Translations under genes and position numbers: made by a program | From: Burkholderiales bacterium | GTDB taxonomy: Bacteria > Pseudomonadota > Gammaproteobacteria > Burkholderiales > Burkholderiaceae_C | NCBI GenBank assembly: GCA_016191995.1 | Contig: JACPVA010000192.1 | Span: forward strand, 1 to 61,421 | Length of the DNA: 61,421 nucleotides | Reading direction: 5' to 3' | Part shown: piece after piece, positions 1 through 61,421 of the stretch | Layout: every line of letters starts with the position of its first letter | Numbering within the stretch: the first letter of the stretch is position 1 | Notes under the pieces: generated by a model | The model's database searches: none | Seen by the model: the letters and a program-made list of their open reading frames with translations, nothing else | What the model was told of the DNA's origin: nothing

Positions 1-1
1 C

Positions 2-1414
2 GCGGCCGGTGCGGCGCCGGCCTGGCCGGCCTGGCCGGCGTGGTGGGCGGTGCAGGCGGCGATGCTGGCGCTGGTCGCCGGCGCGGTCGCGGTGCTGGCG
101 CGCTCGCAGCGCGAGCTGCCGCATCCGTTCTCGACCGTACTGCTGCGGCTGCTGGCGGTCGTCGGCGCGACGCTGGCGGTACTGACCGCGGCGCTGGCCG
201 CCGCCGGGGCGGGCGCGGCGCTGCAGGCGCCGGCGCTGCTGGCGGTGCTCGCATGGTCGCTGTTCGCCGCCTCGTTGACGGTGTGGGTGCCGTTCCTGGT
301 GCGCGGGCGCCCGCTGCTGCCGGAGATCGGCCTGGTCGCCGGGCTCGCCGCGCTCGCCGCGTCGCTGCACCTGGCGCTGCTCGCGGCAGGCGTGCCGGAC
401 GCGCTGGTCGCGGCGCTGGCGGCGGTGACGCTGGCGCTGCTGGCCTATGCGCTGGCGCGGCGCTGGCTGGTCGGCCCGCTCGGTGGCGGCGGTGCGCTGC
501 CGGCCGAGCGCGCCTTCGAGCACCTGGTGGCGGTGGCGCGCGAGCTGGTCGACCACCCGGAACGCCACGAGGCGCTGCTGGCGCGGCTGCTGCGCGAGCT
601 GTTCGACCCGGTCGAGCTGCACCCGCTGGCACGCGCGCTACCCGCCGCGCGCGTCGTTGCGGATGGCGCCGCGCTGGCGGTGCCGGTACGCGCGGGCGAG
701 GACGGCGACGCGCCGCCGCTGGCGCTGCTGCTGCGCTTCGCGCGCCGCGGCCGGCACCTGTTCACGCTCGACGATGCGCGGCTCGCGGACCGCATCGCCG
801 AGCAGCTGCGCCGCGCCGCGGCCTGGGACCGCGCGGTCGAGCATGGCCGCAGCGAGGAGCGCCGCCGCATCGCGCAGGACCTGCACGACGATATCGGCGC
901 GCGCCTGCTGACGCTGATGTACCGCGCGCAGGACCCGGAGGTCGAGTCCTACCTGCGCCACACGCTGCAGGACCTCAAGACGCTGACGCGCGGCCTGGCC
1001 GCGCGCGAGCACAGGTTGTCGCACGCGGCCGCCGAGTGGAAGGCCGACCTGCAGCACCGGCTGGAGGCGGCGCAGGTCGACCTGGAATGGTCGTTCGACC
1101 ACGGCGCCGACCCGGTGATTGGCATCGGCCAGTGGTCGGCGCTGACGCGCATCCTGCGCGAGCTGGCGACCAATGCGATGGCGCACGCGCACGCCACTCG
1201 GCTGGAGGTGTCGGCGTCGCTGCGCGGCGGCACGCTGGCGCTACGCGTGGCCGACGATGGCGATGGTCGCGCGCCCGAGACCTGGGCCCCCGGGCTGGGG
1301 CTGGGCGGGGTGCGCAAGCGCGTGCGCCAGCTCGGCGGCCGGGCGCAGTGGCGCGAGCGCGCGCCACGCGGCATCGTCTGCGAGGTCGAGCTGCCGCTCG
1401 CGCCGCCGCCCTGA
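2..1414 (+). CDS. Membrane sensor histidine kinase, HisKA_3 (NarL/DesK) type, 5' truncated by window edge
   Basis: The frame is open to the left edge, so the true start may lie outside; a GTG at 50 is the first start-like codon. The N-terminal ~150 residues are very hydrophobic and fit about five membrane segments. A linker follows, then a HisKA_3 dimerisation/phosphoacceptor helix with the motif RRRIAQDLHDDIG (His near base 884), and an HATPase region with an N-box (ELATNAMAHAHA) and G-boxes (VADDGDG, GLGLGGVRKRV). The family autophosphorylates this His and passes phosphate to a NarL-type response regulator, probably encoded just left of the window. The signal sensed cannot be told. It converges on scoB. 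Confidence 0.85.
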   Translation, partial: AAGAAPAWPAWPAWWAVQAAMLALVAGAVAVLARSQRELPHPFSTVLLRLLAVVGATLAVLTAALAAAGAGAALQAPALLAVLAWSLFAASLTVWVPFLVRGRPLLPEIGLVAGLAALAASLHLALLAAGVPDALVAALAAVTLALLAYALARRWLVGPLGGGGALPAERAFEHLVAVARELVDHPERHEALLARLLRELFDPVELHPLARALPAARVVADGAALAVPVRAGEDGDAPPLALLLRFARRGRHLFTLDDARLADRIAEQLRRAAAWDRAVEHGRSEERRRIAQDLHDDIGARLLTLMYRAQDPEVESYLRHTLQDLKTLTRGLAAREHRLSHAAAEWKADLQHRLEAAQVDLEWSFDHGADPVIGIGQWSALTRILRELATNAMAHAHATRLEVSASLRGGTLALRVADDGDGRAPETWAPGLGLGGVRKRVRQLGGRAQWRERAPRGIVCEVELPLAPPP

Positions 1415-1444
1415 GCGCCGCGCGCCGCGGCCGCGCCGCTGCGC

Positions 1445-2086
1445 CTACTGCAGCGGCACCCCGGTCTTGCTCTGCAGCTCCTCGCGCGTGACGCCGGGCG
1501 CCATCTCGACCACCTTCAGCCCGTGCGGCGTCACGTCGAGCACCGCGAGGTCGGTGATGATGCGGTCGACGACGCCGACGCCGGTCAGCGGCAACGTGCA
1601 CTGCGGCAGGATCTTCAGCTCGAAGCCCGCGCCGTCCTTCTTCTTCGCCACATGCTCCATCAGCACAACGACGCTCTTCACGCCGGCGACGAGGTCCATC
1701 GCCCCGCCCATGCCCTTGACCATCTTGCCCGGAATCATCCAGTTCGCCAGGTCGCCCTTGGCGCTGACCTGCATCGCGCCGAGGATCGACAGGTTGATCT
1801 TGCCGCCGCGGATCATCGCGAAGCTCTCGTGGCTGCCGAAGATGCTGCTGCCGGGCAGCGTCGTCACCGTCTGCTTGCCGGCGTTGATCAGGTCGGCGTC
1901 GACCTCGCCCTCGTCCGGGAACGGGCCGATGCCGAGCATGCCGTTCTCGCTTTGCAGCCAGACCTCGATATCGCCCGGCACGTAATTGGCCACCAGCGTC
2001 GGCAGCCCGATGCCGAGGTTGACGTAGAAGCCGTCTTGCAGTTCCTTGGCCGCGCGCGCGGCCATCTGGTCGTGGGTCCAGGGCAT
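1445..2086 (-). CDS. scoB: 3-oxoacid CoA-transferase subunit B
   Basis: 213-residue beta subunit of succinyl-CoA:3-ketoacid CoA-transferase, which moves CoA from succinyl-CoA to acetoacetate or a similar 3-oxoacid. The family glutamate that forms the CoA thioester lies in the SENGMLG motif; the GIGLPT and GGAMDLV stretches are also typical. The ATG at 2086 is chosen because AGGAGG sits a few bases before it. It lies 84 bp downstream of scoA on the same strand, and that gap is filled by a repeat element whose stem contains this Shine-Dalgarno. A pcaJ-like 3-oxoadipate specificity cannot be excluded from sequence alone. Confidence 0.93.
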
Positions 2087-2088
2087 GT

Positions 2089-2163
2089 CAAGCCTCCTGC
2101 CGAGCCGCCTCAAAGGAGGCTTGCGCCCCCTCGGGGGGCAGCGAACGAAGTGAGCGTGGGGGG
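2089..2163. repeat. Dispersed repeat copy 1: variable-stem hairpin plus conserved GC-rich tail
   Basis: A perfect 10-bp stem (CAAGCCTCCT at 2089-2098 with AGGAGGCTTG at 2114-2123) encloses a 15-nt loop (2099-2113). A tail follows containing a CCCCCTCGGGGGG hairpin, an AGCGAACGAAGTGAGCG stretch and a closing G-run. The loop and tail match the copies at 18961 and 31826, but the stem sequence does not. The left arm, read on the minus strand, is the scoB ribosome binding site. The element fills the scoA-scoB gap. Confidence 0.8.
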
Positions 2164-2170
2164 ATCATGG

Positions 2171-2881
2171 TCAGCTTCCCTTCGGGTTCTGCTGCGTGGT
2201 GCGCTTCTCGATGCGCTTTTCCGGCGTCGCGTTCAGCACCAGCCGGTGCACGTAGATGCCGGGCAGGTGCACCGCATCGGGGTCGAAGCTGCCCGTCTCG
2301 ACGATCTCCTCGACCTCGACCACCGCGATGCGTCCGGCCATGATCACCGCCGGATTGAAGTTGCGCGCGGTGCGGCGGAAGATCAGGTTGCCGCTGCGGT
2401 CGGCCTTCCAGGCCTTGCCGAGCGAGACCTCGGGCATCAGCGAGCGCTCCATCACATAGGTCCTGCCGTCGAACTCGCGCGTCTCCTTGCCGTCGGCGAC
2501 CAACGTGCCGACCCCGGTTCGGGTGAAGAAGGCCGGGATGCCGGCGCCGCCGGCGCGCAGCCGCTCGGCCAGCGTTCCCTGCGGCGTGAACTCCAGCTCC
2601 AGCTCGCCGGCCAGATACTGGCGCTCGAACTCCTTGTTCTCGCCGACATAGCTGCTGATCATCTTGCGGATCTGCCGCGTCAGCAGCAGCTTGCCCAGGC
2701 CGAAACCGTCGACGCCGGCGTTGTTGCTGATCACCGTCAGGTCGCGCGCGCCGCTGTCGTGCAGCGCGTCGATCAGCGCCTCCGGGATGCCGCACAGGCC
2801 GAAGCCGCCGACCGCGAGCAGCTGGCCGTCGCGCACGATCCCGTCCAGCGCCGCCGCCGCGCTCGGGTAGATCTTGTTCAT
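2171..2881 (-). CDS. scoA: 3-oxoacid CoA-transferase subunit A
   Basis: 236-residue alpha subunit partnering ScoB; the pair forms the CoA transferase used in ketone-body and branched or aromatic acid breakdown. The N-terminus shows the family CoA-binding glycine stretch [13 protein letters not shown] and ISNNAG. The ATG at 2881 follows GGAG at a normal distance; an earlier in-frame start would extend into the promoter region. It is first in a two-gene unit with scoB and divergent from a PAS-LuxR regulator, with an inverted repeat between them, so control by that regulator is plausible. Confidence 0.93.
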
Positions 2882-2922
2882 GGGTGAAAGCTCCGATGGG
2901 CAAGGGCGCAAGCGTACTACCT

Positions 2923-2951
2923 AATCCGTTACGTAGTCTTTACGTCGGATT
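2923..2951. promoter_or_regulatory. Inverted repeat between scoA and the PAS-LuxR regulator, candidate operator
   Basis: AATCCG (2923-2928) is mirrored by CGGATT (2946-2951), and inside these ACGTA (2931-2935) by TACGT (2941-2945), with a 2-nt asymmetry. The repeat sits centrally in the 88-bp divergent gap. A LuxR-type protein encoded next door would typically bind such a dyad, but this is inference. No clean -35/-10 pair is evident on either strand. Confidence 0.45.
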
Positions 2952-2969
2952 GCGTAATCGCTCCCATAC

Positions 2970-3560
2970 ATGCCGACATCCCCTGAGCACCCTGCCCCGC
3001 CCGGCCGCGCAGGCCCGGCATCGCTCGACTACCGCACCGCGTTCGAGCTGGCGCCGATCGGCCTCATCCTGTCGCGCGAGCGGCTGATGGTCGACGCCAA
3101 CCGCGAAGCGCTGGCGATCTTCGCCGCCAACGCGGGGCAGCTGGTCGGGCGCTCGTTCGAGCTGCTCTACCCGACGCCGGCGGAGTTCGAGCGCACCGGC
3201 CGGCGCATCGCTGCCAGCCTGGACGCAGCCGGGCGCTACGCCGACGAGCGCGTCATGAAGCGGCTCACGGGCGAGATGTTCTGGTGCCATGTCTCGGGCC
3301 GCGCGCTGGACCCGGCGCGGCCGCACGCGGCCGGCATCTGGGCCTTCGAGGACCTGTCGGCGCGGCGCGCGGTGCGGCAGGAGTTCACCGCACGCGAGCG
3401 CGAGATCGCCGCCCTGCTGGTGCAGGGCCTGACGAGCAAGGGCATCGGGCGGCAGCTCTCGATCAGCCCGCGCACGGTGGACGTGTATCGTGCACGCCTG
3501 ATGCGCAAGATGGCGGCGTCGACCACCGCCGAACTCGTGACCAAGCTGCTGACCCAATGA
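2970..3560 (+). CDS. PAS domain LuxR-family transcriptional regulator
   Basis: 196-residue cytoplasmic regulator. Residues ~20-130 form a PAS fold (FELAPIGLILSRE, then VDANREALAIF); residues ~135-196 form a LuxR/GerE helix-turn-helix with the hallmark LTSKGIGRQLSIS and SPRTVDVYRARL. There is no receiver domain, so it probably senses a ligand directly through PAS rather than by phosphorylation. It is divergent from scoAB and its stop overlaps the GST start (ATGA). Control of scoAB is inferred from position and from the dyad between the genes. Confidence 0.88.
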   Translation: MPTSPEHPAPPGRAGPASLDYRTAFELAPIGLILSRERLMVDANREALAIFAANAGQLVGRSFELLYPTPAEFERTGRRIAASLDAAGRYADERVMKRLTGEMFWCHVSGRALDPARPHAAGIWAFEDLSARRAVRQEFTAREREIAALLVQGLTSKGIGRQLSISPRTVDVYRARLMRKMAASTTAELVTKLLTQ

Positions 3561-4228
3561 TCACCGTCCACCACCTCGAAAACTCGCGCTCGCAGCGCGT
3601 GCTGTGGCTGCTCGAGGAGCTCGGGCTGCCGTACGAGGTCGTTCGCTACGCGCGCGACCCGGTGACGATGCTGGCGCCGCCGGCGCTGAAGAAGGTGCAC
3701 CCGCTGGGCAAGTCGCCGGTGATCACCGACGGCCGCATCACGGTGGCCGAGACCGGCGCGATCGTCGAGTACCTCGTCGACGGCCCGGGCGAGGGCCGGC
3801 TGAAGCCCGCTGCCGGCAGCGCCGAGCACCGGCGCTATGTCTACTGGCAGCACTTCGCCGAGGGCAGCGCGATGCCGCCGCTGGTGATGAAGCTGGTCTT
3901 CGACCAGATCCGCAAGGCGCCGGTGCCGTTCCTGATCAAGCCGATCGTCCGCGGCATCGCCGACAAGGTGGTGGACCGCTTCGTGCAGCCCAATATCGCC
4001 GCGCAGTTGCGCTTCCTGGAGGACGAGATGGAGGGCCGGCCGTGGTTTGCCGGCCGATCGTTCAGCGCCGCCGACATCATGATGAGCTTCCCGCTCGAAG
4101 CCGCGGCCGCCGGCGCCGGCCTCGACGAGCGCTTCCCGCGCCTGATGGACTGGCTGCAACGCATCCACGCGCGTCCGGCCTACCACCGCGCGCTGCAGAC
4201 CGGCGGGCCGTACCGGATCATCGGCTGA
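3557..4228 (+). CDS. Glutathione S-transferase family protein
   Basis: 223 residues with a thioredoxin-fold N-terminus (ITVHHLENSRSQRVLWLLEEL) and glutathione-binding features: a cis-Pro in KSPVI and the ETGAI stretch. An all-helical C-terminal domain follows, with the FSAADIMMSFP capping motif. The N-terminal Ser in NSRSQR is the likely thiol-activating residue of bacterial theta/beta-like GSTs. The ATG overlaps the regulator stop by 4 bases, so the two are probably co-translated. Substrate unknown; detoxification or an isomerase step are both possible. Confidence 0.88.
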   Translation: MITVHHLENSRSQRVLWLLEELGLPYEVVRYARDPVTMLAPPALKKVHPLGKSPVITDGRITVAETGAIVEYLVDGPGEGRLKPAAGSAEHRRYVYWQHFAEGSAMPPLVMKLVFDQIRKAPVPFLIKPIVRGIADKVVDRFVQPNIAAQLRFLEDEMEGRPWFAGRSFSAADIMMSFPLEAAAAGAGLDERFPRLMDWLQRIHARPAYHRALQTGGPYRIIG

Positions 4229-4373
4229 GACGGCGTTGCGATCGATCGCCCGAGCTCGGGCTCGCGACGTGGTCGCGGCCTTCGGTCAGGTGCTCACATC
4301 CAACGCCATCCATCCGCTCCACGGCCACGTCCGCGCGGCGGTGTTCGGCCGTCGAATACCGAACCGGTGGCAG
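4229..4373. other. Non-coding gap left of the palindromic element
   Basis: No gene is recognised. The last ~35 bases (from about 4341) share roughly three quarters identity with bases from about 43312, suggesting a degraded dispersed repeat. Confidence 0.4.
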
Positions 4374-4542
4374 GCCATGGGTGGCGGGCACCCTCACACG
4401 GAAGTAAAGGAGGAGGGGCGGGCGCAGCCCGGCCCGGGGGAGCGAGCCCGGACACAAACAGTCCTGCGGACTGTTTGTGCCTGGCGAGCGCCCGGGGCAC
4501 TGTCCCCGGGCATGGAGTGGGAGGGTGCCCGCCACCCATGGC
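4374..4542. repeat. 169-bp palindromic MITE-like element with perfect 22-bp terminal inverted repeats
   Basis: Bases 4374-4395 are the exact reverse complement of 4521-4542, ending in GCCATGGGTGGC. At the centre a perfect 12-bp stem (CACAAACAGTCC at 4453-4464 with 4468-4479) has a 3-nt loop, and the sequence between is imperfectly self-complementary. It carries no credible coding frame. This matches a miniature inverted-repeat element or a large RNA hairpin. It lies between the convergent GST and thioesterase genes, where it could also stop transcription. Confidence 0.7.
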
Positions 4543-4678
4543 ACGCTGGAACGTCGAATGCCAGAAAAGCAACCGGCCGACTTCCGCGACCGGGCGCAAC
4601 GGACCGGCGGAAGGCCGGACTAGGCCCGGCTCCCGCGTGACCGAACGCTAACCCGCGCAAGGCACCGTCACGCGTCGA

Positions 4679-5101
4679 TCAGGCGATCAGCGCCCGCAGC
4701 GCATCCGGGATCGGCGCCGACTTCCTCGCCGCGTAGTCGGTCCACACCGTCATCGCGCCACCCTCGGCGTAAATGACACCCGGTTCGTCGGTACGCTCCA
4801 GCGTGACGTAGGTGTCGAAGCTGCTGCGGCCCGGATTCGCGACGTACATGCGCGCCTTCACCTCGCCCGGATATTCGAGCTGGCGCAGGAAGCTGCAGAA
4901 GGCATTGACGATCACCGGGCCACTGCCGGCCGCCGGGTCGGCGGCGGCGCCGATCGAATAGAACCAGTCCAGCCGCACGATCTCGAAATAGCGGAAATAG
5001 ATCGTGTTGTTGACATGGCCCATCGCGTCCATGTCGCCCCAGCGGATCGGGATGATCGACTCGTGGACGAGCTTCTTGTCGGCGGGAATCTCGAATCGCA
5101 T
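4679..5101 (-). CDS. Acyl-CoA thioesterase, hotdog fold (4HBT/YbgC-like)
   Basis: 140 residues, usual for single-domain hotdog thioesterases. The motif RWGDMDAMGHVNN holds the catalytic Asp region and the helix start typical of 4-hydroxybenzoyl-CoA thioesterase relatives; FRYFEIVR continues the long central helix. It would hydrolyse an acyl- or aryl-CoA to the free acid; the chain type cannot be read from sequence. It is followed on the same strand by no close gene and preceded by yceH 32 bp away. Confidence 0.88.
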   Translation of the reverse strand: MRFEIPADKKLVHESIIPIRWGDMDAMGHVNNTIYFRYFEIVRLDWFYSIGAAADPAAGSGPVIVNAFCSFLRQLEYPGEVKARMYVANPGRSSFDTYVTLERTDEPGVIYAEGGAMTVWTDYAARKSAPIPDALRALIA

Positions 5102-5133
5102 CGGCTGGCGTTTCCTGGGGTTGGGGTTCAGTC

Positions 5134-5778
5134 CTACATGCCGAGCTCGGCGGCGATGCGCTGCACGAGCGCGCGCAGCGCATCGATCTCGGCGCGCTGG
5201 CGGTCGATCTCGGACTTCAGCGCCGCGAGCTCACCGGCGGCCACCGTGCCGTCGAGTGCTGCAGACGGCGCCGCCTCGGCCGGCACGGCCGGCTCGCCGG
5301 CCAGCAGATGCGCCCAGCGCGGCTCGCGCGCGCCCGGGGCGCGCGGCAGCAGCCGCACCAGCGGCGGCTCGCGCGCCGCGAGCTCGTCCAGAAAGCCCTC
5401 GACCGACGAGATGTCGGCGAAGCGGTGCAAGCGCTCGCAGTTCTGCCGCAGCTCGGCCGAGGTCTGCGCGCCGCGCAGCATCAGCACCGCCAGCAGCGCG
5501 ACCGACTGCGACGGCAGCGCCAGCACGCGGGCGACATTGTGCTCGTAGCGCGCCACGCGGCTGCCGCTGCGCTCGAACACCAGCGCGAGCGACTTCAGCG
5601 CATCGACCGCGGTCAGCACCTCGGCGTCGCTCGCCTCGATGACCGGATGGCGCGCGGTCTTCTGGTTGCAGCCGGCGACGAGCGCGTTGAGCGACAGCGG
5701 GTAGGTATCGGGGACGGTCGCGTGCTTCTCGACCAGCACGCCGAGCACGCGCGCCTCCAGCGGCGTCAGCACCCTCAC
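5134..5778 (-). CDS. YceH family protein (DUF480/UPF0502)
   Basis: 214 residues with the family opening LTPLEARVLGVLVEKH, two winged-helix-like units (to about residue 150, including PVIEASDAEVLTAVDAL and MLRGAQTSAELR), and a C-terminal coiled-coil segment rich in E, R and A. The family is widespread and of unknown function; it looks DNA-binding. The start is a GTG at 5778 with a weak ribosome site; a second GTG two codons in is equally possible. Confidence 0.85.
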   Translation of the reverse strand: MRVLTPLEARVLGVLVEKHATVPDTYPLSLNALVAGCNQKTARHPVIEASDAEVLTAVDALKSLALVFERSGSRVARYEHNVARVLALPSQSVALLAVLMLRGAQTSAELRQNCERLHRFADISSVEGFLDELAAREPPLVRLLPRAPGAREPRWAHLLAGEPAVPAEAAPSAALDGTVAAGELAALKSEIDRQRAEIDALRALVQRIAAELGM

Positions 5779-5865
5779 GCGCGAGCCCCCCGCCCGCGCA
5801 TCGCCGAGCCGAGGTCCTCCGTCATCGCGCCACGCCGTCCCCGTTCATCCGTCACGCGTCGTGGC

Positions 5866-6648
5866 TCAGACGCCGAACCCGTCGTCGGCCGCGATCACCG
5901 CGCCGTTGACGAAGTGGCTCTCGTTGGCGCACAGCATCATCAGGACCGCGTCGAGGTCCTGCGGCTGGCCGACGCGCTTGCGCGGCAGCATATTGATAAG
6001 CTTCTGCCCGGCCTCGGTCTGCCAATGCTCGTGGTTGATCTCGGTGTCGATGTAGCCGGGACAGATCGCGTTGACGTTGATGCCGTAGCGCCCCCATTCC
6101 AGCGCCATCGCGCGCGTCATGTGGACGACCGCCGCCTTGCTCATCGCATAGACGCCGATCTGCCCGAGCGGGCGCAGCGCGGCCATCGACGCCACGTTGA
6201 CGATGCGCCCGCCGGTGAAGGTGCCGGGCGCGGCGCCGCGGGCGCGCGCGATCATGCGCCGGCCGACCTCCTGCGCGACGAAGAAGGCCCCGCGCGTGTT
6301 GGTGCCCATCACGTAGTCGTAGTCCTCGGGCGTGACGTCGAGCAGCCTCTGCGTCGTGCTGACGCCCGAGTTGTTGACCAGGATGTCGATCGTGCCCATC
6401 TCGGTCTCGGCATGCGCGACCGCGGCCTTGATGCTGGCCGGGTCGGTCACGTCCAGCCCGACGACATGGGCATCGCCGCCGCCTGCCTCGATCTCCGCGC
6501 GCAGCGTCTTCAGCCGCTCGACGCGGCGCGCCGCCAGCACGACGCCGGCACCGGCGCGCGCCAGCGTGCGCGCGAACTGCGCGCCGAGCCCGCTCGAGGC
6601 GCCGGTGATCATCGCCACGCGGCCGGATAGATCGATCTGGTAGCTCAT
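5866..6648 (-). CDS. SDR-family NAD(P)-dependent oxidoreductase
   Basis: 260 residues of classical short-chain dehydrogenase. It has the cofactor motif TGASSGLG, the NNSG motif, and the catalytic Ser/Tyr/Lys set with VYAMSK. AARR after the second strand favours NADP(H). The PGYIDTEIN stretch marks the substrate loop. The start is uncertain: ATG 6648 gives the usual MSYQIDLSGR opening but lies 11 bases from AGGAG, while ATG 6657 is only 2 bases from it. Divergent from ETF-QO, which suggests a role in acyl-CoA or hydroxyacid oxidation. Confidence 0.88.
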   Translation of the reverse strand: MSYQIDLSGRVAMITGASSGLGAQFARTLARAGAGVVLAARRVERLKTLRAEIEAGGGDAHVVGLDVTDPASIKAAVAHAETEMGTIDILVNNSGVSTTQRLLDVTPEDYDYVMGTNTRGAFFVAQEVGRRMIARARGAAPGTFTGGRIVNVASMAALRPLGQIGVYAMSKAAVVHMTRAMALEWGRYGINVNAICPGYIDTEINHEHWQTEAGQKLINMLPRKRVGQPQDLDAVLMMLCANESHFVNGAVIAADDGFGV

Positions 6649-6689
6649 CGCCGTCATCGCTCCTGGAGTCTTCGCCTCACTCGACAGCC

Positions 6690-6718
6690 GATGACGATAG
6701 CACGCACGCTCCTAGAAT
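6690..6718 (+). promoter_or_regulatory. Candidate promoter of the ETF-QO gene
   Basis: TAGAAT at 6713-6718 is a good -10 match; the -35 region near 6690-6695 (GATGAC) is weak. The start codon is 31 bp downstream. Confidence 0.45.
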
Positions 6719-6748
6719 CGGCCGCAACTGGCAAGCTGGAGGCAGCGC

Positions 6749-8425
6749 ATGACGAACGAGGAACTGCTGGCGCAATACGGCCCGCGCGAGGCGATGGAGT
6801 ACGACGTCGTCGTCGTCGGTGCCGGGCCGGCTGGGCTGAGCGCGGCGATCCGACTCAAGCAGCTCAATCCGGATGCCTCGGTCGTCGTGCTGGAGAAGGG
6901 ATCCGAGCCCGGCGCGCACATCCTGTCCGGCGCGGTGATGGACCCGCGCGCGCTGGACGAGCTGCTGCCCGACTGGAAGGACCGCGGCGCGCCGCTGAAC
7001 CAGCCGGTGACCGGCGACGAGGTGCTGTTCCTGGACGCGCGCGGCGCCACGCGCACCCCCGACTGGCTGGTGCCGCAGTGCTTCCACAACCAGGGCAACT
7101 ACGTCATCAGCCTGGGCGCCGTCACGAAGTGGCTGGCCGGGCAGGCCGAGGCACTCGGAGTCGAGATCTTCCCCGGGTTCGCGGCGGCCGAGATCCTCTA
7201 CGCCGACAGCGGCGCGGTGCGCGGGGTCGCCACCGGCAACCTCGGCATCGGCAAGGACGGCCAGCCGCACGACGGCTTCCAGCTCGGCATGGAGCTGGCG
7301 GGCAAGTACACCGTGTTCGCCGAGGGCGCGCGCGGCCACCTCGGCAAGCAGCTGATCGCGCGCTTCGGCCTGGACCGCGGGCGCGACCCGCAGAGCTACG
7401 CGATCGGGATCAAGGAGCTGTGGGAAGTGCCCGCCGACAAGGCACGCGCGGGTCTGGTCGTCCACACCGCCGGCTGGCCGATGGACGAGCACACCTACGG
7501 CGGCGGCTTCCTCTACCACCTGGAAGGCGGCAAGGTCACGCTCGGCTTCGTCACCGGGCTGGACTATATAAACCCGTGGATCAGCCCGTTCGAGGAGATG
7601 CAGCGCTGGAAGACGCACCCCGCGATCCGCGCCCACCTCGAGGGCGGCAAGCGGCTGGGCTACGGGGCGCGCGCGATCACCGCCGGCGGGCTGCTGAGCC
7701 TGCCCGAGCTGGTGTTCCCTGGCGGCTGCCTGGTCGGCTGCGACGCCGGCACGCTGAATGCCGCGCGCATCAAGGGCAGCCACGCGGCGATCAAGACCGG
7801 CATGCTGGCGGCCGAGGCGATCGCGCCGGCACTCGCCGCCGGCCGCAGCGGCGACGAGCTCGGTGCCTACCCCGAGGCCTTTGCGTCGAGCTGGCTGCAC
7901 GCCGAGCTCGACGCGGCGCGCAATTTCAAGCAGTGGTTCAAGAAGGGCAATGCCGTCGGCGCGGTCATGACCGGCGTCGAGCAGTGGCTGCTGCCCAGGC
8001 TCGGCATGAAGCGCCCGCCGTGGACGATCCACCGCAAGCAGCCCGACCACGAGCGGCTGTGGCCGGCGTCGGCCTGCGAGCCGATCCGCTACCCCAGGCC
8101 CGACGGGGTGCTGAGCTTCGACCGCCTGAGCTCGGTCTTCGTCAGCAACACCAACCACGAGGAGAACCAGCCCGCGCACCTGACGCTGAAGGATGCGTCG
8201 GTGCCGGTGGCGGTCAACCTGGCGAAATACGCCGGCCCCGAGAGCCGCTACTGCCCGGCCGGCGTCTACGAGTTCGTCGACGACGAGTCCGGCGGCGGCC
8301 CGCGGCTGCAGATCAACGCGCAGAACTGCGTGCACTGCAAGACCTGCGACATCAAGGACCCGACGCAGAATATCGTCTGGGTCACGCCGGAGGGCGGCGG
8401 CGGGCCGAACTACGCGGGGATGTGA
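6749..8425 (+). CDS. etfD: Electron transfer flavoprotein-ubiquinone oxidoreductase
   Basis: 558 residues, the usual length. It carries the FAD-binding dinucleotide motif VVVVGAGPAGLSAAIRLKQ near residue 20, the ETF-QO body, and a C-terminal 4Fe-4S site with cysteines in YCPAGVYEF and CVHCKTCDIKDP. It passes electrons from acyl-CoA dehydrogenases, via ETF, to ubiquinone at the inner membrane. GGAGG lies just before the ATG. ETF subunits are not nearby, but a crotonase and an acyl-CoA ligase are, which fits beta-oxidation. Confidence 0.95.
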   Translation: MTNEELLAQYGPREAMEYDVVVVGAGPAGLSAAIRLKQLNPDASVVVLEKGSEPGAHILSGAVMDPRALDELLPDWKDRGAPLNQPVTGDEVLFLDARGATRTPDWLVPQCFHNQGNYVISLGAVTKWLAGQAEALGVEIFPGFAAAEILYADSGAVRGVATGNLGIGKDGQPHDGFQLGMELAGKYTVFAEGARGHLGKQLIARFGLDRGRDPQSYAIGIKELWEVPADKARAGLVVHTAGWPMDEHTYGGGFLYHLEGGKVTLGFVTGLDYINPWISPFEEMQRWKTHPAIRAHLEGGKRLGYGARAITAGGLLSLPELVFPGGCLVGCDAGTLNAARIKGSHAAIKTGMLAAEAIAPALAAGRSGDELGAYPEAFASSWLHAELDAARNFKQWFKKGNAVGAVMTGVEQWLLPRLGMKRPPWTIHRKQPDHERLWPASACEPIRYPRPDGVLSFDRLSSVFVSNTNHEENQPAHLTLKDASVPVAVNLAKYAGPESRYCPAGVYEFVDDESGGGPRLQINAQNCVHCKTCDIKDPTQNIVWVTPEGGGGPNYAGM

Positions 8426-8519
8426 GGCGCGCGCGGCCTGGCGTCAGCAAGCCGCGCTGTCGTGTGGTCGTGCGACCGCCGCGCCCGGCAGGCCGGTCGC
8501 AGCCCCGCCGCGCGCCGGC

Positions 8520-9296
8520 TCACCAGTTCGGCGGCCGTTTGTCGATGAAGGCCTGCACGCCTTCGAGCGCCGACTCGTCCATCATGTTGCACGCCATCGT
8601 GCGGCAGGCGTCGTCGTAGGCGGCGTCGATCGGCTTTTCGAGCTGGCGGTAGAAGAGCTGCTTGCCGAGCGCGAGCGCGACGCGCGGCTTGGCGACGATG
8701 CGCCCGACCAGCGACTCGACCGCGGCGTCAAGCTCGGAGGGCTCGACCACACGGTTGACCAGCCCGCGCGCGAGCGCCGTCTCGGCGTCGATGAAGTCGC
8801 CGGTGACCAGCATCTCGAAGGCCTGCTTGCGCGGCAGGTTGCGCGACAGCGCCACACTCGGCGTCGAGCAGAAGAGGCCCAGGTTGACGCCGCTGACGGC
8901 GAACCGGGTGCCGCGCGCGGCGACCGCCAGGTCGCACATCGCGACCAGCTGGCACCCGGCCGCGGTGGCGATACCCTGCACCTTGGCGACGACGGGAACC
9001 GGCAGGCGCTGGATGCTCATCATCATCCGCCCGCACTGCGCGAACAGGCGCTCGTAGTAGTCCTGCGAGGGCTGGGCACGCATCTCCTTGAGGTCGTGCC
9101 CGGCGCAGAAGGCCTTGCCGGCGGCGGCGATGACGACTGCGCGCGCGGTCTCGTCGGCGGCCAGCGCGTCGAGTGCGGCCTGCAAGGCTTCAAGCATGCC
9201 CTCGGACAGCGAATTGAAGGCCTGCGGCCGGTTCAGCGTCAGCGTGACGACGCCGCGCGCATCCTTGTCGGTCAGCACCAGGGGCTGGTCTTGCAT
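8520..9296 (-). CDS. Enoyl-CoA hydratase/isomerase family protein (ECHDC3-like)
   Basis: 258 residues of crotonase fold with the oxyanion-hole regions FCAGHDLKEM and GIATAAGCQLV. Where active hydratases carry the first catalytic Glu (GG-C-E-L), this protein has Gln (AGCQLVAMCD). The second Glu region reads GVNLGLFCST with no Glu. Hydratase activity is therefore doubtful; ECHDC3-like proteins share this pattern and their role is unclear. It is downstream of the acyl-CoA ligase on the same strand with a 139-bp gap holding its own candidate promoter. Confidence 0.88.
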   Translation of the reverse strand: MQDQPLVLTDKDARGVVTLTLNRPQAFNSLSEGMLEALQAALDALAADETARAVVIAAAGKAFCAGHDLKEMRAQPSQDYYERLFAQCGRMMMSIQRLPVPVVAKVQGIATAAGCQLVAMCDLAVAARGTRFAVSGVNLGLFCSTPSVALSRNLPRKQAFEMLVTGDFIDAETALARGLVNRVVEPSELDAAVESLVGRIVAKPRVALALGKQLFYRQLEKPIDAAYDDACRTMACNMMDESALEGVQAFIDKRPPNW

Positions 9297-9346
9297 CTTG
9301 CGGTCTCCATGCTGTCGATGCCGCGCCTCGGCGCGGGTGCGGAACG

Positions 9347-9352
9347 TTTATA
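9347..9352 (-). promoter_or_regulatory. Candidate extended -10 promoter for the crotonase-fold gene
   Basis: Read on the minus strand, TGGTATAAA gives an extended -10 (TG-n-TATAAA) about 50 bp before the start codon. The -35 is not distinct. If real, the crotonase gene can be expressed apart from the upstream ligase. Confidence 0.45.
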
Positions 9353-9435
9353 CCAACTCGCGGCCGACGTCGTCGAAGAGGGTTCGAGCGGGTTACACCG
9401 GACTGGACGCACGCCTGCCCGAGCCCTCAGCAAAC

Positions 9436-11082
9436 TCACTCGATCGCACTCGAAGACTTCGCGCGCTCGCGCAGCTGGAACTTCTGGATCTTGCCGGTGC
9501 TGGTCTTGGGGATCGGCTCGAAGCGGATCTCGCGCGGGATCTTGTAGCCGGCCAGAAGCGCGCGGCAGTGCGCGATCAGCTCGTCGGCGCCGACCTCGGC
9601 GCCGGGCTTGATCTCGACGAAGGCCAGCGGCGTCTCGCCCCACTTCGGGTCGGGCCGGGCGACCACCGCGCAGGCCAGGACCGCCGGGTGGCGGTACAGG
9701 GCATCCTCGACCTCGATCGAGCTGATGTTCTCGCCGCCGCTGATGATGACGTCCTTGCTGCGGTCCTTGATCTTGACGTAGCGGTCGCCCTCCAGCACCG
9801 CCAGGTCGCCGGTGTGGAACCAGCCGCCGGCGAAGGCCTTGTCGGTCGCCGCCGCGTTCTTCAGGTAGCCCTTCATCACGACATTGCCGCGGAACATGAT
9901 CTCGCCCATCGTCTGGCCGTCCGCCGGCACCTCGGCCATGGTGTCCGGATCCAGCACCGTCATGCCCTCCTGCAGCACATAGCGCACGCCCTGGCGGCCG
10001 TTCAGCCGTGTCTGCTCGGACAGGTCGGCCGCGGCCCAGCCCGGGCGCTTGACCGCCACCGACGCCGGCCCGTAGACCTCGGTCAGCCCGTAGACATGCG
10101 TGATGTCGAAGCCGATCCGCGCCATCCCCTCGATCATCGCCGCCGGCGGCGCGGCGCCGGCGACCATGCCGCGCACCTTCTGCGAGATGCCGTCGCGCAG
10201 CGCCGGGTCGGCCTGCCACAGCAGGTTGTGGACGATCGGCGCGGCGCAGTAATGGTCGGCGCCGTGACCGCGCATCGCCGCCAGGATCGCCGCGGCGTCG
10301 ACCCGGCGCAGGCAGACATGCGTGCCGCCGAGCATCGCCACCGTCCACGGGAAGCACCAGCCGTTGCAGTGGAACATCGGCAGCGTCCACAGGTAGCGCG
10401 GAAAGTGCGGCATGGTCCAGGTCGCCGCGTTGCACACCGCGTTGAGGTAGGCGCCGCGGTGGTGCGTGACGACGCCCTTGGGGTCGCCGGTGGTCCCGCT
10501 GGTGTAGCTGATCGCGATCGCGTCCCACTCGTCGGCGGGTCCTTCCAGCCGCGCCAGCGGCGCGTGCGCGGCCAGCAGCGCCTCGTACTCGTGCGCGCCG
10601 ACACGCCCGCCCGGGCCGTCGTACTCGCTGTCGCAGACGTCGACGACGACGATCTCGCGCCCATGCTCGCGCCGCAGCACGTCCAGCGCCTGCGCGACCA
10701 CGCCCGCGAACTCGCGGTCGGCGATCAGCACCCTGGCCTCGCAATGCGCCATCTGCCAGGCCAGCAGCGGCGCGTCCAGCCGCGTATTGAGCGTGTTCAA
10801 CACGGCGTTGATCGCCGGCACCGCATAGTGCGTCTCGACCATCTCGGGCGTATTCGGCAGCATCGTGCTGACGGTATCGAGCCGCCCGACGCCGAGCGCA
10901 CGCAGCGCCGCGGCCAGCCGCGCCGATCGCTCGCGCAGCTGCGCCCAGCTGGCGCGGCGCGCGCCGTGCACGATGGCGGGCAGGTCGCCGAAGACCTCGG
11001 CGCTGCGCTCGACGAAGCTGACCGGGCTGAGGGCGGCGAAGTTCGCCGGGTTGCGGTCCAGGTGCTGCTCGTAGATGTTCAT
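9436..11082 (-). CDS. AMP-dependent acyl-CoA synthetase/ligase
   Basis: 548 residues of the ANL superfamily, activating a carboxylic acid as acyl-AMP then acyl-CoA. Seen motifs are YTSGTTGDPKGVV (phosphate loop), YGLTEVYGP (A5), WFHTGDLA (A7), KDRSKDVIISGGENIS (A8 hinge) and PKTSTGKIQKF with the A10 catalytic Lys. Length and motifs resemble medium-chain or methylthiopropanoate-CoA ligases (DmdB type), but the substrate cannot be fixed. It heads a minus-strand pair with the crotonase gene and is divergent from the Liv operon, suggesting that imported or degraded acids are activated here. Confidence 0.92.
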   Translation of the reverse strand: MNIYEQHLDRNPANFAALSPVSFVERSAEVFGDLPAIVHGARRASWAQLRERSARLAAALRALGVGRLDTVSTMLPNTPEMVETHYAVPAINAVLNTLNTRLDAPLLAWQMAHCEARVLIADREFAGVVAQALDVLRREHGREIVVVDVCDSEYDGPGGRVGAHEYEALLAAHAPLARLEGPADEWDAIAISYTSGTTGDPKGVVTHHRGAYLNAVCNAATWTMPHFPRYLWTLPMFHCNGWCFPWTVAMLGGTHVCLRRVDAAAILAAMRGHGADHYCAAPIVHNLLWQADPALRDGISQKVRGMVAGAAPPAAMIEGMARIGFDITHVYGLTEVYGPASVAVKRPGWAAADLSEQTRLNGRQGVRYVLQEGMTVLDPDTMAEVPADGQTMGEIMFRGNVVMKGYLKNAAATDKAFAGGWFHTGDLAVLEGDRYVKIKDRSKDVIISGGENISSIEVEDALYRHPAVLACAVVARPDPKWGETPLAFVEIKPGAEVGADELIAHCRALLAGYKIPREIRFEPIPKTSTGKIQKFQLRERAKSSSAIE

Positions 11083-11316
11083 CGCGGCCTTTCGTCAGGG
11101 TGGGTCGATACGCGCCGCCGCGGCGCCGGCGAACGCGCGGGCGCCGATCGCAACCGCGCGCAATGCGCCCGCCGAAGAATGCCGACACGGTGCGCGCGCT
11201 GGCGCCGACCGCCATCCGAATAAACCCGGGCGCTTCGCCGGCGCCGCTGCAAGAATAATCCTGCGGATGAGAGCCGCACGATACCCACGCGGCCCGTCGG
11301 AAAACGGGTTCGATCC
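11083..11316. promoter_or_regulatory. Divergent intergenic region, acyl-CoA ligase / liv operon
   Basis: 234 bp holding both promoters by position. An AATAAT at 11254-11259 is the best -10-like hexamer for the liv side; no good -35 or operator was found. Confidence 0.3.
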
Positions 11317-12093
11317 ATGTCGGTCGACGTGATCCTCGAGACGCGCGGCCTGGTCAAGGAGTTCAAGGGCTTCGTCGCCGTCGACGGCGTCGACCTGAAG
11401 GTGCGACGCGGCCGGATCCACGCGCTGATCGGGCCGAACGGCGCCGGCAAGACGACCTGCTTCAACCTGCTGACCAAGTTCCTGGTGCCGACGCGCGGGC
11501 AGATCCTGTTCGAGGGCGCGGATATCACGCGCGAGCGGCCGGCGCAGATCGCGCGCCGCGGCGTCGTGCGATCGTTCCAGATCTCGGCCACCTTCCCGCA
11601 CCTGACCGTGCTGGACAACGTCCGCGTCGCGCTGCAGCGCCAGCTCGGCGTGTCGTTCCACTTCTGGCGCTCGGACCGCATCCTCGGGCGGCTCGACGAG
11701 CGCGCGCTCGAGCTGCTGGACACCGTCGGCCTGCGCGATCTGGCCGACAGCGTGACGGTCGAGCTGCCCTACGGCCGCAAGCGCGCGCTCGAGATCGCCA
11801 CCACGCTGGCGATGGACCCGAAGATGATGCTTCTCGACGAGCCGACGCAGGGCATGGGGCACGAGGACGTCGAGCTCGTCACCCAGCTGATCAGGAAGGT
11901 CGCGGCCAACCGCACGGTGCTGATGGTCGAGCACAACATGAACGTCGTCGCCAGCATCGCCGACACGATCACCGTGCTGGCGCGCGGCGCCGTGATCGCC
12001 GAGGGCCCCTACGACCAGGTGTCGCGCGATCCGCAGGTGTTGCAGGCCTACATGGGCAGCGAGGATGTCGAGCTGCAGGGCGCGCACGCGTGA
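11317..12093 (+). CDS. livG: Branched-chain amino acid-type ABC transporter ATP-binding protein
   Basis: 258 residues. Walker A GPNGAGKTT is intact, the signature is the LivG variant LPYGRKRALEIA, and Walker B is MMLLDEPTQGM followed by the His switch in MVEHNMN. It powers uptake of hydrophobic amino acids or related acids through LivHM. First gene of a five-gene unit; its stop overlaps the livF start. No obvious Shine-Dalgarno precedes the ATG. Confidence 0.93.
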   Translation: MSVDVILETRGLVKEFKGFVAVDGVDLKVRRGRIHALIGPNGAGKTTCFNLLTKFLVPTRGQILFEGADITRERPAQIARRGVVRSFQISATFPHLTVLDNVRVALQRQLGVSFHFWRSDRILGRLDERALELLDTVGLRDLADSVTVELPYGRKRALEIATTLAMDPKMMLLDEPTQGMGHEDVELVTQLIRKVAANRTVLMVEHNMNVVASIADTITVLARGAVIAEGPYDQVSRDPQVLQAYMGSEDVELQGAHA

Positions 12094-12809
12094 AGACGAT
12101 GGACAAGGGTGTCGAGCTGCTGCGGCTGACCGACGTGCACGCCTGGTACGGCGAGTCGCACATCCTGCACGGCATCGACCTGAGCGTGAACCGGGGCGAG
12201 GTCGTCACGCTGCTCGGGCGCAACGGCGCCGGGCGCACGACGACGCTGCGCGCGATCCTGGGCCTGGTCGGCCGGCGCAGCGGCTCGATCATGGTCAACG
12301 GCACCGAGGCGGTCGCGCTGCCGCCGCACCGCATCGCGCACCTGGGCATCGGCTACTGCCCGGAGGAGCGCGGCATCTTCGCCAGCCTGAGCTGCGAGGA
12401 GAACCTGATGCTGCCGCCGGCGGTGGCCAGCGGCGGCATGAGCGTCGCCGAGATCTACGAGATGTTCCCGAACCTGGCGGAGCGCCGCGCCAGCCCCGGC
12501 GGGCGGCTCTCGGGCGGCGAGCAGCAGATGCTGTCGGTGGCGCGCATCCTGCGCACCGGCGCGCGGCTGCTGCTGCTCGACGAGATCTCCGAAGGGCTGG
12601 CGCCGGTGATCGTGCAGGCGCTCGGGCGCGCGATCCGGCTGCTGCGCGGCAAGGGGCTGACGATCGTGATGGTGGAGCAGAATTTCCGCTTCGCCGCGCC
12701 GCTGGCGGACCGGTTCTACGTCGTCGAGCATGGGCGCGTCATCGAATCCTTCGCCGCGGCCGAGCTGCCGGCGAAGCATTCGATGCTGCACGAGGTGCTC
12801 GGCGTGTGA
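12090..12809 (+). CDS. livF: Branched-chain amino acid-type ABC transporter ATP-binding protein with Walker A Lys to Arg
   Basis: 239 residues, second ATPase of the Liv transporter. Signature RLSGGEQQML, Walker B LLLLDEISEGL and the terminal MVEQN are intact. The Walker A reads GRNGAGRTT: the phosphate-binding Lys is Arg (codon CGC at 12234). The sister LivG keeps Lys, so the heterodimer may have one weak site. The GTG start at 12090 overlaps the livG stop (GTGA); an ATG three codons later is the alternative. Confidence 0.93.
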   Translation: MKTMDKGVELLRLTDVHAWYGESHILHGIDLSVNRGEVVTLLGRNGAGRTTTLRAILGLVGRRSGSIMVNGTEAVALPPHRIAHLGIGYCPEERGIFASLSCEENLMLPPAVASGGMSVAEIYEMFPNLAERRASPGGRLSGGEQQMLSVARILRTGARLLLLDEISEGLAPVIVQALGRAIRLLRGKGLTIVMVEQNFRFAAPLADRFYVVEHGRVIESFAAAELPAKHSMLHEVLGV

Positions 12810-12883
12810 GAGGCCCGGCCGTCGTCGACGGCACGGGCGTGGTGAAGGTGTCGAAACCGACGATGAACGAGGAAAGGCTGACT

Positions 12884-14095
12884 ATGAAGCGCAAACTCCT
12901 GTCGACCCTGCTGGCTGCCGCCCTCGGGGTGGCTGCCGGCGCCGCGCAGGCGCAGGTCTCCGACGGCGTGGTCAAGATCGGCGTGATGAACGATATGTCG
13001 GGGCTGTACGCCGACATCGCAGGCCCCGGCTCGGTCGTCGCCGCGCGCATGGCGGTCGAGGACTTCGGCGCCGCGGCCAAGGGCATCAAGGTCGAGATCC
13101 TGTCGGCCGACCACCAGAACAAGCCCGACGTCGGCTCGACGGTGGTGCGCACCTGGTACGACCGCGACGGTGTCGACGTCGTCGTCGACGTGCCGACCTC
13201 GTCGGTCGCGCTGGCGGTCAACCAGATCACGCGCGACAAGGGGCGTGCCTTCCTGGTCTCCGGCGCGGCGACCTCGGACCTCAGCGGCAAGGCCTGCAGC
13301 CCGAATACGATCCACTGGACCTACGACACCTGGATGCTGGCCAACGGCACCGGCAGCGCGATCGTCAAGACCGGCGGCGACAGCTGGTTCTTCCTGACCG
13401 CCGACTACGCCTTCGGACACGCGCTCGAACGCGACACCGAGGCCGCGGTCGTCAAGGGCGGCGGCAAGGTGCTGGGCAAGGTGCGCCACCCCTTCCCGGG
13501 TACGGACTTCAGCTCCTTCCTGCTGCAGGCACAGGCCTCCAAGGCCAAGATCATCGGCCTGGCCAATGCCGGCGGCGACACGATCAACAGCATCAAGCAG
13601 GCGGCCGAGTTCGGCATCACGCAGGCCGGGCAGAACCTGGCCGGCATGCTGGTCTTCATCACCGACGTGCACGCGCTCGGCCTGAAGACCGCGCAGGGGC
13701 TGATCTTCACCGAGTCGTTCTACTGGGATCTGAACGACGGCACGCGCGCCTGGAGCCAGCGCTTCGCCGCCGCCAACGGCGGCAAGTACCCGTCGATGGT
13801 GCATGCGGGCGTGTACTCGTCGGTGCTGCACTACCTGAAGGCGATCGACGCCATCAAGACCGACGACGGCGGCAAGGTGATCGAGCAGATGAAGAAGATG
13901 CCGACCGACGACCCGCTGTTCGGCAAGGGCTCGGTGCGCGCCGACGGCCGCAAGATCCACCCGGCCTACCTCGTCGAGGTGAAGAAGCCGTCCGAGTCCA
14001 AGGGCCCGTACGACTACTACAAGGTCCGCGCGACGATCCCGGCCGAGCAGGCCTTCCGGCCGATGGCCGAGGGCGGCTGCCCGCTCGTCAAGTGA
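12884..14095 (+). CDS. ABC transporter periplasmic substrate-binding protein (type I, Liv-like)
   Basis: 403 residues. A cleavable signal peptide (MKRKLLSTLLAAALG... ending AQA) precedes a type I periplasmic fold beginning VVKIGVMNDMSGLYADIAGPG. There is no lipobox, so it should be soluble in the periplasm. It delivers ligand to LivHM. Relatives bind branched-chain amino acids, amides, aromatic acids or other carboxylates; the residues seen do not settle which. The ATG at 12884 is preferred over that at 12863 because the signal peptide starts there and a purine-rich site precedes it. Confidence 0.92.
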   Translation: MKRKLLSTLLAAALGVAAGAAQAQVSDGVVKIGVMNDMSGLYADIAGPGSVVAARMAVEDFGAAAKGIKVEILSADHQNKPDVGSTVVRTWYDRDGVDVVVDVPTSSVALAVNQITRDKGRAFLVSGAATSDLSGKACSPNTIHWTYDTWMLANGTGSAIVKTGGDSWFFLTADYAFGHALERDTEAAVVKGGGKVLGKVRHPFPGTDFSSFLLQAQASKAKIIGLANAGGDTINSIKQAAEFGITQAGQNLAGMLVFITDVHALGLKTAQGLIFTESFYWDLNDGTRAWSQRFAAANGGKYPSMVHAGVYSSVLHYLKAIDAIKTDDGGKVIEQMKKMPTDDPLFGKGSVRADGRKIHPAYLVEVKKPSESKGPYDYYKVRATIPAEQAFRPMAEGGCPLVK

Positions 14096-14166
14096 CGCCC
14101 GGCCGCACCGTCGCGGCCTGACACGGGGCGGCGCCCGCGGCGCCGCCCCCGCCCGCCGAGCCCGCC

Positions 14167-15054
14167 ATGACCGAGATCTTCGGCATCCCGACCCAGGTCC
14201 TGTTCGGCCAGCTGCTGATCGGGCTGATCAACGGCTCGTTCTACGCCCTGCTGTCGCTCGGGCTGGCGGTGATCTTCGGCCTGCTCAACATCATCAACTT
14301 CACCCACGGCGCACAGTACATGATGGGCGCGTTCGTCGCCTGGCTGCTGCTCGAAAAGCTCGGCATCGGCTACTGGTGGGCGCTGCTGGTCGCGCCGCTG
14401 GCGGTCGGCGCCACCGGCGTGATCGTCGAGCGCACGATGCTCGCGCGGCTGTACAAGCTCGACCACCTGTACGGGCTGCTGCTGACCTTCGGCCTGGCGC
14501 TGATCGTTCAGGGGCTGTTCCGCAACGAGTACGGATCGTCGGGCCAGCCGTACCAGATCCCGGCGCAGTTGCAGGGCGGGCAGAACCTGGGCTTCATGTT
14601 CCTGCCCAACTACCGCGCCTGGATCATCGTCGCCTCGCTCGTCGTCTGCCTGGCGACCTGGTACGTGATCGAGCGCACCAAGCTCGGCGCCTACCTGCGC
14701 GCGGCGACCGAGAACCCGCAACTCGTGCAGGCCTTCGGCGTCAACGTGCCGCGCATGATCACGCTGACCTACGGCTTCGGCGTCGCGCTGGCGGCGCTGG
14801 CCGGCGTGATGGCCGCGCCGATCTACCAGGTCAGCCCGCAGATGGGGGCCGACCTGATCATCGTCGTCTTCGCCGTCGTCGTCATCGGCGGCATGGGGTC
14901 GATCCTGGGGTCGATCGTCACCGGCTTCGGCCTCGGGCTGGTCGAGGGCCTGACCAAGGTCTTCTACCCCGAGGCGTCGAGCACGGTCATCTTCGTCATC
15001 ATGGCCATCGTGCTGCTGGTGCGGCCGGCCGGGCTGTTCGGGACGCAGAAGTGA
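14167..15054 (+). CDS. livH: Branched-chain amino acid-type ABC transporter permease
   Basis: 295 residues, almost entirely hydrophobic with about eight membrane segments. It shows LivH hallmarks: GLINGSFYALLSLGLAVIFG at the start, an INFTHGAQYMMGAF stretch, and the cytoplasmic coupling segment ATENPQLVQAFGVN that meets the ATPases. It forms the translocation path with LivM. It lies 71 bp after the binding-protein gene and overlaps livM (GTGA). Confidence 0.93.
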   Translation: MTEIFGIPTQVLFGQLLIGLINGSFYALLSLGLAVIFGLLNIINFTHGAQYMMGAFVAWLLLEKLGIGYWWALLVAPLAVGATGVIVERTMLARLYKLDHLYGLLLTFGLALIVQGLFRNEYGSSGQPYQIPAQLQGGQNLGFMFLPNYRAWIIVASLVVCLATWYVIERTKLGAYLRAATENPQLVQAFGVNVPRMITLTYGFGVALAALAGVMAAPIYQVSPQMGADLIIVVFAVVVIGGMGSILGSIVTGFGLGLVEGLTKVFYPEASSTVIFVIMAIVLLVRPAGLFGTQK

Positions 15055-16016
15055 GCACCCCCGGCCGATCCGCCGCCGCCCTGCGCGCCGCCGCGGCGCG
15101 CGTGCACCGCAACGCCTTCCTCGTCATGCTGGCGCTGCTGGCGGCCGCCCCGCTGGTCGTCTACCCGGTGTTCATGATGAAGGTGATGTGCTTCGCGCTG
15201 TTCGCGTGCGCCTTCAACCTGCTGCTGGGTTTCGGCGGGCTGCTGTCCTTCGGCCACGCGATGTTCCTCGGCTCGTCCGGGTATGCGTCGGCACACGCGG
15301 CCAAGGTCTGGGGGCTGACGCCGGAGCTCGCGATCCTGTTCGGCACCGCCTGCGCCGGCGTGCTGGGATGGCTGGCCGGGATGCTCGCGATCCGCCGCCA
15401 GGGCATCTACTTCGCGATGATCACGCTCGCGCTGGCGCAGATGGTCTTCTTCTTCAGCCTGCAGGCGCCTTTCACCGGCGGCGAGGACGGCATCCAGGCG
15501 GTGCCGCGCGGGCGCCTGTTCGGGATCGTCGACCTCGACCAGCCCCTTGCCATGTATGCCTTCGTGCTGGCGATCTTCCTGGTCGGCTTCGGCATCGTCT
15601 ACCGCGCCGTGCACTCGCCGTTCGGGCAGGTGCTGAAGGCGATCCGCGAGAACGAGAGCCGCGCGATCTCGCTCGGCTACGACACCGACCGCTTCAAGCT
15701 GCTGGCCTTCGTGCTGTCGGCGACACTCGCGGGGCTGGCCGGGGCGACGAAGGCGATCGTATTCCAGCTCGCATCGCTGACCGACGTGCACTGGAGCATG
15801 TCGGGCGAGGTCGTGCTGATGACGCTGCTGGGCGGCATGGGCACGGTCTTCGGCCCGGTCGTCGGCGCCGCGCTGATCATCACGATGCAGAACTACCTGG
15901 CGCAGCTCGGCGCCTGGGTCACGGTCGTGCAGGGCGCGATCTTCGTCGTCTGCGTGCTCGCGTTCCGCCGCGGCATCGTCGGCGAGCTGGGGCACTGGCT
16001 GAAGAAGTCGCTGTAG
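15051..16016 (+). CDS. livM: Branched-chain amino acid-type ABC transporter permease
   Basis: 321 residues. Polytopic membrane protein with the LivM landmarks LLGFGGLLSFGHAMF, RRQGIYFAMITLA and the coupling-helix segment AIRENESRAISLGYD. The GTG at 15051 overlaps the livH stop and gives the expected N-terminus. Last gene of the importer unit; it ends 7 bp from the convergent aldehyde dehydrogenase gene, with no room for a separate terminator. Confidence 0.93.
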   Translation: MSTPGRSAAALRAAAARVHRNAFLVMLALLAAAPLVVYPVFMMKVMCFALFACAFNLLLGFGGLLSFGHAMFLGSSGYASAHAAKVWGLTPELAILFGTACAGVLGWLAGMLAIRRQGIYFAMITLALAQMVFFFSLQAPFTGGEDGIQAVPRGRLFGIVDLDQPLAMYAFVLAIFLVGFGIVYRAVHSPFGQVLKAIRENESRAISLGYDTDRFKLLAFVLSATLAGLAGATKAIVFQLASLTDVHWSMSGEVVLMTLLGGMGTVFGPVVGAALIITMQNYLAQLGAWVTVVQGAIFVVCVLAFRRGIVGELGHWLKKSL

Positions 16017-16023
16017 CAACCCC

Positions 16024-17607
<1,584 letters not shown>

Positions 17608-17655
17608 GGCGCGGATCTCCTCGGTGGCGCACTCGCTTTCGCGTGCGCGGGGTCG

Positions 17656-18939
17656 CTACGCGCCCGCCTTGGCGAGCGCCTGGTCGATATCCCAAAGGAT
17701 ATCGTCCACATGCTCCAGCCCGACGGAGATCCGCACCATGTCCGGCGTCACGCCGGCGGCGCGCTGCTGCGCGTCGTCGAGCTGGCGGTGCGTGGTGCTC
17801 GCGGGGTGGCTGATCAGCGTGCGCGTGTCGCCGATATTGACGAGGTGGCTCATGAACTGCGCGCCCTCGATGAAGCGCACGCCGGCCTCGGCGCCGCCGC
17901 GCAGGCCGAAGGCGAGCAGGCCCGACGCGCCGCGCATCTGGCGCTGCAGCAGCGCGTGCTGCGGGTGCTCCGGCAGCCCGGGGTAGTTGACCCAGGCCAC
18001 GCGAGGGTCGTCGCGCAGGAATCGCGCCACCGCCAGCGCGTTCGCGCTGTGGCGCTCCATGCGCAGCGGCAGGGTCTCGACACCCTGCAGGATCTGCCAC
18101 GCGCTCATCGGGCTCAGCGCCGCGCCGTAGACGCGTAGCGTCTCCATCCGGCAGCGCATCGTGAAGCCGAAGTCGCCGAAGGTCTCGTAGAACTTCACGC
18201 CGTGATAGCCCGGCGACGGCTCGGTCATGCCCGGAAACTTGCCGTTGTCCCACGGGAACTTGCCGCTCTCGACGATGACGCCGGCCAGCGTCGTGCCGTG
18301 GCCACCGAGATACTTGGTCGCGCTGTGGACGACGATGTCGGCGCCGAGCGCGATCGGGTTGCACAGCGCCGGGCTGGGCACGGTGTTGTCGATCACCAGT
18401 GGCACGCCATGCGCGTGCGCGACCTCGGCCACGGCGGCGATATCGAACACGACCAGGCTCGGGTTGCCCAGGCTCTCGGCGAACACCGCGCGCGTCGTCG
18501 GCCGCATCGCGGCGGCGAAGGCCGCGGCGTCGGTGGCGTCGACGAAGCTGGTCTCGATGCCGAACTTGGCCAGGTTGACCGCCAGCATCGTCACGCTGCC
18601 GCCGTACAGCGCGCCGGCGGCGACGATATGGTCGCCTCCGCGCAGCAGCGTCATCAGCGCCATCGCCTCGGCCGCCATGCCGCTGGCGGCGGCGACCGCG
18701 GCGCGCCCGCCCTCCAGCGCCGCGATGCGCTCCTCGAGCGCGGCCACCGTCGGGTTGCTCAGCCGCGAGTAGACGTTGCCGAAGGTCTGCAGGTTGAACA
18801 GGCTCGCCGCGTGGTCGGCGCTGTCGAAGACGAAGCTCGTCGTCTGGTAGATCGGCAGCGCGCGCGCGCCAGTCGCGGCGTCGGGGATCTGGCCGGCGTG
18901 GATCGCAAGCGTCTCGGGCTTGAAGACGTGATCAGGCAT
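17656..18939 (-). CDS. metY: O-acetylhomoserine sulfhydrylase / aminocarboxypropyltransferase
   Basis: 427 residues of the Cys/Met metabolism PLP family; the length and the IHAGQIPDAATGARALPIYQ opening favour MetY. The PLP Lys is in HSATKYLGGHGT and the phosphate-binding stretch in GNVYSRLSNPT. It makes homocysteine from O-acetylhomoserine and sulfide, a direct-sulfhydrylation step to methionine. A dispersed repeat (18961-19033) lies directly upstream, between its start and the stop of the CoA-binding protein gene. Confidence 0.92.
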   Translation of the reverse strand: MPDHVFKPETLAIHAGQIPDAATGARALPIYQTTSFVFDSADHAASLFNLQTFGNVYSRLSNPTVAALEERIAALEGGRAAVAAASGMAAEAMALMTLLRGGDHIVAAGALYGGSVTMLAVNLAKFGIETSFVDATDAAAFAAAMRPTTRAVFAESLGNPSLVVFDIAAVAEVAHAHGVPLVIDNTVPSPALCNPIALGADIVVHSATKYLGGHGTTLAGVIVESGKFPWDNGKFPGMTEPSPGYHGVKFYETFGDFGFTMRCRMETLRVYGAALSPMSAWQILQGVETLPLRMERHSANALAVARFLRDDPRVAWVNYPGLPEHPQHALLQRQMRGASGLLAFGLRGGAEAGVRFIEGAQFMSHLVNIGDTRTLISHPASTTHRQLDDAQQRAAGVTPDMVRISVGLEHVDDILWDIDQALAKAGA

Positions 18940-18960
18940 GGTGCGGACCGATGATGGGGT

Positions 18961-19033
18961 CTCAGTGGCGCCCGGCCGCCCGAAGCCACTGAGCGCCCCC
19001 TCGGGGGGCAGCGAGCGCGAGCGAGCGTGGGGG
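18961..19033. repeat. Dispersed repeat copy 2: variable-stem hairpin plus conserved tail
   Basis: A 9-bp stem CTCAGTGGC (18961-18969) / GCCACTGAG (18985-18993) encloses a 15-nt loop nearly identical to copies 1 and 3. The tail has the same CCCCCTCGGGGGG, AGCGAGCGCGAGCGAGCG and G-run as copy 1. The stem sequence is unrelated to the other copies. It sits between two minus-strand genes, just upstream of metY. Confidence 0.8.
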
Positions 19034-19038
19034 CTTCA

Positions 19039-19506
19039 TCACACGGGCCGGCGCGCCGACACCACGCGCGTATTGACCCCGGCCCAGTTCAGCCCGCCGA
19101 ACAGACGTGCGTGCTCGATCTTCGTGCAGCGGTCCAGCACCGAATCCAGCCCGGCGCGGCGCGCGATCTCGTCGCCCTCGCGGCTGGCCACGCCGATCTG
19201 CTGCCACAGACACTTGGCACCGATCGCGACCGCGTCGCGCGCGATCGGCGGCACGTCGGCGCTGCGGCGGAAGACGTCGACCATGTCGACCGGCTCGCGG
19301 ATGTCGGTCAGATGCGCGTGGACGGTCTCGCCGAGGATCTGCTGGCCGGCGTAGCGCGGGTTGACCGGGATGATCCGGTAGCCGTGTTGCTGCAGGTACT
19401 TGGCGACGAAGAAGCTCGGCCGGTGCCACTCGGCCGACAGGCCGACGATGGCGATCGTGCGGCAGTCCTTCAGGATGCGCCGAAGGGTGGCGATGTCGTC
19501 GCTCAT
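19039..19506 (-). CDS. CoA-binding domain protein (YccU-like)
   Basis: 155 residues forming a single Rossmann CoA-binding domain: TIAIVGLSAEWHRPSFFVAKYLQ at the start, IIPVNPRYAG, then VDVFRR and KCLWQQIGV. This matches the stand-alone CoA-binding family related to the N-terminus of succinyl-CoA synthetase alpha. Its biochemical role is not known. It is divergent from the aminotransferase gene; the 41-bp gap leaves little room for independent promoters. Confidence 0.9.
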   Translation of the reverse strand: MSDDIATLRRILKDCRTIAIVGLSAEWHRPSFFVAKYLQQHGYRIIPVNPRYAGQQILGETVHAHLTDIREPVDMVDVFRRSADVPPIARDAVAIGAKCLWQQIGVASREGDEIARRAGLDSVLDRCTKIEHARLFGGLNWAGVNTRVVSARRPV

Positions 19507-19547
19507 GGTCTATCGTGCGTGCCTTCGTTGCCCCGCAATGTAGCGCC

Positions 19548-20903
19548 ATGTCCAGCCCTGCCGCAGCCCCCCGCGCCATCGACGCCACGCGCGTCCTGCA
19601 CCGTCAGCTCCGCCATGGCCTGCCGTCTGCGGTATCGGCGCGCGGCATGACGATCACCGACGCCGACGGCCGCGAGTATCTCGACGCCTGCGGCGGCGCC
19701 GCGGTCTCCTGCCTCGGCCACGGCCACCCCGAGGTGCTGGCGGCGATGCACGCGCAGATCGACCGTGTCGCCTACGCGCACACCAGCTTCTTCACGACCG
19801 AGGTCGGCGAGCAGCTCGCCGACCAGCTCGTCCGCAGCGCGCCGGCCGGCATGAGCCATGCCTATTTCGTCTCCGGCGGCTCGGAGGCGATGGAGGCGGC
19901 GCTGAAGATGGCGCGCCAGTATTTCGTCGAGATAGGCCAGCCCGGGCGCCGCCATTTCATCGCGCGGCGCCAGAGCTACCACGGCAATACGCTGGGCGCG
20001 CTGGCGGTCGGCGGCAACGAGTGGCGCCGCAGGCAGTTCGCGCCGCTGCTGATCGAGGTCACGCATGTCTCGCCCTGCTACGCCTACCGCGGCCGCGAGC
20101 CGGGCGAGACGCGCGACCAGTACGGCCAGCGCCTGGTCGCCGAGCTGGCCGCGGCCATCGACCGGCTCGGTGGCGACGAGGTCATCGCCTTCGTCGCCGA
20201 GACGGTCGGCGGCGCGACCTCCGGCGCGCTGGAGCCGGTGCCCGGCTACCTGAAGGGCGTGCGCGAGCTGTGCACGCGCCACGGCATCCTGCTGATCCTC
20301 GACGAGGTGATGTGCGGCATGGGGCGCACCGGCACGCTGCACGCCTGCGAGCAGGAAGGCGTCGTGCCCGACCTGCTCGCGATCGCCAAGGGCCTGGGCG
20401 GCGGCTACCAGCCGATCGGCGCGGTGCTGGCGCAGCGCGCGATCGTCGACGCCTTCGAGCGCGGATCGGGGCTGTTCCAGCACGGCCATACCTACCTCGG
20501 GCACCCGGTGGCCTGCGCGGCGGCGCTGGCGGTGCAGCTTGTGATCGAGCGCGACAAGCTGCTGCCACGGGTGCGGCGGCTCGGCCAGGGGCTGCGCGAG
20601 CGGCTCGTCGCCGCCTTCGGCGATCACCCAAGCGTCGGTGATATCCGCGGCCGCGGCCTGTTCCAGGCGATCGAGCTCGTCGCCGACCGCGCGGGCAAGA
20701 CCCCGTTCGACCCGGGGCTGAAGATCCACGCGCGGATCAAGGCCGAGGCGATGGCGCGCGGCCTGATGGTTTACCCTATGGGCGGGACCATCGACGGCGC
20801 GCGCGGCGACCATGTGCTGCTCGCACCACCGTTCATCGCCACCGACGGCGACCTCGACCTCATCGTCGAGCGCCTGGCCGGCGCGGTGCAGGCCGCGGTC
20901 TGA
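19548..20903 (+). CDS. Class III pyridoxal-phosphate aminotransferase
   Basis: 451 residues. PLP-binding features include [15 protein letters not shown], the Asp of [13 protein letters not shown] and the Schiff-base Lys in [17 protein letters not shown]. Such enzymes move an amino group between an omega-amino or alpha-amino donor and a keto acid or aldehyde; the specificity is not visible. ATG 19548 gives the normal N-terminus; a GTG at 19515 would overlap the divergent gene region. It opens a plus-strand run with the TAXI-TRAP transporter, so it may act on the imported substrate. Confidence 0.88.
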
Positions 20904-20986
20904 CCCCGGGGCTTACCCCATTCGCGCCCAGCGCCCGCGGCACGTATCGTGCACGGGTTTTCCATCCAACGAGGAGTGCACTTCCC

Positions 20987-21961
20987 ATGAGCCTGAAGAT
21001 CAGCCTCGCGGCCGTCGCCGCCGCTGCCGCCTTCGCCCTGCCGGCCACGCCGGCGCTGGCGCAGCAGAAGTTCATCACCATCGGCACCGGCGGCGTGACC
21101 GGCGTCTACTACGCCGCCGGCGGCGCGATCTGCCGCCTCGTCAACAAGGACCGCGCCAAGCACGGCATCCGCTGCTCGGTCGAATCGACCGGCGGCTCGG
21201 TGTTCAACGTCAACACGATCAAGGCCGGCGAGCTCGACCTCGGCTTCGCGCAGTCCGACGTGCAGTTCAACGCGGCCAAGGGCGTCGGCCAGTTCAAGGA
21301 CAGCGGCGCGTTCGGCGACCTTCGCGCGGTGTTCTCGGTGCACCCGGAGCCGTTCACCGTCGTAGCGCGAAAGGAAGTCGGCGCGAAGAGCTTCGGCGAC
21401 CTGAAGGGCAAGCGATTCAACGTCGGCAACCCGGGGTCGGGAACGCGCTCGTCGATGGAGGAGCTTCTGGGCGCGATGGGCTGGAAGCTTGGCGACTTCT
21501 CGCTGGCCGCCGAGCTGAAGGCCGACGAGCATGGCCCGGCGCTGTGCGACGGCAAGATCGACGGCTTCTTCTACGCCGTCGGCCACCCGAGCGCCAACAT
21601 CCAGGACCCGACGACCACCTGCGGCGCGCAGCTGATGTCGCTGACGGGCCCGGCGGTCGACAAGCTGGTGGCCGAGAAGCCGTACTACGCGAAGGCGACG
21701 ATTCCGGGCGGCCTGTACCCGAACAACCCGAATCCGGCGCAGACCTACGGCGTGCTGGCCACCGTGGTGGCGTCGAGCAAGGCACCCGCCGATACGGTGT
21801 ACCAGGTGGTCAAGGCGGTGTTCGACAACTTCGACGAGTTCAAGAAGCTCCACCCGGCGCTCGCCAACCTGACGCCCGAGGCCATGGTCAAGGACGGCCT
21901 GTCGGCGCCGTTGCACGACGGCGCGGCGCGCTACTACAAGGAGAAGGGCTGGATCAAGTGA
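20987..21961 (+). CDS. TAXI-family TRAP transporter solute-binding protein
   Basis: 324 residues with a signal peptide ending ALA-QQ, then the TAXI hallmark [21 protein letters not shown]. Further family features are [26 protein letters not shown] in pieces, [14 protein letters not shown], and a pair of cysteines (ALCDG and TTTCG). It binds an organic acid or amino acid (glutamate-like ligands are known for the family) in the periplasm and feeds the fused permease downstream. GAGGAG precedes the ATG. A short dyad GCACG-TAT-CGTGC lies at 20940-20952 upstream. Confidence 0.92.
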
Positions 21962-21996
21962 CCGGCCGCTGACCGCTCGGCGGTCCCGAGGTCCCC

Positions 21997-22021
21997 GGGG
22001 GCGAAGCGATCCTTCGCCCCC
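21997..22021 (+). terminator. Intercistronic hairpin between TAXI binding protein and permease
   Basis: A perfect 9-bp stem GGGGGCGAA / TTCGCCCCC with a 7-nt loop, followed only by TGTCGTTT rather than a T-run. It may be a partial terminator or 3' stabiliser that lets binding protein exceed permease. Confidence 0.5.
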
Positions 22022-22047
22022 TGTCGTTTCGCGCAGGAGCAAGCACG

Positions 22048-24624
22048 ATGGCCACCGACCTGGAGAAGGCCCCGGAGTCGCTGCAGCAGCTGGTTGCCGA
22101 CACCGACACCGGCGGGCGCAATCCGCGCGGGCTGAGCAAGGCCGTGATCTTCGCGGTCTCGCTCGGCTGGGCGCTGTTCCAGCTCTGGTACGCGTCGCCG
22201 CTGCCGTTCGCGCTCGGCTTCGGCATCCTCAACGACACCGAGGCGCGCGCGCTGCACCTCGGGCTGGCGCTGTTCCTCGCGTTCACTGCCTGGCCGGCAT
22301 CGCGCTACTCGCCGCGCGACCGCATTCCGGTCGTCGACTGGGTGCTGGCCTTCGCCGGCGCCTTCGCCGGCGCCTACCTGCTGCTGTTCTACGGCGAGCT
22401 GGCCCTTCGTCCCGGGCAGCCGAACACGATGGACATCGTCGTCGCCAGCGCGGGGCTGGTGCTGCTGCTCGAGGCCACGCGGCGCGCCATCGGCTGGCCG
22501 ATGTCGCTGCTGGCGCTGATCTTCATCGCCTACGCGATGCTGGGCCCGTACATGCCCGAGGTGCTGTCGCACAAGGGGGCGAGCCTGAACCGGCTGCTGT
22601 CGCACCTGTGGCTGACGACCGAGGGCGTGTACGGCATCGCGCTCGGCGTGTCGACGAGCACGATCTTCGTCTACGTGCTGTTCGGCACGCTGCTCGACCG
22701 CGCAGGCGGCGGCAACTACATGATGCAGGTCAGCTTCGCGGCGCTCGGCCACCTGCGCGGCGGACCGGCCAAGGTGGCGGTGGTGTCCTCGGCGCTGAAC
22801 GGCATGATCTCGGGCAGCTCGGTCAGCAACGTCGTCAGCGGCGGCATCTTCACGATCCCGCTGATGAAGAAGGCCGGCTACGGCGGCGTCAAGGCCGGCG
22901 CGATCGAGACCATGAGCTCGGTCAACGGCCAGATCATGCCGCCGGTGATGGGGGCCGCGGCCTTCCTGATGGTCGAGTATGTCGGCATCCCGTACTCGGA
23001 GATCGTGAAGAGCGCGATCCTGCCGGCGAGCCTGAGCTATATCGGCCTGCTCTACATCGTGCACCTCGAGGCGCTGAAGCTGCGCATGAACCCGATCATC
23101 CGGCGTGCGCCGAGGCCTTGGTCGACGAAGGCGCTGCGCTTCGGGCTCGGGTTGTCCGGCAGCGTGCTGGTGGTTTGCGCGCTGTACTACCTGCTGGCCG
23201 CGATCAAGAGCCTGCTCGGCGCCGCCGCACCCTGGGCGGCGGGCGCCGTCGTGCTGGCGCTGTACGGCATCAGCATCCACCAGGCCGCACACAGCCCGGA
23301 CCTGCCCGAGGACATCGACATCGAGAACCCGCAGGCGCTCGACACCTGGCCGACGGTGCGCGCCGGGCTGCACTTCCTGATGCCGATCGGCACCTTGATC
23401 TGGTGCCTGATGGTCGAGGAGATGTCGCCGGCGTTGTCGGCCTTCTGGGCGATCGCGGTGCTGGTCGTGCTGATGCTGACGCAGCGCCCGCTGATCGCGC
23501 GGCTGCGCGGCGAGCCGAGCGGCGCGCGCTGGATGCAAGGTGCGGCCGACGTGATCGGCGGGCTGACCGACGGCTCGCGCAACATGATCGGCATCGCCGC
23601 GGCCACCGCGACCGCCGGCATCATCGTCGGCGGCATCACGCTGACCGGCCTGGGCCTGCGCATGACCGAGTTCGTCGAATTCGTCTCGCGCGGCAACGTG
23701 ATGGCGATGCTGATGTTCATCGCCTTCGTCTGCCTCGTGCTCGGCCTGGGCGTGCCGACGACCGCGAACTACGTACTGGTGGCCACGCTGATGGCGCCGG
23801 TGGTGGTCGAGCTCGGCGCGCAGAGCGGGCTGGTGATCCCGCTGATCGCGGTGCACCTGTTCGTCTTCTACTACGGAATCATGGGCGACATCACGCCGCC
23901 GGTCGGGCTGGCCACCTTCGCCGCCGCGGCGATCTCCGGCGAGGACGCGATCAAGACCGGCGTGCAGGGGGCGCTGTACGCGCTGCGCACGGTGGTCCTG
24001 CCGTTCATCTGGATCTTCAACCCGCAGCTGCTGCTGCTGGAGATCGATTCGATCGTCGAACTCGTCGTCGTCATCGTCGCCTGCACGCTGGCCATGCTGC
24101 TGTTCTCGGCGCTGACGATGGGCTGGTTCCGCGTTAAGCTGAGGGCGTGGGAGACGCTGCTGCTGGCGATCGCGGTCGCGCTGCTGTTCCGCCCCGACTG
24201 GTTCATGGACCGGATCGCCGCGCCCTACCGGGACGCTCCCGCCGATCAGGCCTTCGCGATCGCACGCGACGCGCCCGACGGTGGCCGCATGGTGATGGTG
24301 ATCCAGGGCACGACGATCGAGGGCGAGGACGTGACCAAGACGGTCGCGCTGCGCCTGGGCGACCGCCCGGCCGACGGCGCGGCCGACGGCCGCAGGCGGC
24401 TCACCGAGTCCGGGCTGACGCTGGTTCCGCTCGCCGGCGAGACGCAGATCGCGCAGGTCAAGTTCGGCAGCCGGGCGCAGAAGAGCGGCTTCGAGCAGGG
24501 CTGGGCGGTGCAGTCGCTGCGTCTGCCCTCGGATCGCCCGAATCCGCATTGGTTCTACCTGCCGGCGCTCGCCCTCACCGCGCTGGTGTGGGTGACCCAG
24601 GGTCGCAGGCTGCGGGCGGTGTGA
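22048..24624 (+). CDS. TRAP transporter permease, fused 4TM/12TM
   Basis: 858 residues, the normal size for fused TRAP permeases. The N-terminal 4-helix small-subunit part is followed by the large DctM-like domain with ALNGMISGSSVSNVVSGG, VNGQIMPPVMGAAAFLM and GLGVPTTANYVLV. A C-terminal extension of about 150 residues after the last domain helices (GTTIEGEDVTK, RAQKSGFEQGW) resembles the DUF3394 tail found on such permeases. It imports the TAXI ligand with a Na+ gradient. Its stop overlaps the start of the racemase-fold gene. Confidence 0.93.
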   Translation: MATDLEKAPESLQQLVADTDTGGRNPRGLSKAVIFAVSLGWALFQLWYASPLPFALGFGILNDTEARALHLGLALFLAFTAWPASRYSPRDRIPVVDWVLAFAGAFAGAYLLLFYGELALRPGQPNTMDIVVASAGLVLLLEATRRAIGWPMSLLALIFIAYAMLGPYMPEVLSHKGASLNRLLSHLWLTTEGVYGIALGVSTSTIFVYVLFGTLLDRAGGGNYMMQVSFAALGHLRGGPAKVAVVSSALNGMISGSSVSNVVSGGIFTIPLMKKAGYGGVKAGAIETMSSVNGQIMPPVMGAAAFLMVEYVGIPYSEIVKSAILPASLSYIGLLYIVHLEALKLRMNPIIRRAPRPWSTKALRFGLGLSGSVLVVCALYYLLAAIKSLLGAAAPWAAGAVVLALYGISIHQAAHSPDLPEDIDIENPQALDTWPTVRAGLHFLMPIGTLIWCLMVEEMSPALSAFWAIAVLVVLMLTQRPLIARLRGEPSGARWMQGAADVIGGLTDGSRNMIGIAAATATAGIIVGGITLTGLGLRMTEFVEFVSRGNVMAMLMFIAFVCLVLGLGVPTTANYVLVATLMAPVVVELGAQSGLVIPLIAVHLFVFYYGIMGDITPPVGLATFAAAAISGEDAIKTGVQGALYALRTVVLPFIWIFNPQLLLLEIDSIVELVVVIVACTLAMLLFSALTMGWFRVKLRAWETLLLAIAVALLFRPDWFMDRIAAPYRDAPADQAFAIARDAPDGGRMVMVIQGTTIEGEDVTKTVALRLGDRPADGAADGRRRLTESGLTLVPLAGETQIAQVKFGSRAQKSGFEQGWAVQSLRLPSDRPNPHWFYLPALALTALVWVTQGRRLRAV

Positions 24625-25283
24625 GCGCTGTGCGCATCGCGCTGATCCACGCGCTGGCGCATTCGCCGGCGCCGATCAACGCCGCGCTGGCGCGCGACTG
24701 GCCCGAGGCCGAGCGCATGAACCTGCTCGACGACAGCCTGTCGGCGGATCTCGCGCGCGCCGGCGCGATCGACGATCGCATGACGCAGCGCTTTCTCGCG
24801 CTGGCCGACTATGCGGTCGGCACCGGTGCGCGCGGCATACTCTTCAGCTGCTCGGCCTTCGGGCCGTGCATCGACGCCGTCGCGCGCCGTCTCGCGCCGC
24901 TGCCGGTGCTCAAGCCGAACGAGGCGATGATCGACGAGGCGGTGGCGCTGGCCGCCGGCACGCCGATCGGGCTGCTCGCCAGCTTCGGCCCGACGCTGCA
25001 GTCGATGCCGCAGGAGTTTCCGCCCGGTGCCGTGCTGCACGGCGCGCTGGCCGCAGGCGCGCTGGCGGCGCTCGACGCCGGCGACACCACCGGGCACGAC
25101 CGCCTCGCTGCCGAGGCCGCGCGCGGGCTTGCCGCACGCGGCTGCCGCGTGGTCGCGCTGGCGCAGTTCAGCCTCGCGCGTGCCCGCGACGCGGTCGCTG
25201 CCGCCACCGGGCTGCCGGTGCTGACGACGGTGGACTCGGCGCTGCGGCGGCTGCGCGAGCGCGTGCTGGCGCAGTCGGCGTAG
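24621..25283 (+). CDS. Aspartate/glutamate racemase-superfamily protein, second cysteine missing
   Basis: 220 residues with the Asp/Glu racemase layout: IALIHALAHSPAPINAAL at the N-terminus, the first catalytic-Cys region GILFSCSAFGPC, then PIGLLASFGPT. Where racemases carry the second Cys (GCT), this protein reads VVALAQFSLARA. One-cysteine members such as arylmalonate decarboxylase do different chemistry, so racemase activity is doubtful. The GTG at 24621 overlaps the TRAP permease stop (GTGA), implying translational coupling and a role on the imported compound; a GTG three codons later is the alternative. Confidence 0.83.
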   Translation: MSAVRIALIHALAHSPAPINAALARDWPEAERMNLLDDSLSADLARAGAIDDRMTQRFLALADYAVGTGARGILFSCSAFGPCIDAVARRLAPLPVLKPNEAMIDEAVALAAGTPIGLLASFGPTLQSMPQEFPPGAVLHGALAAGALAALDAGDTTGHDRLAAEAARGLAARGCRVVALAQFSLARARDAVAAATGLPVLTTVDSALRRLRERVLAQSA

Positions 25284-25300
25284 GCGCGCGGGTGTCCGCC

Positions 25301-25336
25301 GGACAGGCCGGACAGGTCGTACAGGTCGTACAGGTG
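25301..25336. repeat. Imperfect 9-bp tandem repeat, four units
   Basis: Units GGACAGGCC, GGACAGGTC, GTACAGGTC and GTACAGGTG run head to tail, then decay into GGACGGGACAGG. Located between the racemase-fold gene and the glycine riboswitch; function unknown. Confidence 0.75.
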
Positions 25337-25397
25337 GGACGGGACAGGCGCACGATGCGCATCGGGCACGAGACGGCCGGCGCCATCGCGAAGCGGC

Positions 25398-25406
25398 TGC
25401 TACACT
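25398..25406 (+). promoter_or_regulatory. Candidate promoter of the glycine riboswitch-gcv unit
   Basis: TG-C-TACACT forms an extended -10 a few bases before the riboswitch begins; no clear -35 is present, as is common with extended -10 sites. Confidence 0.5.
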
Positions 25407-25410
25407 GCGC

Positions 25411-25600
25411 ACGTCAGGAGAGCGCCCCCGAACGGGGGGCCGCCGAAGGCGCAGGGCCAGCCCCGAACGCTCAGGCAAAAGGACTGACTCGTCATCCTCA
25501 CTGGAGAGAGGCGCGGCCGCCACCGGCGACGCGCCCACCGAAGGGGCAAGGCAGCGCGGATCGCGGCGCTGCCGAATCTCTCAGGTAAAGCGGACAGCGA
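25411..25600 (+). ncRNA. Tandem glycine riboswitch (two gcvT aptamers)
   Basis: Aptamer 1 (about 25413-25484) starts GGAGAGCG, has the GCCGAAGG core and ends in ACGCTCAGGCAAAAGGAC. Aptamer 2 (about 25501-25599) starts CTGGAGAGAG, has CACCGAAGGGGCAAG and ends ATCTCTCAGGTAAAGCGGACAG. These are the conserved elements of the tandem gcvT RNA, which binds glycine and in most bacteria switches the gcv operon on. The gcvT start is about 60 bases downstream. Whether control is by termination or by ribosome-site access cannot be decided here; no T-tract terminator is visible. Confidence 0.93.
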
Positions 25601-25658
25601 GGGCCCCGTGCGTCGCCAGCCGGCGCCGCGCCCGAGTGCCTTCGCCAGGATCCGCACG

Positions 25659-26771
25659 ATGTCCGACCTGCTCCAGACCCCCCTGCACGACCTGCACCTG
25701 AAGCTCGGTGCGCGCATGGTGCCGTTCGCCGGCTATGCGATGCCGGTGCAGTACCCGGCCGGCATCCTGGCCGAGCACCGGCAGTGCCGCAGCGCGGCGG
25801 CGCTGTTCGACGTCTCGCACATGGGGCAGGTCGATCTCGTCGGCGCCGACGCCGCGGCGGCGCTCGAGACGCTGGTGCCGGCCGATATCGTCGACCTCGC
25901 AACCGGCCGCCAGCGCTACGCGCTGTTCACCAACGACGCCGGCGGCATCCTCGACGACCTGATGGTCACCCGGGCCGAGGACCGGCTGCTGCTGGTCGTC
26001 AACGCCGCGTGCAAGGATGCCGACCTGCGCCACCTCGTCACCCACCTCGGCCACCGCTGCGCCGTCGTGCCGCGCCCCGAGCGTGCGCTGCTGGCGCTGC
26101 AGGGGCCGCAGGCGGCTGCGGCGCTGGCGCGGCTGAACCCGGGCGTCGCCGAACTCGTCTTCATGACCGGCGGCGCGTTCGAGCTTGCCGGCGCCGCATG
26201 CTTCGTCACGCGATCGGGCTATACCGGCGAGGACGGCTTCGAGATCTCGGTGCCGGCGGAGCAGGCCACATCGCTCGCCGAGGCGCTGCTCGCGCAGCCC
26301 GGGGTGGCGCCGGCGGGGCTGGGCGCGCGCGATACGCTGCGGCTGGAGGCGGGGCTCTGCTTGTACGGGCACGATATCGACGCGTCGACGAGCCCGATCG
26401 AGGCGGGGCTTTCCTGGGCGATCCAGAAGATTCGCCGGCCAGGCGGCGCGCGTGCCGGCGGCTACCCCGGCGCGTCGGTGATCGACTCGCACCTGGCCGG
26501 CGCCGCGCCGAGCCGGCGCGTCGGCCTCGTCGGCCTGGAGCGCGCGCCGGTGCGCGAGGGCGCGGCGCTGCTCGACGCCGGCGGCCACCGCATCGGCAAG
26601 GTCACCAGCGGCACGCTCGCCCCCAGCGTCGACAAGCCGATCGCGATGGGCTATGTGCCGGCGCACCTGGCCGCGCCCGGCACCGAGCTGCGCGCCGAGG
26701 TGCGCGGCCGGCAGCTGCCGATGCGCGTCGTGACCATGCCGTTCCAGCCGCACCGCTACCACCGCGGCTGA
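25659..26771 (+). CDS. gcvT: Glycine cleavage system T protein (aminomethyltransferase)
   Basis: 370 residues. It transfers the methylene group from the aminomethyl-lipoyl H protein to tetrahydrofolate and releases ammonia. Seen are the family opening LQTPLHDLHLKLGARMVPFAGYAMPVQY in part, the LFDVSHMGQ stretch, SGYTGEDGFEI with the folate-site Asp, and LRLEAGLCLYG. The ATG at 25659 is chosen over an upstream GTG because it gives the normal N-terminus and AGGA lies 8 bases before it. It is directly downstream of the glycine riboswitch. Confidence 0.95.
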   Translation: MSDLLQTPLHDLHLKLGARMVPFAGYAMPVQYPAGILAEHRQCRSAAALFDVSHMGQVDLVGADAAAALETLVPADIVDLATGRQRYALFTNDAGGILDDLMVTRAEDRLLLVVNAACKDADLRHLVTHLGHRCAVVPRPERALLALQGPQAAAALARLNPGVAELVFMTGGAFELAGAACFVTRSGYTGEDGFEISVPAEQATSLAEALLAQPGVAPAGLGARDTLRLEAGLCLYGHDIDASTSPIEAGLSWAIQKIRRPGGARAGGYPGASVIDSHLAGAAPSRRVGLVGLERAPVREGAALLDAGGHRIGKVTSGTLAPSVDKPIAMGYVPAHLAAPGTELRAEVRGRQLPMRVVTMPFQPHRYHRG

Positions 26772-26837
26772 CGCCGCACGACCCCACTGCACCGCCCCCA
26801 CCCACGCCCGAACACGCCCAAGCCCACGGAGACGCGA

Positions 26838-27212
26838 ATGACGACCAAGTTCACCCCCGACCACGAGTGGATCAATATCGAGGACCACGAGGCCGCCGTC
26901 GTCGGCATCACGCTGCACGCGCAGGAGGCGCTCGGCGACGTCGTCTTCGTCGAGCTGCCCGAGGTCGGCCGCAGCTATGCCAAGGGCGAGGTCGCCGGTG
27001 TCGTCGAGTCGGTCAAGGCCGCGGCCGACCTCTACATGCCGGTGACCGGCGAGGTGGTCGAGGTCAACGAGGCGCTGCGCGCCGACCCGGCGCTGGCCAA
27101 CAGCGACCCGATGGGCCACGGCTGGTTCTTCAAGGTCCACGTCACGAAGATGGAGGAGTTCGACGAGCTGATGGACCCGCCGGCCTACGACGCGCTGCTG
27201 CAGACGCTCTGA
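26838..27212 (+). CDS. gcvH: Glycine cleavage system H protein
   Basis: 124 residues, the standard size. The lipoyl attachment site is Lys60 in VVESVKAAADLY, and the HEWINIE opening is typical. It shuttles the aminomethyl group between P, T and L proteins. GGAG precedes the ATG; 66 bp separate it from gcvT and 137 bp from gcvP. Confidence 0.96.
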   Translation: MTTKFTPDHEWINIEDHEAAVVGITLHAQEALGDVVFVELPEVGRSYAKGEVAGVVESVKAAADLYMPVTGEVVEVNEALRADPALANSDPMGHGWFFKVHVTKMEEFDELMDPPAYDALLQTL

Positions 27213-27349
27213 TCGATCGTGCGCGCCGCATGGCGCGCCGAGACCTCCCGCATCCAGCCCGCATCCAGCCCCCATCAGGCCCGGCTCTCGCCGCCCGCTC
27301 GTTCGCGGCCCGCGCCCCATCCGCCCTCCCCTGAACGTCGCGGTACCTC

Positions 27350-30307
<2,958 letters not shown>

Positions 30308-30317
30308 GGCGCGCGCG

Positions 30318-31709
<1,392 letters not shown>

Positions 31710-31825
31710 GCACTTGCCGCGCGAGCGATCGTGTGGCGATGGCGCTTACGCACGGGTGCCACCGTCGAGGCGCGGATGGTCGCCCCCTGTTCTCGAATCG
31801 GCGCCGGCCGGTCCACAGTGGAGTC

Positions 31826-31900
31826 TCAAGTCGTCGCCGGGCCGCCCCAAGACGACTTGACCCCCTCGGGGTGGCGGGCTGGGCGAAGCCCGGCCCTGGA
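31826..31900. repeat. Dispersed repeat copy 3: variable-stem hairpin with divergent tail
   Basis: A perfect 10-bp stem TCAAGTCGTC (31826-31835) / GACGACTTGA (31851-31860) holds a 15-nt loop matching copies 1 and 2. The tail begins CCCCCTCGGGG like the others, then diverges into a GGCTGGGCGAAGCCCGG hairpin. The right limit is approximate. It lies 117 bp after sdaA, in a 294-bp gap with no recognisable gene. Confidence 0.7.
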
Positions 31901-32003
31901 GGCCCCCACAAGGAAACGGTCTGGGTGAAGCCCGGCCCCTGATTGATCGGTGCCGACAGCTCGATCGGGCGGTCTTGGACGCCCTCCTCGCCGCGACGAG
32001 CGT

Positions 32004-32450
32004 TCACCGACCGTTTTCCGGCGCCTCGAAGGTCCTGACCTGCAGCCCGGCGTCCCTTGCGGCGCGGGCCAGCTGGCGGTCATCGGTGGCCAGAACGTCG
32101 GCGCCGCCGTCGATGGCGCTCGCGAGGTGCAGGGCGTCCAAGGTCGCCAGCGGCGGCCCTTCGGCGATCAGCCGGCGGGCCGAGATCAGCACCGAGGTGT
32201 CGAGCGTGTGCACGGCGAAGAAGCCGCTGCGCATGTCGTCGTCGATTCGCAGGCGCACCTGGTTGCGATCCAGGCCACCCTGGAGCTCGCGCGCGCGCCG
32301 CGCGACCACCGACTCCAGTTCCACGACGACGAGATCGCTGACGAGGAAGCGATGCGCGGGTCCGTCGAGCCAATCGTCGATGTCGTCCGAAGCCGGACCG
32401 CGAAGGTAGCGCTTCGCGAGCACGCTGGTATCGACGTAGATGCGGCTCAT
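32004..32450 (-). CDS. PIN-domain toxin (VapC-like)
   Basis: 148 residues of PIN fold. Acidic active-site residues appear in IYVDTSVLAKRY (first Asp), VVELESV (Glu), LDALHLASAI (Asp) and the DVLATDDRQLARA end motif. VapC toxins cleave RNA, often tRNA. The start overlaps the antitoxin stop by 4 bases (ATGA), the usual TA arrangement. One of two VapC-type genes in the window; the two proteins are not close relatives. Confidence 0.88.
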   Translation of the reverse strand: MSRIYVDTSVLAKRYLRGPASDDIDDWLDGPAHRFLVSDLVVVELESVVARRARELQGGLDRNQVRLRIDDDMRSGFFAVHTLDTSVLISARRLIAEGPPLATLDALHLASAIDGGADVLATDDRQLARAARDAGLQVRTFEAPENGR

Positions 32451-32680
32451 CGCGCGTCGCGCTCTTCGCGGATCCAGCGCTCGATCGTGCCCGGCGCCAC
32501 CATAGGCTGGCGGTCGCGGAAGGCCTTCAGCGAAGGCAGGCGGCGCCGCCGCGGCTCGACCGGAGTGAGCCGCGCGACCGGTTCGCCGTTGGACACGAGC
32601 ACCAGTTCGCCCTCCCTCGCCAGCGCTTCCTTCAGCCTCGGGATCGTCTCGCGCAGTTCGCGCACGTTCACGGTCTTCAT
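32447..32680 (-). CDS. Phd/YefM-type antitoxin
   Basis: 77 residues beginning VNVRELRETIPRLKEAL and LVLVSNGEPVARLTP, the prevent-host-death DNA-binding fold, with a basic C-terminus that should wrap the toxin. AGGAG sits before the ATG at 32680, and a consensus TATAAT with flanking inverted arms is just upstream, consistent with autorepression. An upstream in-frame extension exists but would cross the promoter. Confidence 0.87.
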   Translation of the reverse strand: MKTVNVRELRETIPRLKEALAREGELVLVSNGEPVARLTPVEPRRRRLPSLKAFRDRQPMVAPGTIERWIREERDAR

Positions 32681-32692
32681 CGCGGCACTCCT

Positions 32693-32722
32693 CGTGACAC
32701 GCATTATATGTCGTGTGGCACG
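32693..32722 (-). promoter_or_regulatory. Promoter and dyad operator of the first toxin-antitoxin pair
   Basis: On the minus strand TATAAT (32703-32708) is a perfect -10; the -35 is weak. Arms CGTGACACG (32693-32701) and CGTGTGGCACG (32712-32722) mirror each other around it with a 2-nt insertion, as expected for an antitoxin-bound operator. Confidence 0.65.
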
Positions 32723-33000
32723 CCTCGGTCCAGGGCTGCGCGGCGGTCTCGCCACGGTGGTCGTGCACGCAGCTCGGGGAAACCAACCGCCCTCCATCGG
32801 GCCCGGGCCCGGGCGCAGGCCAAGGTCGGCCCGGAGGTCGGTAACCTGGTCGGGACCGACCGCCTGGACACAGCCAGGCGTGGCGAACCCAAGAGCACCC
32901 TCACCCGCCCGATGCGCAGCACCGGCGGCCGCATCCGCGCCGAAGCGCGCGCCACCGCCGGCATCGGCGACAGCCTCCTGCGGTGACTCCGGCCGAGGCT
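32723..33000. other. Unexplained gap between antitoxin promoter and Uma2 remnant
   Basis: 278 bp without a gene I can support. A perfect 6-bp dyad GGTCGG-GA-CCGACC lies at 32848-32861. A plus-strand frame of about 90 codons spans it but resembles no family I know. Confidence 0.4.
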
Positions 33001-33291
33001 TCAGGCCTCTTCATCCAGATCCTCGAAAGCCTGCGCCGGCGACAGCGACATGCCCACGCTCTGCAGTGGCAGGGCGGGGCCGTCGCCCTCGCTCTCGAGC
33101 AGGATCCAGTGCTCGGCCTCGCGGCGATACAGCTCCAGGCGGCGCCGGTCGACGTCGACCAGCGAGTATTCCTGCAGGTCCGCCAGCTTGCGATAGGCGC
33201 CATCTTGGGCGAGGAACGCAAGCGCTTCGACGGCGCGTGCGGCGCCGAGGCGGCCCAAGGCGCGGCGCGCCGACGCCGATCGCCGTGGCAC
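33001..33291 (-). pseudogene. C-terminal remnant of a Uma2-family (DUF820) nuclease-like protein
   Basis: The readable part (about 70 residues) has the Uma2 C-terminal pattern: YRKLADLQEYSLVDVDRRRLELYRR, then WILLESEGDG and LPLQSVGMSL. The N-terminal half, with the PD-(D/E)XK-like core, is missing; upstream sequence runs straight into the dnaB 3' end 26 bp away. Uma2 proteins are frequent in accessory DNA and of unclear role. Probably a truncated relic, not a functional gene. Confidence 0.65.
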
Positions 33292-33316
33292 GATGAGCGT
33301 TCCGGAACGTGCCGGG

Positions 33317-35773
33317 TCAGTAGTCCCCGGTCCCCGCCGGCGCCAGGCTCTCGAAGCGCGTCAGCGGTTTCAGGAAGGTCAGCTTGATCGTGCCGACCGG
33401 GCCGTTGCGCTGCTTGGCGACGATGATCTCGGCGACCCCCGGCTCCTTCGAGCTGTCCTTGTTGTAGTAGTCGTCGCGGTAGATGAACATGATGACGTCG
33501 GCATCCTGCTCGATCGCGCCCGACTCGCGCAGGTCGCTCATCATCGGTCGCTTGTCGTTGCGCGACTCGACGCTGCGGTTGAGCTGCGACAGCGCCAGCA
33601 CCGGGCACTGCAGCTCCTTGGACAGGCCCTTGAGGCCGCGCGAGATCTCGCCGAGCTCGGTCGCACGGTTCTCGTCGCTGCTCGCGCTGCCGCTCATCAG
33701 CTGCAGGTAGTCGACGACGATCAGCCCGAGCGTGCCGCCGAACTGGCGCGCCATGCGGCGCGCGCGCGCGCGCAGCTCGCCCACCGTCAGCCCCGGGGTC
33801 TCGTCGATATAGACCTGCGCCTGCTTGAGCCGGTCGACCGCCTCCGCCAGCCGCCCCCACTCCTCGTCGCCGAGCTTGCCGGTGCGCAGGTGCTGCTGGT
33901 CGATGCGGCCGAGCGACCCCACGAGCCGCAGTGCGAGCTGCGACGCCCCCATCTCCATCGAGAACACGAGCACCGGCAGACCCTCGTGGACGGCGACGTT
34001 CTCGGCGATGTTGAGCGCGAAGGCGGTGTTGTGCGTCACGATGTCGCCGTCGGTCACGTACAGCCGGCTCGGGTGGCTGACCGCGATGCACTGGCAAGCC
34101 GCCTCGCGCGACGGCTCGACGGCGGCGATCGTCAGGCGCTTCTGGCGCCGCCACGCGGCAGGCGCGCGCACCTGCTTGTCCGACAGCAGGAACAGGGTGC
34201 GCGGCTGCGGATGCGAGATGTGGCACACGTGGGCCGTGGCACCCGGCACGCGCATGCCGGCCACGTCGCGCCAGTACGGCTGCTTGGTCGTCACCGAGCA
34301 CCAGCCGCCCAGGGACCGCACCAGCTCGCACAAGTCCTCGGCCAGCCGCGGGCTCGCGGTCGACAGACGCACGCTGCCCCAGCGCTCGACCCAGCCATCG
34401 GTATCCAGCAGACCGCGCAACAGGTCCAGCCGCTGCTCGCGCCCGGTCTCCAGGTACAGGCGCGGGATGAACTTGCGGTCGCTCGCCAGCCCCGACAGGC
34501 CGAGCGCCTCCAGCGCCACCCGCAAGGGGTTGGGCTGCGAGCCTGCCAGGCCGCGCTCGTGGCCGCGGTCGCATCGCACGACGCGGTAGTCGCAGCCGCC
34601 GGCGTGCGTCACCTCCAGTCCGGCCCCGGCGCGCTCGGCGACGCGCGTGACGATTTCGGCCGATCCACTGGCAAAACGCACCGAGCCGCTACCGGTCAGG
34701 TTGCCGTCACCGAGCAGGCAGCCGAGCAACCAGGGGTCCACCGGCAGCGGGTCCAGATGGCCGAAGTCGCCTTCGTGGCGGTCGATCCAGAGCCGGCCGC
34801 GGTAGCGCTGCCGGCCCAGCAGCGCGCGGATCTGCGCCGTACTCAGCACGCGTGCGGCGCGCCAGCCACGGTAGTGAACGCGCCAGAGATGCTCGTCGCA
34901 GCATTCGGCGGACCGGCCGTCGGAGAAGCGGATGCGCCAGACCGGCCTCGTGCCTTGCGGAAAGATGCCGGTGACGATCGACGGCCGCCCGTCGACCGAC
35001 GCCAGCGCGTCGCCGACCTCGAGCTCGCCCATCGGCTTCCAGCCCGAGCGCGTGCGCACCTGCGCGTCCAGCGGCTGCGCCTTGCCCATCGACGGTCGCG
35101 CCGCCAGCACCAGCAGCTCGCCCTTCTGCAGCCCGGCGGTCTGGCGGTCGAGGTCGTAGAAGCCGGTGCGCACGCCGGTGACCTCTTCGGCGCCATGCTC
35201 GTACAGCTCGGTCACGCGGTCGATCAGATCGACCACGAGCTTGTCGATCGGCTGGAAGCCCTGGCGATGGCGCGCACCCTCCTCGCCGATCTTCAGCACG
35301 CGCGACTCGGCCTCGTCGAGGATCTGCGGCACCGCGCGGCCCTGCGGGTTGAACGCGCTGGTGGCGATCTCGTCGCTGGCCGCGATCAGCTTGCGCAGGA
35401 TCGCGCGCTCGCGGACGATCTCGGCGTAGCGGCGCAGGTTGGCCGCGCTCGGCACGCTCTGCGCGAGCGCGTTCAGGTAGGCCAGGCCGCCGGCGTCGTC
35501 GCCGCGTCCATGCTGCTGCAACTGCTCGAAGACCGTGATCACGTCGGCCGGCTTGCCGGCGCCGACCAGCGCCCCGATCGCGGCGTAGATCAGGCGGTGT
35601 TCGAGGCGGTAGAAGTCGTCCTCGGCGAGCAGGTCGCCGGCGCGGTCCCAGGCCAGGTTGTCCAGCAGCAGCCCGCCGAGCACGCTCTGCTCGGCCTCGA
35701 TCGAATGCGGCGGCACGCGCAGCCGCGCGACATCGTCGTCGCGCCCTGCCGCGGCCTGGGAGGCGCTCGTCAT
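33317..35773 (-). CDS. dnaB: Replicative DNA helicase DnaB containing an intein
   Basis: 818 residues as translated: 467 of host DnaB (E. coli DnaB is 471) plus a 351-residue intein. Host parts are the N-terminal domain (PPHSIEAEQSVLGGLLLDN), the Walker A RPSMGK/TAFALN split by the intein, Walker B LIVVDYLQLM, and the C-terminal QRNGPVGTIKL. After splicing it forms the hexameric replicative helicase. The ATG at 35773 gives the normal start; an ATG at 35782 is the alternative and neither has a clear ribosome site. It follows the rplI operon by about 240 bp, a common linkage. The host protein is unusable unless the intein splices, as the P-loop is interrupted. Confidence 0.95.
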   Translation of the reverse strand: MTSASQAAAGRDDDVARLRVPPHSIEAEQSVLGGLLLDNLAWDRAGDLLAEDDFYRLEHRLIYAAIGALVGAGKPADVITVFEQLQQHGRGDDAGGLAYLNALAQSVPSAANLRRYAEIVRERAILRKLIAASDEIATSAFNPQGRAVPQILDEAESRVLKIGEEGARHRQGFQPIDKLVVDLIDRVTELYEHGAEEVTGVRTGFYDLDRQTAGLQKGELLVLAARPSMGKAQPLDAQVRTRSGWKPMGELEVGDALASVDGRPSIVTGIFPQGTRPVWRIRFSDGRSAECCDEHLWRVHYRGWRAARVLSTAQIRALLGRQRYRGRLWIDRHEGDFGHLDPLPVDPWLLGCLLGDGNLTGSGSVRFASGSAEIVTRVAERAGAGLEVTHAGGCDYRVVRCDRGHERGLAGSQPNPLRVALEALGLSGLASDRKFIPRLYLETGREQRLDLLRGLLDTDGWVERWGSVRLSTASPRLAEDLCELVRSLGGWCSVTTKQPYWRDVAGMRVPGATAHVCHISHPQPRTLFLLSDKQVRAPAAWRRQKRLTIAAVEPSREAACQCIAVSHPSRLYVTDGDIVTHNTAFALNIAENVAVHEGLPVLVFSMEMGASQLALRLVGSLGRIDQQHLRTGKLGDEEWGRLAEAVDRLKQAQVYIDETPGLTVGELRARARRMARQFGGTLGLIVVDYLQLMSGSASSDENRATELGEISRGLKGLSKELQCPVLALSQLNRSVESRNDKRPMMSDLRESGAIEQDADVIMFIYRDDYYNKDSSKEPGVAEIIVAKQRNGPVGTIKLTFLKPLTRFESLAPAGTGDY
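34028..35080 (-). mobile_element. In-frame class 3 intein with LAGLIDADG endonuclease inside DnaB
   Basis: 351 residues inserted between the Walker A Lys and Thr. The first residue is Ala, not Cys/Ser. Block B DEHLW supplies His64 and Trp66, block F QCIAVSHPSRLYV supplies Cys331, the end is THN (His350, Asn351) and the +1 residue is Thr: the W-C-T set that defines class 3 inteins. Two LAGLIDADG motifs are intact, LLGCLLGDG (Asp125) and LLRGLLDTDG (Asp226/Asp228), so homing may still be active. Boundaries follow from restoring RPSMGKTAFALN. Confidence 0.93.
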
Positions 35774-36015
35774 CGGGGGCATGCAGGTCTGGCCGGCTCG
35801 GCGGTGGACAATCCTGTGGACAGGCGGTGCGGCCGCGGTGGACGACGCGGCGCCGAAATGGACGAGGCCGGCGGGTGCCGGCCTCTGTGCCTCGGCGCCG
35901 AGCTTACGCCCGTGCGGCCAGACGATCAATGCCGCCGATCGGCTGCGCGGCGCTGGCGCCGCCAGTGCCGCCAATGCCGTTCAGCGACGACGCGACGGCC
36001 TGCCGGCAGCGGGGT
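35774..36015. other. rplI-dnaB intergenic region with hairpin and repeated GTGGACA
   Basis: No gene here. Two GTGGACA copies 12 bp apart (35804-35810, 35816-35822) lie just before dnaB, and a 9-bp hairpin at 35864-35885 is described separately. No convincing -10/-35 was found. Confidence 0.5.
35864..35885 (-). terminator. Hairpin downstream of rplI, possible terminator
   Basis: Perfect 9-bp stem GAGGCCGGC / GCCGGCCTC with a 4-nt loop, about 130 nt after the rplI stop on the minus strand. Only a weak ATTTC follows, so intrinsic termination would be partial. Confidence 0.4.
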
Positions 36016-36468
36016 TCAGTCCGCCTGCGCGACGACGTGCACGGTCAGCTCGACGACGACGTCGGAGTGCAGCGCGACCTTGACCGGGAACTCGCCGACA
36101 TGCTTGAGCGGCCCGTCGGGCATCCGCACCTGCGACTTCGGCACCCCCAGGCCCATGCGGTCCAGCGCCCCGGCGATGTCGGCATTGGTCACCGAGCCGA
36201 AGAGGCGCCCGTCGACACCGGCCTTCTGCGCGACGCGCACATGCTGGCCACCGAGCTTCTCGCCCAGCGCCTGCGCGGCCGTGAACTTGTCGGCAGCGGC
36301 GCGCTCGAGGTCGACACGCTTCTGCTCGAACTCCGCGATCGCGGCCTCGGTCGCGCGGCGCGCCATGCGGCCGGGAATCAGGAAGTTGCGCGCATAGCCA
36401 TCCTTGACCTTGACGATGTCGCCCAGGTTGCCCAGGTGGCCGATCTTCTCCAGCAGGATCACTTGCAT
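36016..36468 (-). CDS. rplI: 50S ribosomal protein L9
   Basis: 150 residues, full length. N-terminal rRNA-binding domain ([21 protein letters not shown]), the long connecting helix with [12 protein letters not shown], and a C-terminal domain with [14 protein letters not shown]9 binds 23S rRNA near the L1 stalk and helps keep frame. Last gene of the rpsF-priB-rpsR-rplI operon, 17 bp after rpsR. Confidence 0.97.
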
Positions 36469-36485
36469 GATGGTTCGCTCCCCGC

Positions 36486-36779
36486 TCAGAGCCGGTGCTG
36501 GTCGGTGTAGGGAATCAGCGCCAGGAAGCGCGCACGCTTGATCGCGGTGCCGAGCTGGCGCTGGTAGATCGCATTCGTGCCGGTCAGCCGTGCCGGCGTG
36601 ATCTTGCCGTTCTCGCCGATGAAGTCGCGCAGCGTGTCGACGTCCTTGTAGTCGATCTCCTCGACGCCGGCGACGGTGAAACGGCAGAAGCGCTTGCGCC
36701 GGAACAGCAGCGACTGGCTGCTGCGGCGGCCGCCGCGCTTGAGGTTGGCGTTACGGCCCTTGCCACGGGGTGGTGCCAT
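36486..36779 (-). CDS. rpsR: 30S ribosomal protein S18
   Basis: 97 residues, slightly longer than the E. coli protein because of a basic N-terminal tail. Typical stretches are [30 protein letters not shown] and [21 protein letters not shown]18 pairs with S6 on the platform of the small subunit, and its gene sits in the same operon as rpsF. Confidence 0.97.
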
Positions 36780-36822
36780 GTCGAAACTCCTTGCGAAAGA
36801 CTCGTGATCGGTGGATCGGGGT

Positions 36823-37122
36823 TCAGGTCGGGATCGCCGCCGCGGCGACCTCGGTGACGTGGAAGACGCTGCCGCGCCCGTTGCGCGCCGCGGCCAGGAA
36901 GCCGGCGAACTCGGCCCGGCTGCCCAGCGCGAGTGCCGCCAGCGGCGCCGTCAGCTCCCCCACCGCCAGCGCCCGGATCTCGAGCGAGACCTTGCGCGGG
37001 TGGCCGGCCTGCTCGACCTCGGACGCGTGCTGCAGCAGCAGGTCCAGGGCCGGGATCCCGGCGGGGGTGTAGCGCAGCGGTCCGCGCTCCAGCAACGTGG
37101 CCGACAGCAGCAGCCGGTTCAC
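36823..37122 (-). CDS. priB: Primosomal replication protein N (PriB)
   Basis: 99 residues of OB fold: [19 protein letters not shown], then [11 protein letters not shown]. PriB is an SSB paralogue that stabilises PriA on stalled forks during restart. Its place between rpsF and rpsR is the conserved one in beta- and gammaproteobacteria. Confidence 0.92.
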
Positions 37123-37166
37123 CGGTGGACGCGGGCGGACGGCTCAGGCGCGGCGCGCGCCGGCGG

Positions 37167-37535
37167 TCAGGCTGCGGCCTCCTGCTGCTGGCTGGCCTTG
37201 CGCGACTCCTCGCGCTCGACCGCCTTCATCATGATCGACGGCGCGGTCTCGGCCTTGCGCCTGGCCACCGTCAGGTGACGCAGCACGGCGTCGTTGAAGC
37301 GAAAGCCGGTCTCCAGCTCCGCCAGCGTCTCCTTGCTGCACTCGATGTTCAGGCACAGGTAATGCGCCTTGGCGAGCTTCTGGATCATGTACGCCAGCTG
37401 GCGCCGGCCCCAGTCCTCGACCCGGTGCAGCTGGCCGCCGCCGGCGCTGACCAGGGCCTTGTAGCGCTCCAGCATGGCCGGAACCTGTTCGCTCTGATCC
37501 GGGTGGATCAGCAGCACGATCTCGTAGTGACGCAT
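37167..37535 (-). CDS. rpsF: 30S ribosomal protein S6
   Basis: 122 residues. Opens [18 protein letters not shown], with the family [24 protein letters not shown] stretch, and ends in a charged Glu/Ala-rich tail. ATG 37535 is supported by GAGGAG just upstream; an in-frame extension to 37604 would pass through the leader. First gene of the operon, with a candidate promoter about 85 bp upstream. Confidence 0.96.
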
Positions 37536-37617
37536 CGACACTCCTCTTGGATTCCAGGGATGGAAGCCGCCCCGCGGCGTCGACGGGATAAGCGGGTGCG
37601 GCAAGGGAAAGCTGCGA

Positions 37618-37623
37618 AGTATA
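37618..37623 (-). promoter_or_regulatory. Candidate -10 of the rpsF-priB-rpsR-rplI operon
   Basis: TATACT on the minus strand (in GGTTATACTTCGC), placed about 83 bp before the rpsF start. No good -35, typical of this GC-rich genome. Confidence 0.45.
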
Positions 37624-37674
37624 ACCGCGCCGGGGCCCTGCGCCGCAGGCCGCCGGAACGCGCCCGCGGCACGG

Positions 37675-39771
37675 CTAGGGCGCCGTCGGGCCTGGCGCCG
37701 ACGGCCGCGCCGGGCAGCGCAGCTCGTCGACCAGCGTCTGCACCGCCGGCGCCGGCGGGCGCGTCAGCAGGCTGACGACGACGATGACGACGAACCCCGC
37801 CGGCACGCCGAAGACGCCGGCGGAGATCGGCTCGATGCCGAACCAGCGCTCGGGCGGCCCGGCCAGGCCGATCGCCGCGCGCAGCCAGGCCTGCGAGATC
37901 GTCATGTACCACGCCGCCACGCCCAGCCCGGCCAGCATGCCGGCCAGCGCGCCCCAGGCGTTGGCGCGCTGCCAGAAGATGCCGAGCACGAGCGCCGGGA
38001 AGAAGGCCGACGCGGCGAGCGAGAACGCCGAGCCGACCAGGAACAGGATGTCGCCCGGGCGCTGCGCCGCCATCGCCGCGGCGCCGAGTGCGACCATCAG
38101 CAGCAGCGCCTTGGAGATCGCGACCCGGCGCGCGGTCGACGCCTGCGGGTCGATCATGCGGTAGTAGACATCGTGCGACAGCGCATTGGCGATCGTCAGC
38201 AGCAGCCCGTCGGCGGTCGACAGCGCCGCCGCCAGCCCGCCGGCGGCGACCATCCCGGTGACGACAAACGGCAGGCCGCCGATCGCGGGCGTGGCCAGCA
38301 CGACGATATCGCTGCCCAGGTGCAGTTCGCCGAGCTGCAGCAGGCCGTCGCCGTTGACGTCGCTGACCGACAGCAGCCGCGGGTCGATGCGGCTCCAGCT
38401 GACGATCCAGTCCGGCAGCGCGTCGAAGCGCATCCCGACGAGCTGGCTGAAGATCTCGAACTTGACCAGCACCGCCAGCGCCGGCGCGGTCATGTACAGC
38501 AGCAGGATGAACAGCAGCGACCAGGTGACCGACTCGCGAGCCTCGCGCACCGACGGCGTCGTGTAGTAGCGCATCAGGATGTGCGGCAGCGCCGCGGTGC
38601 CGACCATCAGGCAGAACACGAGCGCGAGAAAGTTGCGCCGCGAGAGCTCGAAGGCCGCGCGCTCGGCGGCGTCGCCTTCGGGGTCGCCCGCGAACGGCGT
38701 CGCGTGGCGCGGCATGCCCGCCAGCGGCCGCGCGCGCGACTCGGCCTCGGCCAGCGCGGCGGACCAGACCGCGCGCGCGTGCCCCTCGTCGTGCGGCAGC
38801 GCGGACAGCGCGCGCTCGGTCGCCTGGTACTGCGCCAGCGGCGCGCGCTCGGCCTTGAGCTGCACCAGCCGCGCCTCGAGCGCGGCGCGTTCGGCAGCCA
38901 GCGCGGCCGGGATGTCGGCCAGCCGCGCGGCCAGCGCGTCGGCACGCGCGCGGTAGACCGCGACCACCTCCTGCTCGCGCGGGTCGTCGATCAGCGCCTG
39001 CTCGAGCGCGGTCACCTTGGCCAGCTGCGCGCCGTAGACGAGCTGCGGCACCGGCACGCCGGTCTGCTTGACCGACAGCCAGACCACCGGCAGCAGGTAG
39101 GCGACGATCAGGATGATGTACTGCGCGACCTGGGTCCAGGTCACCGCGCGCATGCCGCCGAGGAAGGAGCACACCAGCACGCCGCCCAGGCCGACGAAGA
39201 CGCCGAGCGTGAACTCGAGCCCGGTCAGGTACGAGGTGATCACGCCGACGCCGAGGATCTGCGCCACGACGTAGGTGAACGAGCACAGGATCGCCGCGAC
39301 GATGCCGACCGCGCGCGCGGCGTGGCCGCCATAGCGCGCGCCGAGGAAGTCGGGGATCGTGTACTGGCCGAACTTGCGCAGGTACGGCGCCAGCAGCAGC
39401 GCCACCAGACAGAAGCCGCCGGTCCAGCCGGTCACGAAGGCGAGCGCGCCGAAGCCCTGCAGGTACAGCGTGCCGGCCAGCCCGAGGAAGGAGGCCGCGC
39501 TCATCCAGTCGGCACCGGTGGCCATGCCGTTGTAGATCGCCGGCACGCGGCGCCCGGCGACGTAGTACTCGGCCGCGTCCGAGGTGCGGCTCAGGACGCC
39601 GATGCCGGCGTACAGCGCCACCGTCGCGAGCAGGAAGACGAGGCCGATCCAGCGCCCCGAAAGGCCGAGCCGCTCGAGCAGCGCGAGGAACAGCACGAAG
39701 ACGGCGAAGCCGCCCGCATACCAGGCGTAGACCTTGTGCAGCTGGCGCCGGAAGGCGCGCTGCGCGCTCAC
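37675..39771 (-). CDS. Sodium:solute symporter (VC_2705/ActP-like) with coiled insertion and EF-hand-like loop
   Basis: 698 residues, about 13-14 membrane segments of the SSS fold ([43 protein letters not shown]). Two additions stand out. Residues ~250-375 form a hydrophilic, heptad-like Ala/Glu/Arg-rich insert between membrane segments. Residues 471-482, [12 protein letters not shown], match the 12-residue EF-hand calcium loop (Asp1, Asn3, Asp5, Glu12). Relatives are annotated as cation/acetate symporters. The GTG start overlaps the ppsA stop, so it is translationally coupled to a gluconeogenic enzyme, fitting growth on acetate or another small acid. Confidence 0.88.
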
Positions 39772-42164
39772 CGCTGCCGGGCCAGCCGCCGCCAGGTCTC
39801 GATCACGGTATCGGGGTTGAGCGAGATCGACACGATGCCCTCGGCGGCGAGCCATTCGGCGAAGTCGGGGTGGTCGCTCGGCCCCTGGCCGCAGATGCCG
39901 ATGTACTTGCCGGTCGCGCGGCAGGCGGTGATCGCGCGCGAGATCAGCGCCTTGACCGCCGGGTCGCGCTCGTCGAAGTCGTGCGCGAGCTGCTCCAGCC
40001 CCGAGTCGCGGTCCAGCCCGAGCGTGAGCTGGGTCAGGTCGTTGGAGCCGATCGACATACCGTCGAAATGCTCGAGAAACTGCTCGGCCAGGATCGCGTT
40101 GCTCGGCACCTCGCACATCATGATCAGGCGCAGCCCGTCGCGCCCGCGCTCCAGCCCGCGCGCGGCGAGCATGCTCACGACGCGCTCGGCCTGCGGCACG
40201 GTGCGCACGAAGGGCACCATGATCTCGACGTTGCCCAGCCCCATGTCGATGCGCACGCGCTTGAGCGCCTCGCACTCCATCGCGAACGCGTCGCTGAAGT
40301 CGCCGCTGATGTAGCGGCTGGCGCCGCGGAACCCGAGCATCGGGTTCTCCTCGTCGGGCTCGTAGCGCGTGCCGCCGATCAGCTTACGGTACTCGTTGCT
40401 CTTGAAGTCCGACAGCCGCACGATCACCGGCTTGGGCCAGAACGCGGCGGCGATCGTCGCCACGCCTTCGGCCAGCTTGTCGACGTAGAACGCACGCGGC
40501 GAGGCATGCCCGCGCGCGACCGACTCGACCGCCTTCTTCAGGTCGGGGTCGACGTTCGGGTAGTCGAGGATCGCCTTCGGGTGCACGCCGATGTTGTTGT
40601 TGATGATGAACTCGAGCCGCGCCAGCCCGACGCCGCTGCTGGGCATCTGCGCGAAGTCGAACGCGAGCTGCGGGTTGCCGACGTTCATCATGATCTTGAC
40701 CGGGCAGTACGGCATCTCGCCGCGCTCGACCTCGCTGACCTCGGTCTCGAGCAGCCCGTCGTAGACATAGCCGGTATCGCCCTCGGAGCACACGACCGTC
40801 ACCAGCGTGCCGTCGGCGAGCCGCTCGGTCGCGTCGCCGCAGCCGACCACCGCCGGGATGCCGAGCTCGCGCGCGATGATCGCCGCGTGGCAGGTGCGCC
40901 CGCCGCGGTTGGTCACGATCGCGCCGGCGCGCTTCATCACCGGCTCCCAGTTCGGGTCGGTCATGTCCGCGACCAGCACGTCGCCGGGCTGCACCCTGTC
41001 CATCTCGGCCGGGCTGTGGACGATTCGCACCGGCCCGGTGCCGATCTTCTGCCCGATCGCGCGCCCCTCGGCGAGCACCGTCGAGTGGCCCTTGAGCTTG
41101 TAGCGGTGCTCGACCTTGTCGCGCTGGCTCTTGACCGTCTCGGGCCGCGCCTGGAGGATGTAGAGCTTGCCGTCGCGCCCGTCCTTGCCCCACTCGATAT
41201 CCATCGGGCGGCCGTAGTGGCGCTCGATCAGGACCGCGTAGCGCGCGAGCTGCACCGCGTCGGCATCGCCGATCGAGTAGCGGTTGCGCTGCTCGGGCGG
41301 GGTGTCCTCGGTGTGCACCAGCCGCCCGCCCTGCGCGCGCTGCTCGGGGGTCGCGAACACCATGCGCAGCAGCTTGGAGCCGAGCACGCGCCGGATGAGC
41401 GGGAACTTGCCGGCCTCGAGCATCGGCTTGTGGACGAAGAACTCGTCCGGGTTGACCGCGCCTTGCACGACCATCTCGCCCAGGCCGTAGCTCGAGGTGA
41501 TGAAGACGACGTCGGGGAAGCCCGACTCGGTGTCGATCGTGAATATCACGCCCGAGGCGCCGAGGTCGGACCGCACCATGCGCTGCACGCCGGCCGACAG
41601 CGCGACCTCGGCGTGCTTGAAACCCTTGTGCACGCGGTAGCTGATCGCGCGGTCGTTGTACAGCGAGGCGAAGACCTCGCGCACCTTGGCCAGCACGTCG
41701 TCGATGCCGGCGACGTTGAGGAAGGTCTCCTGCTGGCCGGCGAACGAGGCGTCGGGCAGGTCCTCGGCGGTGGCCGAGGAGCGCACCGCGAAGGTCGCCT
41801 CGGGGTCGCCGGCGGTCAGGCGCGCGAACTGCTCGCGGATCGCCGCCTCCAGGTCTGCCGGCAGCGGCGCGTCGACGACCCAGCGCCGGATCGTCGCGCC
41901 GGCCTCGGCCAGCGCGCGCACGTCGTCGACGTCCAGCGCCGTCAGCAGCGCGTCGATGCGCTCGGTCAGCCCGGCGGCGCGCAGGAACTCGCGGTAGGCG
42001 TGCGCGGTCGTCGCGAAGCCGCCCGGCACGCTGACGCCGGCATGCGCGAGCTGGCTGATCATCTCGCCGAGGGAGGCGTTCTTGCCGCCGACCACCTCGA
42101 CGTCGGTCATCCTCAGGTTTTCGAACGGGACGACCAGGGCGGTCGCCAGCGCGGACTGGGACAT
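39768..42164 (-). CDS. ppsA: Phosphoenolpyruvate synthase
   Basis: 798 residues (E. coli 792). The N-terminal ATP-binding domain opens [20 protein letters not shown]; the phosphohistidine is in [18 protein letters not shown]; the C-terminal PEP domain ends with [17 protein letters not shown] containing the catalytic Cys. It makes PEP from pyruvate and ATP, giving AMP and phosphate. GGAG precedes ATG 42164. It is divergent from ppsR, whose product switches it on and off, and overlaps the symporter gene. Confidence 0.96.
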
Positions 42165-42357
42165 GGGAAAGCTCCGTGATGGGGGGAAACCGGTGCTTTC
42201 GCGCCCCGGAAAGCAGCCCCGCGCCCAGCGCAAGTCGATTCGGGTTGTCGGCTGGGGGGGTGCACGTCGGGCGGGTCGAAGGCGGACCGCGTAGGATACC
42301 CCGTCCGGCGTGCGCGTCGCGCGCCCCTTCCTGCCCGCGGCCGCGCCGCCCAGCCCC
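42165..42357. promoter_or_regulatory. Divergent ppsA/ppsR intergenic region
   Basis: 193 bp that must hold both promoters. TAGGAT at 42292-42297 is the best -10 candidate for ppsR, with a poor -35; nothing clearer is seen for ppsA. Confidence 0.35.
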
Positions 42358-43182
42358 ATGCACAACCGAACCGTGTTCTTCGTCTCGGATGGCACCGGGA
42401 TCACCGCCGAGACCTTCGGCAACTCGATCCTGGCCCAGTTCCCGGGCCAGCCGCGGCATGTGCGCCGGCCCTTCATCGACGGCGTCGAGAAGGCGGCCAA
42501 GGTGGTCGAGGAGATCAACACCGTCGCCGGCAAGGACGGCCTGCGGCCGATCGTCTTCGTGACACTGGTCAACGACGCGGTGCGCGACACGCTGACCGCA
42601 CCCGACTGCACGGGGCTGGTGCTGGACATGTTTCGCACCTTCATCGAGCCGCTGGAGGGGGAGTTCGGCGTCAAGTCGAACCACCGTGTCGGCCGCTTCG
42701 CCGACGTCGCCAAGAGCCGCGAGTACACCGAGCGCATCGACGCGATCAACTTCTCGCTCGCGCACGACGACGGCCAGAGCGCGCGCAACCTGGCGATGGC
42801 CGACGTCATCCTGGTCGGCGTCAGCCGCAGCGGCAAGACGCCGACCTCGCTGTACCTGGCGATGCAGCACCACATCAAGGCGGCCAACTACCCGCTGATC
42901 CCGGAGGACTTCGAGCGCGAGGCGATCCCGTCCGCGCTGGCTCCCTACCAGGCGAAGTGCTTCGGGCTGACGATCGACCCCGACCGGCTGTCGCAGGTCC
43001 GCCACGAGCGCCGCCCGAACAGCAAGTACGCCTCGCTCGCGAACTGCCGCTGGGAAGTGGTCGAGGCCGAGCAGATGATGCAGCGCGCGCGGATTCCCTG
43101 GCTGTCGACGACGCACAAGTCGATCGAGGAGATCGCCACCACGATCCTGCGCGACATCCAGCCGCAGCGGCTGGTCTACTGA
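42358..43182 (+). CDS. ppsR: Phosphoenolpyruvate synthase regulatory protein (PSRP)
   Basis: 274 residues of the DUF299 kinase/pyrophosphorylase family: opens [18 protein letters not shown] and has the P-loop [16 protein letters not shown]. It phosphorylates PEP synthase with ADP on a Thr near the catalytic His to shut it off, and removes that phosphate by phosphorolysis. ATG 42358 gives the standard N-terminus. Its divergent pairing with ppsA fixes the target as PpsA rather than PPDK. Confidence 0.95.
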
Positions 43183-43362
43183 AACGGATCGGCGTTTCAG
43201 CGCGGAAGGACTACTTGGGTGGAACGGTCGTGCTCGGCACGTTGCACTCTATGACGGTCTGCCCGGATGAGGCCTACCAGGTCAGGCGCGAGCCGAGGCC
43301 AGCGGCAGCGTTGTTCGACCGCCGAATGCGAAGACGGCGGCAGGCCAAGGCCGGCGGGCAGC
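43183..43362. other. Gap with a degraded dispersed repeat
   Basis: No gene recognised. Bases ~43312-43361 align with ~4341-4390 at about three quarters identity, sharing TGTTCG, CCGAAT-like, GGCAGGCCA and GGCGGGCA blocks. Confidence 0.4.
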
Positions 43363-43776
43363 TCAGCCCGGAGCAACCCAGTCTTCCACCCTCAGTCCCC
43401 CGACGCGCTGGAACTCGCGGGTGTTGTGCGTCACCAGCGTCGCGCTCTCGGCAAGAGCGTGGCAGGCGATCCATAGATCGTTCGCACCGATGGGCATGCC
43501 TGCGTCCTTCAGACGCGTGAACTGCTCAGCGTAGTGCTCGCAGATGGCCGGGCCTGCCGGATACAGCACCGCCACTTGTCGGGCCAGGGCTTCCAACCGG
43601 CGCAGGACCTCTGGCTTTCTCGTGCTGCGCTCGGCGCCCTTCAGCAACTCAGCCCAGGTCACGAAAGACATGCACAGCCGGGCATCCTCCGGCAGCGCAT
43701 CGACCCGCTTCGCGATGGCGGGCGGCTGGTTCTTGATCAGGTAGATGAGGATGTTGGTGTCCAGCACGTAGATCAC
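43363..43776 (-). CDS. vapC: VapC-type PIN-domain toxin
   Basis: 137 residues. The first acidic motif is MIYVLDTNILIYLIKN; the others are TWAELLKGAE, IGANDLWIACHAL and LVTHNTREF, a complete VapC set. VapC enzymes cut tRNA or rRNA. Its ATG overlaps the antitoxin stop (ATGA). It reads against ppsR with a 180-bp gap. Confidence 0.93.
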   Translation of the reverse strand: MIYVLDTNILIYLIKNQPPAIAKRVDALPEDARLCMSFVTWAELLKGAERSTRKPEVLRRLEALARQVAVLYPAGPAICEHYAEQFTRLKDAGMPIGANDLWIACHALAESATLVTHNTREFQRVGGLRVEDWVAPG

Positions 43777-44048
43777 AGTGCCTCGCGCTCCTGCAGGGGC
43801 TGTTGGCGGGCCTGTTCAGCCTCCAGCGCTGCGATGAAGGCAAGGTCCGCCTCGCCCACGGCGCGCAGGGCATCGAGCAGCGCAGCGCCACGTTCGGCTC
43901 GCAAGGGATGGATCACCAGATCGCCCGACTCGTTGCGCGAAATGCTCACACGGTCAGTGTCGAGCCGAAACTCTGCAGGAATGCGCACCGCCTGGCTGTT
44001 GCCGTTGTTGAAGACTCTGGTCGTGAGCGTTTCCACGTCGCGCTCCAT
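43773..44048 (-). CDS. vapB: VapB-type antitoxin (SpoVT/AbrB fold)
   Basis: 91 residues. TTRVFNNGNSQAVRIPAEFRLDTDRVSI is a typical swapped-hairpin AbrB DNA-binding domain, here quoted only in part for its NGNSQAVRIP core; the C-terminal half with QARQQPLQERE should bind VapC. The ATG at 44048 gives the usual N-terminus but lacks a Shine-Dalgarno; instead the end of a 9-bp direct repeat covers it, suggesting autorepression at the start or near-leaderless translation. An ATG at 44084 is an alternative. Confidence 0.87.
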   Translation of the reverse strand: MERDVETLTTRVFNNGNSQAVRIPAEFRLDTDRVSISRNESGDLVIHPLRAERGAALLDALRAVGEADLAFIAALEAEQARQQPLQEREAL

Positions 44049-44069
44049 GTGTGTACATCGATGTGTGTA
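44047..44069 (-). promoter_or_regulatory. Direct-repeat operator candidate overlapping the vapB start
   Basis: TACACACAT occurs twice (44061-44069 and 44047-44055 on the minus strand) with a 5-bp spacer; the centre also forms the palindrome ACATCGATGT (44055-44064). The last bases of the second repeat overlap the vapB start codon. Confidence 0.5.
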
Positions 44070-44097
44070 TTTTCGTTCAAGCATCGCCGACGTGCAA

Positions 44098-44439
44098 CTA
44101 CGCCCACAGACCCTGCCGGGGCACGGCCAGTGACCTGGCGAGCTTCGCAACGTTGCGCCACACAGCCTTGGGGGCAACGCCCTCGTTCGCGGCGGCTTCC
44201 TCCACGGCCATCACCGCCAGTGGCACCGGCGCCTCGTCAAGCAGGTGCGTCAGGTGGGCCGCGTAGCCCTTCGGCATGCTACCGCTGACCAACGCGTGGC
44301 CGAGAGTGTCGGGCGGCACCTCCTGGAAGTGGCTCACGCTGGCGTTCTTCGCCGCCATCCACAAGCCCCGCTTTCGGCAGCGCGCCGCCTGGCTGGGCGG
44401 ATCGAGGTCCAGCCCCAGTACGGCCAGCACCTGGGCCAC
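44098..44439 (-). pseudogene. Fragment of a regulator-like ORF, N-terminus degenerate
   Basis: About 113 codons from a GTG, with the frame open further upstream. GFNRVAQVLAVLGLDLDPP just before and at the start resembles the end of an XRE-type helix-turn-helix domain; the rest (LTHLLDEAPVPLAVMAVEEAA, KAVWRNVAKLA) is a C-terminal region I cannot name. No intact helix-turn-helix is found upstream, so it is probably a decayed gene. It lies between vapB and the MscS channel. Confidence 0.4.
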
Positions 44440-44577
44440 CCGGTTGAAGCCAGATCGCTCAGAGCGTGCGCTGGCGCCGTGCGCTGGCCGCCGTGCTCTG
44501 ACGATGCGGCGGCGCTGGGCGAGCCATGCCGCTTGCCGGTCCTCAGGTTCGGCGTCGATGAGACATCCGCGACGACC

Positions 44578-45471
44578 TCATTCGCCCAGCGGCGCGGCGC
44601 GACGTAACTCCAGCACGCCACTCTTGATGTGCAGGTCGCGCTGCGGGAACGGGAACTCGATGCCGTCAGCGTTGAAGCGCTCGTAGATCGCGTGGTTCAG
44701 GCTGCTGATCAGCCGACCCTTGCGGTCGACCTGGGTGTCGGACCATGCGCGCAGCTCGAACTGCAAGCCGTCGTCGCCGAAGGCCAGGAAGCGCACGGCA
44801 GGCGCCGGGTCGGCCAGCACGTCGGCGTTGCCTGAGGCGCATTCCAGCAGGGCCTGTTCGACCTTCCGCGCATCGCTGCCGTAGGCAACCGACACCGGGA
44901 TGCGGAAACGAACCCGGTTGTCGTTGTACTTCCAGTTCACCACCTCCTCGGTGATGAACTTGCTGTTGGGCACGATGACGGCGATGTTGTCGTTGTCCAG
45001 CACCGTGGTCGCCCGCGCGCCGATGTCGATGACATTGCCCTCGACACCGGACACCACGATGCGATCGCCGATCTTGATCGGGCGCTCGAACATGATGATG
45101 AGGCCCGATATGAAGTTGCTGACCACCGTCTGCAGGCCGAAACCAATGCCGATGCCCACCGCACCGGCCAGCACGTTGAAGGTCGTCAAGTCGATGCCTG
45201 CCGTCTGCACGATGACCAACAGGCCAATCACCAGCAGCGCGTAGCGCGCCAGAGCACCAGCGGCATGACGGGCGCTCGGGTCCAGGCGATGGCGCAGCAG
45301 CGGCCCGTCGCTGACCCAGCGCTGCACGCGCCGCGCGACCCACAGCAGCACGAAGACGACCAACAACGCGTAGACCAGGCCCCAGGCGGTGACCGCTGTG
45401 TCGCCGACCCGGATCAAGGGATGGTGCAGCAGATCCAGAAAGCGGGGGAGCAGTTCGAGCAGGGTGTCCAT
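44578..45471 (-). CDS. Small-conductance mechanosensitive channel (MscS family)
   Basis: 297 residues. Three N-terminal membrane segments lead to the pore helix AGAVGIGIGFGLQTVVSNFISG, rich in Gly/Ala as in MscS TM3. The beta domain (FERPIKIGDRIVV, VEGNVIDIGARAT) and the cytoplasmic alpha/beta vestibule (IPNSKFITEEVVNW-like stretch) follow. It opens on membrane tension to release solutes in hypo-osmotic shock. It stands alone at the edge of the second accessory patch. Confidence 0.92.
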   Translation of the reverse strand: MDTLLELLPRFLDLLHHPLIRVGDTAVTAWGLVYALLVVFVLLWVARRVQRWVSDGPLLRHRLDPSARHAAGALARYALLVIGLLVIVQTAGIDLTTFNVLAGAVGIGIGFGLQTVVSNFISGLIIMFERPIKIGDRIVVSGVEGNVIDIGARATTVLDNDNIAVIVPNSKFITEEVVNWKYNDNRVRFRIPVSVAYGSDARKVEQALLECASGNADVLADPAPAVRFLAFGDDGLQFELRAWSDTQVDRKGRLISSLNHAIYERFNADGIEFPFPQRDLHIKSGVLELRRAAPLGE

Positions 45472-45696
45472 GCCGCGGTGGGAAGTCTTTGGGTGGCGAG
45501 CGGTCGAGCCGGCTACGATCCAGCGGCATGTGACACTCAGTTCCTCCCTTTGCCTTACTTCACTGTAAGGCAGATGAACCAGACTTCCGCAGGCAGAAGG
45601 AAATGTCGTTGGCTACCAGCGCCACGAAGACCTGCTGATGGCCGATGGCCGTGATTGCCGGCAAAGCGTACTTTGCCGATCGAGTACAAGGCGGCC
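45472..45696. other. Gap upstream of mscS with one hairpin
   Basis: No gene is supported. A perfect 8-bp stem TGCCTTAC (45551-45558) / GTAAGGCA (45565-45572) with a 6-nt loop is the only structure; neither side has a T-run, so it is more likely an operator or relic than a terminator. Confidence 0.4.
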
Positions 45697-46476
45697 TCAG
45701 CGTCGCATGGGCGCGCGCCGAGCCGACTCGTAGAGGCAGATCGCCGCCGCCGCGGCGACGCCGAGCGACTCCTCGCCGCCCGGCTGCGGGATGCGCAGGG
45801 TGAGCGCGCATCGCTGCGAGACCTCGGGCGTCACGCCCTGCCCTTCGTGGCCGAAGACCCAGGCGCAGGGCGCCGGCAACTCGGCCTCGGGCAACGCGAC
45901 GCCGGCGTGCGGGCTGGTCGCCAGCAGCGGGACCCCGAGCGCATCCAGGTCCGCCGGCGCCAGCGACTCGACCAGCCGCAGCGCGAAGTGCGCCCCCATG
46001 CCGGCGCGCAGCACCTTGGGCGACCACAGCGCGGCCGTGCCCGCCAACGCCAGCACCTGCGCCACACCCAGCGCCGCCGCGCTGCGCAGCACGCTGCCGA
46101 CATTGCCCGCATCCTGCACGCCCTCCAGCACGACGCTGGAAAGCCCCGGCGCCGGTGCCGCCGGCGCCGGCAAGTCGAGCACAAAACCCAGCGGTGCCGG
46201 CGAGGCCAGCGTGCTGCAGGCCGCCAGCAGCGGCGCCGGCACGACGACGCCTTCGCGTGCCGCGCCCAGCAACGGCGCCAGGTCAGGATCCGCCCACGCC
46301 GCCTCGGTGCCGATGGCCAGCGCCAGCGGCACGCCACGCGCCAGCGCGGCACGGCCCAGGTGGTCGCCCTCGACCCAGATCTGGCCGAGCCGCCGGTAGG
46401 CCGCCGGATGGCTCGCGAGCCGGCGCAGCCGCACGAGCAGCGGGTTGTCGCGCGAGGCGATCGCGCGCGGCTTCAT
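45697..46476 (-). CDS. RNA 2'-O-methyltransferase, SpoU/TrmH (SPOUT) family
   Basis: 259 residues. An N-terminal substrate-binding part ([21 protein letters not shown]) precedes a SPOUT knot domain with motif 1 [21 protein letters not shown], motif 2 [10 protein letters not shown] and motif 3 [22 protein letters not shown]. It should methylate a ribose in rRNA or tRNA; RlmB-like and TsnR-like targets are both possible. The ATG overlaps the rnhB stop, so it is co-translated with it at the end of the supercluster. Confidence 0.9.
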
Positions 46477-47186
46477 GTCGGCTCCGCGGCGTCGGGTGCC
46501 AGCAGCGCACGCACCGGACCGAAACTCCTGCGGTGCGCCGTGCAGGCGCCATGCGCGCGCAGCGCCGCCAGGTGCGCCGCCGTCGGGTAGCCCTTGTGCT
46601 GCGCGAAGCCGTATTGCGGCCAGGCCTCGTGCAGCGCGTCGCACAGCCGGTCGCGGTGCACCTTGGCCAGGATCGACGCCGCCGAGATCGCCGCCACCGT
46701 CGCATCGCCGCCGACGACCGCGGTCGCCGGCGGCACCAGCACCGGCAGCCGGTTGCCGTCGACCAGCACATGCCGCGGCGGCAGCCGCAGCCCCTGCACC
46801 GCGCGCTGCATCGCCAGCAGCGTGGCCTGCAGGATGTCGAGGCGGTCGATCTCGTCGACGCTCGCCTCGGCGACGCACAGCGCCAGCGCGCGCGCGCGGA
46901 TCTCGACGTCCAGCCGTTCGCGCCGGCGCGGCGACAGCGCCTTCGAGTCCGCGAGCCCGGCGATCGGTGCGGCCGGGTCCAGGATCACCGCCGCCGCGAC
47001 GACCGGGCCGGCGATCGGCCCGCGGCCGGCTTCGTCGACGCCGGCCACCAGCCCGCCGGCCAGCAGCGGTGCCAGCCCCGGTGGCAGCCGGCGGCGCGGC
47101 GCGCGGCCGCGCACCAGCGTGCCGGCAGGCGGTGGTGGCAGCGGCAGCGCGAGCTGCTCAGGCTTGCAGGACTTGCGCGATCGCAT
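46473..47186 (-). CDS. rnhB: Ribonuclease HII
   Basis: 237 residues. The active-site motif [19 protein letters not shown] and [12 protein letters not shown] are clear, with later acidic residues in LVDGNRLP and the SILAKVHRD stretch. It nicks RNA-DNA hybrids, including single ribonucleotides in DNA. The chosen ATG (47186) overlaps lpxB by 29 bp and adds a ~40-residue basic, Pro-rich tail; a GTG inside is a possible later start. Confidence 0.94.
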
Positions 47187-48288
47187 CGGTGGCGCTGCGC
47201 GCGGTATCGCGGCGCAGCAGGTGGTGCAGTTCGTCGAAGCGCGCGCGCAGCCTGGCCGCGCCGGCGGAGTCGTCGAGCCCGGCGAGCACGTCGGCCTCGA
47301 GCTGCGCCGGGTTGCAGTCCTGCTGCAGCCGCTCGGGGACGACGAAGTCGCGGCACAGGATATTCGGCAGCCCGACCCAGGGCTGGTAGGCCATGCACTT
47401 CATGATCTGCCAGCTCAGCGGGTGCATGCGGTAGGCGATCACCATCGGCCGCTTGAAGAGGGCCGCCTCGAGTGTGGCCGTGCCGCTGGCGATCAGCGTC
47501 AGGTCGCAGGCCGCCAGCGCCTCGTGCGAGCGGCCGTCGAGCAGTTGCAGCGCCACGCCCGGCGCATGCGCGGCCGCCAGCGGCTCGACCCGCGCGCGCA
47601 GCCCGGGTGCCACCGGCAGCACGAAGCGCAGCGCCGGGCGCAGCCGCTGCAGCCGCGCGGCGGTCTGCAGGAAGACCGGCGCGATGGCCTCGATCTCGGA
47701 TCGCCGGCTGCCCGGCAACAGCGCGACGACCGGCTCGGACTCGCCCAGCCCGAGCGCGGCGCGCGCGGCGGCACGCGGGGGCTCGAGCGGGATCGCATCC
47801 GCCAGCGGGTGGCCGACATAGCTCGCCGCCACGCCGTGCACGCGCAGCAGCTCGGGCTCGAACGGGAACAGGCACAGCACATGGTCGCAGGCGCGCGCCA
47901 TCGCCTTCGCGCGGCCGCCGCGCCAGGCCCAGATCGACGGGCAGACGAAGTGGATGGTCGGGATGCCGGCTGACTTCAGTCGCGTCTCCAGCCCGAGGTT
48001 GAAGTCCGGCGCGTCGACGCCGACGAAGGCGCGCGGCGGGTCCGCCAGCAGCCGCGCGGCGAGCCGGTCGCGGATCGCCTTGATGCCGCGGTAATGGCGC
48101 AGCACCTCGACATAACCGCGCACCGCGAGCCGCTCGCTCGGCCACCAGGCGTCGAAGCCCAGCGCCTTCATCCTCGGCCCGCCGATGCCGCCGAGCTCGA
48201 TGGCCGGCCAGCGCGACTTCAGGCCGCCGATCAGCAGGCTGGCCAGCAGGTCGCCGGAGGTCTCGCCGGCCACCATCGCCAGCCGCAT
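47158..48288 (-). CDS. lpxB: Lipid-A-disaccharide synthase
   Basis: 376 residues. Opens [21 protein letters not shown]19 motifs include [41 protein letters not shown] and [12 protein letters not shown]. It joins UDP-2,3-diacylglucosamine and lipid X at the inner membrane face. ATG 48288 begins 8 bp after the lpxA stop. Confidence 0.96.
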
Positions 48289-48296
48289 CGCGCGCG

Positions 48297-49085
48297 CTAC
48301 CGCACGATGCCGCGCGAGGAGGCGGCGAGGAAGTCCAGGACGAGCGCGATGTCGGCATCGCCGCCGTCGACCGTGCCGCGCAAGCCCTCGATCGCCTCGC
48401 GCGCCGCGTCGAGCGTCAGCCCGTCGCGGTATAGCAGCCGGTGCATGCGCTTGACGAGCGCGAGGCGTTCGCGCGAGAAGCCGCGCCGGCGCAGCCCCTC
48501 GGCGTTGAAACCGTGCACCGCCAGTGGGTTGCCGCTGACCGTCATGAACGGCGGCACGTCCTGCGAGACATGGCTCTGGAAGCCGGTCATCGCGTGCGCG
48601 CCGATGTGGCAGAACTGGTGCACCCCGGTCAGCCCGCCGACGATCGCCCAGTCGCCGACGTGGACGTGGCCGGCCAGCGTCGCGTTGTTGGCCAGGATGC
48701 ATCGGCCGCCGAGCTGCACGTCGTGCGCGAGGTGCACGTAGGCCATGATCCAGTTGTCGTCGCCGACGCGCGTCACCCCGGCGTCCTGCGCCGTGCCGCG
48801 GTTGAAGGTGCAGAACTCGCGGATCGTGTTGCGGTCGCCGACGACGAGCGAGGTCGGCTCGCCGCGGTATTTCATGTCCTGCGGCGCGCCGCCGAGCACC
48901 GCGTGCGCGTGGATGCGGTTGTCGCGGCCGATCGTCGTCGGCCCCTCGACGACCGCGTGCGCGCCGACCTCGGTGCCGGCGCCGATCACGACCCCGGCGC
49001 CGATCACGGCGTAGGGGCCGACGACGACGTCCGCGGCGAGCTCGGCTTGCGCGTCGACGATCGCGGTCGGGTGGATCCTGATCAT
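48297..49085 (-). CDS. lpxA: UDP-N-acetylglucosamine acyltransferase
   Basis: 262 residues. A left-handed beta-helix of hexapeptide repeats ([22 protein letters not shown] onward), with the catalytic His in the AHDVQLG segment and the helical C-terminal domain ([17 protein letters not shown]). First step of lipid A synthesis, adding a hydroxyacyl chain from ACP. Follows fabZ after 75 bp. Confidence 0.96.
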
Positions 49086-49160
49086 GCGCGGGCGGGCTGT
49101 CGGGCGGTGGCGTGCGCCAGCGGCAGCATGCGGGAAGTCAGGCGGGCCGGCGGCTGCCGC

Positions 49161-49616
49161 TCAGGCCACCTTGCGCATCGTGCACATCAGCTCGGCCTCG
49201 ACCGCGGTCTCGCCGGCCACGCTGGCGCGCACGCGGTACTTGACGATGCCGGCCCGCGCGCGCTCGATCCAGGCCTCGAGGACGAGCTGGTCGCCGGGCT
49301 CGACCGGGCGCTTGAAGCGCGCGCCGTCGATGCCGACGAAGTAGACCACGGTGTCGTCGACCGGCCCCTGCCCGGCTGACTCGAAGGACAGCAGCGCCGC
49401 CGCCTGCGCCAGCGCCTCGAGCATGATCACCCCCGGCATCACCGGACGCGACGGGAAGTGGCCGACGAAGAACGGCTCGTCGATCGTGACGTTCTTCAGC
49501 GCCTTGATCCGCACGTCCTTCTCGAACTCCAACACGCGGTCGACGAGCAGGAACGGGTAGCGGTGCGGCAGTTTCCTGATGATCTGGTGGATGTCCAGGA
49601 CCGGCGGCGTCGTCAT
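49161..49616 (-). CDS. fabZ: (3R)-hydroxyacyl-ACP dehydratase FabZ
   Basis: 151 residues of hotdog fold. [19 protein letters not shown] and [20 protein letters not shown] carry the catalytic His and Glu. It dehydrates 3-hydroxyacyl-ACP for fatty-acid elongation and competes with LpxA/LpxD for the hydroxyacyl pool, which fits its place between them. The ATG overlaps the lpxD stop. Confidence 0.97.
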
Positions 49617-50647
49617 GTGCGTTTTTCCAGCGCCCGCAGGCGGTCTCGCAGCGCGTGAAGCTGCCGCAGCGTGGCGGCATTCTTCTCCCAGGCCGCATTG
49701 TCGTCGAACGGGAACATCCCGCTGTAGCTGCCCGGCTTCAGGATCGAGCGCGTGATGACGGTCGCCGCGCTGATGTGGACGTGGTCGACGAGCTCGAGGT
49801 GACCGAGGATGATCGCGCCGCCGCCGGCGGTGCAGAAGCGGCCGATCGTCGCGCTGCCGGCCACCCCGACGCAGCCGGCGAAGGCGCTGTGCGCACCGAC
49901 GCGGACGTTGTGGCCGATCTGCACCAGGTTGTCGAGCTTGACGCCGTCGCCGATCACGGTGTCGGCCAGCGCACCGCGGTCGATGCAGGTGTTGGCGCCG
50001 ATCTCGACCTCGTCGCCGATCTCGACCGCGCCGAGCTGCTCGATCTTGACCCAGGCACCGCCTGCGCCGGCGTCGGGCGCGAAGCCGAAGCCGTCGGCAC
50101 CGATCACCGCGCCGCCGTGGACGATCCCGCGCGCGCCGATCCGGCAGCCGTCGAGCAGCGTCGCGCGCGGCATCAGCCGCGTGCCCTCGCCGATCCACGC
50201 ATCGCGGCCTATATGCGCCTGCGCGCCGACGACCGCATGCGGCCCGACCACGGCGCCGGCACCGACATAGGCCAGCGGCCCGACCGTGGCGCTGGCGTGC
50301 ACGCGCGCCAGCGGCTCGACGACGGCGCTGGCGTGCACGCCGGGCACGCCGGCCGGGCGCACGCGCGCCGCCCACCACTGCGTCAGGCGCGCGAAGGCGA
50401 GGTAGGGGTCGTCGTGCAGCAGCGCGGCGCGCCGGCCGGCGAGCGCCTCGCGCAGCGCCGGGGCGGCGATCACGCAGCCGGCGGCGCTGGCGTCGAGCTG
50501 CGCGCGGTAGCGCGGGTGGGCGAGAAAGGCGATGCTGTCGGCGTCGGCGTCGGCCAGCGGCGCCAGGCGCGAGAAGGCGGCGTCGGGGTCCCCGAGCAGT
50601 TCGCCGCCGAGCAGCGACGGCAACTCGGCGGCGCGCAGCAGGCTCAC
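49613..50647 (-). CDS. lpxD: UDP-3-O-(3-hydroxyacyl)glucosamine N-acyltransferase
   Basis: 344 residues. An N-terminal uridine-binding domain is followed by hexapeptide-repeat helix turns ([22 protein letters not shown] and later), the catalytic-His region [12 protein letters not shown] and a C-terminal helix. It adds the second hydroxyacyl chain in lipid A synthesis. Starts 16 bp after ompH. Confidence 0.96.
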
Positions 50648-50663
50648 GCGCGCGGCAGGCGCG

Positions 50664-51185
50664 TCAGCGCGCGCCGCCGTCGGCGTTCAGCGCGCGGATG
50701 ACCTTGTCGGTGATGTCGACGCGAGCTCCGGCGAAGACCACGCCGTCCTGCAGGATCAGGTCGTACTTCTCGTCGTCGAAGATCTTCTTGATCACGCGGT
50801 TGGCGCGCTCGACGACGTTGGCCAGCTCCTCGTTCTTGCGCTGGTTCAGGTCCTCCTGGAACGCGCGCCGCTTGCGCTGCAGGTCGCGGTCGCGCTCGAC
50901 CAGCTCGCGCTGGCGCCGGTTGCGCTCGGCCTCGGCCAGCGTCGGCGCATCCTTGTCCAGGCGGTCGGCGGCGGCCTTGATCTGCGCCGCGTCGTCGGTG
51001 ATCTCGCGCTCGCGGCGGCCGAACTCGGCCTCGAGCTTGGTCTGCGCGGCCTTCGCCGGCGCCGACTCGCGCAGCAGCCGCTCGCTGTTGATATAGCCGA
51101 TCCTGAGCTCCTGCGTCGCGGCGCCCGGCGCCGTCGCCGCCAGGACCAGTGCGAGCGCGATCGACGCGAGGTGGCTGGGTTTCAT
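50664..51185 (-). CDS. ompH: OmpH/Skp-family periplasmic chaperone
   Basis: 173 residues: a signal peptide (through GAATQ), then [14 protein letters not shown] and long charged coiled-coil arms ([19 protein letters not shown]), ending [20 protein letters not shown]. Skp trimers hold unfolded outer-membrane proteins on the way to the Bam complex. It abuts bamA, the stop of bamA and start of ompH touching at 51185. Confidence 0.94.
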
Positions 51186-53494
51186 CAGAAGGCGGTCCCG
51201 ATCTGGAATTGGAACTTCTGGATTCTATCGTTGGGCTCGGAGCGGATCGGCGTGCCCCAGCTCATCTTCAGCGGCCCGACCGGCGACAGCCAGCTCAAGC
51301 CGATCCCGGTCGACGCGCGCAGCGTCGAGGCGTCGACACGCTCGCCCTCGGCCCAGACGTTGCCGGCGTCGACGAAGCCGAACAGGCGCAGCGTCTTGTC
51401 CTTGCCCGTCCCAGGAACGGGAACGTACAGCTCGGCGTTGACGTTGAGCTTGCGCGTGCCGCCGATGTAGGCGCCGGTCGGGTCGACGGTGCCGAGCGAG
51501 CCCTGCTCGAAGACCCGCACCGACCCCAGCCCGCCGCCGTAGAAGTTCTTGAACAGCGGGTAGGGCCGGTCGCCGAGGCCCTTGCCGACGCCGAGCTCGG
51601 CATTCAGCCCGAGCGTGAAGCGCGGGCCGAGCGGCAGGTACTGCTGCAGCTGCGCGCTGCCGCGCAGGTAGCGCACGTCGCCCCACAGGCTGGCCTCGAG
51701 GTTGACGCGCTGGTAGCGCCCGCTGGTCGGCGCGAGCACGCTGTCGCGCGCGTCGCGCGACCAGCCGATCGTCAGCGGCCAGGCCGTGCTGCGCGGGCCG
51801 AACTGCTCGCGGTACAGGAAGTAGCTGTTCGGGATGCCGGCCGAGGCGCCGATCTGCGTGCGCTCCCAGCCGGCACCGAAGAAGACGGTGTCGAACTCGG
51901 AGAACGGCACGCCGAAGCGGACCGACGCGCCCGGGGTCGAGATCTGGTAGGCGTCGCCCAGGCTGTTGAAGGGCCGGCTGGTGCGGTAGTACAGGTCGAT
52001 CGCGCGCGAGACGCCGTCGATCGTGAAGTAGGGGTCGACGGTGCTGAAGACGAAGCTGCGCGCGCTGCGGCTGGTGTTGAGCTCGACGCCCAGGTAATGC
52101 CCGCTGCCGAAGACGTTGTCCTGCTTGACCGAGGCCGTGAACGAGATCTTCTCGGCGCTCGAGTAGCCGGCGCCGATCAGCAGGTTGCCGGTCGGCCGCT
52201 CCTTGACGGTGACGACGAGGTCGACCTGGTCGGGCGCGCCGGGCACCTCGCGGGTGTCGATCTCGACCTCGTCGAAGAATCCCAGGCGGTCGATTCGCCC
52301 GCGCGACAGCTTGATGCGCGCGCCGTCGTACCACGCCGACTCGAGCTGGCGCAGTTCGCGCCGGATCACCTCGTCGCGCGTGCGCGTGTTGCCCGCGACC
52401 TCGATGCGGCGGACGTAGACGCGTCGCTGCGGCTGGGCGTCCAGGACGACGACGACCTGCGCCGTCTCGCGGTCGACCTCGGGACGCGCCGCGACGCGCG
52501 CGAAGGCGTAGCCGTACTGGCCGAACAGCTCGCCGAACAGGCGCTGGGTGTCGGTGACGTCGCTGCCGCGGTAGGCCTGGCCCGGGCGCACGCGCACGAG
52601 CTCGCGGAACGCCGCGTCGCGCCCCAGGTATTCGCCCTCCAGCCGCACGCCGGCCACCGTGTAGCGCTGGCCCTCGCGGATCGAGATCGCGATCGAGATG
52701 TCCTGCTTGTCGGGCGAGATCGTGACCTGCGTCGACTCGATCTCGAACTCGAGGTAGCCGCGGTCGACGTAGTACGCGCGCAGCGTCTCGAGGTCGCCGT
52801 TGAGCTTGGCGCGCGAGTAGCGGTCGGTCTTCGTATACCAGGTCAGCCAGCCCGGCGTCGTCAGCTCCATCTGCGCCAGCAGCGTCGGCTCGCTGAACGC
52901 ACTGGCACCGATGAGGCGGATCTCGCGGATGCGCGCGGCCTCGCCTTCGCTCATCGCGAAGCTGATCTCGACCCGGTTGCGCTCGATCGGCGTCACCGTC
53001 GTCACGACCTCGGCGCCGTACAGGCTGCGCCCGAGATACTGGCGCTTGATCTCCTGCTCGGCGCGGTCGACGAGCGCCTTGTCGAACGGCAGCCCCTCGC
53101 CGATGCCGGCGTCCTTCAGCGACTTGACGAGGACGTCCTTGTCGAACTCCTTCAGGCCGACGAAGTCCACGCGCGCGACCACCGGGCGCTCGTCGACGAC
53201 GACGACCGCGGTGCGGCCTTCGACGACGATGCGAACGTCGGAGAACAGCCCGGTGGCGAACAGCGCGCGCAGCGCCGCGGCGGCCTTGTCGTCGGTGTAG
53301 GTGTCGCCGATGCGAAACGGCAGCGCGGCGAAGACCGTGCCGGGGTCGGTGCGCTGCAGGCCCTCGACGCGGATATCCTGCAGCTCGAAGGGCTCGACCG
53401 CGAATGCCGGCTGCGACCCGAGGGTGCCGGCGCAGGCCAGCACGACGCAAGCCGCGGTGGGGCGCAGCGCCCCGAACGGGATGAACAAGGCCAT
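51185..53494 (-). CDS. bamA: Outer-membrane protein assembly factor BamA
   Basis: 769 residues. Signal peptide, five POTRA domains (FELQDIRVEGLQRTDPGTVF opens POTRA1), then a 16-strand barrel ending in Phe as outer-membrane proteins do. BamA is the core of the machine that folds barrel proteins into the outer membrane. The loop-6 VRGF/Y motif reads VRVF (residues 659-662): the Gly codon is GTC. This is unusual for a very conserved site. It follows rseP and precedes ompH in the standard order. Confidence 0.96.
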   Translation of the reverse strand: MALFIPFGALRPTAACVVLACAGTLGSQPAFAVEPFELQDIRVEGLQRTDPGTVFAALPFRIGDTYTDDKAAAALRALFATGLFSDVRIVVEGRTAVVVVDERPVVARVDFVGLKEFDKDVLVKSLKDAGIGEGLPFDKALVDRAEQEIKRQYLGRSLYGAEVVTTVTPIERNRVEISFAMSEGEAARIREIRLIGASAFSEPTLLAQMELTTPGWLTWYTKTDRYSRAKLNGDLETLRAYYVDRGYLEFEIESTQVTISPDKQDISIAISIREGQRYTVAGVRLEGEYLGRDAAFRELVRVRPGQAYRGSDVTDTQRLFGELFGQYGYAFARVAARPEVDRETAQVVVVLDAQPQRRVYVRRIEVAGNTRTRDEVIRRELRQLESAWYDGARIKLSRGRIDRLGFFDEVEIDTREVPGAPDQVDLVVTVKERPTGNLLIGAGYSSAEKISFTASVKQDNVFGSGHYLGVELNTSRSARSFVFSTVDPYFTIDGVSRAIDLYYRTSRPFNSLGDAYQISTPGASVRFGVPFSEFDTVFFGAGWERTQIGASAGIPNSYFLYREQFGPRSTAWPLTIGWSRDARDSVLAPTSGRYQRVNLEASLWGDVRYLRGSAQLQQYLPLGPRFTLGLNAELGVGKGLGDRPYPLFKNFYGGGLGSVRVFEQGSLGTVDPTGAYIGGTRKLNVNAELYVPVPGTGKDKTLRLFGFVDAGNVWAEGERVDASTLRASTGIGLSWLSPVGPLKMSWGTPIRSEPNDRIQKFQFQIGTAF

Positions 53495-53505
53495 GGGGGA
53501 TGAGG

Positions 53506-54876
53506 TCAGTGCAGACCGAGGAGGCGGGCCACGTCGTTGAACAAGGCCAACGACATCAGCATCAGCAGCAAGGCCATGCCGCCCCGCTGCAGGCGCTCGA
53601 GCCAGACCTCGGATACCGGCCGCCCCGTCACGCCCTCGAAAAGATAATATATCAGGTGCCCACCATCGAGCATCGGCAGCGGCAGCAGGTTGAGCACGCC
53701 CAGGCTGACGCTGACCAGCGCGAGAAAGCCCAGGTAGTAGGCCAGCCCCTGCTGCACCGACTGCCCGGCATAGTCGGCGATCGTCAGCGGGCCACTGAGG
53801 TTCTTCACCGAGGCCTCGCCGACCAGCATGCGGCCGAGCATGCGCAGCGTCAGCACCGAGACCTCCCAGGTGCGCGCCGCACCCTTGGCCAGGCCGTCGA
53901 CCGGGCCGCGGCGCACGGTCACCATCTCCGGCGCGGCGCCGACGTAGGCGTCGATGCGGCCGATGCGCGCCCCGCCCTCCTCGTGCACGCGCGGCGTGAT
54001 CGCCAACAGCTGGCGCGCGCCGTCGCGCTCGACCTCCCAGCGCATCGGGCGGCCGCGCTCGCCGTCGATGGCGGCGCGGATCGCCTCGCGCAGCGCCTGC
54101 GCATCGGCGACCGCCTGCCCGTCGACTGCGAGCACGCGGTCGCCCTCGCGCAGTCCCGCCGCCGCCGCCGGGCCGCCTTCGCGCAGCGCGCCCATCACCG
54201 GCTCGCTGTACGGCGCGCCCAGCCCGATGCGGCGCATCAGCGCGGCGTCGACCTCGCGCGACGGCACCGCTTCGAGCGCCAGCACGACGCTGTGCGTGCC
54301 GCGCCCGCCGCGGTCGGCGACCAGCAGATGCAGCGGCCGGCCGTCGAGCACCGCCTGCGTGAGCTGCCAGCGCAGGTCGGTCATCGAGTCGATATCGGTC
54401 CAGTCGGCACCGTCGCGCGAATGCGCCTGCACCCAGTCGCCGCCGCGCAGCCCGGCCTGCTCGGCCAGGCTGCCGGCGACCGGGGTCGACAGCACGGCGC
54501 GCGGCTCCTGCACGCCGATCCAGTGCGACGCCGCATACAGCAGCACCGCCAGCACGAGGTTGGCCGCCGGGCCGGCGGCGACGATGGCGGCGCGCTGCAC
54601 GAGCGGCTTGCGGTTGAACGCGCGATCGATCTCAGCGGCTTCGACCTCGCCCTCGCGCTCGTCGAGCATGCGCACATAACCGCCCAGCGGCAGCGCGCCG
54701 ACGACGAATTCGGTCGCCTTCGGGTCGCGCTGCCAGCGCCAGACCGGGCGCCCGAATCCGACCGAGAATCGAAGCACCTTGACGCCGAACGCGACCGCGG
54801 TTCGGTAGTGCCCCCACTCGTGGACGACGATCAGCACGCCCAGCGTCAGCACGAAGGCGAGCACGGTGGTGATCAA
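53506..54876 (-). CDS. rseP: Site-2 RIP metalloprotease RseP
   Basis: 456 residues. The zinc motif HEWGHY (His19, Glu20, His23) lies in the first membrane helix and the third ligand in [10 protein letters not shown] near the C-terminus; two PDZ-like domains lie between (GLRGGDWVQ and [16 protein letters not shown]). It cleaves anti-sigma factors and signal-peptide remnants in the membrane. The start is a TTG at 54876 that overlaps the dxr stop; it matches the usual N-terminus, while a GTG four codons later is possible. Confidence 0.95.
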
Positions 54877-56063
54877 GCAGCCAGCTCCCGGATGAAGCCG
54901 CGCGCAACCTCGCGCGCGCGCGCGTCGAGCGCGTGCAGGTCGTCCAGCCCGCCTATGCCGCCGATGCGCCCGGCCAGCGCGTCGACCGTGCGCGCATTGA
55001 CGCTGTGAATGCGCGGGAAGCGGATGGTTCCGGCGAGGAAGGCCGCCACCGCCTCCTCGTTGGCCGCGTTCAGCACCGCAGTGCTGCCCTCGGGCGCGGC
55101 CAGCGCCTGGTAGGCCAGCGCCAGCGCCGGGAAGCGCGCGTGGTCGGCGGGCTCGAAGGTCAGCGGCGCCAGCGCGAGGAAGTCCAGTGACGGCGCACCG
55201 GCCTCGATGCGCTCGGGCCAGGCCAGTCCGTAGGCGATCGGCACCCGCATGTCGGGCGTGCCCATCTGCGCCAGCACCGACGCGTCGCGGCACACGACCA
55301 TCGAGTGCACGATGCTCTGCGGGTGGACGACGACGCGGATGCGCTCGGGCGGCAGCGCGAACAGCCAATGCGCCTCGACCACCTCGAGCGCCTTGTTCAT
55401 CATCGTCGCCGAGTCGACCGAGATCTTGCGCCCCATGACCCAGTTCGGGTGCGCGCAGGCCTGGTCGGGCGTCACCGAGTCGAGCGTCGCCGGGTCGCGG
55501 TCGCGGAACGGCCCGCCGGAGGCGGTCAGCACGATATGGTCGATTCGATCGGCCCAGCGGCTGCGGTCCTCGGGCAGGCACTGGAAGATCGCCGAGTGCT
55601 CGCTGTCGATCGGCAGCAGCGTCGCGCCGCCGTCCTCGACCGCGCGCATGAACAGCGCGCCGCCGACCACGAGCGCCTCCTTGTTGGCCAGCAGCAGCCG
55701 CTTGCCGGCGCGCGCCGCCGCCAGACAGGGCGCGAGCCCGGCGGCGCCGACGATCGCCGCCATCACGGCATCGACCTCGGGATGTGCCGCCAGCTCGGCC
55801 AGCGCGCGCGTGCCGACCGCGACCTCGGTGCGCAGCCCGCGCGCCGCGAGACCTTCGCGCAACCGCAGCGCGTCGGCGTCGGCGGCGACGACGGCGACGC
55901 GCGGGCGGAAGCGCTCGCACTGCGCGAGCAGCTCGTCGACGCGCCGCATCGCGCTCAGGCCGAAGACCTCGTAGCGCTGCGGGTGGCGCGCGACGACGTC
56001 GAGCGTGCTGACGCCGATCGAGCCGGTCGAGCCGAGGATGGCCAGTCGCTGGCGCGTGGACAT
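54873..56063 (-). CDS. dxr: 1-deoxy-D-xylulose 5-phosphate reductoisomerase
   Basis: 396 residues. NADPH-binding [18 protein letters not shown], metal and substrate sites in [24 protein letters not shown] and [21 protein letters not shown]. It makes methylerythritol phosphate in the MEP isoprenoid pathway, supplying precursors for UppS upstream in the same cluster. ATG 56063 gives the standard start. Confidence 0.97.
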
Positions 56064-56077
56064 CGCGCGATTGTCGG

Positions 56078-56923
56078 TCAGGCGCGCCCGAGCGCCGCCA
56101 GCGCGGCGGCGAGCGGGAAGACCGGCAGCAGCGCATCGATGCGGTCGAGCACGCCGCCATGGCCGGGCAGCAGCCGCGAGCTGTCCTTGGCGCCGACGGC
56201 GCGCTTGACGAGCGACTCGACGAGGTCGCCGACCACGCTCATCGCCACCAGCGCGCCCAGCGCCAGCGCCGCCCCCGCCGCACCGAGGACCTCGTGCAGC
56301 CGCTCGAACAGGCTGCCGTGCGCCCAGGGCCAGTGGCGCGCGGCCCAGGACCAGGCCAGCGCCAGCAGCGCGACGCCGAGCGCACCGCTGGCCGCCCCTT
56401 CCCAGCTCTTGCCGGGGCTGATCGTCGGCGCCAGCTTGCGCCGGCCGAAGGCGCGCCCGCCGGCATAGGCGGCGATGTCGGCCATCCACACGAGCACGAA
56501 GATCGACAGCAGGAACGGCAGGCCGAGCGCGCGCGCCTGCGCCATCGCCAGCCACGCCGACCACAGCAGCAGCGCGCCGAGGGACCAGCGCGGCAGGCGC
56601 GGGGCGTGTCGCCAGGCCTGCGGGCCGGCGGCCAGCGCCAGAGTCCCGCAGACGATCCACGCCGCCGCCGGCAGCCACCAGCCCATGCCGGGGACGCGAT
56701 CGGCCCAGCCAAGCGCAATCGCCGCCGCGCCGGCCGCCGCGATCGCCGCCCCACCGGCCAGCGCCGGCGCGAACGCCACGCCGTTGAGCCGCCCCCATTC
56801 CCAGCCGGCGGCGGCCACCAGCAGCAGCGTGAAGGCCTGGAGGGGCCACGCGACAGGGGCGAACAGCGCCGGCAGCAGCAGCGCCAGCAGGACCAGCGCG
56901 GTCGCGACGCGCTGGCGCAGCAT
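56078..56923 (-). CDS. cdsA: Phosphatidate cytidylyltransferase
   Basis: 281 residues with about eight hydrophobic segments and the C-terminal signature region [21 protein letters not shown]...[11 protein letters not shown], whose Asp residues bind the metal. It makes CDP-diacylglycerol for phospholipids. The ATG at 56923 overlaps the uppS stop by one base. Confidence 0.95.
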
Positions 56924-57696
56924 CAAGCGACCGGACGGATCGCGCCGAAGCGTCGGTCGCGCCGCGCGTAGGTCGCCAGCGCCGCATCGATCTCGGCGAC
57001 GCCGAAGTCCGGCCACAGGCAGTCGGTGAAGAACAGCTCCGCGTACGCCGCCTGCCAGAGCAGGAAGTTGCTGATCCGCATCTCGCCGCCGGTGCGGATG
57101 AACAGATCCGGGTCGGGCGCGAAGGCCAGCGCCATGTGGCGGCCGAGCCAGGCCTCGTCGAGCTGTTCGGGCGCCAGCCGCTGCGCCAGCGCCTGCTGGC
57201 AGGCCTGAACGACATCCCAGCGCCCGCCGTAGTTGAACGCGACCGCCAGCGTGATGCGGGTGTTGTGCGCCGTGCGCGACTCGGCCTCCTCCCAGGCGCG
57301 GCGAAGCTTGTCCGAGACCTGGTCGCGGTCGCCGACGATGCGGATTCGCACGCCGTCGCCGGCGAGCCTGGACAGGTACTTGGAGACCGCCACCAGCACC
57401 AGGCTCATCAGGCCGGAGACCTCCTCGTGCGGCCGCTTCCAGTTCTCCGACGAGAAGGCGAAGACCGTCAGGTACTCGACGCCGCGCGCGGCGAAGATGT
57501 CGACCGCCTTGACCAGCGCATCGACCCCGGCCTTGTGGCCGAAGAAGCGCGGCATGTGGCGCTGGCGCGCCCAGCGGCCGTTGCCATCCATCACGACGGC
57601 GACATGGCGCGGCACCTGCGCGCGCTGGGCGTCGGCCGCGGGCAGCGCGCGCGCGGCGACGCCCTGGACCGGGGTGCGGGTTTCGACGAGCGCCAT
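56923..57696 (-). CDS. uppS: Undecaprenyl diphosphate synthase (cis-prenyltransferase)
   Basis: 257 residues. Catalytic Asp in [12 protein letters not shown], then [11 protein letters not shown] and [19 protein letters not shown]. It extends farnesyl diphosphate to the C55 lipid carrier for peptidoglycan and LPS. An N-terminal ~28 residues before the domain is longer than in some homologues. The start overlaps the frr stop by one base. Confidence 0.96.
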
Positions 57697-58265
57697 CAGA
57701 CGGCCATCACGTCCGCCTCCTTGGCGGCCACCAAGCGGTCGATCTCGGCGATCGTGCGGTCGGTCAGGTCCTGCACGCGGTCCTGCGCGCGGCGTTCCTC
57801 GTCCTCGCCGACCTGCTTGTCCTTCAGCAGGCGTTTCAGATGCTCGTTGGCGTCGCGCCGCACCGCGCGCACGGCGACCTTGCCCTCCTCGCCGGCGTGA
57901 CGAACGACCTTGCTGAGCTCGCGCCGGCGCTCCTCGGTCAGCGCTGGCATCGGCACGCGCAGCAGGTCGCCCTGCGATGCGGGGTTGAGCCCCAGGTCGG
58001 ACTCGCGGATCGCCTTCTCGATCTTGGCGCCCATGCCCTTCTCCCACGGCTGCACGCCCAGCGTGCGCGCGTCCAGCAGCGTCACGTTGGCGACCTGGCT
58101 GATCGGCAGCATCGAGCCGTAGTACTCGACGTGCACCTGGTCGAGCAGGCCCGGGTGCGCGCGGCCGGTGCGGATCTTCAGCAGTTCGCCGCGCAGCGCC
58201 TCGATCGACTTGCCCATCTTGCTCTCGGCGGACTTCAGGATCTCGGGGATCGTCGTGCTCGTCAT
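57696..58265 (-). CDS. frr: Ribosome recycling factor
   Basis: 189 residues, nearly the E. coli length. Three-helix bundle with [25 protein letters not shown] and the [29 protein letters not shown] helix. With EF-G it splits post-termination ribosomes. 48 bp after pyrH. Confidence 0.97.
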
Positions 58266-58313
58266 GCTGGTTCGTCTCCTGGCCGGCGCGCGCGCCGCGC
58301 GCGTCGGCCGATG

Positions 58314-59024
58314 CTATACGTGCACCAGGGTGCCCTCGTCCTCGCCCATCACGACGCGCAGCAGCGCATCGGGCCTGAGGATGCTGAAGACCTTGATCGG
58401 CAGCTTCTGGTCGCGGCACAGCGCGAACGCGGTCGCGTCCATGACCTGCAGGTTGCGCGAGATCGCCTCGTCGAAGCTGATGCGGTCGTAGCGCCGCGCG
58501 TGCGGGTCCTTCGCCGGGTCGGCGCTGTAGACGCCGTCGACCTTGGTCGCCTTCAGCACGATCTCGGCTCCGATCTCGGCCCCGCGCAGCGCGGCGGCGG
58601 TATCGGTGGTGAAGAAGGGGTTGCCGGTGCCGGCAGCGAAGACGACGATCTTGCCCTCCTCGAGGTACTGCAGCGCCTTCGGCCGCACATAGGGCTCGAC
58701 GACCTGCTCGATGTTGATCGCCGACATCACGCGCGCGGTCATGCCCTCCAGCCGCATCGTGTCGGCCAGCGCGAGCGAGTTCATCACGGTGGCGAGCATG
58801 CCCATGTAGTCGGCGGTCGCGCGGTCCATGCCGCCGGCGCCGCCGGCCACGCCGCGGAAGATGTTGCCGCCGCCGATCACGACCGCGACCTGCACCCCGC
58901 GCTCGGTCACCTGGCGCACCTCGCGCGCCATGCGCACGATGGTCGCGCGGTCGATCCCGTAGGGCTCGTCGCCCATCAGGGCCTCGCCGGAAAGCTTCAG
59001 CAGGATGCGCTGGTACGCGGGCAT
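58314..59024 (-). CDS. pyrH: Uridylate kinase
   Basis: 236 residues of the amino-acid-kinase fold: [37 protein letters not shown] [10 protein letters not shown], and [10 protein letters not shown]. It phosphorylates UMP to UDP and is often allosterically controlled by GTP/UTP. ATG 59024 has GGAGA upstream; an extension to 59072 lacks family support. Confidence 0.97.
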
Positions 59025-59115
59025 CGGGTCTCCCTGGATCGGCGCCGCGCCGCGCAGCGGGGCAGCGCGCACCGGCGCGCAGTCTACCGCCGACGGCGCC
59101 GGCTGCCTTGCGCGA

Positions 59116-60012
59116 TCAGCCGCCCTTGGCGGCGGCCATCTGCGCCGCGACCTCGGCGGCGAAGTCCTCGGACTTCTTCTCGATCCCCTCTCCGACGACG
59201 AACAGCGTGAAGCCGGCGACCGTGGTCGACTTGTCCTTCAGCATCTGGCCGACCGTCTGCTTGCCGTCGGCGGCCTTGACGAAGACCTGGTCCAGGAGGC
59301 TGACCTCCTTGAGGTACTTCTGCACCGCGCCGTCGACCATCTTGGCGACGATCTCGGCCGGCTTGCCCGACTCGGCGGCCTTCTCGGCGGCGATCCGGCG
59401 CTCCTTGTCGACCAGCTCGGCCGGCACCTGCGACGACGACAGCGCCGCCGGCTTCATCGCCGCGACGTGCATCGCGACATCCTTGGCCGCGACCGCATCG
59501 CCGCGGTACTCGACGACGACGCCGATGCGCGTGCCGTGCAGGTAATGCGCCAGCGCGCCGCCGCCGGCGTAGCGCGCGAAGCGGCGGATCGTCATGTTCT
59601 CGCCGATCTTGCCGACCAGCCCCTTGCGAACGTCCTCGACCGTCGGCCCGAAGTCGTCCATCGACAGCGGCAGCGCGGCCAGCGCGGCGACGTCGGCCGG
59701 CGCGCGCGCCGCCACCAGGGCGGCCAGCGCCTGTGCGAAGGTCTGGAAGGTCTCGTTCTTGGAGACGAAGTCGGTCTCGCAGTTGACCTCGACCAGGGCG
59801 CCGGTGGTGCCGTCGACCGCGGCCGCGACCACGCCCTCGGCGGTGATGCGCGAGGCCGCCTTGCCGGCCTTGTTGCCGAGCTTGACGCGCAGGATCTCCT
59901 CGGCGCGCGCCATGTCGCCGTCCGCCTCGGCCAGGGCCTTCTTGCACTCCATCATCGGGGCGTCGGTCTTGGCGCGCAGCGCGCCGACCATGCTTGCAGT
60001 GATCGCGGGCAT
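59116..60012 (-). CDS. tsf: Elongation factor Ts
   Basis: 298 residues. UBA-like N-terminus ([17 protein letters not shown]), the nucleotide-exchange motif [14 protein letters not shown] and two core domains. It recycles EF-Tu by releasing GDP. Co-oriented with rpsB, 158 bp apart, and with GGAGAA before the ATG. Confidence 0.97.
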
Positions 60013-60170
60013 CGGTGGGTTCTCCGTGGCTGGCCGCCGCAAAGGCCCTGGACAGGGCCGGCGGCGGCGCGTGAACGATGGTGGGCGGAAGGCGGCGGCG
60101 CATGCCGCCCGCCGCGCCCGGTTCGGCCGGGCGGTGGCCGGCCGCGGGGCGCGCCCCGCGGCGCTCAGGC

Positions 60171-60914
60171 TCAGGCGCCCTCGCGGACCTCGACGAACTC
60201 GTCGCCCTCGCCGGCCGCGGCGAGCACGTCGGTGGTGCCGCTGGCCTTGCCCTCGAGCACCGCGTCGGCGACCGCGCGCGCATACAGCGCGACCGCCTTG
60301 GCCGAGTCGTCGTTGCCCGGGATCACGTGATCGATCCCCTGCGGCGAGTGGTTGGTGTCGACGACGCCGACGATAGGGATGCCGAGCTTCTGCGCCTCGG
60401 CGACGGCGATCTTGTGGTAGCCGACGTCGATCACGAACATCGCGTCCGGCAGCGCGTTCATATCCTGGATGCCGCCGATATCCTTCTCGAGCTTGGTCAG
60501 CTCGCGCTCGAACATCAGCGCCTCCTTCTTGATCATCTGCTCGGTGCCGGCCTCCTTGGTGGCCTGCATGTCCTTGAGCTTCTTCAGCGAGCCCTTGACG
60601 GTCTTGAAGTTGGTCAGCATGCCGCCGAGCCAGCGCTGGTCGACGTAGGGCATGCCGCAGCGCTGCGCCTCGGCGGCGATGACGTCGCGCGCCTGGCGCT
60701 TGGTGCCGACCATCAGGATCGTCCCGCGCCGGCCGGTGAGCTGGCGCACGAACTTCATCGCGTCCTCGAACAGCGGCTGCGTCTTCTCGAGGTTGATGAT
60801 GTGGATCTTGTTGCGGTGGCCGTAGATATACGGCGCCATCCGCGGGTTCCAGAAGCGGGTCTGGTGTCCGAAATGGACGCCCGCTTCCAGCATGTCGCGC
60901 ATCGAGACGGTCAT
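60171..60914 (-). CDS. rpsB: 30S ribosomal protein S2
   Basis: 247 residues. Opens [20 protein letters not shown], with [29 protein letters not shown] and [20 protein letters not shown]. First gene of the rpsB-tsf unit, with GGAG before ATG 60914 and a leader of about 260 nt back to the best promoter. Confidence 0.97.
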
Positions 60915-61178
60915 GGGTGCTCCGAAGGTTGGGTCTAGAATCCCGGCGCTCATCGCGCCCGGGCTGCCCCGCCGGGGCAGCGCGCGGGCCGCGACACCTT
61001 TCGGCTGCCGGGTTCGCTGCATCGTCTGCGGCCGAAGCGCCGATCCCGTCTCTCGTCGATCGGGGCCCTCGCAAGCGATCGCGGGCGATCGCGAAGCGAG
61101 GCGGCGGTGTCGCCGGCGGGCTGCGCGCCATGCGCATCCCGCCCGCTGCGGCCCGCCCGGACATCTTCAGGCAAACGA
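60915..61178. other. rpsB leader region / divergent intergenic region
   Basis: 264 bp between rpsB and the amidase start, with no gene. It would be transcribed as the rpsB leader from the promoter at its right end; S2 represses its own mRNA in some bacteria, but I cannot identify a matching fold here. A second TAGAAT (60936-60941, plus strand) is also present. Confidence 0.4.
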
Positions 61179-61421
61179 ATGATTCTAGCACGCCGAACCG
61201 GCGCAGCCGCCGCCGCGGCCCCGCTCGCGCCCCGCGCCACGCCGCCCGATGACGCCGGCGCGACCGCGGCCGCGGCCGAGGATCTGCACGCCGTGCGCGC
61301 CCTCGTCGCCGAGGGCCGCGCGACGGCCCAGGGCCGGCTCGACGAGGCGCTGGCGCGCGCCGACGCGGTCGCCGGCCAGGGCGTCTTCGTGCGCCGCTTC
61401 GACGCCGCGGCGCGCGCGCAG
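61179..61421 (+). CDS. Amidase family protein, N-terminal fragment cut by window edge
   Basis: 81 codons are readable from the ATG at 61179 to the edge. After an Ala/Pro-rich start, [24 protein letters not shown] and [14 protein letters not shown] resemble the N-terminal helices of amidase-signature enzymes (AtzF/GatA-like), before the Ser-Ser-Lys core, which lies outside. Substrate unknown. The start is tentative, as no clear ribosome site is seen. Confidence 0.6.
61182..61190 (-). promoter_or_regulatory. Candidate extended -10 promoter for rpsB-tsf
   Basis: On the minus strand TG-C-TAGAAT is a strong extended -10. It overlaps the first codons of the divergent amidase gene and lies about 268 bp before rpsB. 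Confidence 0.5.

Follow-up and report, generated by a model that had tools for sequence, protein, structure and literature searches.

A LAGLIDADG-bearing class 3 intein in the P-loop of a Burkholderiales DnaB helicase

What is the element that divides the ATP-binding loop of the replicative helicase in a Burkholderiales bacterium (GCA_016191995.1, contig JACPVA010000192.1), does it still splice and move, and could its splicing hold back replication? The window, that is, the whole stretch of 61,421 nucleotides analysed here, carries on its minus strand a dnaB gene interrupted by 351 codons. The reading favoured here, with a probability of about 0.92, is that of a full-length class 3 intein that contains its own LAGLIDADG endonuclease, is predicted to splice and to home, and most likely arrived from outside the genus. 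The features concerned are as follows.

33317..35782, minus strand: dnaB gene with intein; ATG at 35782 or 35773, stop at 33317-33319
35081..35782, minus strand: N-extein of DnaB, ending ...AARPSMGK, with the Walker A Lys at -1
34028..35080, minus strand: class 3 intein, 351 aa, in frame and without a stop between RPSMGK and TAFALN
35078..35080, minus strand: Ala1, no nucleophile at position 1; Ala in 104/105 DnaB inteins
34898..34900, minus strand: Cys61, block B position 7 (B:7), the Thr slot of TxxH; Asp62 in Mycobacterium smegmatis DnaBi1
34889..34891, minus strand: His64, block B position 10; 105/105 DnaB inteins
34883..34885, minus strand: Trp66, block B position 12, W of the WCT set; 105/105 DnaB and 48/48 other inteins
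34181..34780, minus strand: LAGLIDADG endonuclease domain, approximately residues 101-300, placed by PF14528 and the I-Tsp061I alignment
34706..34708, minus strand: Asp125, first LAGLIDADG acid (GDG, residues 124-126)
34397..34399, minus strand: Asp228, second LAGLIDADG acid (DTDG, residues 226-229)
34088..34090, minus strand: Cys331, block F position 4, C of WCT and predicted initiating nucleophile; 105/105 DnaB and 48/48 other inteins
34028..34036, minus strand: Thr349-His350-Asn351, block G; Thr349 is the T of WCT (105/105 DnaB and 48/48 other inteins), Asn351 is predicted to cyclise
33320..34027, minus strand: C-extein of DnaB; its first residue (34025-34027) is the Walker A Thr, the predicted +1 nucleophile

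The host gene is a recognizable dnaB, with the Pfam N-domain (PF00772, E 4.8e-34) and C-domain (PF03796, E 1.8e-102) flanking the insert on either side. Its neighbours are rplI, rpsR, a gene for an SSB_1-family protein in the position of priB, and rpsF, an arrangement that looks like the chromosomal dnaB locus. A full-length DnaB query gave one match in the source genome (a 199-contig assembly), with no second dnaB seen, and the intein is likewise present once; dnaB is normally essential. Just downstream of dnaB (32004-32684, minus strand) lies a gene for a PIN-domain protein (PF01850, E 3.4e-15), preceded by a short ORF that reads like an antitoxin and has no Pfam match at 1e-5; the two are a possible toxin-antitoxin pair.

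The insert has exactly the length, ends and motif positions (Ala1, Trp66, Cys331, the terminal THN at 349-351, GDG and DTDG) given in the original prediction, and it lies, as was claimed, in the ATP-binding loop of DnaB. The joint is GK^T, between the Walker A Lys and Thr (DnaB site b, P-loop). A group I intron or a free-standing endonuclease gene is ruled out by a reading frame that is continuous through both exteins. The site itself is already known: a split between the Walker A Lys and Thr has been called a 'classic' P-loop insertion (PMC5050341), and a Walker A Thr or Ser doubling as the +1 nucleophile has been described for M. smegmatis (PMC6195587).

Relatives were gathered from 220 loci, 185 of which had an intein match; these gave 177 ORFs (six of the 185 were dropped as cut at the 5' side and two as lacking HN, eight in all) and 156 unique inteins, 106 in DnaB-like proteins and 50 in others. 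With starts moved to a GK no more than six residues away where one was present, 105 of the 106 DnaB-like inteins, window included, and 45 of the 50 others begin directly after GK. The sole DnaB-like exception, L139, is inserted at another site, and the non-DnaB relatives sit, as far as annotated, in helicases, terminases and other proteins. Three inteins, apparently of other types or with misplaced ends, were removed before conservation was counted.

The marks of class 3 are the absence of a position-1 nucleophile together with Trp at B:12, Cys at block F position 4 (F:4) and Thr at block G position 5 (G:5) (PMC3196547). The insert has Ala1 in place of Ser, Thr or Cys, together with Trp66, Cys331 and Thr349, as well as His64 at B:10 and a terminal His350-Asn351; Ala1 and the complete WCT set exclude a class 1 or class 2 intein. 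The class 3 assignment of the original prediction is thus borne out, although the Thr of the set is Thr349 of block G and not, as was supposed, the Thr at +1 (PMC3196547; PMC6195587). His64, Trp66, Cys331 and Thr349 are invariant in all 105 DnaB and 48 other inteins counted, window included, whereas the invariance of His350-Asn351 is no evidence, since intein ends were fixed at HN[T/S/C] by the script.

The predicted Hint fold resembles that of solved class 3 inteins, and by sequence the closest PDB entry is M. smegmatis class 3 DnaBi1 (6bs8, E 3.7e-8). Alignment with a known class 3 DnaB intein had been proposed as a check, and that with 6bs8, with positions counted by hand on the pairwise alignment, pairs Trp66 with Trp67 of block B, Cys331 with the block F Cys, Cys61 with Asp62 and Val47 with Cys48. 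The Pfam intein splicing domain (PF14890) has no match in the source genome, while it matches in 6 of 14 control genomes, and Pfam detects only the endonuclease part of the insert; the splicing domain is thus far from that curated model. Overall, the insert is a well-formed class 3 intein with an endonuclease and is probably active. Its kind is already known, and its unusual feature is a second strongly conserved cysteine, Cys61, at the predicted active site.

By the proposed mechanism, Cys331, aided by His64 and Thr349, would attack the Lys(-1)-Ala1 bond to form a branched thioester at block F. The Walker A Thr(+1) would then receive the N-extein, and cyclisation of Asn351 with joining of the exteins would restore GKT. 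In intein-less copies of dnaB, the P-loop codons would be the cutting site of the endonuclease, and copying during repair would spread the element. The splicing and cleavage steps, like the inactivity of the precursor considered below, are predictions.

The endonuclease itself appears intact, as had been suggested. Both LAGLIDADG motifs retain their catalytic acids, Asp125 and Asp228, and the fold is supported by a LAGLIDADG_3 (PF14528) match inside the insert at 26.8 bits against a cut-off of 22.5. I-Tsp061I aligns to residues 108-312 of the intein model, and PI-SceI also matches the model at about 20% identity. No other LAGLIDADG_3 match was found in the source genome; among relatives, each of the 36 rows of alignment A1 has one, those from viruses too.

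Against the nearest intein found, L141, dN/dS (by NG86, a rough estimate at 92% GC3) is about 0.17 over the whole intein; by part it is 0.16 (N-splicing), 0.18 (endonuclease) and 0.14 (C-splicing). Whole-intein values for relatives, compared in 33 disjoint pairs, lie between 0.04 and 0.68; the maxima are 0.95 in the endonuclease (L124/L125, where the acids are lost) and 1.12 in the C-terminal part (L112/L170). By its ratio to L141, the endonuclease part of the window intein is under purifying selection, as expected if it is still selected, so that homing probably took place recently or continues today.

Not all members of the family are mobile, since 8 of 89 bacterial DnaB inteins, a total that counts the one in the window, lack one or both endonuclease aspartates. 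In L124, L125, L127 and L179 the endonuclease domain is ruined or shortened while Trp66, Cys331, THN and Cys61 are kept; L179, among those missing a catalytic Asp, is down to 299 aa. These four look like stages of homing decay. Could the window intein be a dead or dying element as well, splicing poorly or with an inactive endonuclease, and persisting because precise loss is rare? The losses in 8 of 89 and the shortening of L179 lend this some weight, as does Arsp-FB24, a published class 3 intein that fails to splice (PMC3196547). In the window, however, all class-defining residues are present, the frame is open and the dN/dS of about 0.17 extends over the full length. The only DnaB match in the genome, moreover, is the interrupted copy of this normally essential gene, and decay is very unlikely.

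The distribution of the insert points to mobility as well. A survey of sister genomes, also proposed with the original prediction, found the intein in 1 of 81 genomes of the genus, four others giving weak partial matches (E 2e-8 to 5.5e-4); the dnaB joint is empty in all 29 congeneric loci read, the remaining genomes being judged by search alone. At E 1e-3 the family gives 12 matching genomes of 150, with 11 strong matches, and the order 31 of 399, with 13 below 1e-100; at a stricter E of 1e-10 the class gives 4 of 369 and the phylum 7 of 398 (own genome included throughout).

The nearest intein, L141 (81.5% identical, 71.9% GC), lies in a gammaproteobacterial DnaB, in a MAG with the label Lysobacteraceae; identity between that extein and the one in the window is only 55.3%. 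In Azohydromonas L170, the extein is 79.7% identical and the intein 62.8%. For the trees, 5 short exteins of 107 were dropped, and 89 were thinned to 69. The intein tree unites L141 with the window (bootstrap 100), whereas in the extein tree L141 stands apart from the window and groups with Dyella L184 (100); AU tests reject swapping the two trees (p 1.4e-57 and 2.8e-81). Sporadic presence and conflict with the host gene tree are together the pattern of a mobile intein.

Entry into this species from outside its genus is the most likely direction of transfer, and the insert is probably still mobile; loss in 80 sister lineages, in place of one gain, is a less likely origin of the distribution. 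The dS of about 0.7 to the L141 intein indicates that L141 was not the immediate donor. A direct phage donor was not found, the best identity being 38% among the GenBank phage matches listed and 54% for the best IMG/VR contig, against 81% for the bacterial intein. More broadly, class 3 P-loop inteins with an endonuclease appear to move between beta- and gammaproteobacterial replicative helicases. A contig titled as a Chitinophaga pinensis MAG (L154) carries a Burkholderiales-type dnaB with an intein identical to L006 from the family of the window; this record is probably mislabelled or mixed.

These findings bear on the age of the insert. Its composition is host-like, as was originally noted (72.7% GC, against 70.8% in the extein and an average of 71.2%, SD 2.4, over window tiles), but the long residence read from it is unsupported in view of presence in one of 81 genomes, 29 empty joints of 29, a nearest intein from a gammaproteobacterium and conflicting trees. 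Base composition is uninformative on age here, since intein GC follows extein GC across 89 hosts (r 0.95) and the foreign intein nearest to this one is almost equal to it in GC.

The second cysteine occupies block B:7, which is Thr in the TxxH motif of class 1 inteins and Asp in M. smegmatis DnaBi1 (PMC6195587). For class 3 inteins generally, a 2020 paper gives no conserved residue at B:7, with Gly or Asp in characterised cases and Ser in AceL (PMC7891396). Cys61 is present in 102 of 105 DnaB inteins, a raw count that could be inflated because the locus scans used the patterns ECCDEHLW and EAACQCIA. Recounted over loci found without those patterns, it is present in 25/25, 48/50 and 9/10, which with the window counted gives 82 of 85; the other three have Thr (L186, L195) or Gly (one). 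It belongs to the 59 of 351 columns conserved at at least 96%. Sixteen phage inteins, picked by eye for variety and so non-randomly from 60 listed of 473 matching records, have at this position Cys (4), Asp (3), Gly (3), Ser (3), Ala (1), Thr (1) and Asn (1). Among non-DnaB inteins, Cys61 occurs in 0 of 13 viral ones found with a neutral pattern and 1 of 3 from genomes, a small set drawn partly from one terminase group. On these counts, all of which ignore kinship, Cys61 marks the DnaB group sampled here. No description of Cys at B:7 or of Burkholderiales DnaB inteins was found in print, mainly in the open-access literature.

What might this residue do? In the AceL NrdHF structure, one rotamer of the B:7 Ser is at 2.9 A from the scissile amide nitrogen, and a modelled block F thiol lies 3.0 A from the scissile carbonyl carbon (PMC7891396). 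With both groups about 3 A from the scissile bond, a Cys61-Cys331 disulfide would, by analogy, be plausible. A plain hydrogen-bond role, which the Thr exceptions fit, is judged more likely than the disulfide.

The same residues bear on whether splicing gates replication. With the Walker A Lys and Thr apart before splicing, the precursor would be expected to lack ATPase activity, and RadA is cited as a precedent (PMC6195587). In M. smegmatis DnaBi1, which has no endonuclease, splicing is gated by oxidation through Cys48-Cys118, and its authors contrast this responsive intein with a fast, unresponsive one that has an endonuclease (PMC6195587). By that contrast the window intein looks like the mobile type.

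An alternative is a domesticated class 3 intein in which oxidation of Cys61 and Cys331, or of Cys331 alone, under stress would stop splicing and thereby restrain DnaB and replication. DnaBi1 offers the model for such a switch (PMC6195587), Cys61 is strongly conserved (82/85, at B:7), the AceL geometry suggests that the two sulphurs should be close, and L124, L125 and L127 keep both cysteines despite ruined endonuclease motifs. The window intein, however, has Val47 where DnaBi1 has Cys48, two of the three Cys61 exceptions are Thr, the canonical residue, which fits hydrogen bonding without redox, and an intact endonuclease with a 1/81 distribution looks parasitic and not domesticated; this alternative is doubtful. 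A more specific proposal, which we consider unlikely, would keep the element mobile: in the proteobacterial DnaB-b class 3 lineage, Cys61 would have replaced the TxxH Thr, and a reversible Cys61-Cys331 disulfide, a pair unlike the mycobacterial one and independently reached, would gate maturation of the helicase by redox. A conserved second active-site cysteine raises the question of whether splicing of an essential helicase is redox-sensitive, and such a thiol pair could also make a class 3 intein useful as a switchable tool for splicing.

Among known systems, the closest solved one is M. smegmatis DnaBi1 (6bs8), which shares class 3 and DnaB site b with the window intein. DnaBi1 is a 139-aa mini-intein without an endonuclease, whereas the window intein has a full one; DnaBi1 has Asp at B:7, the redox partner Cys48 and Ser at +1, whereas the window intein has Cys61, no equivalent of Cys48 and Thr at +1. 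PI-SceI, at the roughly 20% identity given above, is the class 1 yeast VMA intein. The DnaB of a Comamonadaceae MAG contains two inteins (L011 and L168, on the same contig by sequence start), one in the P-loop, of the class 3 type described here, and another, starting with Cys, at the DLRE site. An intein-like relative (34.5% identity) occurs in KR827394.1 (28489-29595), where the annotated gene is traD; Enterobacter, Citrobacter and Klebsiella plasmids have one with the same identity. The terminase of Mycobacterium phage Settecandela (L230) has a WCT-type intein with Cys instead of Thr or Ser at +1.

Phage class 3 inteins in terminases and helicases, of which MP-Bethlehem DnaB and MP-Catera Gp206 are examples known here by name from PMC3196547 alone, have WCT and LAGLIDADG_3 like the window intein, and insertion at GK^[T/S] is common among them. 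They differ in sequence (at best the 38% among GenBank matches listed and 54% for an IMG/VR contig given above) and in having Cys at B:7 in only 4 of the 16 compared. The AceL NrdHF class 3 intein stands further off, being split, with Met replacing Trp at B:12 and Ser at B:7, in a different host protein (PMC7891396).
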